Origin: Deltaproteobacteria bacterium
GTDB taxonomy: Bacteria > Desulfobacterota > Desulfarculia > Adiutricales > Adiutricaceae
Length of the DNA stretch: 47,901 nt
Assembly (NCBI GenBank): GCA_031278635.1
Contig: JAITKA010000062.1
Coordinates: forward strand, 1 to 47,901
Direction of reading: 5' to 3'
The notes under the pieces were generated by a model that searched no databases, was not told where the DNA came from, and worked only from the letters and a program-made list of their open reading frames with translations. The position numbers and the translations under genes are program-made. Shown in pieces: positions 1-47,901 of the stretch. Each line of letters opens with the position of its first letter. Position 1 is the first letter of the stretch.

Positions 1-165
1 GGACCTAGATGCCATGCCTTTGGAGCTTCACAACCATGATCACCTAAAAGCCAAGCCCCATGGGGCTTTCGAATTAAAACCCACCCTACCAAGATAGCCG
101 GGCGGGGTCAAAAAATCCCCAGGTTCTTGGACAGCATCCCGGAAGAGGTCAGGGGGGGGTTGGAA

Positions 166-405
166 ATGAAACCGACCATTTTGGCCGGCATAGGAGTACT
201 GTTTTCGGTGGTTTCCGGCTCTCTCCCAGATTTTCCTGGACAGCTGTGGATATTTATAGTTCTTTATATAGCTATAGGCACATCTATATCTTCAGCTCAG
301 TTATCTCCTACAGATGATATTTACAAAGCTGTAAGAAAAATCAGTAAATTTAAAGATATTTCTAAAGCTGATTATAAGATACTTTTAAAAACATTAAATA
401 GATAA
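166..405 (+). CDS. small hypothetical membrane protein
   Basis: ORF 127..405 with a likely internal ATG at 166 (MKPTILAGIGVLFSVV...); hydrophobic N-terminal half and Lys-rich C-terminus; AT-rich 3' half. Confidence 0.4.
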   Translation: MKPTILAGIGVLFSVVSGSLPDFPGQLWIFIVLYIAIGTSISSAQLSPTDDIYKAVRKISKFKDISKADYKILLKTLNR

Positions 406-454
406 GATGTTGTTTTAGTATGGTTCTTTTAGCGTCGATTCTAGCTTGGACAAC

Positions 455-739
455 TCACTTGGACAACTCAGTGTTGTTGTATTCATTCAGCAACTCATCA
501 TACCGCCTGTCAAGCATAGACATGGAGTAAAGCATTTCGTCAATGAATTTAGCGGTAACTTGATCCAGCAACCTGACCCGCTCGTCCGCCGCTAGTTCTT
601 GCGGCATTTTTGCCCAGACTTCACCGAGCGAAACCAGATAGGCTAGCATCTCCCTACGCAATTCCTTGCGTCCGGTAAGCAGTTGATCCAGCGGTCGCAG
701 ATGCTGACTGATGAAAGCCACGCTAGGCGTCGCCATCAC
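455..739 (-). CDS. hypothetical helical protein, second gene of an overlapping pair
   Basis: 94-aa ORF overlapping the upstream ORF by 4 bp (ATGA-type junction). Confidence 0.5.
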   Translation of the reverse strand: MMATPSVAFISQHLRPLDQLLTGRKELRREMLAYLVSLGEVWAKMPQELAADERVRLLDQVTAKFIDEMLYSMSMLDRRYDELLNEYNNTELSK

Positions 740-1023
740 TCATTTTCCGTGTTAGTGAGACTGGCCGGGGTGATGAGGTTATAAGATCTGAGCCATTGTT
801 CTATGAAAGTTTTATACGCCGTCTCTATGGCTTTTTTGCCAAAACCTTCGGTGGGGGCGTCTTCATCATCCAGGAAGCTCAAGGCAGACTCAATTTCGCT
901 TATGTCTACCTTGTAAAAAGCCAGCAACTCGGCCCGCAGTTCCGCTTGTTTTTCGAGAATCCAGTTGATACCATCCTTGTGGGCCTCAATGGTTTCAAAC
1001 AATTTATTTCTTTCGTCTGACAT
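736..1023 (-). CDS. hypothetical helical protein, first gene of an overlapping pair
   Basis: 95-aa ORF with an upstream purine-rich stretch; resembles its downstream partner. Confidence 0.5.
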   Translation of the reverse strand: MSDERNKLFETIEAHKDGINWILEKQAELRAELLAFYKVDISEIESALSFLDDEDAPTEGFGKKAIETAYKTFIEQWLRSYNLITPASLTNTENE

Positions 1024-2091
1024 TTTGCCTCCAATCTATTTGCCGAAGCGTTTTTATGCGCTTGTTAAAGGTTAAATGAGGGCTAACTGAGGACCATCAG
1101 TGCTTGGGTTCTCACGTTTGATATTATCTTTGCCTTTTAGCAACTAAATTATTACAAAGATGCCAAATTTCAATAACTAGGCACCCAAGATTTAAATTCT
1201 TACTGGCTTCGAGGGATTATTTCCAAAATCACCCCTCCACCGTTAGCACTTTCAAGTAACTATCGAATCACCTAAGATACCTTCTCGGATTTAACCGGCA
1301 TCATCGGGTAAAAATTCTCTCTCAAATGCCATTATGCTGTGGCATGGAAAACCAAGGCACCCATGTCGGCTTTGGCCAGTTCGATTCTAAAGTTCGATTC
1401 TAAAGTGTCTTTGGCCAGAATTTTATAAATTATATTGTTCTTATCATGCAGTTTCGTCGAAATTTAGACGCCTTAGTTTGTCATAAGGTTCCGAAAAGAT
1501 CTACTCACGGTGAGCATTTGTAAAGTTTAGAAAAATAAGATTATAATACTAATTTAGTTTTTATAATCTAAACATTGGGTGGCTCAACTTCTTACAGCTT
1601 ACCAGGACTCCCGGCTATCATTTGGATAAATCGTATCGGCCACTTTGTGACAATTCAAGCTTTACGGAAAAATATACGATGGACGGCAAAATTCGTCAAG
1701 TGTTTTATCATGGCTACAAAAAACGGCAACATATGTTCTAAAAAGTCTAAAGCTCTTGAATTTTCGGCTTTAAACTTGCCCGATGCCTTGGCTCTTCTTT
1801 TTCGATCACTGGTCAGGTGGAGTGATATCGTGAACTTTTTTTTATTTAGACCTCAATAGGTCAATGATATATTCCAATGTGTACTATGGCATTGGGTCGT
1901 GAATGATTATTTACATGTAGTCTTTAAATTTTTTTGTTACAATTAAAGGCGACGTGACTATTTCAATAGAATTATGACTATGTTTTTAAAATTTTATTAC
2001 ACAACATTATAATAAATTGGCAGGTTAATTTTATATTTAACAATAAAATTACCAATATATTACGACTAACCATACAAAAAATCACCCCTAG

Positions 2092-2127
2092 ACTAGGCCA
2101 TGGCGACAATAGTAGCCATGGCCTAGT
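2092..2127 (-). terminator. hairpin downstream of the NCS2 permease, putative terminator
   Basis: perfect 13-bp inverted repeat actaggccatggc/gccatggcctagt with 10-nt loop, just past the stop codon; T-run a few nt further on the minus strand. Confidence 0.55.
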
Positions 2128-2146
2128 TTGTGGCCATGAAGGCCGC

Positions 2147-3442
2147 CTAATGGCCCCTGGCCGCGAAGAACATCTTCAGGGCGAAGATGATCGCGACCAC
2201 CCAAACGGTGGCGTTCAGTTCCTTGGTCTTCCGGGCCATGACCTTCATGAAGACGTAAACGATCCAGCCCACGGCCAGGCCGTCGGAGATGCGCCAGGTC
2301 AGGCCGATCAGGATCAGGACCAGGAAGGCCGGGAAGACCTCGGTGTAGTCCTTGAACGAGACCTTGGTCATCGACTCGAGCATCAGGAGGCCGACCATGA
2401 CCAGGGCCGGGGCCACGGCGCTGAAGGGGACGATCATGAAAAGCGGGGAGACGAAAAGGGACAGGAAAAAACAGGCGGCCACGGTCAGGGCCGTGAGGCC
2501 GGTCCGCCCGCCCGAGGCCACGCCCGCGCCGCTCTCGGCGTAGGTCGTGTTGGGGGAAAGGCCGAGGCAGCCCCCCACGACCACGCCAATGGAATCGGCC
2601 ACGAAAGCCCGGCCCATCTTGTGCCGGTAGCGATCGCCGTCGGCGCCCATGACCCCGAAAAGGCCAAGGAAGCCGGCCAGGCCGTCGACCACCTCCATGA
2701 AAAGTAGGGTCAGGACCACGCTCCAGAAATCGAAAGAGGACAGGACGGAGAAATCGAACCTGAACATGATTTCGCCGACGGCCGGCGGGGCCCCGACGAA
2801 ACCGTCCGAGAGGCCCGAGACGTCCGTGACCCCCATGGGGATGCCCACGATGGTGGTGATTATGATGCCGACGAGGATGGCGAAGCGGACCCTCAGGGCC
2901 AGGAGGAGGCCGGTGATCAGGAGGCCGATCAGGGCCAGCATGGCCGGCCCCGAGGAGATGTCGCCCAGGCCCGGGCCCGTCTGGGGGTTAAGGTTGATAA
3001 GGCCGCTGTTGTAGAGCCCGATGTAGCCGATCATGAGGCCAATGCCGCCGCAGACGCCGTGCTGGAGGGCCTTGGGGACGTCCCTTAGGACCTTCTCCCG
3101 CAGGGGCGAGACGGAGAGGGCCACGAAGGCCAGCCCCGAGATCAAAACCGCGGTCAGGGCTTCCTGCCAGGAGAAACCCATCTGGGTGACCACGACGACG
3201 AAAAAGGCGTTCAGGCCCATGCCCGGGGCGACGGCGAAGGGGAGGTTGGCCACGAAGGCCATGACGAGCGTGGCCACGATGACCCCCAGGGCCGTGGCCG
3301 TGAATAGGGCCGCCTGGGGCATGCCCGCCTGGCTCACGATGATGGGGTTCACGGTCAGGACGTAAACCATGGCAAAGAAAGTGGTCAACCCGGCGCTTAT
3401 TTCCACCAGCGACGAGGCGTTATGGGCTTCCAGTTTAAACAT
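2147..3442 (-). CDS. NCS2 family purine (adenine/guanine/hypoxanthine) permease, AzgA/GhxP-like
   Basis: 431-aa polytopic protein; MFKLEAHNASSLVEISAGLTTFFAMVYVLTVNPIIVSQAGMP, VAPGMGLNAFFVV, SPNTTYAESGAGVASGGRTGLTA are typical of the AzgA-like NCS2 branch. Confidence 0.9.
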   Translation of the reverse strand: MFKLEAHNASSLVEISAGLTTFFAMVYVLTVNPIIVSQAGMPQAALFTATALGVIVATLVMAFVANLPFAVAPGMGLNAFFVVVVTQMGFSWQEALTAVLISGLAFVALSVSPLREKVLRDVPKALQHGVCGGIGLMIGYIGLYNSGLINLNPQTGPGLGDISSGPAMLALIGLLITGLLLALRVRFAILVGIIITTIVGIPMGVTDVSGLSDGFVGAPPAVGEIMFRFDFSVLSSFDFWSVVLTLLFMEVVDGLAGFLGLFGVMGADGDRYRHKMGRAFVADSIGVVVGGCLGLSPNTTYAESGAGVASGGRTGLTALTVAACFFLSLFVSPLFMIVPFSAVAPALVMVGLLMLESMTKVSFKDYTEVFPAFLVLILIGLTWRISDGLAVGWIVYVFMKVMARKTKELNATVWVVAIIFALKMFFAARGH

Positions 3443-3589
3443 GATACCCCTCTCCAGACCTGGGGGCCCGGGGCGCGGGAAAAATACCCCGCCGCCATGG
3501 GCCGCCCGGATATTGGTCAGATTGGGAGGCCTTTGCCATCAACCGCCCGGAAGCGGGGGCCAAGGCGGGGCGCCGCCATAAAGGCCCCG

Positions 3590-3800
3590 GCCCGGCAGGT
3601 CTTCTGGCTCACGGATCGACCGGTTCCGTCGCGGCCTTCCCGGGGAATGACCCCAGTGACCAGCCAATGGCCCGGGGAACCCCCCACGGGCTTTGGCTCA
3701 TGGCGACGTCCCGTCCCCGTTCACAGCGGCGGGTCCGCCTCGGTTTTGACCGAACTTCCTTGGTTGCCGAACCGCCCTTAAGGTACTCCTCGGTGGCTTG
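3590..3800 (-). promoter_or_regulatory. cobalamin (adenosylcobalamin-type) riboswitch
   Basis: minus strand reads GGAAGTTCGGTCAAAACCGAGGCGGACCCGCCGCTGTGAAC ... CACTGGGGTCATTCCCCGGGAAGGCC ... GAGCCAGAAGACCTGCC, matching conserved B12-box elements in the right order; about 150 nt upstream of the permease ATG. Confidence 0.92.
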
Positions 3801-3928
3801 GTTGTCAACTTCAATCTCTATTCACTGCATAACAGGCTCAAAAACGTAGCCAGTCAAATTTTTCGTTATTTCTTTCGGTAATATACGCTTAAAGACATGA
3901 CATAGGCTCAAAAAAAGCGACTATCCAC

Positions 3929-3992
3929 GGCCCCGGTATTTCACGCTTTTTCCTCCCCGGTCGGGGCGGGGGAAAGCGTGAAATACCGCGGC
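3929..3992. repeat. long intergenic inverted repeat
   Basis: ggccccggtatttcacgcttt ... aaagcgtgaaataccgcggcc, with C-rich/G-rich inner arms extending the stem. Confidence 0.75.
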
Positions 3993-4683
3993 CGATAAAC
4001 CACGCCTTTTTTCCCAATAGGCTGATAAAACTAAAAAATTACGCCCCCCGGCAAGGACACGAACGAACGTTTCAACGCCACCAGCTGGGAAAAGGCGACA
4101 AAAACGCAGAAATTATCCCCCCGGCGGGCGGCCCGCCGGGAAACCGCGAAGGGCAACCATTTTGGGCAATGTCGGGACTCCCGTCCCCCCCCGGTGGGTG
4201 GGGGGACGCCGGGAAATATATTTGGGGGCAACGAAGCCTGGGCCTTGGAAATTGTGCCGGCGCGGGGCCCTGGCGCTTTCTTTCGCGCCGGCGGGCGCGT
4301 CGCCTTGGGAGCCGATTTGACTGAACAAATCAGCCGAGGGCCTTCCCCGGCCGGCGAAGGGCCTTAAATTTTACCAGTATCGGCAGTGATTTATAAGGCT
4401 TGGTTGGGGAAAAAAAATAATCATTGACCTTCAGCCCCGCTAATGTTATCTTACGATTTCTATCCCTATTTGGGGGGATAAGAACCGGTCCGGAATTACT
4501 CGCCCCCGGTATGATAATTGAACGTTTAGCGCCTGGCTGGCGCTTAAAAATCAGCCACAACCCGACCTACCCGGTTTTACCGGGCAAGGCACCCCCATCC
4601 GCGTTCATTTATTTCCAGGGTCGGCCCCTAAAAAAAAGTAGTTCCAAGACTTTATCGGGTTGAAGGGAGGCATATGAGAGGAA

Positions 4684-5766
4684 TTGACAGACCAGATTAA
4701 CGTTGCGTTACTGTGTAGTGGCATATCCAAGACATTCGGTAACCATAGGGCTCTTATCGATGTCGATCTTTCCGTAAGAAAGGGCGAAGTATTAACTATA
4801 CTTGGCCCTTCTGGCTGTGGGAAGACGACTCTTTTGAGGATCATCGCAGGCTTGGAACTCGCGGACGCGGGCCAAGTCTTCCTAAACGACGAAGACATAA
4901 CCAGGTACCCCGCCTCTAGGCGGCCAATCAATACCGTCTTTCAGAGTTATGCTCTTTTTCCCCACCTTGACGTATTTTCCAACGTCGCCTTCGGGCTCCA
5001 GGCCAAAAAGACCGCAAAGTCTAAAATAACCCAAAAAGTCGGGGACATCCTGTCCCTGGTCCGTATGGACGGCCTGGAAAAACGATTCCCCCATCAACTC
5101 TCCGGTGGACAAAAGCAAAGGGTGGCTCTGGCCAGGGCGCTGGTCAACGAGCCCAAGCTGCTTTTATTGGACGAGCCCATGAGCGCCCTGGACGCCCATC
5201 TCAGGACCAAGGTCCAGGACGAGCTCCGGGCCCTCCAGAAAGAGCTGGGAACCACCTTCGTTTTGGTGACGCACGACCAGAACGAGGCCAAGCGGCTTTC
5301 CAACCACCTGGCCGTCATGAACGAGGGCCAGATCATCCAGTTCGGGACCACCGAGAAAGTTTTCACCAAACCCGACAACAAGTTCGTGGCCGAGTTCCTG
5401 GGAGCGACCAACCTGTTCGAGGCCTCCAGGGACGGGGCCCTGTACCGCACCAGGTACGGGCCCATGGACGTGACCGACAAGCCGGTCTGGGACGAGGGCA
5501 AGATCCTCATCTGGCCCGAGCGCATCGAGATCCACGAGAAGGCCAAGACCGGCGAGCCAAACTGGTTCAGCTGTTACGTCAGGGACAGGGTGTTTAACGG
5601 CGACGGGCTTGACCTCCTGCTGGTCAAGGACGCCGGGAACGATTCCCTGGAAAAACCAATCCTGGTCAAGGCGAGAAATTCCTTCGATATCCAAAGCGGC
5701 CAGGAGGTCGGGGTCTACTTTCCCCCCGATTACCTGGTGCCCCTGGAAAACCGCGCCCAAAATTGA
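4684..5766 (+). CDS. potA: spermidine/putrescine ABC transporter ATP-binding protein
   Basis: Walker A GPSGCGKTT, signature LSGGQKQRVALARAL, Walker B LLLLDEPMSALD, TOBE-like C-terminus; TTG start; followed by potB/potC-like permeases. Confidence 0.88.
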   Translation: MTDQINVALLCSGISKTFGNHRALIDVDLSVRKGEVLTILGPSGCGKTTLLRIIAGLELADAGQVFLNDEDITRYPASRRPINTVFQSYALFPHLDVFSNVAFGLQAKKTAKSKITQKVGDILSLVRMDGLEKRFPHQLSGGQKQRVALARALVNEPKLLLLDEPMSALDAHLRTKVQDELRALQKELGTTFVLVTHDQNEAKRLSNHLAVMNEGQIIQFGTTEKVFTKPDNKFVAEFLGATNLFEASRDGALYRTRYGPMDVTDKPVWDEGKILIWPERIEIHEKAKTGEPNWFSCYVRDRVFNGDGLDLLLVKDAGNDSLEKPILVKARNSFDIQSGQEVGVYFPPDYLVPLENRAQN

Positions 5767-5784
5767 TACTGCCCCGCCCTTCCC

Positions 5785-5819
5785 GGGCCCGGCCCAGCTT
5801 GCCTGGGCCGGGCCCTTTT
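5785..5819 (+). terminator. hairpin plus T4 between potA and potB, possible attenuator
   Basis: perfect 13-bp stem gggcccggcccag/ctgggccgggccc, 5-nt loop, followed by tttt. Confidence 0.55.
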
Positions 5820-5847
5820 GGCGTTTTATTCCCCCAAGGAGGCGGAC

Positions 5848-6816
5848 ATGGGCCATGACGGCGCCCCCAAAATTCCCGGCCAGGGACCGAGGACGGTGGT
5901 TTGGCTCGGCGAGCTCACGACCTACTGGCGCCTGCGGCTGAGGTCCCTGGCCATGGCCGGCCCCCCGCTCCTGTGGCTCACGCTCCTTCTGGCCGTGCCC
6001 TGCCTTCTATTGGGCTGCCTCGCCTTCGCCAGCCGTGGCCAGTACGGCGAGATCGTCTTCCAGGCGACGGCCGTGAACCTAAAGCGCCTCATCGGCTACA
6101 CGACCTTCGGCTGGAGCCCGGCCTTCCTGTACATCATGGCCCGGAGCCTGTGGGTGGCCCTCGTGACCACGGTCCTGTGCGTCGCCCTGGCCTACCCCCT
6201 GACCTTCCACATAGCCACAAGGCCCCCAAAAAAGCGCGTCTACTGGCTCATCCTCCTGATCATCCCCTTTTGGACCAACGTGGTCATACGGGCCTACGCC
6301 TGGCTTTTGATCCTGGGGCCACAAATGCCCCCGGCCAAAATCGCCGCCGTCCTGGGCCTCATAGGCGACGGGGCCTCCCTCTACCCGGGGCCCCTGGCCG
6401 TCTACCTGGGCATGGTCAGCACTTTCCTGCCCTTCATGGCCCTGCCCCTCTACGCCAGCGTGGAACGCATCAACTGGGAGATCCTGGAGGCGGCCAAGGA
6501 CCTCTACGGCTCCCGCTACATGATCTTCATGCAGGCCGTGCTGCCCCAGACCAAGCCCGGCCTTTACGTGGGCATTATAGTGACCTTCGTCCCCTCCATG
6601 GCCATGTTCGTGGTCACGGACATCCTGGGGGGCGCGAAAACCATGCTCATCGGCAATCTCATCCAGCAGCAGTTCGCCCAGGCCAGGGACTGGCCCTTCG
6701 GGGCGGCCCTGTCCGCGGCCCTGATGCTCCTGACCCTCATGAGCCTGGCCGTCTTCCGCTGGCGCCGCCGGGACGGGAACGGCGGGGGCTCCTCGATTTT
6801 CGGCGGCTTCGACTGA
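5848..6816 (+). CDS. potB: spermidine/putrescine ABC transporter permease
   Basis: binding-protein-dependent permease with EAA-type motif (EAAKDLYGSRYMIFMQAVLPQTKPGLYVG); ATG at 5848 preceded by aaggagg, preferred over the ORF-track TTG at 5818. Confidence 0.87.
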   Translation: MGHDGAPKIPGQGPRTVVWLGELTTYWRLRLRSLAMAGPPLLWLTLLLAVPCLLLGCLAFASRGQYGEIVFQATAVNLKRLIGYTTFGWSPAFLYIMARSLWVALVTTVLCVALAYPLTFHIATRPPKKRVYWLILLIIPFWTNVVIRAYAWLLILGPQMPPAKIAAVLGLIGDGASLYPGPLAVYLGMVSTFLPFMALPLYASVERINWEILEAAKDLYGSRYMIFMQAVLPQTKPGLYVGIIVTFVPSMAMFVVTDILGGAKTMLIGNLIQQQFAQARDWPFGAALSAALMLLTLMSLAVFRWRRRDGNGGGSSIFGGFD

Positions 6817-6884
6817 GGCCCACGGCGGGCGGCCCCGCCGGGGGGCCCGCCGGCCATAAACTTTAGCAAGACCCAGGGATTGGA

Positions 6885-7676
6885 ATGAAACAGAAAAGGC
6901 CGCTTGTGGCCCTAATCGCCGTTTTTGGGATGGTGCTCATGTACGCGCCCTCGGTCGCCGTGGCCGTGTTCTCGGTAAACGACGCCATCTACGGCCTCGC
7001 CTGGCGGGGCTTTACCCTCAAATGGTATAAATTCCTCTTCCAAAACGAGTACATCATAAACGCGGCCATAAACACCCTGATCCTGGCCACCGTCTCGACC
7101 ATCGCCTCCACCATCCTGGGGACGGCCCTGGCCATCGGCCTCTACCGCGCCCCCTGGTCCCCTGGCCTCCACCGCCTCTTCGATCTGGTCATAAACCTCC
7201 CGGTGGTCGTGCCGGACATAATCATGGCCGTGGCCCTGGCCCTGGCCTTTAACGCCCTGCGCATGGTCTGCTCGATCTTCGATATCGGCATGGTCACCCT
7301 GATCGTCTCCCACGTGACCTTCCAGATCTCCTTCGTGACCCTTGTGGTCAAAAGCCGCCTCGAGAGCCTCGGGCACGATACCGACGAGGCGGCCCGGGAC
7401 CTCTACGCCTCGACCTTCTTCCACTTCAGGCGCGTGACCCTGCCCCTCATCCGCCCGGGCATCATAGCCGGGGGCATGCTGGCCTTCACGCTTTCCCTGG
7501 ACGATTTCATCATCAGCTTCTTTAACCACGGCCCGGAGTCGGTCACCCTGCCCATATACGTGTACGCCGCGGTCAAAAGGGGCATAACCCCGGAAATCCA
7601 TGCCCTGTCCACGGTTATGCTGGTCCTGACGGCCATACCCATAATCATCGCCGAGCGCCTGACCCGAAAGTTTTGA
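6885..7676 (+). CDS. potC: spermidine/putrescine ABC transporter permease
   Basis: EAARDLYASTFFHFRRVTLPLIRPGIIAGGMLAFTLSLDDFIISFF is typical of PotC. Confidence 0.9.
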   Translation: MKQKRPLVALIAVFGMVLMYAPSVAVAVFSVNDAIYGLAWRGFTLKWYKFLFQNEYIINAAINTLILATVSTIASTILGTALAIGLYRAPWSPGLHRLFDLVINLPVVVPDIIMAVALALAFNALRMVCSIFDIGMVTLIVSHVTFQISFVTLVVKSRLESLGHDTDEAARDLYASTFFHFRRVTLPLIRPGIIAGGMLAFTLSLDDFIISFFNHGPESVTLPIYVYAAVKRGITPEIHALSTVMLVLTAIPIIIAERLTRKF

Positions 7677-7680
7677 CCAC

Positions 7681-7717
7681 CCAAAAAAAAACCAGGCCGG
7701 GGTCTGGGTTTTTTTGG
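7681..7717. terminator. bidirectional intrinsic terminator between convergent genes
   Basis: ccaaaaaaaaaccag...ctgggtttttttgg inverted repeat between potC and the minus-strand URO-D-like gene. Confidence 0.75.
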
Positions 7718-7722
7718 GGGCT

Positions 7723-8700
7723 TTACCTTGCCGCCTGCCTGACCCACTCCAGGCGCTCGTAGGGGATGCCCTTGGGGATGGTGCAATCGGCCCCGACGAT
7801 CACGCCCTCCCGCCCGGCCTCGGCCAGGATTTTTTTGGTGAAGCCCTCGATTTCCCGCCTGTCCCCGGTCTCCAAAATCGAGCCCGGGGTGTTGGGGAAG
7901 CCGCCCAGGACGGCCCTCCCGCCGAAGAATTTCCGGCCCTCCCCCAGGGGTAAGCCCTCGACGTTGGCCGCCCAGCTGAATATGGCCGCCGGGTAGTCCC
8001 GGTAGGGCAAAAAATTATTCCTGACGCCCGCGTAGCCACAAACGTGGAGGATGCTGCGCCCGCCGGCCCCGTTGGTGGCCCCAAGGAGCCCCATCTCCCC
8101 GGGGGCCAGCCGATCGGCATAAAACCAGTCGCCCAGCCTCGTGATGTCGGGGTTTTGGACGCTCAGGTAAAGCCCGTCCGCGCCCCCCTCGCCGATGACG
8201 GCCAGCGACAGGGCCTTTAGGCCCTCGTTCAGGCGCCCGATCGCGGCCAGGGTGATTTCCGGCTCCTTTTGGAGCCACCCGACCAGCTTTTCCCTCCCGG
8301 CCATGAAACGGAGGGTGGTGGAGGCGCTAAAGACGTTAAAGAAATAAAACGTCCCGGGCTTCATCCCGGTCACGGCCTTGACCAGCCCCACCTGATCCCT
8401 GACCCACCTATGCCCGGGCCCTATGGGCTCGATCAATTCCAGGTCCCCTATTTCCCTCACGGCCCGGGCCCCCCCGGCAAGCGGGTAGGCGAAGAAGCCG
8501 TCCGTCATGATCTTGACCAAATCCGGCTTGAAGCCCGTGACGTACTCCCTGTGGCCCTCGACGTTCCGTTCCAAGACGCTCCCGTCGAAAAGCCCGTTGG
8601 CCGTTTCCGCGTCGCTCAGGAAGTGGAACCAAAAACCCACCGGCACCCTTTCCGCGGGCTTGCCGCTTATGACGTTTTCCAATAATTCCCTGTCGTTCAT
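7723..8700 (-). CDS. uroporphyrinogen decarboxylase (URO-D) superfamily protein, MtaA/MtbA-like methyltransferase type
   Basis: start at MNDRELLENVISGKPAERVPVGFWFHF; HVCG and GADC motifs about 85 residues apart resemble the His-X-Cys...Cys zinc site of corrinoid:CoM methyltransferases. Confidence 0.75.
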   Translation of the reverse strand: MNDRELLENVISGKPAERVPVGFWFHFLSDAETANGLFDGSVLERNVEGHREYVTGFKPDLVKIMTDGFFAYPLAGGARAVREIGDLELIEPIGPGHRWVRDQVGLVKAVTGMKPGTFYFFNVFSASTTLRFMAGREKLVGWLQKEPEITLAAIGRLNEGLKALSLAVIGEGGADGLYLSVQNPDITRLGDWFYADRLAPGEMGLLGATNGAGGRSILHVCGYAGVRNNFLPYRDYPAAIFSWAANVEGLPLGEGRKFFGGRAVLGGFPNTPGSILETGDRREIEGFTKKILAEAGREGVIVGADCTIPKGIPYERLEWVRQAAR

Positions 8701-8766
8701 CGGGCGACTCCTAACTACCCCTTTAATCCCGGCCATTTCCCAAGCCGGGCAATTTTTTTTCCAAGG

Positions 8767-8866
8767 CCCATCCGGGCGGACGATCCCGCCCACCCGGGCG
8801 GACGATCCCGCCCTTTCTGGTGGACGATCCCGCCCATCCGGGCGGACGATCCCGCCCATCCTGGCG
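8767..8866. repeat. 22-bp tandem repeat array, four full units plus one partial
   Basis: unit cccatccgggcggacgatcccg at 8767, 8789, 8811 (diverged), 8833, with partial at 8855. Confidence 0.95.
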
Positions 8867-9201
8867 CTACCATACAACTTAAAGCCTTTCGGTTCAATCC
8901 CAAAAGGCCCTCCCGGCCCAGGCCAAAGGAATGGGGCCAGATCATACCAAAGAAAAAAATTTTTTCTTAACGAAAGCGCTAATGTTTAAATAAGCGTACT
9001 ATATTTTCCCAAAGCGAAAGTCCCCGCTCCCCAGGTTGGGACCTTTAGCCATAACTAAACCGACAAGATACCGTTTGGTTTCTAAAACTTGATTGTAATG
9101 CCCAATTTAAAGTGGTAAACTTTTGCGGTCGAAAACGCCCGCCAAAGTTCGGCGGGCCTGGGGTTGGCCCAATCAAGCATAATCGGTAAGGGGTTTTTTC
9201 C

Positions 9202-10329
9202 ATGGATTACGATATCGCGGTCCTCCCGGGGGACGGCATAGGGCCCGAGGTCACCGAGCAGGCCCTTAAAGTCATGAAAGCCGCGGCAAGCAGGTTTGGC
9301 TTCGGCCTTAGGATAAACGCGCTGCCGTACGGGGCCAACCACTACCTCAAGACGGGGGTCACCCTGCCCGAGTCGGCCTTTTCCGAGCTGCGCTCGGCCA
9401 AGGCCCTTTTGCTGGGCGCCGTGGGGGACCCCAGGGTACCGATGGGGCCGTTGGAGCAAGAGCTTCTGCTGGCCTTGCGCTTCCGCTTCGACCTATACGT
9501 GAACCTCAGGCCGGCCAAGTCCTTCCCCAATGTCAGGGTGCCCATAAACACCATACCCGAGGGCCGCGCCCTGGACATTTTGGTGGTCAGGGAAAACACC
9601 GAGGATTTTTACATGGGCCTGGGCTTTCGCGACCGTGGCGACATCAAGGGTAAATTCCAGGTAAAAAGGGGACTGTACGAGCTAGGGGGCGCACTCGGCC
9701 TCACCATCTCCCCCACAAGCGACATGGCCGCGGCCCTGGGCGTGATTACCGGCCCTGGCTCCCGGCGCATAGCCCAAAGGGCCTTCGCCATGGCCCAAGC
9801 CAGGGGCGACGGTCACCTCCACGTGGCCAGCAAGGCCAACGCCCTTCCCCAGCTTTACGGCTTTTGGGACGCCCAGGTAAACGAGGTGGCGGCGGATTAC
9901 CCCGATATAACCCTCAAACGCATGAACGTGGATAACCTTTGCTATCAGTTGCCACGGGCGCCCATGGATTTCGGGGTCATCCTCTGCCCCAACCTCTTCG
10001 GCGACATCGTGAGCGATCTGGCCTCGTCGCTGATCGGCGGCCTGGGCCTGTCGCCCTCGGCCAACCTGGGCGAAGGCTTCGCCATGTTCGAGCCGGTCCA
10101 CGGCTCCGCCCCGGACATCGCGGGCACCGGCAAGGCCAACCCCCTGGCGGCCACCCTCTCCGGGGCCCTGCTCCTGACCTGGCTGGGCCAAAGCGAGGCC
10201 GCCCGGGCAATCGAGGGCACCGTCCGGGAATACCTGTCCAAGGGCGCCAACCTGCCCTTCGAGGTGGGCGGCGACGCCCCGGCGGAAAAGGTCGGCCAAA
10301 TCCTGACCGACATGATCCAAGCCAAGTGA
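9202..10329 (+). CDS. isocitrate/isopropylmalate dehydrogenase family protein
   Basis: MDYDIAVLPGDGIGPEV, VVRENTEDFYMG, FEPVHGSAPDIAGTGKANPLA motifs. Confidence 0.88.
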   Translation: MDYDIAVLPGDGIGPEVTEQALKVMKAAASRFGFGLRINALPYGANHYLKTGVTLPESAFSELRSAKALLLGAVGDPRVPMGPLEQELLLALRFRFDLYVNLRPAKSFPNVRVPINTIPEGRALDILVVRENTEDFYMGLGFRDRGDIKGKFQVKRGLYELGGALGLTISPTSDMAAALGVITGPGSRRIAQRAFAMAQARGDGHLHVASKANALPQLYGFWDAQVNEVAADYPDITLKRMNVDNLCYQLPRAPMDFGVILCPNLFGDIVSDLASSLIGGLGLSPSANLGEGFAMFEPVHGSAPDIAGTGKANPLAATLSGALLLTWLGQSEAARAIEGTVREYLSKGANLPFEVGGDAPAEKVGQILTDMIQAK

Positions 10330-10334
10330 AATTC

Positions 10335-10364
10335 CCCCCGGCCCGCCCGCGGCGGGCCGGGGGC
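10335..10364. repeat. GC-rich hairpin between two genes
   Basis: ccccggcccgcc/ggcgggccgggg inverted repeat. Confidence 0.6.
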
Positions 10365-10385
10365 CTAGCGAAGGCGAGGCCTGAC

Positions 10386-10955
10386 ATGGGCGAAGGGGCA
10401 ACGGCGCCCCGCCCGGCCGTTTTCATCGACCGGGACGGGACCCTAAACCGGGACAACTATTACATGTACCGATTCGAGGACTTCAGGTGGATAGACGGGG
10501 TCCCGGAGGCCCTGGGCCGCCTTAAGCGGGCCGGCCTGGCCCTGGCCGTGGTCACAAACCAGTCGGGGATAAACAGAAACTATTATACCGAGCGGGACGT
10601 TTTGGAGCTCCACCGCGCCATCGACCAGGATCTGATGGCCAGGGAGGGCGTGACCATCGATGGCTGGTACCACTGCCCCCATAACCCCAACGTGGAGAAA
10701 TGCGCCTGCCGCAAGCCCGCCCCGGGCATGCTGCTGGCCGCCGCGAGGGATCTATCCCTGGACCCGGCCCGCTCCTACATGGTCGGCGACAAGCTCATCG
10801 ACCTCCAGGCCGGCCTTGCCGCCGGGGTCAGGCTCCCCATACTGGTCCTGACCGGTTACGGCCAGGCCGAGCGCGACCGGGCCCCCCAGGGGACGGTCAT
10901 CCGCGACGACTTCCCCGGGGCCGCCGACTACATACTGAAGGACTTCCTCGGCTAG
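10386..10955 (+). CDS. gmhB: D-glycero-D-manno-heptose 1,7-bisphosphate phosphatase-like HAD-IIIA hydrolase
   Basis: FIDRDGTLNRDNYYMYRFEDFRWIDGVPEAL, VVTNQSGINRNYY, CHCP-type Cys motif (HCPHNPNVEKCACRKP), MVGDKLIDLQAG; start ATG 10386 (ORF track begins upstream at 9939). Confidence 0.85.
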   Translation: MGEGATAPRPAVFIDRDGTLNRDNYYMYRFEDFRWIDGVPEALGRLKRAGLALAVVTNQSGINRNYYTERDVLELHRAIDQDLMAREGVTIDGWYHCPHNPNVEKCACRKPAPGMLLAAARDLSLDPARSYMVGDKLIDLQAGLAAGVRLPILVLTGYGQAERDRAPQGTVIRDDFPGAADYILKDFLG

Positions 10956-11332
10956 GCCCCGGGGAAGTCGGCGCGCCCCCTATGGGTGGTTTTTCGCGCT
11001 TCGGGCAAACATGCGCCATTGATTCTAGGGATTGTGCGAAAAAGGCGCGTAAATATTAAACTAAAAAACGTTTCTAGCCAATTGTCTAGGGCCGGGGCGT
11101 TTTTCGCTGGATTAAAACGCAATCTTGTGTTACATTTCCGGGCGAGCCCGCTCCCCGATCGCCTTGGCCCTACCGGCCAATTTGGCCCGTTCCAGGGCCC
11201 CCGGCCTTCCGGCCGGCCACGTTTCCACGAACCCAAACAGCTACCCCATCGCCCCAGGCTCCGCGTTCACGCCAATGTGGGCATAGCCCCCGCCCGCCGG
11301 CCTTTGGTCAGGTAATTTCCGAAGAGGTCCCA

Positions 11333-12637
11333 ATGCCATTGATCGAAAACAAAATCATTCTGCCCAAAAACGAGCTGCCCACGAGCTGGTACAACGTCCT
11401 TCCGGATCTGCCGGAGCCCCTGGGCCCCTACAAGACCCCCGGCGGCCAGCCGGTTTCCCCATCGGATCTGGCCGGAATCTTCCCCCAGGCGCTGATCGAG
11501 CAGGAAGTCAGCGGCCAGAGCGTCATCCAGATTCCCGGGCCCGTTTTGGAGGCCCTGTCGATCTGGCGACCCACACCCCTGGTCAGGGCCAGGCGCCTGG
11601 AAAAGGCCCTGGGCGTCTCTTCCCGCATCTATTATAAGGACGAGAGCGTCTCCCCCTCGGGTAGCCACAAAAGCAACACGGCCATGGCCCAGGCCTACTT
11701 CAACAAAGAGGCCGGCATCACCAGGCTTACCACCGAGACCGGGGCCGGCCAGTGGGGCACGGCCCTGGCCATAGCCGCCAAGCAGTTCGGCATCCAGGCC
11801 CGGGTCTACATGGTCAAGGTCAGCCTCGAGCAAAAACCCTACCGCAAGGTCATCATGAACCTCATGGGGGCGGAGGTCCTGCCCAGCCCCAGCCAGGAGA
11901 CCGACGCGGGCCGCAAGGCCCTGGCGGCCAACCCCGGCGCCCTGGGCACCCTGGGCCTGGCCATCAGCGAGGCCGTCGAGGAGGCCGCCTCCCGGCCCGA
12001 CACCAACTACGTCCTGGGCAGCGTGCTTAACCACGTCATCCTCCACCAAACGGTCATCGGCCAGGAGGTCAAAAAGCAGCTCGCCTCAATAGGCGAAAAG
12101 CCCAACTACCTGATCGCCTGCCACGGCGGCGGCTCCAACTTCGGCGGCCTGGTGGGCCCCTTCGTGAAGGACATCCTCGCCGGCCAAAAGATCAGGGCCA
12201 TCGCCGTGGAGCCCGAGTCCTGCCCCACCCTGACCGCCGGGGAGTTTAAGTACGACGCGGGCGACACCGCCGGCTTCACCCCCCTGATGCCCATGTACAG
12301 CCTGGGCACCGACTTCCAGCCCCCGGCCATCCACGCGGGCGGCCTAAGGTACCACGGGGCCGCCCCCATAGTCAGCGCCCTGCTGAGGTCCAAGGTCATC
12401 GAGGCCGCGGCCATCAACTCCGAGGACTGCTTCAGGTACGCCCAGACCCTGGCCTGGTCCGAGTACGTCATACCCGCCCCCGAGTCGGCCCACGCCCTGG
12501 CCAAGACCTGCCTCCTGGCCCTGGAGCTCGAGAAACAGGGCACCCCCGGCTGCCTCGTCTTCACGCTCTCGGGCCACGGCCTCCTGGATTTGTCGGCCTA
12601 TCAGAACCACCAAGCCAACGGCGGCGCCAAAGCCTGA
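11333..12637 (+). CDS. trpB2: TrpB2-like tryptophan synthase beta subunit family protein
   Basis: RPTPLVRARRLEKALG, SPSGSHKSNTAMAQAYFNKEAGITRLTTETGAGQWGTALA, HGGGSNFGG PLP motifs; long N-terminal extension typical of TrpB2. Confidence 0.87.
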   Translation: MPLIENKIILPKNELPTSWYNVLPDLPEPLGPYKTPGGQPVSPSDLAGIFPQALIEQEVSGQSVIQIPGPVLEALSIWRPTPLVRARRLEKALGVSSRIYYKDESVSPSGSHKSNTAMAQAYFNKEAGITRLTTETGAGQWGTALAIAAKQFGIQARVYMVKVSLEQKPYRKVIMNLMGAEVLPSPSQETDAGRKALAANPGALGTLGLAISEAVEEAASRPDTNYVLGSVLNHVILHQTVIGQEVKKQLASIGEKPNYLIACHGGGSNFGGLVGPFVKDILAGQKIRAIAVEPESCPTLTAGEFKYDAGDTAGFTPLMPMYSLGTDFQPPAIHAGGLRYHGAAPIVSALLRSKVIEAAAINSEDCFRYAQTLAWSEYVIPAPESAHALAKTCLLALELEKQGTPGCLVFTLSGHGLLDLSAYQNHQANGGAKA

Positions 12638-12649
12638 CGACCACGCGCG

Positions 12650-12688
12650 AAAAAACCCCCCCGGCCGCCGGCCAGGGGGGTTTTTTTT
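12650..12688. terminator. intrinsic terminator (bidirectional)
   Basis: aaaaaacccccccggccgccggccaggggggtttttttt, between convergent genes. Confidence 0.85.
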
Positions 12689-12706
12689 GGCTTAAACCCC
12701 GGCCAA

Positions 12707-13444
12707 TCAGTTAAAAATCTCGACCTTCAGGCCCGTGGGCAGCCACTGGCCGTTTTCCAGGCTCAAAACCAGGGTGAAGCCCAGGGCCGTTTTGTTGACC
12801 CGCCATTCCCCCCTGACCAGCCAGGGGCTCTCCGGGCCAAGGTTATCCCTGATGCCGGGTACCCCGTCGGCCACCTCCTCGCCCTCCAGGGAAAAGGGCC
12901 TCGACTCCAGCAAGACCAGCTTTCCCCTCGACGGGAAAAGCTTTAGGCCGTCGATGTAGGGCGACAGCACCCCGTAGGACGTCTTCAGCTGGGCCGGGCT
13001 GTCCTTTTGCTGCCATGAGGACGAGATTATCTTGTGGAAGTCCGAGAAGTCGCCCTTGACCAGGGCCGAGACCCAGGAGGCCATGACGTTTTCCAGTATC
13101 TGCCGTATCGACGATTCCCCCGCCGTGCCGGCCAGGGCCGGTACGGCCGCCTCCCCGGCGCCCCCCGCGGCGTCAAGCCCGGCCTCCCCCGCGTCCATTG
13201 CCTCGCCGACGGGCGCCCTTGGCAAATCCTCGTCGCTGATGGGCTGGGGGTAGATCCTCTCGCCGGAGTCGGCCGCCGGCTCGCTTTCCACCGTCTCGGC
13301 GATCTCGCCCAACCCCAGCTGACCCTTGATCGCGCGCCAATGCATAAAGCCGATGAGCCCCAAAATGGCGACGATAATCAGGATAACGATCGGGCCGCGT
13401 CTGCGGCTTAGCCCCGACCTTAGCCTTCTGACCCCTGAAGCCAT
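12707..13444 (-). CDS. hypothetical single-pass membrane protein
   Basis: 245-aa ORF with basic N-terminus plus one TM helix (GPIVILIIVAILGLIGFMHW) and a soluble C-terminal domain; terminator positioned just after its stop. Confidence 0.65.
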   Translation of the reverse strand: MASGVRRLRSGLSRRRGPIVILIIVAILGLIGFMHWRAIKGQLGLGEIAETVESEPAADSGERIYPQPISDEDLPRAPVGEAMDAGEAGLDAAGGAGEAAVPALAGTAGESSIRQILENVMASWVSALVKGDFSDFHKIISSSWQQKDSPAQLKTSYGVLSPYIDGLKLFPSRGKLVLLESRPFSLEGEEVADGVPGIRDNLGPESPWLVRGEWRVNKTALGFTLVLSLENGQWLPTGLKVEIFN

Positions 13445-13516
13445 TTACCTGTCTCCCAAACGGACCCGCAAGGGTCGAATGCCGCGCCGTCGCGGCGGTT
13501 TATGCCCCAAGGCCAC

Positions 13517-13756
13517 CTAAGCCCTTAGCCCCGGGCGCGAGTTGGCCTGGGCCAACGGTACCCCATTCTGGGCAACCGTGGTGACCGCCTGGGCCTGGCC
13601 CGACGGTCGCATGGCCTTAAGGCGGGCCTGCCCGGCCTTGTAGACCAAAAAGAAGGCGGCGAAGATAACGATCAGGATGGCCAGAAGGACCAAAGGGCCC
13701 CGCAATGACTTTTGTTTCCCGGAATTGTCACCCCGTAAGTTAAGCCAATCATCCAT
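13517..13756 (-). CDS. small hypothetical single-pass membrane protein
   Basis: 79-aa ORF with TM helix RGPLVLLAILIVIFAAFFLVY. Confidence 0.5.
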   Translation of the reverse strand: MDDWLNLRGDNSGKQKSLRGPLVLLAILIVIFAAFFLVYKAGQARLKAMRPSGQAQAVTTVAQNGVPLAQANSRPGLRA

Positions 13757-16270
13757 GACATTGCCTCATAAAAAATTATATCAGGCCAATTTCTATATGA
13801 TTATAACCATATAAATTATTAAAAGTTATTATTTTGACTTGCGATATTTTGACAGATTAAAAATGCAACGAAATGCAAAATTGGCCCACGATAAAATTAT
13901 TTAAAGGTACAAAAAATTATTACACTAGCCAGTATATGTTTTTAAGCATAATATGCTAGCCTTAATCGCGATAAAAAATCAAACTAAATAATAGGGAGGT
14001 GGGCTCTTACATGACTCAGCGGACTGTTTGTTTCGTCCGCCCCTGGAAAATATATTATCATATTTGCCGGATTGGTAAACCTGTATCGAACAAAAAAAAC
14101 GACATGCCTCGCCGGCCGCATAAGTTCCCGGACAAAAGTGGGCCAAATTGGCCCAGACAGGGCGTAAGGGTGGCCTTGGGGGTTATGGCGCCCCAGGGCG
14201 GCTCTTTTGGGCCGTAACCAAAACCTACATAATTACTCAATAAAGGCGTCAAGCGTCATGATAGGTTAGGCTAATTTTGCACTTTAGGTAAAGCCATTAA
14301 CGTGGGTGAGTAAAAAATACAAAAATAAAAATCAAACTTTTCCGGTTTAATTTAACTAAACTAAAAAAATAAAGTTTTTAAGTAAAAATATGAAAATAAA
14401 AATTACAATCAACGCAGGCATTCTCAGAAAACTTATCTGATAGAAATTGTAGCCACTAGCTATAATTATATTGATATTGAAATAAAATTGGACACGTGGT
14501 CTAATAGTGATCAATAAAGGACTGACGCGAGTCAATTATCACCATGGGGGCCAACGGTGTCCGCCGCCAGATTATATCATAGCCAAGGCTTGGGCCGCCC
14601 CGTTTTTTAGCGCAGGCTCCGGTTAAGTCAAAAATTGCTTATTAAACCTAAACGTTCCAAAATTAAGATCTTTGTTTTATTTCGATAATTTAAACAAATA
14701 AAATTACAATATAAAAATTAAAGCTAACTGATAGAAATTATTTCATCTAAAATCATGGCCTGATCATTTCAACTGGAATCGTTAAAGCATTTATATCTTT
14801 AATGAGATATGTTTTAGATTAGACTTTAATTAAATTTAAACCCGTTTATAAGATTCGTAAGACGGCTATTGGCTTTACCCCCCTGACCACGGGTTCCTAC
14901 GCGCTAGTTCGGACCTAGTCAAGTGGTTGATATACTTAACTTTTGGTTAACGCTAACTTTGCCCTGTCTGCAAAAAAACCTAAATTTCAAAAATTTTGTT
15001 CATAACTATCTGAATTTATTTGCTTAATTTTTTCGTTAATTTCGCGTTTTAGGTTTTTTTGCAAGGCAATCGACCGGAAAAACCTGTCGCGTCAACCAGT
15101 TCCAGGAAGGGCCTTTTCGCGACGTTTAGGCTTACGGCTTACCCTCTCCCGCCCCAAGGCGGGGAAAATACCCCCACTTTTGGGTTGGCATGTTGCATGC
15201 GTTAGATAGATAGGGACCTTTTAACAAGTATCGTAGTAACCAAGGACCATTTTGGGCGATTTTGAGGCGTAACGGTCAAAAACGGCTGCGTATTTGCCGA
15301 TACGATACAACCTGGGCTTTCCATCGAGCCTCGACGGTGAACTTCCCTTCCCTGGGCCGGGCGCCGAGGTCCCGGGCTTGCCCCCGTTGAGGCTCGGCGG
15401 CAAGGCCGGCTCCTTGCCCGCCGTGGCTTTGCCCCTCGGCGCCCCTTTCGGGATAGCGACCCCGCATAAACGCCTTTTGGAAGGCGCCATCGTGCCGGGG
15501 ATTAGAAAAGCGGGCTTGTGGCCAACGACGGCGAGGCGGAAAGCTGGCTAGTAACGGCAATGTTAAAGGTTGCCTTGGGAATGATTATCCTCAAAGGCCT
15601 ATTAATTAGCTGCCCTTATGGGGAATTTTCAGACTTTCCTTATGACGGATGAGATAGTGGCATAAATATTGCAACATTGAATTGGCAGCTAAACGTCAAA
15701 TTACGCCTTGCCGCCTTTTCGAAATTTTGACCAGCGGAGATGAAAGCGGCAAACTGGGTAGGTTAATTGGCGGTAAAAGAAAGGTCGTTTGGACCAAAAC
15801 TAAGTTGTTTTTAGTCAAAATGAAATTTTTTTAGAATTTTTATAATCAAACGGTTATGATTCTTTAAAACGAGAGGGTTTTGGTTGACGGTCTGGCCAAT
15901 GGGGCGGTTAGGCCGGTGGAAGGCGGTGAACGTTTGAGGCATGGGCGTTTAAAAAACATCGCGCATGGTAAAAACGATTACCCCGTGGAACGAAAGCCGT
16001 GGTAATTTCCACGGTAACGAATGGCGCTCCATTTAAATGTGACGGATGGTCCTAATTTTTTAACGGTGAGGAGCATGATTTTAGATCTTACGTGAATCAG
16101 GAAGGCGAAAAAGCCGAGAACGCATTGTATACTTAAATTTTTAATTAAATTTTCTAGTACGTTTTTATTAGCTAACGAAGTTTTTCTGAAAATTTAACGG
16201 TTAAAGTTAACGTCATAGACACTCGATAAGTTATCTGGGTACTATCCTTCACTCGCCGTGGCTTTCTTTT

Positions 16271-16382
16271 GGCTGGGCCAGCCCTGGGCCAGCCCTTGGC
16301 CAGCCCTTGGTTATTGGGCTTGGGTCAGTGGTCATTGGGCTTAGGACATCGTGCTTGGGTCATTGGGCTTTGGTCATTGGGA
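16271..16382. repeat. imperfect short direct repeats (ccagccc-ttgg and ggtcattgggctt families)
   Basis: gggccagccc repeated three times, then ggtcattgggctt-like unit three times. Confidence 0.7.
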
Positions 16383-16654
16383 TCGTAAACCTTAATGCCC
16401 CAAAATCATTGAAACTAAGATCGCCTTACCGAGGAAGAATCTCAAATAGTGTCGTATCCCCCTTACCATTGTCGCTGACAAAGGTAAATTTCGTCAAACA
16501 ACCGACTTAATTTTTTCAATTAGCAAAGCTATTTACTTTTATTTTCGCATATGATATCTTGCGTACCGAAACCAAAATTTATTGCCGTTTCCGCTAGGCC
16601 AACGGCCTTAAACAATCATGGAGCCGATAGTCGGTGATATGATAAAGGTCTGAA

Positions 16655-17452
16655 ATGTCTAGTTATAATCTCAGATCGAAAAGGGTTGGAAACTCAAGGA
16701 TGCCCAAGGTCATATGCCCAAATTGCAAAACAGGTTTAAAAATCGGCGACCACCTCTCCGATAAGATTGCCCGGAACCCAAAAATATGGTTTAGATGTCC
16801 CAAATGCATGGAACGTTTTCACCCCGTGGCAGCCAACTTAAACCTTAGCCTACCAAAACCCCACCCCGCCCCCCCGCCGAGCAGGTTTTCGGCGCTCGCC
16901 AGCAGAATCGGCTCTTTCGCCTCAAGGGATCGCGAACTATGGGCCGATCCCCTCGATTTCCCAGGGCAACCGGGGGCCAAGGTTACCGGTAGGTTGATAT
17001 TAAAGATAGTCCCTATTTTGTTCGTAATCATCGCGGTCGGTTACCTTTGCGCCTATTACGTGAGGGCCTCGGCGGTGCCCGCTCCCGGTCCCAGCCAGGC
17101 GGTGGCCGGGGAACCCAAAGAGACTTCCTACGCCAAGACCAGGCTCCCGGCCGACATGGCCATTTTGAGGAAAGAGCTTATCCAAAACCGCCAGCTCGAG
17201 AAAGTGGTCGATTACCGGGGGCCGGCTTGGCGGGTCTACGAGCATTTCACCAACGAGCTGGCCACGGGATTATGCCGCAGCTACGCCGGCATCAGGTTAT
17301 GGTCCCTGCGTACCACGGACAGTTTTAGGCTTCAGGGCCAATGCGTCGACCGGACCTACCAAACCCCGGAGCTCCAGGTCAAGTGGGATGACAACGAGGC
17401 CACGGTCTCCGTGGCCGGTCAGAAGACCGCCCAAACGGTTATTTTTAACTAG
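16655..17452 (+). CDS. zinc-ribbon (MJ0042-type) domain membrane protein
   Basis: CPNCKTGLKIGDHLSDKIARNPKIWFRCPKC N-terminal zinc ribbon, central TM helix ILKIVPILFVIIAVGYLCAYYV; ATG at 16700 is an alternative start. Confidence 0.7.
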   Translation: MSSYNLRSKRVGNSRMPKVICPNCKTGLKIGDHLSDKIARNPKIWFRCPKCMERFHPVAANLNLSLPKPHPAPPPSRFSALASRIGSFASRDRELWADPLDFPGQPGAKVTGRLILKIVPILFVIIAVGYLCAYYVRASAVPAPGPSQAVAGEPKETSYAKTRLPADMAILRKELIQNRQLEKVVDYRGPAWRVYEHFTNELATGLCRSYAGIRLWSLRTTDSFRLQGQCVDRTYQTPELQVKWDDNEATVSVAGQKTAQTVIFN

Positions 17453-17717
17453 TCACCCATTTCATGCGTTTTAGGGCATATTTCACACTCTAACCCTAAA
17501 TCGTTAGAAATTTTGTCGATAAAGCAAAATTTATAGTCTCTTTTTAAATATAAACCAACAAAAGAAATTTTATTTACCCAAAGGCAAACAATTGCCCACG
17601 CCGATTCGAGCGCGGCCGATCCCGCCGCAAGCCTTTGGCCAATCCGTCAGCGAACGAATGTCCCATCCCGCGTTTCGTTTCCGGCCATTTTCGTATGACG
17701 CCGTAAGGATAAAGTAA

Positions 17718-18803
17718 GTGAGCAAGCTTTTTTCAATGGGCCTAAAGAGACTGGGCCAATCCAAGGCCGGTCTTACCATGGTGGAAATGCTAATCGTCTT
17801 GGCCATATTCATAATGGTGGCCGGGGTATGCTTTTCTTTTTACATATCCAACACCAAACAATTCCTTTTGAGCCAAGCCTACGTCGAGCAACAGCAGAAC
17901 CTCAGGGTGGCCTTCTACGTCATGAGCAGGGATCTCCGGATGGCCGGGAACGGCCTTAACGTTTTGGGGCCCAACGTCTCGCTCATCCAGGCCTACACGG
18001 GCACCCAAATGACCTTGAGCGGCTCCTACGTGGCGGTCGATACCAGCCCGGGCTGGTTTAAGAACACCGACACCGCCGACCCCGGTTTCAGGGCCATCTT
18101 TGGTTTCGACGGCAAAAACACGACCGCCGACTCGGTCACGGTCTTTAGGGCCGAGATGGAATACCCGTCGCCCCTTGGGGTGGTCAAGTCCAACAGCACC
18201 AGCGAGCTGAAACTGGACACCGATTTGTTGCCCTCGACCGTGGTGGCCGGGGATATCATCGTCCTGGTGAACGGCACCGATGCCTGTCTCCTTGAGACCC
18301 TATCCGCCAGCGCCGATGAAATCCGCTACAAGCCGGGGGGGCGCTTTACCGGTCCCGGCGGGCCACCCACGGATTTCTCGGTCGTCGGCTCCACGGTTTA
18401 CAACTTTAAGGACGTAAGCCTACTTACTTATTACCTAGATCAAGCCAATAACCGCCTGATGGTTGCCAATCACGATAACGCTCATGACATTTTCGATGAT
18501 CCGGCCACAAAGTCCTCGGTCGTCGCCAATAACATCGACGATTTGCAGCTCTATTACTTTTTCAAGGTCCATACGGTCGATCCAAGCTTGCTGGACGAAG
18601 ACCCGGACATCAGCACCAACAACCTAAAGGACGACTACGTCAAGGCCGTGGCCCTGGCCATGACCTCGAAGGCCTCCTACGGGACCGGCAGCAACAACCG
18701 CTATAGGCCGCAATTGTTCAACCGGGACAAAGGCACCGTGGCCGACAACTTTAGGCGGGGCTTTTTGTCTGAATACGTCTATCTAAGGAACCACCAGAAG
18801 TGA
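17718..18803 (+). CDS. type IV pilus minor pilin PilW-like, prepilin N-terminus
   Basis: KAGLTMVEMLIVLAIFIMVAGVCFSFY prepilin cleavage/methylation motif; first in the minor-pilin cluster. Confidence 0.82.
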   Translation: MSKLFSMGLKRLGQSKAGLTMVEMLIVLAIFIMVAGVCFSFYISNTKQFLLSQAYVEQQQNLRVAFYVMSRDLRMAGNGLNVLGPNVSLIQAYTGTQMTLSGSYVAVDTSPGWFKNTDTADPGFRAIFGFDGKNTTADSVTVFRAEMEYPSPLGVVKSNSTSELKLDTDLLPSTVVAGDIIVLVNGTDACLLETLSASADEIRYKPGGRFTGPGGPPTDFSVVGSTVYNFKDVSLLTYYLDQANNRLMVANHDNAHDIFDDPATKSSVVANNIDDLQLYYFFKVHTVDPSLLDEDPDISTNNLKDDYVKAVALAMTSKASYGTGSNNRYRPQLFNRDKGTVADNFRRGFLSEYVYLRNHQK

Positions 18804-18902
18804 CTTTTGGTGTACGCTCTGCCCTGTTTTGTGGGTATTCGCCACAAAAATACATTGATTCAATAAGCCTTGGCGATTTTCCGCTTATCCGAGGATAATT
18901 TA

Positions 18903-19496
18903 ATGATCGCTTTAGACCCAAAGCCCACCCGGCGACGCCTGGGCGAGACCAGGCCTGGTTTCTCCCTGATCGAGATAATCGTCGTCATCGCCATCGTGGC
19001 CATCATGGTCGGCATAGGCGTGCCCTCGTTTGGCTATTACCTCAAATCATCCCGCATCAGGACCGAGGCCCGTTACCTGGAATCGATCTTTCAGCGGGGC
19101 AGGATGATGGCCGTGGTCAACCAAAAACCGGTCCGGGTGGTCTTGGACTGCGTCGGCGGCCCTGGGGCGAGCTGCGGGATAAAGTTGCAGGTGGCCAAGT
19201 ATAAGGGGGCCGTGGTGGACGCCTGGGAGACCGCCCACACGTATTCCCATACCTGTAACGACAACGTCCTGGTGACCAAAACCGACTCTTCCGCGCCCTA
19301 CGACGGGAAGGCGGTGGTCAGTGACCTTTACTGGGCCATCTTCATGCCCGACAGTCACGTTTATTCCAATCCCAGGCCCTTTAGCGTGTTTTTTCATTAC
19401 CAGGGGATCGCCGGCCAGAAGCAAGCCGGCTGGAGGGTATCCCTCAGCGCGGAGTCAGGCCGGGTCGATACCCGCAGGGACGAAATCGTAATCTAA
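18903..19496 (+). CDS. GspH/FimT family pseudopilin
   Basis: RPGFSLIEIIVVIAIVAIMVGIGVPSFGYYL; start ATG 18903 preferred over 18870. Confidence 0.85.
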   Translation: MIALDPKPTRRRLGETRPGFSLIEIIVVIAIVAIMVGIGVPSFGYYLKSSRIRTEARYLESIFQRGRMMAVVNQKPVRVVLDCVGGPGASCGIKLQVAKYKGAVVDAWETAHTYSHTCNDNVLVTKTDSSAPYDGKAVVSDLYWAIFMPDSHVYSNPRPFSVFFHYQGIAGQKQAGWRVSLSAESGRVDTRRDEIVI

Positions 19497-19510
19497 GGAG
19501 GCTGGCCAAG

Positions 19511-20005
19511 ATGGAAAAAATCACCGGTGGGGCGTCAGGCCCAAGGGTTTTCGGGCTGGCAAACCCAGCCTCGCGCGCAAGGCCGGGTTTTCGCGGCGGG
19601 GTTACCCTGATCGAAATCCTGATTTCCGTGTGCATTTTGAGCCTTGGATGCCTCGCGGCCATCCAGATGAAGACGACCACCATAAAAAGCGCCAACATGT
19701 CAGACAACATCACCGCGGCCACCTTTTTGGCCGAGGCCGAGATGGAGCGGCTAAAAAGCCTCCTCTACGAGGAACTCATAGCCGAAAGCGAGGGGGGAAC
19801 GGTGACCACCGACAAGCTTAACCGGCTGGGCCAGACCTGCGACGACACTTGCGACCCCGGTAACATCTTTTCCCGCAAGGTGGCCTTTTTCCCAGGTTCG
19901 CCGACCGTCCGCAGCTGTCAGGTGGAAATCACCATCGGATGGAATGATGATCTAGGGTCCCATTCGTTTTTATACAGTGGGGCCATCACCTCGCTTTCTT
20001 TTTAG
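19511..20005 (+). CDS. type IV pilus modification protein PilV-like
   Basis: RGGVTLIEILISVCILSLGCLAAIQMKTTTIKSANMS is PilV-like. Confidence 0.82.
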   Translation: MEKITGGASGPRVFGLANPASRARPGFRGGVTLIEILISVCILSLGCLAAIQMKTTTIKSANMSDNITAATFLAEAEMERLKSLLYEELIAESEGGTVTTDKLNRLGQTCDDTCDPGNIFSRKVAFFPGSPTVRSCQVEITIGWNDDLGSHSFLYSGAITSLSF

Positions 20006-20112
20006 GTTTTACCGTGGCCACGTTTTTCGTTGGCCAATAATGCCGGAGCCAGATCCAAACCAGGACCACCGCCGCCGTTTTCGCGGCGGGTGGGTCGCCT
20101 AAAAGGCCAGAC

Positions 20113-20742
20113 ATGATCGACTTAAAAAAATCCCGGGAAGGCATGATATTGACCTTCACCATGGTCTTTTTGGTTCTTATCATATTGATGGGAATCTACG
20201 TTTTGACCAGTAGCCGTACGGATCTTACGATTAGCTCCCACAACCGGGTCGGTCGGCAGGCCTTTAACGTGGCCGATAGCGCCGTGCAGGTCGCGACCTT
20301 GCTGAGCCGGATATTGGTCCATCCCGAGCTGGGGAAACCTTCCGACGTTTTGAAGGTGACGACCGGCCAACAAATGCCCATCACCGTGGAAATCAACGAC
20401 GATCGCTTTAATTTGTTCCAGCTTCAGGAAGACTCCGCGAATTTCGACTACGAGAGCCGTTACCTGGAGGTCATCGACTACCCCAGCCACGGCACGGAGC
20501 CCCACCTCGTCTTTAAGGTCGCCGACAAGGTAGTGGCCACGGCATCGGTGGCCCTGGATAAGCAGGAGCCCGTGAGCGAGGGTTTTTCCCTGGACGCCTC
20601 CGACCCGTATGACGAGTCGGCGGGAACCGGCGCCAAGATCAGCTTGACGGTAACCGTCAACGGCACCCCTCCCGGTGCCACGGCCGATTCACTCGAGGAG
20701 CCCCGCTCCATCATCACGGCCATTTACAGGGAACTCATGTAA
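20113..20742 (+). CDS. PilX-like pilus assembly protein
   Basis: REGMILTFTMVFLVLIILMGIYVLTSSRTDLTISSHNRVGRQAFNVADSAVQ. Confidence 0.75.
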   Translation: MIDLKKSREGMILTFTMVFLVLIILMGIYVLTSSRTDLTISSHNRVGRQAFNVADSAVQVATLLSRILVHPELGKPSDVLKVTTGQQMPITVEINDDRFNLFQLQEDSANFDYESRYLEVIDYPSHGTEPHLVFKVADKVVATASVALDKQEPVSEGFSLDASDPYDESAGTGAKISLTVTVNGTPPGATADSLEEPRSIITAIYRELM

Positions 20743-20751
20743 GTTTTTTTA

Positions 20752-20775
20752 TCGGGCGGACCCGCCCTTTTTTTT
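20752..20775 (+). terminator. intrinsic terminator downstream of pilX-like gene
   Basis: gggcggacccgccc followed by tttttttt. Confidence 0.6.
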
Positions 20776-20794
20776 AAACGCGCGAAGGCTCCAT

Positions 20795-20920
20795 CGCCTT
20801 ATTTGGGTCGCCGTATTTCGGCAGCCTTATTTGGGTCGCCGCATTTGGGCAGCCGCATTTGGGCAGCCTTATTTGGGCCTTATTTGGGTCGCCGCATTTG
20901 GGCCGCCTTATTTGGGTCGC
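20795..20920. repeat. 14-bp-period tandem repeat array upstream of pilY1
   Basis: nine-ish units of (c/a)gcc(t/g)(t/c)atttgggt/c. Confidence 0.92.
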
Positions 20921-20969
20921 GTTAAACAGTTAAGGACTTTTAGCCCCATAGGTCAACATAGGTCAACAA

Positions 20970-23900
20970 ATGAAATCTAATTTTAGCAGTAAAAAAATCT
21001 CTTTGGTCGTTTTGCTCCCTTTATTAGTGGCTTTGGCCACCCTCATTGGGTTCGAAGGCACCTCCCTGGCCGCCAGCTTCCCAAACCAACCGATCAAAGA
21101 GCAATATCAAAACCGCCCGCTGACCGTGTCCGGGGTGACCATACCCGAGGTCATGCTGGTCGTCTCCAAAGACCTCAAGATGTTCCAGCAGGGCTACCCG
21201 GCCCTGGTTGACCTTGACGGCGACGGCCGGGTCGACACGGGCTTTAACCCCATGGTGGAGTACGTCGGCTACTTTGACAGCAACTCGTGCTACGCCTACA
21301 GCGGTTCCACCTATAAAGGGCTTAACGGCACCTACTACGCCTATGGGGACGCGGCCGGCTACTTCTACAGGGTGGGCCAGGCCATCGAGGACCAGACGGA
21401 ACGGGAAATAGCCAACTCCAGGCCTTCCAGCCTTAAGGACTACGTGGTTTCCCCCCGCTCTGGCTTCGGGGTTTGCTATAACCCCACGACCTCGGCCAAG
21501 GTCGGCTCGGGCTCGGTCCGGGCCTTTAGCGGCAATTGGCTTAATTTCATCGCCACCAGCCGCATGGACGCCATCCGCAAGATCCTTTACGGCGGCAAGA
21601 GAAGCGTTGACACCACCGCCAGGACGGTACTGGAAGGCTCTTTCGTCCCGCCCGACTCAACCCTTTGGGGCACGGAAGTCCGTTCCGACGACACTTGGAT
21701 GGAAGTGACGCCACTATCGGCATACTATGACGTAAGAAAATTCACGCCATTCGATAAACCCGTTAGCAAAAAAGCTCACTTTATAGCCAGGGGCAGTGAC
21801 TTAGGCTCAGCCAACAAACATTTTCCGGCCCTAAGGGTTTTACAAAACGCCGACAAGAGCAGTTTCAACATCGGCGGCACCGATTACGTCAATGAAAGCG
21901 TTACAGTAACCGAACCCTATGCCCGCTACTGGGACTGGGTACTGATTAACCGGCCCCTACCCGACGATAAGGTTTTAAAATCTAACGTGAATAGAACCAT
22001 ACAGATTTATAACATTCACGTCGAGGTTTGCCAAACCGGGAACATAGGCGAAACCGAGGGCTGCGAGCGTTTCCCCGGGGCCACGTCCGCCGAAACGGAC
22101 GACGTCTGGAAGCCCAGGGGACTACTGCAGCGCTACGGCCAAGGTTCGACCATGATGTATTTCGGGCTTTTGACAGGTGGTTTCGGCAATTATGACGCCC
22201 ATAAAGAGGGCGGCATACTTAGAAACCACATCGGCCCGGTCATGGGCAAGACGCCCTCGAACGTCTCCACCCAGTACGTACCGGCCATCGATATACAGAC
22301 CGGCCAGGTTCTGGCCAATGGCTTGATCAAAAACCTCGATAACCTCATGATCGCCGGCCGTCCCATAAACTCCAACCCGCTTGACGCCCAGTTTTACAAA
22401 AATCACAAAAGCTGGGGCAACCCCATAGGCGAGATGTACTTCGAGGCGGTTCGCTACCTGGGCGGGCTAACCACCCCGACCCAAAGTTACAGTAAGGAGA
22501 CCGAGTCCGACGAAAGCGGCAGCACCAATAACAACCTAACGCGGTTCGCCTACGCCACTAACGCATGGAACTCCAGAAAGCCTGGGATATTAGCCTCCGA
22601 CTGCGTTCAGCCGGTTATTTTGCTCATAAGCGATGTCGCCTCCAGCTACGACGGTAACAGTTTCAACACGGATCTCAGTCGACCCCTTATCCCGGGAACC
22701 ACGCTGCCATCGGGGACAAACCTTCCCCAGTCCTTTAATTACAAAACCTATTTGGACTCCATGACCAAGATAGAGGGCCTGAACACTACCGGGCAGGTTA
22801 ACTACATCTACTCCTCCGCCTCCCAGAACTTCTGTGGCCCCAAATCGCTTTCCAGCCTAACGGACGTCAGCGGTATCTGCCCCGAGCTCCCCAGTGCCCA
22901 AGGCACCTACAGCGTGGCCGCGGCGGCGTATTACGCGCACATCAGGGATTTCAACCTATCGACTTCCGAAAACAAGGTCCCCAACGGCGTGAACACTTTC
23001 GCCGTCTCCATGAGCTCGGCCTTCCCGCAATTGACCTTTAACGTGTCGGACAGCAAGAGCGTGACCATCATGCCTACGAACATCACCGCGGGCGCTTCCG
23101 GTAAATTCCTTGGTTTCCTTAATTACTTCGTACTGGAATGGGACTCCGACCGTAACGGGATGACTTTCCACGCCAAGATCAAAGTCAATTTCTCGGACCA
23201 GGAAATGGGCGACGACTGGGAAGGCGACGGCCAGATAACCTACGAGATTGATTTACTGACAGACGCCACCACCCCGGCCAACATGAGAGGCTCGACCAAG
23301 GTGGGCCTCGATAGCGGGGAACTGAGGGCCGGGACGTATTACGTTTTCAAGAACCCGGCCACCGCCAACTCCAAGGAGGATTTCATCGAGATCAGGCCGG
23401 ATCAGGTAAAAGCCATCCGCGTCGCCAGTTCCTGGCAGACCACGGGAACCGGGCTTGGGATGGCCATGGGCTACAACATAAGCGGGACGACCCGGGACAA
23501 TACCTATCTCGATCTCACCATGAACGCCCCGCCCGCTTCCAATAACCTAACCCCGAGGGACTGCCCGTACGTCGGGGGCTCGACCAGCGGCACTTACGGT
23601 TGCGGTAAGCGAATCACTAGCCTTAAATCGCAAGCCAGGATTTTCGCGTTCGGCACCGACAAAAACGTCGAGAATTTACCCTCGACCATGTGGATGGCCG
23701 CGAAATACGGCGGGTTTAATGACGTTAACCGTAACGGCATCCCCGATCCCGGCGAGTGGGAGAACACCGACGGCACCCCGAGAAATTTCTTCCAGGCCAA
23801 AAATTTGTCGGAACTCGCCTCTAAAATGGAAAACGCCTTCGTAGCCATCGCCCGTTCCATCTCCACCGGCACGGCCACCTCGGCCTCGACCAACACCGTT

Positions 23901-26486
23901 TTGGGCGGCGGCATCTCGCTGAATACCGCTTACTACCCGCAGTACGTTAACCCGCAAAACAATGCCGAGAAACTCGCCTGGGTCGGCACCGTCTACGGGC
24001 TGTTCGTGGATAAGTGGGATAACCTGAGGGAAGACACGAACGGCGACGGCAAACTGACGCTGGCGACCGGGAGCGGCCAAGGCGATTACGTCGTGACCTT
24101 CAACAGCGTGTCCAACACCCTCCCCGAGGCCGACCAGCCCAACTGCTACATCGAAGGTATAGCCATCACCCGCTGCGGCGACACCTTCGGCACCGGGAAG
24201 CTGGAGCCCCTGCCCCTCCCGGACGGGGCCCCGACGAACATACATAAGCTAAAGACCGTCTGGGATGCCGGGCGGTGGTTGGCCGAGCTCGATCCCACCG
24301 GGGCGAACCTTCTCGCGGGTAGCCGGAACTACGCGACCGCGGCCACCAAAACCCAAGGCAAAAGGCTGATATATTTCAGCTACCCGGGCTCAAACACCTT
24401 AACGCCCTTTAACAATTCGGCGCAATCAACCGCCATTTTGAACAAATACTTGCTCCACGATAATTACGCCAGTAACCTGGTCGTGCCGGCCAACACGCAA
24501 AACACCAAGGCCGCCATGACCGCGAAGTTGATCAATTACGTCCAGGGAGCCGAGGTCCCCGGTTGGCGCACCAGGACCGTGGACAATCCCTGGGGCGGCA
24601 CCCCGGCCAAGGTGATTTGGAGACTCGGGGACGTCATTAACTCCAAGCCCATCGTGGTTGGGGCCCCGTCCTCCAATTTCGACATCCTGTACGGTAGCTC
24701 AAGCTATTTAAGGTACCGTACCGAAGCCGGCACCCGCCGGCAGGTCGCCTATTTCGGGGCCAACGACGGCATGCTCCATGCCATTAACCTTGGCTTCTAC
24801 GGCTCCATCGCCATCGGCCAGGTGGGCTACAACCTGATCCAGCGCGGGGCCAATCACGATCTGGGGGCCGAGATGTGGGCCTACATACCGGCCTCGATCT
24901 TGCCCCATTTGCAATGGCTCGCGGATCCCAATTACACCCACGCCTTTACGGTCGATCTTAAGCCACTTTTGGTGGACATTAAGATCGATGGTGAGTGGCG
25001 GACCGTCATCATCGGGGGACTCAGGCTAGGCGGCCGTCCCATCGAAAACCCCAACTCCGGTAGCGGGGAAGGGCCCTTTTACTCCGAGATATTCTGCCTT
25101 GACGTAACCGACCCCGAGTCCGCGCCTAAATTTTTATGGAGATACTCCTCCCGCGAGCTGGGCCTAACCGTCGGCATGCCCACCGTGGTGGCCTCAAACG
25201 GTAAATTTTACGCGGTCCTCCCCAGCGGGCCGGTCACCGACACGGTCGACGCCTCGGGCGGCATTAATTACGGGACCAATTCGCCCTATGACGGGTACAG
25301 CGACCAACGGGCCCGGCTAATCGTCCTGGACGCCGCGACCGGGGTTGAGATTAACACCGGAACCAACCTTTACGTCGCCGCCGAGGACGGCAAAAGCTTT
25401 TTCAACGAGCCCTTCATGCCCATCGCCCAGGACGCCGACAAAACGGACGACGTCTGGAACAATTACGCCGTTTACTACGGCCTGACCATCAGCCGCGACC
25501 CCAGCACCTGCCTGGATCGGGGAGCCGTTTACCGCCTAAGGACGGTGGACAAATCCACTTACGCCCCGCTTCTCCCCACCCAGTGGCAACTTGAGCGCTT
25601 CGTCTCCACCGATCGCCCGGTAACCGGGGCGGTCAACGGCACCTACGACAACCTCGGCCAGCTCTGGATCTACTTCGCGACCGGCCGGCTTTGGGGAATC
25701 GAGGACCTGACCCCCTGCTCGTCGATAAATACCACGCAATGCGTGGAAAACCACGAGCAATATCTCTACGGCATCAAGGAACAAACCGATTCCGCCACCG
25801 GACGCCTCCTCTTCACCGACAGGACCCCGGTGGTCAACAGCCTCTTCGACGTTACCGGCATACAAGTCTTCAGTAACGGATACGTGAAAATGAGTGACGG
25901 CGTCACCGTCCAGAATTACGGAGCCCTGGCCCAGGCCATCAAAAACCCCTCGGTCCCAGGCTACAAACGTAAACTGGACATGAGCCGGATACTCTTCCCC
26001 AACCAGACGCACTCGTTTGAGCTCAACTTCTACCAGCCCAAGCTGGTGGGCCTGGGGAACGGAAAGTCCCTAATCTCCTTTACGACCTTCGAGCCCAAAA
26101 GCGTGGCGAGCTTCTGCGGCGAGCTGGGCAGCAGCTACCTTTATATCCTGGATTCCTTCACCGGCCTAGCCAGCCCCGACTTATACTCGATCTTCTCCTC
26201 CGAAACGCCCATCCCCTTTGACCAGGAAGGCACGGCCTTTCTCGTCACCGGGGGCACCTTTACCTCTAACCAACTGAACACCGAGGTCACCATCTCCTAT
26301 ACCGACCATGTGTCCATCAAGACCAAAACCGTCGAGAACGAGGAGTTTAAGAAGGAGCTTCCCTTAGGCTACAACGAGGTCAGCTCGGTCATCTCCTGGC
26401 GCGAGGCCGTCAATACCGGCTTTACGCTGAGCGAAGACGCCATGACCCTGGATCTCCAAACCCTGGGCTCGGGCACAAACCCCTAA
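20970..26486 (+). CDS. pilY1: PilY1-like type IV pilus tip-associated adhesin
   Basis: 1838 aa; signal peptide; AYFGANDGMLHAINLG beta-propeller motif; DLDGDGRVD Ca-binding-like motif; follows minor pilins. Confidence 0.92.
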   Translation: MKSNFSSKKISLVVLLPLLVALATLIGFEGTSLAASFPNQPIKEQYQNRPLTVSGVTIPEVMLVVSKDLKMFQQGYPALVDLDGDGRVDTGFNPMVEYVGYFDSNSCYAYSGSTYKGLNGTYYAYGDAAGYFYRVGQAIEDQTEREIANSRPSSLKDYVVSPRSGFGVCYNPTTSAKVGSGSVRAFSGNWLNFIATSRMDAIRKILYGGKRSVDTTARTVLEGSFVPPDSTLWGTEVRSDDTWMEVTPLSAYYDVRKFTPFDKPVSKKAHFIARGSDLGSANKHFPALRVLQNADKSSFNIGGTDYVNESVTVTEPYARYWDWVLINRPLPDDKVLKSNVNRTIQIYNIHVEVCQTGNIGETEGCERFPGATSAETDDVWKPRGLLQRYGQGSTMMYFGLLTGGFGNYDAHKEGGILRNHIGPVMGKTPSNVSTQYVPAIDIQTGQVLANGLIKNLDNLMIAGRPINSNPLDAQFYKNHKSWGNPIGEMYFEAVRYLGGLTTPTQSYSKETESDESGSTNNNLTRFAYATNAWNSRKPGILASDCVQPVILLISDVASSYDGNSFNTDLSRPLIPGTTLPSGTNLPQSFNYKTYLDSMTKIEGLNTTGQVNYIYSSASQNFCGPKSLSSLTDVSGICPELPSAQGTYSVAAAAYYAHIRDFNLSTSENKVPNGVNTFAVSMSSAFPQLTFNVSDSKSVTIMPTNITAGASGKFLGFLNYFVLEWDSDRNGMTFHAKIKVNFSDQEMGDDWEGDGQITYEIDLLTDATTPANMRGSTKVGLDSGELRAGTYYVFKNPATANSKEDFIEIRPDQVKAIRVASSWQTTGTGLGMAMGYNISGTTRDNTYLDLTMNAPPASNNLTPRDCPYVGGSTSGTYGCGKRITSLKSQARIFAFGTDKNVENLPSTMWMAAKYGGFNDVNRNGIPDPGEWENTDGTPRNFFQAKNLSELASKMENAFVAIARSISTGTATSASTNTVLGGGISLNTAYYPQYVNPQNNAEKLAWVGTVYGLFVDKWDNLREDTNGDGKLTLATGSGQGDYVVTFNSVSNTLPEADQPNCYIEGIAITRCGDTFGTGKLEPLPLPDGAPTNIHKLKTVWDAGRWLAELDPTGANLLAGSRNYATAATKTQGKRLIYFSYPGSNTLTPFNNSAQSTAILNKYLLHDNYASNLVVPANTQNTKAAMTAKLINYVQGAEVPGWRTRTVDNPWGGTPAKVIWRLGDVINSKPIVVGAPSSNFDILYGSSSYLRYRTEAGTRRQVAYFGANDGMLHAINLGFYGSIAIGQVGYNLIQRGANHDLGAEMWAYIPASILPHLQWLADPNYTHAFTVDLKPLLVDIKIDGEWRTVIIGGLRLGGRPIENPNSGSGEGPFYSEIFCLDVTDPESAPKFLWRYSSRELGLTVGMPTVVASNGKFYAVLPSGPVTDTVDASGGINYGTNSPYDGYSDQRARLIVLDAATGVEINTGTNLYVAAEDGKSFFNEPFMPIAQDADKTDDVWNNYAVYYGLTISRDPSTCLDRGAVYRLRTVDKSTYAPLLPTQWQLERFVSTDRPVTGAVNGTYDNLGQLWIYFATGRLWGIEDLTPCSSINTTQCVENHEQYLYGIKEQTDSATGRLLFTDRTPVVNSLFDVTGIQVFSNGYVKMSDGVTVQNYGALAQAIKNPSVPGYKRKLDMSRILFPNQTHSFELNFYQPKLVGLGNGKSLISFTTFEPKSVASFCGELGSSYLYILDSFTGLASPDLYSIFSSETPIPFDQEGTAFLVTGGTFTSNQLNTEVTISYTDHVSIKTKTVENEEFKKELPLGYNEVSSVISWREAVNTGFTLSEDAMTLDLQTLGSGTNP

Positions 26487-26506
26487 CCAAGTAACCCCCC
26501 AAAAAA

Positions 26507-26539
26507 CCCGCCGGTGGCCCCATAAAGGCCACCGGCGGG
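26507..26539 (-). terminator. intrinsic terminator with U-tract on the minus strand
   Basis: cccgccggtggcc/ggccaccggcggg perfect 13-bp stem, flanked by a6 on the + strand left side (T6 on the minus transcript) and no T-run on the + side. Confidence 0.75.
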
Positions 26540-27531
26540 TCAACCACCCTCACGGCAATCCGCGCGATAAAATATTTCAACCACCCAAACCCTCGATACA
26601 ATGCCCGGATCCCATGAGCCGGGCGCCGTGACTGTATTGGTGGTAAATACATTTCATCATCGCCCCCCCCAGCGAGCCCATACAAACCCCGCCCGATTTT
26701 ACTTACCTCGTCCGCCGATGGCATTTCACCCTGGCTCCTGGGAATGGCCAAACGCCTCTAGCCTTCGCGGCGGTAACGTACCCGTTATTCTCCCGCGGAA
26801 TGGATTGTATCGTTTCACCGTGGATGCCCATATCGCAAGGCAATACGGCAAAGCCTGGCGTGATTGCGCGGAGACGTTTTTAAGTAATACTCACGGAACC
26901 CAGGTCACGCCGCCTTTTGCCTTTCCCCGGACCCGGCGGGGCACTCCTTCCCTTTCGCCTCTTTTAACTGGCCCTGGACGGACGGCTTAAAAATGAACAA
27001 TGTAATTTATCGAGGTCTATCGCGCTTAATTTAAGCGCATATCGTCAACCGACGGAACCGCTACCCTGATAGTCATCGGCCAAGCCTAGGGACCGGCTTT
27101 GGGACCAGGCCGATTTTCCCATGAAAGTTGTCAACCCAAAAAACGATATGCGGATTATTATGGCCAACGGCGTTAGCGGTACGCTTGCGTCCCCTGAATG
27201 GGGGGATTTAAGGCCCTGAAATACGCTCTGTCACCTTTAACCCCTCAATCCAAGTAAAAGTAATCACCGTTCCGGGTAAAACGACGCCCGGTGTCGATAT
27301 TCTCCGTACGGGGGGCTTACGACTTTCATTCGCCGGGGCGCCAATTTTTATCGCGGGCGCTTTTTGTCTTTATCGGGGCCGGCTTCTCCCCCCGCGGGAC
27401 CAGGGGCTTGGCCAAGCGGTCGCCCTTGCCTTGCAAGGGCGAAGGCGCAAAGGTGTCCTTTCCCGTTGCCTAATGGCCGTGGAATGTGATATCAAAATTG
27501 AGCCAACGGGTCATGGTTAGAGGAGGCCCCG

Positions 27532-28668
27532 ATGAGAGTCGTCATCGCCCCCGATTCGTTCAAGGGAAGTTTATCGGCCCCCATGGCCGCCCAAAGCATC
27601 CACAGGGGTTTGGCCAGGGTCTGGCCCGAGGCCGAGTACCGGCTTTTCCCCGTGGCCGACGGGGGCGAGGGCACGGTCGAAACCTTGGTCAACCTGACCG
27701 GGGGGGAGCTTATCCATGGCGTGGCCAGGGACCCTTTGGGCCGCCCGGTGGAGGCATTTTTCGGCTTTTTGGGCGACGGCAGGACGGCGGTTTTGGAAGC
27801 GGCCTCGGCTTGCGGCCTGGGCAGGCTGGCCCCGGGGGAGCTTGACCCGGCGGCGGCCAGTTCCCACGGGCTCGGGGAGCAGATCCGGGATGCCGTCTCC
27901 AGGGGGGCCAAAAAACTTTTGATAGGGTTGGGCGGGAGCGCCACCAACGATGCCGGGAGCGGCATGCTCTCGGCCCTGGGTTTTAGGTTTTTGGGCGAGG
28001 GGGGAAACGAGCTTGGGCCCGGGGGTCTGGCCCTGGCCGGCCTCGCGAAAATCGAGAGCGACGGCTACGTCGACCGGCTCTCGGGGATACCCATCGTAAT
28101 CGCCTCGGACGTCCAAAACCCCCTCGTGGGGCCCGACGGGGCCTCGATGGTCTTTGGCCCGCAAAAGGGGGCAAGCCCAGGGATGGCGGAAAGGCTGGAC
28201 CGGGCCCTTGGCCGCTTCGCCGCCGTGGCCAGGGAAACGACCGGGCGGGACGTCTCCGGGGTCCCCGGGGCCGGGGCCGCGGGCGGTTTGGGGGCGGCCT
28301 TTTGGCTTTTCACGGGGGCAAGCTTTAGGCCGGGCGTGGAGGTCGTTTTAAGCGAGGGGAAATTCGACGAGAAGGCGGCCGGGGCCTCCCTCATAGTCAC
28401 CGGGGAGGGCAGGAGCGACGGCCAGACAGTCTGGGGCAAGGCCCCCGTGGGGGTGGCCGAGCGGGGGCGGATTCTGGGTGTGCCCACGGTCTGCCTCTCG
28501 GCCTCGCTCGGCGAGGGCTACCATAAAATGTACGGGAAAAACGTGGCCGCCGTCATGTCCATGTCCCCCGGGCCCATGGGCTTGGACGAGTCCATGGCCA
28601 TGGCCGGGCCCATATTGGAGGACGCGGCCGAGAGGCTGGCGAGGCTCCTGTCGGTCAGGGCGTTTTAG
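27532..28668 (+). CDS. glycerate kinase (GlxK/GarK family)
   Basis: MRVVIAPDSFKGSLSAPMAAQSIHRGL, PVADGGEGTVETL, GLGGSATNDAGSGMLSALG. Confidence 0.93.
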   Translation: MRVVIAPDSFKGSLSAPMAAQSIHRGLARVWPEAEYRLFPVADGGEGTVETLVNLTGGELIHGVARDPLGRPVEAFFGFLGDGRTAVLEAASACGLGRLAPGELDPAAASSHGLGEQIRDAVSRGAKKLLIGLGGSATNDAGSGMLSALGFRFLGEGGNELGPGGLALAGLAKIESDGYVDRLSGIPIVIASDVQNPLVGPDGASMVFGPQKGASPGMAERLDRALGRFAAVARETTGRDVSGVPGAGAAGGLGAAFWLFTGASFRPGVEVVLSEGKFDEKAAGASLIVTGEGRSDGQTVWGKAPVGVAERGRILGVPTVCLSASLGEGYHKMYGKNVAAVMSMSPGPMGLDESMAMAGPILEDAAERLARLLSVRAF

Positions 28669-28795
28669 GCTTGGGGGGCCTTTGGCTAATTTTGGGGCAA
28701 AAATAGCGAATCTGGCGGCCAATCGGCGGGCTTTTTGACGACTTTGCCTAGTAATATGGCGCTTTTGTCCCCTAGGAATAAGATTTCAGGGGCCC

Positions 28796-28824
28796 TTGAC
28801 AAAACTGGGACTTTTGTGTAGTAT
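28796..28824 (+). promoter_or_regulatory. sigma70-type promoter for rpsF operon
   Basis: TTGACA, 17-nt spacer, TAGTAT, about 100 nt upstream of rpsF. Confidence 0.75.
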
Positions 28825-28920
28825 GTGCGTTTCACATGCCGCTCTTTGGGGCGGCCACTCTCGCCCCGACGGAAAAGCGAGCGTTTTTCAAGCGGGGCCT
28901 TAGGTCCATGAGGAGTGACC

Positions 28921-29421
28921 ATGTATACCAGAAGGTATGAAACTTACATGCTGCTTTCCCCGAACCTGTCAACGGAGCAATTGACGGCCTTCAAAGCCAA
29001 AGTCGATGGCATCCTGGCCAAGGGGGAGGCGCAAATAGTCCGCTTCGAGGAGCGGGGTCGGCAAAAGCTGGCTTACCCGGTCAAGAAGGAGCTGTTCGGC
29101 TATTACATCCTGTACGATTACAGGTCCAAGGCCGAGCTCGCCTTCGAGCTGGAGCGCAACCTTAAGATCGACGAACAGGTCTTCAAGTATCTGACCATAG
29201 TTTTGGACAAAAACTTTACCGAGGAAAAATACCAAGCCGTCCTCGATAACATGGCCAGCGAAGCCGCCAAAAAGGAAAAAGAAAAAGAGCAAGCCCAGGA
29301 AAAGTCCGCCAAAGCCCCAGAGTTGGGCATGGACGACGAGCTGATGGGTGACCCTTTCGGCGAGGAATCAAGTTACTTTGAAGAAGCTTCCGACGACGAT
29401 TCAGTCGACGGGACGTATTAA
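28921..29421 (+). CDS. rpsF: 30S ribosomal protein bS6
   Basis: MYTRRYETYMLLSPNLSTEQLTAFKAKVDGILAKGEAQIVRFEERGRQKLAYPVKKELFGYYILYDY; acidic C-terminal extension; RBS aggag. Confidence 0.95.
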   Translation: MYTRRYETYMLLSPNLSTEQLTAFKAKVDGILAKGEAQIVRFEERGRQKLAYPVKKELFGYYILYDYRSKAELAFELERNLKIDEQVFKYLTIVLDKNFTEEKYQAVLDNMASEAAKKEKEKEQAQEKSAKAPELGMDDELMGDPFGEESSYFEEASDDDSVDGTY

Positions 29422-29433
29422 AGGAGAACCATC

Positions 29434-29724
29434 ATGGCTGACTACAGTGGTTCGGACGATAAGAATCCCCGCCGCGACCGGCGCAAAAAGAAACCCTACC
29501 ATCGCCGGAAAGTCTGTCGCTTCTGCGCGGACCATATCGATTCCGTGGATTACAAGGACATCAAAACCCTCAGGCCGTTCGTGACCGAGAGGGGTAAAAT
29601 AGTGCCTAGGCGCATTAGCGGCAACTGCGCCAAACACCAGAGATTGCTGACAAAAACCATCTTAAGGGCCCGCTACATGGCCTTACTACCCTACACGGCC
29701 ATGGTGCCGTCCACCCAGTATTGA
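29434..29724 (+). CDS. rpsR: 30S ribosomal protein bS18
   Basis: [65 protein letters not shown]. Confidence 0.96.
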
Positions 29725-29739
29725 CGGAGGTCGGGACCG

Positions 29740-30300
29740 ATGGAAATCATTCTGACCAAGGACGTGAGCAACCTGGGGATGGCCGGGCAGGTGCTCAAGG
29801 TCGCCCCCGGCTATGCCCGCAATTTCCTGCTCCCCTCGGGCAAGGCCCTGGAGGCCACCCATAGTAACCTTAAGGCCTTGGCCCGCAAAAGGGCCGAGTT
29901 CGAGGCCAGGGCCAAAGCGGCCAAGGATCAGGCCCTGGAGCTTAAAACCAAGTTCTCCTCGCTGGTGCTGAGCCTGACCCGCAAGTGCGGCGACAAGGGC
30001 AAGCTCTACGGCGCCGTGACCCCGTCCGACATCGTGGCCGCCGCCGAGGAACAGGGTTTTACCGTGGACCGCAAGCGCCTGCGCTTGGCCGAGCCCATCA
30101 AGACCCTGGGCGATTTCGAGGTGTCCGTGAGGCTTCACCCCGAGGTGAGCGCGACCTTCAAAGTCAAGGTCCTGCCCGAGATCCAGAAGGCCAAGGCCGA
30201 TTCCGAGAACCCGGAAGAGGCCCAGGAAACGCCCGACGGCGCGCCAAAGGCCGAGGAAGCCCCGGCCCCCGAGGCCGAGGCCGCCCCGGACGACGCCTGA
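29740..30300 (+). CDS. rplI: 50S ribosomal protein bL9
   Basis: MEIILTKDVSNLGMAGQVLKVAPGYARNFLLPSGKALEAT; acidic/Ala C-terminal tail. Confidence 0.96.
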   Translation: MEIILTKDVSNLGMAGQVLKVAPGYARNFLLPSGKALEATHSNLKALARKRAEFEARAKAAKDQALELKTKFSSLVLSLTRKCGDKGKLYGAVTPSDIVAAAEEQGFTVDRKRLRLAEPIKTLGDFEVSVRLHPEVSATFKVKVLPEIQKAKADSENPEEAQETPDGAPKAEEAPAPEAEAAPDDA

Positions 30301-30330
30301 CGGGCCAAAGGCCCCGATGGAATCCCTTAC

Positions 30331-30362
30331 CCTTCCGCGGCCTTAGCCCAGGCCGCGGAAGG
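30331..30362. terminator. perfect hairpin after rplI, putative terminator or processing site
   Basis: ccttccgcggcct/aggccgcggaagg 13-bp stem, 6-nt loop. Confidence 0.6.
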
Positions 30363-30540
30363 CCGCTTTCCGTTCGCTTTTCGTTTCCCCTTTCACCTAG
30401 GCCCCGATCCCCCTCTTGACCACGGTCAGGAGCCTCAGATGGAGATCCCTCTGCCCCTTGGCGGGCGCCCGTGACCCCTTCGGGGCCATTGGCGGCCACC
30501 GTGTCTTACCGGGCGGCGAGCCCGGCCAGTAGGAGCGATC

Positions 30541-31644
30541 GTGAGCTCAAAGCGCGACAACCCCCCAACCGGCGGCGGCAGCCTTTTAAAGCAAATGGGC
30601 CAAGGCTTCGACAAGGTCATTAACAAACTAAACAACCGCTCCGAGCCCAAACCTCCCCCCTCCCCCGGCAAGGACCTGGCCCGGGCCAACCCCCTGGCCC
30701 TCTGCTGGAAGCTCGAGGAAATCCTCCTTTACGACGACGAGAAGAACCCCTGGCCCCAGGAGCTCCTGAAGTTCGTCCTAAACTTTTCCAAGCTCTCATG
30801 GGGCTTCCTGACCGAGATCCTCACCGGCGATCCCAAGCATTTCGTCATCATAGCCGGGCAACCCTTCCCCCAGAACCTGGAACCCAGGCAGCCCATCGCC
30901 TCCGGCCTCGCCGGTTACGTCCACGCCAGCGCCCAACCCTTGGCCATCGCCTCCATCAAAACCGTCGAGGATCTTTCCTTCGTCTTTTACCCCGGTGACC
31001 CCCTGAAAAAGGCCGTCAGTTTTTACGCCTGGCCGCTCATCTACAACGAGGCGGTCAGGGGCTCGCTTATCCTGATGGGCAAATCCGACCAGCTCCTGGA
31101 CGACGAGGCCATCCATTTCCTCGATTTCGTGGCCCTGAGGCTGTCCTCCCACTACCAGCAGTTCAAACTCCTAAACCGCGTCGTGGAACTGAACCACCTG
31201 GACGCCCAGACGGGCCTGCCCCATCGGACGTTTTTCATCCAGCGGCTCGAGCGCCTGATTGAGGCCCGGAAAACCGAGGGCGTGACCCTCTCGCTCCTTA
31301 GCGTCTCCGGCCTGGGCCGCTACGCCCTGAGCTTCGGCCAACAGGAAACGGCGAAGCTGTTAAAGGAGCTGGCCAAGGAACTTTTGACCTATTCCGCCCA
31401 GGAATGGGAAATCGGGCACGTCTCCTACGGCCTCTTCGCCATAGCCGCCCCGGCCGGCGAGAAACAGAACCTCGACGCCGTGGTCGATAATTTCCAAAGG
31501 GCCCTGAGCGGCTGGTCCATCCCCACCCGCACGGGCAGGGTCAATTTCGTCTTCCACCATTCCGAGGCCAGTTTCCCCGCCAACGGCTCGAAGCCCGAGA
31601 TGCTGCTTGAGGTGGCCTTATCCAACCTAGCCGCGGCCACTTGA
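30541..31644 (+). CDS. GAF-like domain plus degenerate GGDEF-like domain protein
   Basis: N-terminal GAF-like region (GLAGYVHASAQPLAIASI...), then LNHLDAQTGLPHRTFFIQRLERLI resembling the GGDEF-domain entry motif, with EIGHVSYGLFAIA where RxGGDEFxxx would be. Confidence 0.55.
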   Translation: MSSKRDNPPTGGGSLLKQMGQGFDKVINKLNNRSEPKPPPSPGKDLARANPLALCWKLEEILLYDDEKNPWPQELLKFVLNFSKLSWGFLTEILTGDPKHFVIIAGQPFPQNLEPRQPIASGLAGYVHASAQPLAIASIKTVEDLSFVFYPGDPLKKAVSFYAWPLIYNEAVRGSLILMGKSDQLLDDEAIHFLDFVALRLSSHYQQFKLLNRVVELNHLDAQTGLPHRTFFIQRLERLIEARKTEGVTLSLLSVSGLGRYALSFGQQETAKLLKELAKELLTYSAQEWEIGHVSYGLFAIAAPAGEKQNLDAVVDNFQRALSGWSIPTRTGRVNFVFHHSEASFPANGSKPEMLLEVALSNLAAAT

Positions 31645-32721
31645 CCTAACGTTAACGGAACGTTCATGGAATGTTGACGGTACGTTGCCGAAACGGGTAG
31701 GAAACGTTTCGGTTCATGACTCCCCTAAGACCCCACTGTTTCCCTACCGAGCCACAAATGCTTGTGACAGGCGCCCCGTATAACACCTTAAGGGGCGACG
31801 CGATTCCCGCCAGATTGCCTTTTTGCCTAATCGTTGGATTATCTGCAAAAAACGACATTTCGAAATGCAATGTGTTATAATCATTCCACGAGGGACCTTC
31901 CGGCCGCCCGCCCGCTTGGGGTCTACCCACCGCGCGGCCCTAACATTCGCCGCTCCCGTCCGTTAGGGGGCCCCCTGGGAGGCCCGATCGCCGCCCCGGC
32001 CTGGATGGCCGGTTACGCCGTATTGAACGGTAACGACAATCGGGGGCCTTAAAGACCTGTCGGATAGCCACTAAAGTAGTCTTTAACGCTTAATCCGACG
32101 ATACGGCCATTTATCTCCTTGCCATCTGACTAATTAACGTTAGGTAAAAATAATTTCCGGATCTTTTTTGCTAATTAACGCCAATTTTTTTTACTTTAAT
32201 TTATAGCTTAATACAGCTCATACCCAATATTAACTATACCTTGAACTTTATTAAGTTCTATTTTTTCTCTTATTTTTGTTAAGGCAAGCTTAAATAAGAA
32301 TAAGACAAGTTTAATTTATTACGGGACTAATCTGGCCAATATTTAAGTTCTGCCTTGGCTGTCCCTTTAGCGTTTCACATGTGCGGACTCCTTAAGGGAC
32401 TTAAATTTTTGCTAAAAATAAATTACGCAACTAAAATATAACATAAATTTAATAACATAGCGTTCTAATACCCTTAACGCCGCTCACTAACCGTTATTTA
32501 ATTTTACGATTTAGGCATAAATTCAGAGCGCTGGCTTAATTTTGCATTTGAGGCCATAAAATACTAAAGTAAAATGCGACATTGGTATCTATCCAACTTT
32601 CAAGCCAGCCCAGGACTTAACGAAAGGACTTAACGAAAAAGCGCCTGATTGATTGTGATAAAATAGCCGGTAATTATACTCTCTGACCAATATTTAATTT
32701 TTTTAATAACTAATTTCCTCC

Positions 32722-33014
32722 TAAAAAATTATTTCATGCCCGAAAAATTTAAAGCATAAATATGATGACCATTTATCCGTTTAAAAAATTATTTCATGTC
32801 GAAAAAATTTAAAGCATAAATATCGTGGCCATTTATCCGTTTAAAAAATTATTTCATTTCGAAAAAATCTAAAGCATAAATATCGTGGCCATTTATCCGT
32901 TTAAAAAATTATTTCATGCCGAAAAAGTTTAAAGCATAAATATCGTGGCCATTTATCCGTTTAAAAAATTATTTCATGCCGAAAGGCAAAAAACATCGCG
33001 GTCATTTATCCGTT
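32722..33014. repeat. 60-bp tandem repeat array, four full units plus one degenerate
   Basis: unit taaaaaattatttcatgccgaaaaaatttaaagcataaatatcgtggccatttatccgtt, exactly 60 bp period. Confidence 0.97.
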
Positions 33015-33200
33015 AAACTAACGTTTAGCGCTTTCCGGGACTGAATTCGTAGACTTTTCGTCTGAAGCCCTTCGCGGTAAAATACGGGGGGATGACTATA
33101 TACGCGGGGTTGGCATTCGCGCCCCTTAACTCTAACCCACTAAACACTGTCAGCTATATTGCATGTGGCCTTAGGGGATGCTTTCTGCCGGGAGGACACC

Positions 33201-33737
33201 GTGGACTTCAGTAAATTTGACCTTCTTGAGAATAAAATCTCGGCCCTCATCGAAAGGGTTACCGAGATAGAGAGCGTCAAAGCCGAGCTGAACAAAAAAA
33301 TCACCGAGGCCGAGGATGAATCCAAGGCCCTAAGCCAAAAACTGGCCGAGGCCGAGGATGAATCCAAGGTCCTAAGCCAAAAACTGGCCGAGGTCGAGGA
33401 CGAGTCCAAGGCCCAGGCCCAAAAGCTGGCCGAGGCGGAGGATAGCGCCAAGGCCCTGAGCCAAAAGCTGGCCGAGGCCGAGGACGAGTCCAAGGCCCAG
33501 GCCCAAAAGTTGGCCGAGGCGGAGGGGGCCGTGGAGGCCATGAGACGAAAACTCGCCGAGGCCGAGGAAACCCTAACCCGGTCCACGGCCGATCTGGAAA
33601 AAATCCAGAAGGAAAACGAGGCCTTGACCGAAATCCAGGAATCGGCGAAAACCAAGATCGAAGACCTGATCAAAGACCGCCAGGTGGCCCTCTCCAGGGT
33701 CGACACCCTTCTCGAGAAATTAAGTTCATGGTCCTAG
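33201..33737 (+). CDS. ZapB-like coiled-coil cell-division-associated protein
   Basis: GTG at 33201 with RBS ggagg; long heptad coiled coil; immediately upstream of zapA. Confidence 0.6.
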   Translation: MDFSKFDLLENKISALIERVTEIESVKAELNKKITEAEDESKALSQKLAEAEDESKVLSQKLAEVEDESKAQAQKLAEAEDSAKALSQKLAEAEDESKAQAQKLAEAEGAVEAMRRKLAEAEETLTRSTADLEKIQKENEALTEIQESAKTKIEDLIKDRQVALSRVDTLLEKLSSWS

Positions 33738-33762
33738 GCGCTTTTCGCCGGTATCGTAAAAA

Positions 33763-34143
33763 ATGAACTCAAACCCAACCAATTCACCGCCCAAAGCCAC
33801 GGTCGGAACCGCCGGCCAAGCCGGGGCAGATATCGATTCGGGCAAAGGTCCGCTCGAGGTCGTGACGGTCATGGTTTTTGACCGCCCCTGCCGCTTCAAG
33901 AGCAACCGGCCCGATGTCGTTTACCAGATAGCCTCCCTCGCCGAGGAGGAAACGGCCTTGGTCAGGGATCAGTTTCCGGGATTGAAAAACGAGATGGACC
34001 TAGCGGCCCATGTGGCCTTCCGTTTGGCCCGAAGGCTCGCCAAATGCCTAAAGGACATTGGCGAGCTGAATTCCTCGCTCGATGAGGCCGAGGAACGGGT
34101 CGATAGGATGGCCATGGATATAGACCAACGCCTGGGCGAGTGA
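33763..34143 (+). CDS. zapA: cell division protein ZapA family
   Basis: VMVFDRPCRFKSNRPDVVYQIASLAEEETALVRDQFPGLKNEMDLAAHVAFRLARRLAK; location upstream of rny. Confidence 0.75.
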   Translation: MNSNPTNSPPKATVGTAGQAGADIDSGKGPLEVVTVMVFDRPCRFKSNRPDVVYQIASLAEEETALVRDQFPGLKNEMDLAAHVAFRLARRLAKCLKDIGELNSSLDEAEERVDRMAMDIDQRLGE

Positions 34144-34270
34144 ATTTCGCCCGGGCCAGTCTTTTCCGCCCAACATAGCCGGCCTTTTTCATAAACCCCA
34201 CCCAAACGGGCGGGGACCTGATTATTTTTCCGGCGAACTTGGAAGGATTATATATATATGCGGAGCCGAA

Positions 34271-35839
34271 ATGACAATCTATTATCTTCTGATGACTATT
34301 TCTATAGTCATCGTTTTAGTTGCGGGCTTTTTTGCCGGGCAATGGTGGAAAAATCGATATTTTAACTCTAAAATAGGAGACTTAACTAGTTATTCTCGGA
34401 AACTCGTGAGCGAGGCCGAAAGGGACGTGGCCAACATAAAAAAGGAGGCCCAGCTTCAAGGCCAAGACCTGGTTTTCCAGATGAAAAGCGAATGCGACAA
34501 GGAACTTAACGAGCGCCGGCTTGAGCAGAAAAAACAGGAGGACAGGCTCAACCAAAAAGAAGAGACCTTCGAGCGCCGGTCCGAGGCCCTGGCCCAACGG
34601 GAGGCCGAGGCCGCCAAAAACGAGGCCGAGCTGGTCAAGAAAGAAAAGGCCCTTCTCGACAAGGGCGAGGATCTCGACCGTTTGCTGGCGGAGCAGGTCA
34701 ACAAGCTCGAGAGCGTGGCCCAGCTGACCACCATGGAGGCCAAGGATATCCTGATAAAAAGCGTGGAGGAGGAGGCCAGGCACGAGGGCGGCAGGCTGAT
34801 CAGGCGGATCGAGGCCGAGGCCCGCGAGATGGCCGACAAGAAGGCTAAGGAGATACTGGCCCTGGCCGTCAAGCGCTATGCCAGCGACTACGTGGCCGAG
34901 CACACGATTTCCGTGGTCAACCTCCCCAGCGAGGACATGAAGGGCCGCATCATCGGCCGGGAGGGCCGAAACATCAGGGCCATCGAGTCGGTGACCGGGG
35001 TCGACGTAATCATAGACGACACACCGGAGGCCGTGCTCCTTTCGAGCTTTTCGCCCTACAGGCGCGAGATCGCCCGCCAGGCCCTGGAGAGGCTGATCGT
35101 CGACGGCAGGATCCACCCCGCCCGCATCGAGGAAGTGGTGGCCAAGGTCACCGAGGAGATGGAGCTCTCCCTCAGGGAGGTGGGCAAGGAGGCGGCCTTT
35201 GACGTGGGCGTCCACGGCATCCACAACGAGCTCATCAAATTGCTGGGCAAGCTGAAATATCGCACCAGTTTCGCCCAAAACGTCCTCCAGCACTCCATGG
35301 AGGTGGCCTTCCTCTGCGGCATCATGGCGGCGGAGCTGGACCAAAACGTGAAGCAGGCCAAGCGGGCCGGCCTCCTCCACGACATCGGCAAGGCCGTTGA
35401 CCACGAGGTCGAGGGCCCCCACGGTTTGATAGGGGCCGAGCTGGCCAAGCGCTTCGGGGAGTCCCCGGCCGTGGTCCACGCCATCATGGCCCACCACGAG
35501 GACGTCACCCCCGAGACCATCCTGGACGTCCTGGTCCAGGCGGCCGACTCCCTGTCCGGGGCCAGGCCCGGGGCCAGGCGCGAGATGATGGAGACCTACG
35601 TGAAGCGCCTCGAGGACCTCGAGCGCATAGCCAACTCCTTCAACGGCATCTCCAAATCCTACGCCATCCAGGCCGGGAGGGAAATCCGCATCATGGTCAA
35701 TAGCGAGCTCGTGACCGACGACGCCGCCTCGACCATGGCCAACGACATCTGCCGCCAGGTGGAAAAGGAGATGGTCTACCCCGGCCAGATCAAGGTCACC
35801 GTCATAAGGGAGACGAGGGCGGTCAGCTTCGCGAAATAA
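34271..35839 (+). CDS. rny: ribonuclease Y
   Basis: N-terminal TM, coiled coil, KH motif (GRIIGREGRNIRAIESVTGVDVIIDDTPEAV), HD domain (LLHDIGKAVDHE), C-terminal IKVTVIRETRAVSFAK. Confidence 0.96.
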   Translation: MTIYYLLMTISIVIVLVAGFFAGQWWKNRYFNSKIGDLTSYSRKLVSEAERDVANIKKEAQLQGQDLVFQMKSECDKELNERRLEQKKQEDRLNQKEETFERRSEALAQREAEAAKNEAELVKKEKALLDKGEDLDRLLAEQVNKLESVAQLTTMEAKDILIKSVEEEARHEGGRLIRRIEAEAREMADKKAKEILALAVKRYASDYVAEHTISVVNLPSEDMKGRIIGREGRNIRAIESVTGVDVIIDDTPEAVLLSSFSPYRREIARQALERLIVDGRIHPARIEEVVAKVTEEMELSLREVGKEAAFDVGVHGIHNELIKLLGKLKYRTSFAQNVLQHSMEVAFLCGIMAAELDQNVKQAKRAGLLHDIGKAVDHEVEGPHGLIGAELAKRFGESPAVVHAIMAHHEDVTPETILDVLVQAADSLSGARPGARREMMETYVKRLEDLERIANSFNGISKSYAIQAGREIRIMVNSELVTDDAASTMANDICRQVEKEMVYPGQIKVTVIRETRAVSFAK

Positions 35840-35901
35840 GTCGGCCCAGGCGCTTGCCGGGACAGGAAACCCCCGCCCTGGCCACGCGCCCAAACGTCCG
35901 G

Positions 35902-35940
35902 CGGCAAGGCGTTCCCCGAGCGGGGCGGCTTGCCGTTTTG
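35902..35940 (+). terminator. hairpin plus T4 after rny
   Basis: ggcaag...ccccgagcgggg...cttgccgtttt. Confidence 0.6.
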
Positions 35941-36652
35941 GCGTTTAAGGCCCCCGGGCGGGTGGGGGCCGGCCCCTACCCGCCTGGGGGCCATGTGGCG
36001 GTCGGTTCATGGGACTGTGCGATATATAAGCGCTTACTTTTGACCGATGGATTATAGATGGCAGGTTATCGTGGCCTGGTATCGGGCATTGTAAAGATTT
36101 TTGCGGCAAACACGGCGAAAAAAATTATTCAGTGGCAAAAGCCTCCCGCTTAACCCCCCGGTTTAGTCAATCGCTTCCTTGACTGAGTCAAAATCCGCCT
36201 AACGGGGATTACGGCTCTAGGTTCATTCCCGTGTTATCGCTTCAATATGCTTAACGTCCCTTTGGATGTACATACCGATGGGGTCGAAACGTTCCTCGGT
36301 CGCCCCTTCACGTTTCCCCGACACGCTTGTTATTTTTTGTTGCTCTTTTTTTTCACGTTTGCTAAGATTACTTCTTGATATAATGTTGTACACAGGTCAA
36401 AAAGTATAGAATCATCATAACTAGGTTTTTACTCTACCCTTCTAAGTTTTAGTTCTAGCTTAGAATTCTTTAACGAAAACCGATGTTTTTATGCCTTGGG
36501 CCTTTTTCTGTGGTTGTAAAAACAGGCTAATGCGTAATCGAGACCGCCTAATTTAGATATTTCTGCCCGTTTTTTTAACCAAACTAAAAAGTCTTTACGC
36601 CACTTACGGAGGCGCTAAGAAAACCTTTCCCCAAGGGCGAGTAAGGTTCCGT

Positions 36653-37687
36653 ATGATTGTTAAATTCTGGGGCGTTAGGGGCTCGATCCCTACCCCGCCA
36701 ACCCCGAACTCGCTTAAAGAAAGACTCAAGGCCGCTATATTGGTGGCCTTAGAGAGGAAGCCGGATCCGTCCAAGCTCAATTCCTTTCTTGACAGCCTGC
36801 CGGACAGGTTGGTCTCCACGATCGGCGGCAACACGCCCTGTCTGGAGGTCAGGGAGGGGAACGACATTATCATCATCGACGCGGGCACCGGCATAAACGC
36901 CCTGGGCCGCCAGCTGAACGACGAAAGCTTCGAGCCGGACGCCGAGAGGCTCAGGTATCTGGTCGAGACCCGATACCACGACATTGACTTCTCGCGGTTC
37001 TCCGAGACCGAAAAAACCTTACGCCTCATCCTGCTGATGACCCACACCCATTGGGATCACATCCAGGGCTTTCCCTTCTTCGCCCCCCTCTACAATCGCG
37101 GCACCGTCCTTGACGTCTACGGCCAGGACGCCAAGCAAATCCAGGAGGCCCTGGCCCTCCAGCAATCGGACCCGAAACTCTTCCCGGTCAACCTGGTGCA
37201 GGCCGAGGCCAAAATCTCTTTCCATGATTTCCCGCCCGCGGGCCTGACCCTGGGGCCCTTCAGGATCGAGTCCATGCCCTTGCCCCATCCCGGCGGCTCG
37301 CTGGCCTTCAAGATTACCTGCAAGGGCAAGATCATGGTTTTCGCCACCGACTACGAGTTCGTCGGGACCCAGCCCGGCTCCGAGGACTCCGAGGCCGACC
37401 TGGCCCGGTTCATACGCATGGCCGACGTGTTCATCAGCGACACCCAGTACACGTTCCTGGAGAGCATGACCAAGGAGGGCTGGGGCCACTCCAGCCCCCT
37501 TAAGGTCGCCGAGATGGCCCTCCACGCCGGGGTCAAGAAATTCTTCCTCTTCCACCACGATCCCTTCTACGGCGACGAGAAGCTTTACGACATACTGGAA
37601 AGGACCCAGGCCTACACCAACCTCCTCAGGGGCGATCACTCCATGGCCATCGATCTGGCCATAGAGGGCCGGGAAGTGGAGGTCTGA
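36653..37687 (+). CDS. MBL-fold metallo-hydrolase
   Basis: MIVKFWGVRGSIPTPP, TIGGNTPCLEV, THTHWDHIQGFPFF, FATDYEF. Confidence 0.88.
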   Translation: MIVKFWGVRGSIPTPPTPNSLKERLKAAILVALERKPDPSKLNSFLDSLPDRLVSTIGGNTPCLEVREGNDIIIIDAGTGINALGRQLNDESFEPDAERLRYLVETRYHDIDFSRFSETEKTLRLILLMTHTHWDHIQGFPFFAPLYNRGTVLDVYGQDAKQIQEALALQQSDPKLFPVNLVQAEAKISFHDFPPAGLTLGPFRIESMPLPHPGGSLAFKITCKGKIMVFATDYEFVGTQPGSEDSEADLARFIRMADVFISDTQYTFLESMTKEGWGHSSPLKVAEMALHAGVKKFFLFHHDPFYGDEKLYDILERTQAYTNLLRGDHSMAIDLAIEGREVEV

Positions 37688-37874
37688 GGCCGCCCATCGG
37701 GCATGGCCTTAAAATCATGGCCATGGGGTGAGACGGAACCGTCCATCGATTCTTCATTTTGTATCATGTTTAAAGATGCATAGTGCGTTTATATAATTAT
37801 ATCATAAGCACCCGTTTATTTTCATATAAACGGGAAAATTATTTACCTAATTCATAATTAAAGAGGTTTTTATT

Positions 37875-38837
37875 TTGAAAAAATTATTATTTATCGCATT
37901 AATAATTTTTTTCGCTGGCCAAGGCTTGGCTTTGGCCCAATACTCTATCGACCAAAAAAAATATACCTCCGACGATTATGATTATAACCAGCCAACCAGC
38001 GCCGACGACGAGGAAGAAGGCGGGGTTGACGGCTTTTCGTCTTTCCTTTACGACGATGGGGAAGGTTTCCGGCTCGATAAATTAAGCCTGCCCAACGCCT
38101 ACGATCCCAAACTGACCGGGGTTAAGGCCAAGGCCTTGAGTTTAAGGATCAAATCGGTTAAGTGCGACCAAACGGCCTACGTTTCCATAAATTATCCCGT
38201 TAACGTGGGCGACCCCAAGGTTGACGGGTTCATCGAGGGCCTCTATAAAAAAATGTTCGACGACGCGGCAAGGCAATCCCTGGAGACCTTGGACGATCTT
38301 TTGGGCGACTCCGATTCCTGTCCCCAAACAATGGTTGACACGATTATTTTCCAGTCCTCGTTCAAAATACTTTCCATCAATAAAAATATCGTATCCATAA
38401 TCTCTCTAATTAATATCAGCAGTGGTTATTTCCATCCGATTAATGGGACCAGAACTTTTAACATAGATACCAGCGGGCCAAAATTACTGACGTTGAAAGA
38501 TATCTTTCCTGACCTCAATGCCAGCCTCCGGCGGTTGTGGCCATACCTCGCCAACGCCTATTGCGCGATGAGGGAAGGCGGCGGAACCCTTCCCAAATTT
38601 TACGGCGAGGCCAAATGCGAGCCTGGCGGTTACGGCCAGTCCTCGCCCCTGCCAAAGGGTTGGGCCGGGGCCGGCGCGGATTTCCAAAACCTGGGCGGGA
38701 TCGTCAACCTCACCCCCGAGGGCCTCCGAATCGAGCTTGGCGCCTACGACTCCTGGGGCTACTCAACGGGCCCGGCCTCGGTTTTCATCCCCAAAAAGGA
38801 GGCCCTCGACATGGGAGCCTCCCCCTCCATGTGGTAG
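37875..38837 (+). CDS. secreted DUF3298/RsiV-like domain protein
   Basis: signal peptide MKKLLFIALIIFFAGQGLALA; GYFHPINGTRTFNIDTSGPKLLTLKDIFPD resembles DUF3298 proteins; TTG start. Confidence 0.6.
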   Translation: MKKLLFIALIIFFAGQGLALAQYSIDQKKYTSDDYDYNQPTSADDEEEGGVDGFSSFLYDDGEGFRLDKLSLPNAYDPKLTGVKAKALSLRIKSVKCDQTAYVSINYPVNVGDPKVDGFIEGLYKKMFDDAARQSLETLDDLLGDSDSCPQTMVDTIIFQSSFKILSINKNIVSIISLINISSGYFHPINGTRTFNIDTSGPKLLTLKDIFPDLNASLRRLWPYLANAYCAMREGGGTLPKFYGEAKCEPGGYGQSSPLPKGWAGAGADFQNLGGIVNLTPEGLRIELGAYDSWGYSTGPASVFIPKKEALDMGASPSMW

Positions 38838-38847
38838 CCAAACACCC

Positions 38848-38875
38848 AAGGGCGCCCCGGCCGGGGCGCCCTTTT
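38848..38875 (+). terminator. intrinsic terminator
   Basis: aagggcgccccggccggggcgccctttt, palindromic stem followed by tttt. Confidence 0.8.
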
Positions 38876-39186
38876 CCTTGCGACCGAAAAAAATAAATAA
38901 GCGCGTTCGCCCCTTCGGGCGGGGGGCCCCCGTGGGGCCGGCCTCGGGGACCAACTCTACCGGGAAGGGGGCGGGGGCCATTTTTGCCCTGAAAATGGGC
39001 CGTTTCCGGGTGGGGGTGGGGTCAGGCATGGGGCCGTGGCCAGGGGTTAATCGGCCATGCCTGTTGCATAAAGCTCGCTAAATGTGATATTAGATCTGAG
39101 CCCGTCTAATTACGGGCGAGCTTACCCCGAAAGGTGCCCTTGGTCGGGCTTTTTCGGGTACCGTAACGGTGTGTCTGGGAAATCGT

Positions 39187-41865
39187 ATGTCAAAAAACCT
39201 GTTAATCGTCGAGTCGCCTGCCAAGGCCAAAACCATCGGAAAATACCTGGGCCCGGACTTTGAGGTCGTGGCCTCGGTGGGCCATATCAAGGATCTGCCC
39301 CGCAAGCGCCTGGGCGTGGACATAGAGAACGATTTCACGCCCGAGTACGAGCCCATCGAGGGAAAACAGAAGGTCATAACCGAGCTGAAGAAGGCGGCCA
39401 AGGGCAAGGACGTGGTGTTTCTGGGCCCGGACCCCGACAGGGAGGGCGAGGCCATAGCCTGGCACATAGCCGATAGCCTGGGCCTCGAAAAGCACAACTT
39501 CAAGAGGGTTTTGTTCCACGAGCTGACCCCGCAGGCCATCAAGGCGGCCATTAACTCGCCAGGGGCCCTGTCGCGGAACCGTTTCGACTCCCAGCAAACG
39601 CGCCGGATACTGGACCGCCTGGTCGGTTACCTCATCTCCCCGATACTTTGGGACAAATTAAAGCGCGGGCTCTCGGCCGGGAGGGTCCAGTCGGTGGCCC
39701 TGAGGATTCTGGTCGAGCGGGAGAGGGCCATCCAGGCTTTCGTGGCCGAGGAGTACTGGTCGGTCACAGGGCATTTCGAGAGCGAGGGGTTGCCCTTCGA
39801 GGCCCAGCTCCATTCGTTCGGCGAGGGGAAGATAGAGCCGAAAAATGCCGGGGAGGCCGACGTGGTCGTGAAAGCCGTGACCGGTCAGGAGTTCACGGTC
39901 CAGGACGTCACGGCCAAGGATCGCAAGCGCTCCCCCTACCCGCCTTTCACCACCTCGACGCTTCAGCAAGCCGCCTACCACCGCCTGAGGCTGGATCCGG
40001 CCAGGACCATGAAAATAGCCCAGGAGCTTTACGAGGGGGTCGATCTGCCCTCGGGCTCGGTGGGCCTTATCACTTACATGCGAACGGATTCGGTGAGGAT
40101 CAGCCCCCAGGCCGGGGCGGAGGCCATGGACTACGTCAAGGGCAAGTTCGGCCCCGATTACGCCCCCTCCAGCCCCAACCACTATCGGAACAAAAAAGGC
40201 GCCCAGGACGCCCACGAGGCCGTGAGGCCGACCTCGGTCTCAAGGACGCCGGAGAGCCTCAGGGGTAAGATTAGCCCCCATCTGTGGGATCTCTACGATC
40301 TAATTTGGCGACGTTTCGTGGCTTCCCAGATGACCCCGGCCGTTTTCAAGCAAACCACGGCCAACCTCGGGGCCAAGGGCTACGTCTTTCGGGCCACGGG
40401 CTCGGTTATCACCTTTAACGGGTACTTGGCCCTCTATGGCCCGGACAAGGAGGAGGACAAGCGGATCCTGCCGCCCCTGACCCAGGGGCAGACCCTCCTG
40501 CCGTCGGGGATCGTCCCCAAGCAGCACTTCACCCAGCCGCCGGCCCGCTTCAACGAGGCCACCCTGGTCAAGGAACTCGAGGAGAGGGGCATAGGCAGGC
40601 CCTCGACCTACGCGGCCATCATCTCGGTCCTAAGGGACAAGGAATACGTGGAGGGGCGCAAGGGCCAGCTTAAGCCGTCCGAGATGGGCATGGTGGTGAA
40701 CGATCTGTTGGTCGACTGTTTCCCGAAGATCATGGACGTGGCCTTCACGGCCGACCTGGAGGAGGACCTGGACGAGATCGAGGACGGGAACGCCCCCCAC
40801 ATCGAGGTCCTGAAAAAGCTCTACTCAGCCCTGGCCGACAACCTGTCCACGGCCAAGGCCAACATGCCCAATGTCAAGATCGCCGGCATCCCCGTGGACG
40901 TCCCCTGCCCCTCGTGCCACGAGGCCGGGCAGATGTCCATACGGTATGGCAGGAACGGCTTTTATCTCTCCTGCGGCAACTGCGGCCAGACCACGGATTT
41001 CTTGCGGGACGATAAGGGCGTGCCCCAGCCGGTCGCCCCGGTCTCGCTCAGCGAGGAGGTTTTTTGCGAGAAATGCGGGAAACCCATGGTCGTGAAAAAA
41101 GGCCGTTTCGGCTCCTTCCTGGCCTGCAGCGGCTACCCCGAGTGCCGCAACACCAAGCCCCTGACCACCGACGAGAACGGGGAAACCAAGGTCTCCGACG
41201 AGACCCCGCCGGACCTGCCCCAGGGCCTTGACCCCGTCTGCCCCAACTGCGGCCAACTTCTGCTGGTCAAGAAAACCAAGCGGGGCACCTGGTTCATCGC
41301 CTGCTCGGGCTACCCCAAGTGCACCTACGCCCTGTCGATGCCCACGGGCCTGGACTGCCCGAGGCAGGACTGCCAGGGCTCGATCCTGGAAAAGTTTTCC
41401 AGGCGGGGCCCCTTTTACGGCTGCTCCGAGTACCCCGGCTGCCGGGTCATCCTCCGTGGGACCCCCCTGAAAGAGCCTTGCCCGGAATGCGACAGTCCCT
41501 ACCTAGTCGAGTCCAACCAAGTAGCCACCAAAGGCCAAAAACTCTGCCCCAACCCGGCCTGCCCCACCAACGCGCACGTCGAGGGGGGCAAGACCCCCCC
41601 GGCCTGGTACGAGGGCAAGGACTACGCCAAGTCCTCGTCCGCCAGGGCGGCCAAAACGGGCAAAACGGGCGCCAAAACGACCACCAGGGCGACCAAAACC
41701 ACCAAAACGGCCGGCAAAACGACCACCAGGGCGACCAAAACCCCAAAAACGGCCGGCAAAACGACCACCAGGGCGGCCAAAACGGCCACCAAAACGGCCA
41801 CCAAAACGGCCGGCGCGACGACCAAGACCAGGGCGAAAAAAACCGCCGCCCCGAAAGCCGAGTAG
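39187..41865 (+). CDS. topA: DNA topoisomerase I
   Basis: MSKNLLIVESPAKAKTIGKYLGPDFEVVASVGHIKDLP, DPDREGEAIAWHI, SVGLITYMRTDSVRIS; five C4 zinc ribbons, basic repeat tail. Confidence 0.97.
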   Translation: MSKNLLIVESPAKAKTIGKYLGPDFEVVASVGHIKDLPRKRLGVDIENDFTPEYEPIEGKQKVITELKKAAKGKDVVFLGPDPDREGEAIAWHIADSLGLEKHNFKRVLFHELTPQAIKAAINSPGALSRNRFDSQQTRRILDRLVGYLISPILWDKLKRGLSAGRVQSVALRILVERERAIQAFVAEEYWSVTGHFESEGLPFEAQLHSFGEGKIEPKNAGEADVVVKAVTGQEFTVQDVTAKDRKRSPYPPFTTSTLQQAAYHRLRLDPARTMKIAQELYEGVDLPSGSVGLITYMRTDSVRISPQAGAEAMDYVKGKFGPDYAPSSPNHYRNKKGAQDAHEAVRPTSVSRTPESLRGKISPHLWDLYDLIWRRFVASQMTPAVFKQTTANLGAKGYVFRATGSVITFNGYLALYGPDKEEDKRILPPLTQGQTLLPSGIVPKQHFTQPPARFNEATLVKELEERGIGRPSTYAAIISVLRDKEYVEGRKGQLKPSEMGMVVNDLLVDCFPKIMDVAFTADLEEDLDEIEDGNAPHIEVLKKLYSALADNLSTAKANMPNVKIAGIPVDVPCPSCHEAGQMSIRYGRNGFYLSCGNCGQTTDFLRDDKGVPQPVAPVSLSEEVFCEKCGKPMVVKKGRFGSFLACSGYPECRNTKPLTTDENGETKVSDETPPDLPQGLDPVCPNCGQLLLVKKTKRGTWFIACSGYPKCTYALSMPTGLDCPRQDCQGSILEKFSRRGPFYGCSEYPGCRVILRGTPLKEPCPECDSPYLVESNQVATKGQKLCPNPACPTNAHVEGGKTPPAWYEGKDYAKSSSARAAKTGKTGAKTTTRATKTTKTAGKTTTRATKTPKTAGKTTTRAAKTATKTATKTAGATTKTRAKKTAAPKAE
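41674..41799 (+). repeat. 42-bp tandem repeat in topA, three units
   Basis: units at 41674, 41716, 41758 encoding KTTTRATKTTKTAG-type 14-aa repeats. Confidence 0.9.
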
Positions 41866-41934
41866 GGCGGCGGGGGCCTTACCCGCCAGAACGACCTCCT
41901 CCCCCCAATCCCCCGTTAGCCAAGCCGATGGGCG

Positions 41935-42843
41935 TTACCCGGCGCGTTTCGCCGCAAGGGGCCCGGGAATCCGGGTCGCGCAGGGAACGTTGGCCTGGCA
42001 GAGACCGCAGCCGTAAGCCCCCTCCAGGTCCGGGAACCTCCCGTTGATTATAGGCGTCGTGGAGTTAAGGAAACCGCCGCACAGGGTTTTGTCGTGGCCG
42101 GCCTCGCTCAGGGCCCCCACCGGGCAGCGGGGCAGGCATTTCTTGCAGCCGCCCTTGGCGAAGTAAAGGCAATACTCGTAGGGCTCAGTGTAAGGCCTGG
42201 GGCTGGGGCGGAACCTCCGGTTGACGATCACCGTGCCCAGGCGGTGGGCCTTGCCGACCTTGGTTATCAGGGCGTCGCAGAGGCCGAAGGTGCCCTGGCC
42301 GGCGGCGAAGGCGGCATGGCGATGGGACCAGGTCGAGGCGATCTGGAAGCGGGGATGGGGATAGGTGGCGAAGTCGGCCAGGTGGTCCGGGACCATGGCC
42401 ATGTACCCAAGGGCGTTCAGGTAACCGGCCAGGTGGTCGCAAAGCTCCCCCACGATTAGATCGTGGAAGAAACGGCTCCTGATCCAGCGCTCCGAGGGAA
42501 AGCCCACGGCGGCCTTGTGATCGGCCATGGTCCGGTCCGTCTGCGGGCAGACGATGACCACGACCGACAGATCGCGGGCCTGGGCCCCCGAGTCGGGGAA
42601 GGCCTTGGCGAAGGCCTCCAGGGGCCGCCAGTGCCTCTCCCCGGCGACCTGGGTTATGGAGTCCCAGTAGCCGTCGTCGCCCGCGGCCACCCCCAGGAAA
42701 GGGATGCCGTAGGCCCTCTCGGGCATGTCGGGCGAGCGGTTGGAGTTGGCGGGCCCGTCCATGAAAGAGACGGCTTCCCGCCCCAAAAGCGAAAGGGCCT
42801 CATCGCTCCCTATGGGATCTCGTATCATCGTGGCATGGGGCAT
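41935..42843 (-). CDS. 4Fe-4S protein related to epoxyqueuosine reductase (QueG)-like family
   Basis: GGCKKCLPRCPVGAL and YGCGLCQANVPC motifs near the C-terminus. Confidence 0.6.
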   Translation of the reverse strand: MPHATMIRDPIGSDEALSLLGREAVSFMDGPANSNRSPDMPERAYGIPFLGVAAGDDGYWDSITQVAGERHWRPLEAFAKAFPDSGAQARDLSVVVIVCPQTDRTMADHKAAVGFPSERWIRSRFFHDLIVGELCDHLAGYLNALGYMAMVPDHLADFATYPHPRFQIASTWSHRHAAFAAGQGTFGLCDALITKVGKAHRLGTVIVNRRFRPSPRPYTEPYEYCLYFAKGGCKKCLPRCPVGALSEAGHDKTLCGGFLNSTTPIINGRFPDLEGAYGCGLCQANVPCATRIPGPLAAKRAG

Positions 42844-43276
42844 GGGGGCCGCCTTGGGAAAAGCTTTGGGCGCCCCGGGAAATCACGATCCGTCCGCCCG
42901 GGACGGTCTTTTGGGCATGGGCGACAAAAGTAGCCGGTTTCGCTATTTTTGGGGATTTCCGCGGTCCCGTGGATTATAGCACATTTCGCCGGCCCCTTAG
43001 GGCCGGTGGCGGGGTAAGGGCGGTCGCCCGGTCACCCTTGGCTCTGGACTTTAAAAATGACAGCGCGTATAATCTTTACTCACGCCATGGCCGCGCCGCG
43101 GCGCGGGCTTGGCCTTCGGGATTAACCGTAATGAGATTAATCGGGCGTAAGGTTGGCTCAATTGGCTGGTAAACATTAACCGTTGTTTGATTTATCGCTT
43201 AAAGGTTAACGAACGCTTTTAGATGACCGTTTAGGATATCCCAAAGGGAGCGGATTTATAATATAAACGTTTTGAC

Positions 43277-44233
43277 ATGAAAACATTTTTCCTTAATACG
43301 CTAAAACTGGCGTTCGAAGCCTGGATGATACAGCTAAAGCTTATCGTCCCGGCTTTAATCATAGTCCGTTTTCTGATGTGGTTCAACCTTCTTGGCTACT
43401 TCTCGTTGCCCTTTGAACCAATCATGACCGTCATCGGCCTACCCAAAGAGATGGCCCTGGTCTGGGTCTCGGCCATGCTGACCAATAACTACACGGCCCT
43501 GATCGTCTACCTCAACGTGCTGCCGTTGGCCGGGCCCATGACGGTCTGCCAGGCGACGGTCCTTGGGACCATCATCCTCATAGCCCATAACCTCCCCGTG
43601 GAAAGCGGGGTCTGCCGGGGGGCCGGGGTCTCGCCCCTGAGGGTGACCATCATCAGGATACTTTCGGCCATCCTGTTCGGGTTTTTGGCCTTCCGGCTCT
43701 GCGCCCTCCTGGATCTGGGCCAGGGCGAGGCCCAGCTCCTCGTGGCTTTCACCGCCGACCCGGTGCCGCCCTGGGGGGTTTGGCTGCTGGGCTCGGTCAA
43801 GTCCATGCTGGCCATTTTCATAATCGTCTGGGTTTTATTGCTCATGATGGCCGGGATGCGCAAGGTGGGCCTGATAAAGCTCATCACCCTGGCCCTTAGC
43901 CCCATAATGCGCCTCTCCGGCGTGGGCCCGAAGGCCACCATGATCACCGTTTTCGGCATGATCCTGGGCCTCGGCTACGGGGGCGGGCTTATCATAGCCG
44001 AAAGCAGGACCGGAAACGTCCCCAAGGAGGACATTTACGGCTCCATCATATTGATGGCCATCTGTCACTCGCTGTTGGAGGACACCGCCATCCTGGCCTC
44101 CATCGGCGGCAGCCTGTGGGGCCTTTTGGTGGGGCGCCTGATATTCGCCGTCGCCCTGGCCGGCCTGATCATCCGGCTGGCCAAGCGGCCCTCGGCCAAG
44201 CCCATACTGATCGGCAGGAAATATTACGCCTAA
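43277..44233 (+). CDS. nucleoside recognition (Gate) domain membrane protein
   Basis: polytopic; GVGPKATMITVFGMILGLGYGGGLIIAES and ICHSLLEDTAILASIGG typical of Gate-domain proteins. Confidence 0.75.
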   Translation: MKTFFLNTLKLAFEAWMIQLKLIVPALIIVRFLMWFNLLGYFSLPFEPIMTVIGLPKEMALVWVSAMLTNNYTALIVYLNVLPLAGPMTVCQATVLGTIILIAHNLPVESGVCRGAGVSPLRVTIIRILSAILFGFLAFRLCALLDLGQGEAQLLVAFTADPVPPWGVWLLGSVKSMLAIFIIVWVLLLMMAGMRKVGLIKLITLALSPIMRLSGVGPKATMITVFGMILGLGYGGGLIIAESRTGNVPKEDIYGSIILMAICHSLLEDTAILASIGGSLWGLLVGRLIFAVALAGLIIRLAKRPSAKPILIGRKYYA

Positions 44234-44279
44234 ACCTTAACCCCGCCCGGCCGGGGCTAAGGCGGGGCCGAGGACTAGA

Positions 44280-45608
44280 GTGGAAACCCCCGAGAAAACC
44301 CGAAACCTATTCATCGTGACCTACGGCTGCCAGATGAACGTCTACGACTCGGGGCGCCTGGGCTCGCTGATGAGGCAAAGGGGCTGGGCCATGGCCGAGA
44401 GCCAGGAATCGGCCGATTTCATTTTCGTCAACACCTGCTCCATCCGGGAGAAGGCGGCCCGGAGGGTAATCGGCCACCTCAAAAGGCTCCGGGCCCTGAA
44501 AAAGAAAAACCCGGGCCTGATCCTGGGCGTGGGCGGCTGCGTGGCCGAGCAGGAGGGGCGCAGGCTAATCGACGAGGTGCCCTGGCTGAACCTGGTCGTG
44601 GGTCCCGGCCGCCTGGGCGAGATCCCCGCCGCGGCCGAGGCCCTGGCCGCCGGCGGCCCGCCGGTGGTCCTGTCGGGCCAGGGCCCCGGCTTCCCTGAGA
44701 TACCCCTGGCAGGGGCCGGGCCCGCCCCGGTCAGCTCGTTTTTGACCATCATGAGCGGGTGCGACAATTACTGCGCCTACTGCGTGGTCCCTTACCTCCG
44801 GGGGCCCGAGTCCTCGAGGCCCAAAGGCGAGATCCTGGCCGAGGCCCGGGACCTGGTGAGCCGGGGGAGCATGGAAATCACCCTCCTGGGACAAAACGTC
44901 AATTCCTACGGGCGGCCCGGGCACCGCGGGGGCGAGGATTTCGTCGACCTTTTAACCGAGGTCTCCCGGATTCCCGGCCTGAGGCGCCTCAGGTTCACCA
45001 CCTCCCACCCCAAGGATTTTCCCCAGGCCCTGGTGGATCTCTTCGGCCGGCTGCCGAACCTCTGCGAGCATCTCCACCTGCCGCTCCAGGCCGGTTCCGA
45101 CCGGGTCCTCGCGGCCATGGGCCGGCGCTACGGTTGGGAGCGCTACCTGGGCCTGGTGGCCGCCCTCCGGGAGGCCTGCCCCGGCCTTGCCCTCTCGACC
45201 GATGTCATCGTCGGCTTCCCCGGGGAGACCGAGGCCGAGTACCTGGAGACCGTCTCGGCCCTGCGAACGGTCCGTTTCGATTCCATCTTTTCCTTCAAGT
45301 ACAGCGACCGGCCGATGACGGCGGCCAACTCGCTTCCCGGCAAGGTGCCCGAGGAGGAAAAACAGAGGCGTTTGGCCCACCTGCAGGCCATCCAGAAAAC
45401 CATTACCCTGGAAAGGCACCAGGCCCTCGTCGGCAAGACCGTGGAGGCGTTGGTCGAGGGCTTCGGGCGCCACCCCGGCCAGCTCACCGGCAGGGCCAGG
45501 GACCTCAAGGTCATAAATTTCGACGGCCCGGCCCGGCTGCTGGGCTCCCTGGCCATGGTCACCGTCACGGAGGCCTGGCCGGTCAGCCTGATCGGCCGGC
45601 TGGCCTAA
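44280..45608 (+). CDS. miaB: tRNA-2-methylthio-N6-dimethylallyladenosine synthase
   Basis: TYGCQMNVYDS, FVNTCSIREKAARR, MSGCDNYCAYCVVPYLRGPESSRP, LLGQNVNSYG, TRAM-like C-terminus. Confidence 0.95.
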   Translation: METPEKTRNLFIVTYGCQMNVYDSGRLGSLMRQRGWAMAESQESADFIFVNTCSIREKAARRVIGHLKRLRALKKKNPGLILGVGGCVAEQEGRRLIDEVPWLNLVVGPGRLGEIPAAAEALAAGGPPVVLSGQGPGFPEIPLAGAGPAPVSSFLTIMSGCDNYCAYCVVPYLRGPESSRPKGEILAEARDLVSRGSMEITLLGQNVNSYGRPGHRGGEDFVDLLTEVSRIPGLRRLRFTTSHPKDFPQALVDLFGRLPNLCEHLHLPLQAGSDRVLAAMGRRYGWERYLGLVAALREACPGLALSTDVIVGFPGETEAEYLETVSALRTVRFDSIFSFKYSDRPMTAANSLPGKVPEEEKQRRLAHLQAIQKTITLERHQALVGKTVEALVEGFGRHPGQLTGRARDLKVINFDGPARLLGSLAMVTVTEAWPVSLIGRLA

Positions 45609-45640
45609 ACGGCCCGGGACGCGCCCTGGCCGTTTAGGCC
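45602..45640. repeat. perfect inverted repeat spanning the miaB stop
   Basis: ggcctaaacggcc/ggccgtttaggcc 13-bp arms, 13-nt loop. Confidence 0.85.
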
Positions 45641-45666
45641 CCGGCGACCATTATTTAGGAGCTTTC

Positions 45667-46968
45667 ATGATAGAGCGGTACCAACGCCCGGCCATGGCCT
45701 CCATCTGGAGCCTAAACGGCCAATACGAGTCCTGGCTGGAGGTGGAACTGGCCGTCGTGAGGACCCAGGCCGAGATGGGGCTGATCCCCCGGGCCGAGGC
45801 CGACGAGATAATCGGGAAGGCCGCCTTCGACCCCGCCCGGATCGCCGAGATCGAGGCCCAGGTCAAGCATGACGTGGTCGCCTTCGTCACCGACGTGGAG
45901 GAGCGCGTGGGCCCGGCGGCCCGCTTTTTCCATTACGGGCTGACCTCCTCGGACGTCCTGGACACCTCCCTGGCCCTGAGGCTGGGCCGGGCCTCGGCCA
46001 TAATCCGCGAGGATCTGTCCGCGCTCATCGCGGCCCTCTCGGCCCGGGCCCTGGAGCACCGCGACACCCCCGTCATCGGGCGCAGCCACGGCATCCACGC
46101 CGAGCCCACCACCTTCGGCCTGAAGCTGGCCGGTTTCGTGGCCGAGTTCAAAAGGAACCTCCGCCGCTTTGAGGCGGCCGCGGACGACGTGGCCGTGGGC
46201 CAGATCTCCGGGCCCGTGGGCAACTACAGCTCGGCCTCCCTCTCCCCGGGACTGGAGGCCCGGGCCCTCGCGAGCCTCGGCCTCAGGCCCACGCCCATCA
46301 GCAGCCAGGTCATCCCCAGGGACATCCACGCCCACTACTTCCAGGCCCTGGCCCTGATCGCCACCTCGGCCGAGCGCCTGGCCGTGGAGATACGGCTTCT
46401 GGCCCGGACGGAGGTGGGCGAGGTGGAAGAGGCCTTCGGCAAGGGCCAGAAGGGCTCCTCGGCCATGCCCCACAAGAAAAACCCCGTCCTCTCGGAAAAC
46501 CTGACCGGCCTGGCCAGGGTCGTGCGGGGACTGGCCCAGGCGGCCATGGACGACGTGGTCCTGTGGCATGAGCGCGACATAAGCCACTCGTCGGTGGAAC
46601 GGCTGATAGCCCCGGACGCGACCGTTTTGGTGGATTTCATGCTGAGCCGCCTGACGGGCCTGGTCTCCGGCCTGGTCGTGAAGCCGGAAAGGATGCTCAA
46701 GAACCTTAACCTGACGGGCGGGCTTTACAACTCCCAGGAGATCCTCCTGGCCCTTTGCCGCTCGGGCCTCTCGAGGGTGGAGGCCTACGCCCTGGTCCAG
46801 TCCAAGGCCATGGCCGCCGCCTCGGGCCAGGGGGATTTCAAGGCCCTCCTCATGGCCGACCCCCAGATAGCCGATCGCCTGAAGCCGGGGGAACTGGAGT
46901 CGATATTCGGCCCCCACCGCTTCGGCCGCCACGCGGCCGGGATATTCAAGCGAATCGGCCTAACGTGA
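45667..46968 (+). CDS. purB: adenylosuccinate lyase
   Basis: MIERYQRPAMASIWSLNGQYESWLEVELA, GLTSSDVLDTSLALR, GSSAMPHKKNPVLSENLTGLARVVRG. Confidence 0.96.
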   Translation: MIERYQRPAMASIWSLNGQYESWLEVELAVVRTQAEMGLIPRAEADEIIGKAAFDPARIAEIEAQVKHDVVAFVTDVEERVGPAARFFHYGLTSSDVLDTSLALRLGRASAIIREDLSALIAALSARALEHRDTPVIGRSHGIHAEPTTFGLKLAGFVAEFKRNLRRFEAAADDVAVGQISGPVGNYSSASLSPGLEARALASLGLRPTPISSQVIPRDIHAHYFQALALIATSAERLAVEIRLLARTEVGEVEEAFGKGQKGSSAMPHKKNPVLSENLTGLARVVRGLAQAAMDDVVLWHERDISHSSVERLIAPDATVLVDFMLSRLTGLVSGLVVKPERMLKNLNLTGGLYNSQEILLALCRSGLSRVEAYALVQSKAMAAASGQGDFKALLMADPQIADRLKPGELESIFGPHRFGRHAAGIFKRIGLT

Positions 46969-47047
46969 CGGGCCGCGCCCCCCGCCCCCAAGGCGCCCAA
47001 TGGGGGGCCCGCGCCCGTTTTAACCCGACCAAAGGTGTCGCTCATAG

Positions 47048-47860
47048 ATGACCCACAACCAACCGCCGCGGTCAGGCGATCCCGGCCGGGCCGGTAACCC
47101 CGGCCAGGACCCCGAAAACGGCCCCTCCAGCGGGCTCGCCCACCCAGGGACCGACTTGCCCAAAGGCCCCAACCACGTGGCCATAATCATGGACGGCAAC
47201 GGCCGGTGGGCCAAGGCCAGGGGCCTGAGCCGCTCCGAGGGCCACAAGGCCGGGGCCGAGCCCGTCAGGGGCGTCCTAAGGGCCGCCCATCGGCAGGGCG
47301 TCCGCTTCCTGACCCTCTACACCTTCTCCACCGAGAACTGGTTCCGCTCCAAGGAGGAGATCGACAACCTTTTCGGGCTCCTGGTCAGCTACATCGACTC
47401 CGAGACCATGGAGCTCCTCTCCTCCGGGGTTCGCCTGAGGGCCATGGGCGACCTTGACAGGCTGCCCGGCGAGGCCCGCCAGGCCCTGGCCGAGGCCGAG
47501 AGGCTGACCCTCGGCAACTCGGACCTGACCCTGACCCTGGCCCTCTCCTACGGGAGCCGGGCCGAGCTGGTCCGCGCCGCCCAAAGGCTGGCCATCCTGG
47601 CCAAAAACGGCCAACTCGACCCCGACTCGATAGACGAGGGCTCGATGGCCCGAAACCTGTGGTCATGGGATCTCCCCGACCCGGATCTCCTGATCCGGAC
47701 CGGCGGCGACAAAAGGATCTCGAACTTCCTCCTCTGGCAGCTGGCCTACTCGGAGCTCTATTTCACCGAGACCCTTTGGCCCGATTTCGGCGAGAGCGAC
47801 TTCCTGGCCGCCCTCTGCGATTTTCACGGCCGCCAGCGGCGCTACGGCAGGGCGGACTGA
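47048..47860 (+). CDS. uppS: isoprenyl transferase (undecaprenyl diphosphate synthase)
   Basis: GPNHVAIIMDGNGRWAKARGLSRSEGHKAGAEPVR, LTLYTFSTENW, DLLIRTGGDKRISNFLLWQLAYSELYFT. Confidence 0.96.
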   Translation: MTHNQPPRSGDPGRAGNPGQDPENGPSSGLAHPGTDLPKGPNHVAIIMDGNGRWAKARGLSRSEGHKAGAEPVRGVLRAAHRQGVRFLTLYTFSTENWFRSKEEIDNLFGLLVSYIDSETMELLSSGVRLRAMGDLDRLPGEARQALAEAERLTLGNSDLTLTLALSYGSRAELVRAAQRLAILAKNGQLDPDSIDEGSMARNLWSWDLPDPDLLIRTGGDKRISNFLLWQLAYSELYFTETLWPDFGESDFLAALCDFHGRQRRYGRAD

Positions 47861-47901
47861 ACCGCCCCGCCGCCCCGCTCGCGGGGGACATCGTAAGATA
47901 G

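Follow-up and report, generated by a model that had tools for sequence, protein, structure and literature searches.

Organization of the Locus

The minus strand of the analysed window, a stretch of 47,901 nucleotides from contig JAITKA010000062.1 of a Deltaproteobacteria bacterium, contains a cobalamin riboswitch followed by the gene of an NCS2 permease, together with a promoter-like sequence, a platform hairpin 3' of the aptamer and a probable ribosome-binding site (Table 1). The aptamer matched the full length of the Rfam model (positions 1-189, E 1.1e-11, cmscan), and the same 57.2 bits were obtained in an independent whole-genome search. The distance from its end to the permease ATG on the same strand is 134 nt, and no same-strand ORFs were found between them in the window. 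Hence, the preliminary description of this DNA, which had reported a B12 riboswitch on the minus strand about 150 nt upstream of an AzgA/GhxP-like NCS2 permease, in the same orientation and with no gene between, was correct in these respects. Corrinoid binding and the resulting change of expression are predicted for the window riboswitch.

Table 1. Features of the riboswitch-permease locus (window coordinates).
Feature	Position	Strand	Evidence and details
Promoter-like sequence	3780..3808	minus	Sequence reading; TTGACA (3808-3803), 17-nt spacer, TACCTT (3785-3780)
Cobalamin riboswitch aptamer, RF00174	3785-3577	minus	cmscan, 57.2 bits (gathering score 31.5)
Platform hairpin	3524..3548	minus	Loop GATGGCAAA at 3540-3532; arms GGGCGGTT / GGCCTCC
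Probable ribosome-binding site	3447..3455	minus	Sequence reading; GGAGAGGGG
NCS2 / AZG-type permease, 431 aa (regulated gene, predicted)	3442-2147	minus	PF00860 (Xan_ur_permease), 136.8 bits (gathering score 27)

The TACCTT hexamer of the promoter-like sequence abuts the 5' edge of the aptamer; the promoter scan of the window yielded 0 sites at threshold, the second hexamer having 3/6 matches. Most orthologous loci contain a TTGACA-N16-18-TATAAT-like pair 43-51 nt 5' of the aptamer core, with 10-12 of 12 matches in many of them. Intrinsic terminators, consisting of a G+C-rich hairpin and a T-run, were identified between the aptamer and the gene in at least a dozen relatives. No such terminator with a T-run was found by a scan of the window leader, the T-run also being missing throughout the window's genus, which suggests that control in the window is probably translational. 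In this genus, a CCTCC strand may pair with the ribosome-binding site.

The genome that holds the window (G000; 3.4 Mb, 92% complete) has five more RF00174 sites besides that of the permease, as revealed by the whole-genome search. They precede genes read from the ORFs as a cbiK-like cobalt chelatase, cbiM/cbiQ and exbB/exbD-like genes, the remaining sites being arranged in tandem with no clear gene behind them. Thus, the permease is the odd member of an ordinary B12 regulon. The tandem riboswitches (L149, G000:C88:190-398 and 654-816, plus strand) have no recognisable ORF behind them and run into a convergent pyrE. The same tandem arrangement, again with no recognisable ORF, was observed in G002 (L147, 3062-2852 and 2651-2433, minus strand) and G003 (L148, 3081-2887 and 2668-2438, minus strand); these sites could possibly drive a riboswitch-controlled non-coding or antisense RNA.

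The neighbours of the permease are potABC (divergent), cca and purA; cobT is located elsewhere in the genome, and the permease was not seen to share an operon with it or with any other cob gene. In many relatives purA lies two genes downstream of the permease, with cca between them, the arrangement having gaps. The potABC-like genes of a polyamine ABC transporter (window 4684-7676, plus strand), divergent from the riboswitch, are upstream neighbours in many relatives as well. Next to them, at 7723-8877 on the minus strand, the window encodes a URO-D family protein (25.4 bits, barely above the cut-off) with a predicted N-terminal extension of repeated short units; a related gene adjoins potABC in the relative L043. 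Downstream of the window permease, cca-purA is missing and small unknown ORFs are present instead (455-739, 736-1023 minus). The G+C content of this region (window 1-2130) is 38-45% vs about 66% in the permease, and a segment inserted at the contig end is suggested.

Permease Family and Substrate Helices

The closest solved relatives of the permease, both by sequence and by fold, are AZG1 and AZG2, with AZG1 as the top match in both comparisons (238 bits against the family profile and E 1.4e-21 for the fold; the mean pLDDT of the AlphaFold model is 87). AZG1 and AZG2 are plant adenine/guanine and cytokinin carriers. In the substrate helices, N78 (TM3), D253 (TM8) and E303 (TM10) do not vary among the clade members. 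Comparison of 21 clade members with 22 outgroup permeases revealed differences around these residues: the TM8 motif is (D)(G/T/S)LAGF in the clade vs D(T/S)..T-like in the outgroup, and the TM10 motif is SPNT(T/A)Y(A/G/C)ESG vs x..T(T/A)Y(I/V)ES. All 21 clade members depart from the canonical purine-permease TM8/TM10 motifs, although D253 and E303 are retained. With A/G instead of I/V next to the invariant glutamate, the site would become larger, which suits a substituted benzimidazole; by itself this proves nothing. Internal stop codons suspected in some permease orthologues were rejected, as only the terminal stop is present.

Conservation of the Riboswitch-Permease Pair

Relatives matched by the permease profile are termite-gut Deltaproteobacteria, MAGs of Candidatus Adiutrix and Deltaproteobacteria bacterium Smac51, whose genome is complete (CP026657) and whose permease has an 80-bit riboswitch. 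The family of the window is referred to below as f1, Adiutrix-like termite-gut Desulfobacterota, a name taken from the titles of the relatives. Orthologues of the permease occur in nearly all sampled f1 genomes, with protein identity of 55-83%. In 28 of the 31 testable genomes, down to 55% identity, RF00174 immediately precedes the permease in the same orientation; genomes were testable if upstream sequence was available, and L010, L052, L063 and L082, where contigs end near the gene, were excluded. The association among relatives, on which the preliminary description had made its proposal depend, is therefore retained. In total there are 30 permease riboswitch sites, including two tandem duplications; L050 and L060 have two permeases each, every copy with its own riboswitch. 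Unlike these, L028/L150 (G017:C19:39807-42712) has two consecutive permeases behind one riboswitch. No recognisable riboswitch was found upstream of the permease in L018, L030 and L069. A group II intron sequence is present there in L018, and the permease of L069 seems, by eye, to retain a decayed leader.

No riboswitch near an NCS2 gene was detected in 29 genomes of other phyla with the nearest NCS2 relatives, and none accompanies the NCS2 paralogues of the sister families (L031-L035). The recurrence in 28 of 31 genomes shows that the pairing is not due to chance, and the lack of riboswitches at the outgroup genes and sister paralogues indicates that it arose in f1 and has been maintained by this family.

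Genes for Lower-Ligand Synthesis and Activation

In the sister families f4 and f5, an RF00174 riboswitch immediately precedes a second gene of the ThiC type (574-584 bits), with cobT behind this gene in G029 and G031. In G029, a methyltransferase-like gene and a gene for a BzaD-like radical SAM protein (TIGR04385, 413 of 450 bits) follow as well. Given this gene context, the riboswitch-controlled paralogue is probably BzaF, the anaerobic 5-hydroxybenzimidazole synthase; the NCBIfam ThiC model outscores the BzaB model, and sequence models alone would name it ThiC.

In f1, ThiC-type genes of any kind are missing from all 16 genomes analysed, and BluB was not found above the cut-off in any of the 25 sampled genomes. 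As the completeness of the MAGs is 61-96%, the absence refers to the 16 f1 genomes taken together. CobT is present in 14 of the 16, including the genome of the window (TIGR03160, 397 bits). Thus, f1 bacteria have the enzyme to activate a lower base and no known route to a benzimidazole. Moreover, since ThiC is absent, they should need an external supply of thiamine or of the pyrimidine from which it is made. The late de novo purine gene purH was found in all genomes checked, including all 16 of f1, while adenine phosphoribosyltransferase (apt) did not exceed the cut-off in any of 25 genomes. A gene read as HGPRT-like is present.

Platform Hairpin Subtype

A hairpin with the loop GANGGNAAA is located 3' of the aptamer in 29 of the 30 permease riboswitches, with about 0.6 of 30 expected from shuffling. 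The same hairpin occurs in all six bzaF-type riboswitches (five placed by Rfam and L186 by eye) and in the single cobT riboswitch (G011, L141), and in none of the 38 other cobalamin riboswitches of the same genomes, the window's own included. The Fisher test of this association (p 2e-18) ignores relatedness and hence overstates the case; the controls, though, were drawn from the same genomes. The cobT aptamer also has the GGAACACGGT core in common with the permease aptamers.

The stem of the platform varies with pairing kept: the first pair is T-G, C-G, T-A or A-T, and the second is T-A, G-C, C-G or T-G. Its 3' arm serves as the 5' arm of the terminator or as the anti-ribosome-site strand, so that the platform hairpin and the terminator or anti-ribosome-site fold are mutually exclusive. 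The UGGY of the platform could pair with GCCA in the 3' box of the aptamer; the switch would then be linked to whether the aptamer is occupied. Sharing of the platform could reflect common descent of the RNA and not shared function; whether it descends from a bzaF leader or marks a functional subtype, the platform appears to tie the permease to the supply of lower ligands, not to cobalt or corrinoid uptake.

Proposed Function

On the sequence evidence, from which we infer the direction of regulation, the substrate and its destination, the permease gene probably is repressed by corrinoids and serves to take up the base that forms the lower ligand of cobamides. At a low intracellular level of cobamide, the free aptamer would permit formation of the GANGGNAAA platform hairpin, which would block the terminator in most relatives, or the pairing that blocks the ribosome site in the window's genus, and the permease would be made. 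It would import the free lower base, to be activated by CobT and attached through the nucleotide-loop pathway; the cobamide product would then bind the aptamer and switch the permease gene off. A point against an importer is that DMB may pass through membranes unaided.

The cargo had been described in the preliminary account as a purine or, alternatively, a benzimidazole-type base. Import of a lower base as such is favored by the absence of bzaF/ThiC-type genes with CobT kept and by the shared platform, whereas the choice of purine came out weaker than the benzimidazole alternative because of the presence of PurH, the lack of apt above the cut-off and the changed motifs of the substrate helices. 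The leading candidate is a benzimidazole (5-hydroxy-, 5-methoxy- or 5,6-dimethylbenzimidazole), with purine second, but we put this assignment at somewhat less than an even chance. As f1 has no known route to a benzimidazole, the need for such a base would explain an importer repressed by B12 better than the need for a purine. Faecal pellets of the termite Zootermopsis contained free benzimidazoles at about 0.85 pmol/g, a low level, but present (PMC4230183). Against benzimidazole, AZG-type proteins carry purines and cytokinins, and sequence does not prove transport of any benzimidazole. The purA gene downstream in many relatives may point to purine metabolism and is a slight argument in favor of purines. 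The HGPRT-like gene, the three genomes with a permease and no recognisable riboswitch, and the naming of bzaF from gene context likewise weigh against the proposed function.

Import of adenine, guanine, hypoxanthine or purine as a lower ligand for purinyl-cobamides seems unlikely to us. It agrees with the adenine/guanine permease family and fold of the protein, the invariance of N78, D253 and E303, and the lack of identifiable benzimidazole synthesis genes in the clade, and anaerobes are known to use purines as lower ligands (PMC6461909). However, cells with PurH make purines and hardly need to import them for this purpose, and the TM8/TM10 motifs are altered in comparison with purine-permease-like relatives.

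Still less probable is a nutritional response, in which one-carbon metabolism or AdoCbl-dependent ribonucleotide reduction is restricted by a lack of B12, and more purine is taken up to relieve the de novo pathway. The HGPRT-like gene and the proximity of purA are in line with it, as are cobalamin riboswitches at compensating isozymes, e.g., NrdDG in delta-proteobacteria (PMC545781). Yet it leaves unexplained why the platform subtype is found elsewhere only at bzaF and cobT and why ThiC-type genes are absent across the clade; moreover, apt never exceeded the cut-off, and no NCS2 gene adjoins a riboswitch in the 29 outgroup genomes. A folate-trap test based on methionine synthase (PF02965) was set aside, as the delta-proteobacterial MetH lacks this domain (PMC545781). 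Finally, it is very improbable that the riboswitch is a relic or a neutral neighbour, the leader of a lost bzaF kept with regulation of no adaptive meaning: the bzaF subtype of the platform would be expected if the permease had landed behind a former bzaF leader, and the L069 leader looks decayed, but the family as a whole maintains the core of the aptamer, the spacing of the promoter and the terminator, and duplicated permeases each retain their own riboswitch.

Uptake of a lower-ligand base, our preferred reading, allows a more specific scenario, which we advance tentatively: f1 may have swapped anaerobic benzimidazole synthesis by BzaF for import, with the NCS2 permease as the first dedicated carrier of free benzimidazole and with the lower-ligand genes having a platform subtype of their own, unlike that of the genes for cobalt and corrinoid uptake in these genomes.

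Novelty and Implications

Neither a coupling of a cobalamin riboswitch to a purine or NCS2 permease nor a transporter for free benzimidazole or another free lower-ligand base was found in a search of 5.4 million open papers; the main text of a regulon survey describes no such riboswitch-permease class (PMC3766115). The riboswitch and transporter families are known. What appears to be new is their pairing, the conservation of this pair throughout the clade instead of bzaF, and the subtype of the platform.

If a B12-switched permease has indeed replaced BzaF, it would name a carrier for free lower-ligand bases, make benzimidazole cross-feeding testable via one gene and mark, at the genome level, bacteria that rely on neighbours for the structure of their cobamide. 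A platform subtype tied to lower ligands, if true, would open a sequence-only route to further supply genes. Free benzimidazoles circulate in many habitats, and the availability of lower ligands determines the cobamide that a bacterium produces. A gene for benzimidazole synthesis or phenolic attachment is lacking in 42% of predicted cobamide producers (PMC6461909).

Comparison with Known Systems

The locus resembles several known systems and differs from each of them. First, it shares with the RF00174 class the full-length aptamer, the position in the leader of a transport gene and, in many relatives, the terminator-type platform; the differences are the target, an NCS2 nucleobase-type permease, and the GANGGNAAA loop, found elsewhere in the genomes examined only at bzaF-type and cobT genes. 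Second, the regulatory leader subtype and the lower ligand served are common to bzaF and the bza operons, but the permease would import what bza synthesises, and f1 has no synthase. Third, the AzgA/AZG branch, including AZG1 and AZG2, is similar in fold, sequence family and the invariant N, D and E of TM3, TM8 and TM10, and differs from the clade permease in the TM8 and TM10 motifs. Finally, salvage of an external lower-ligand precursor is also performed by CblT, a transporter of the ECF type, and CblS. CblT belongs to another family and carries the nucleoside alpha-ribazole, with CblS as the kinase (PMC6461909), whereas the cargo proposed for the f1 permease is the free base, which would be activated by CobT.
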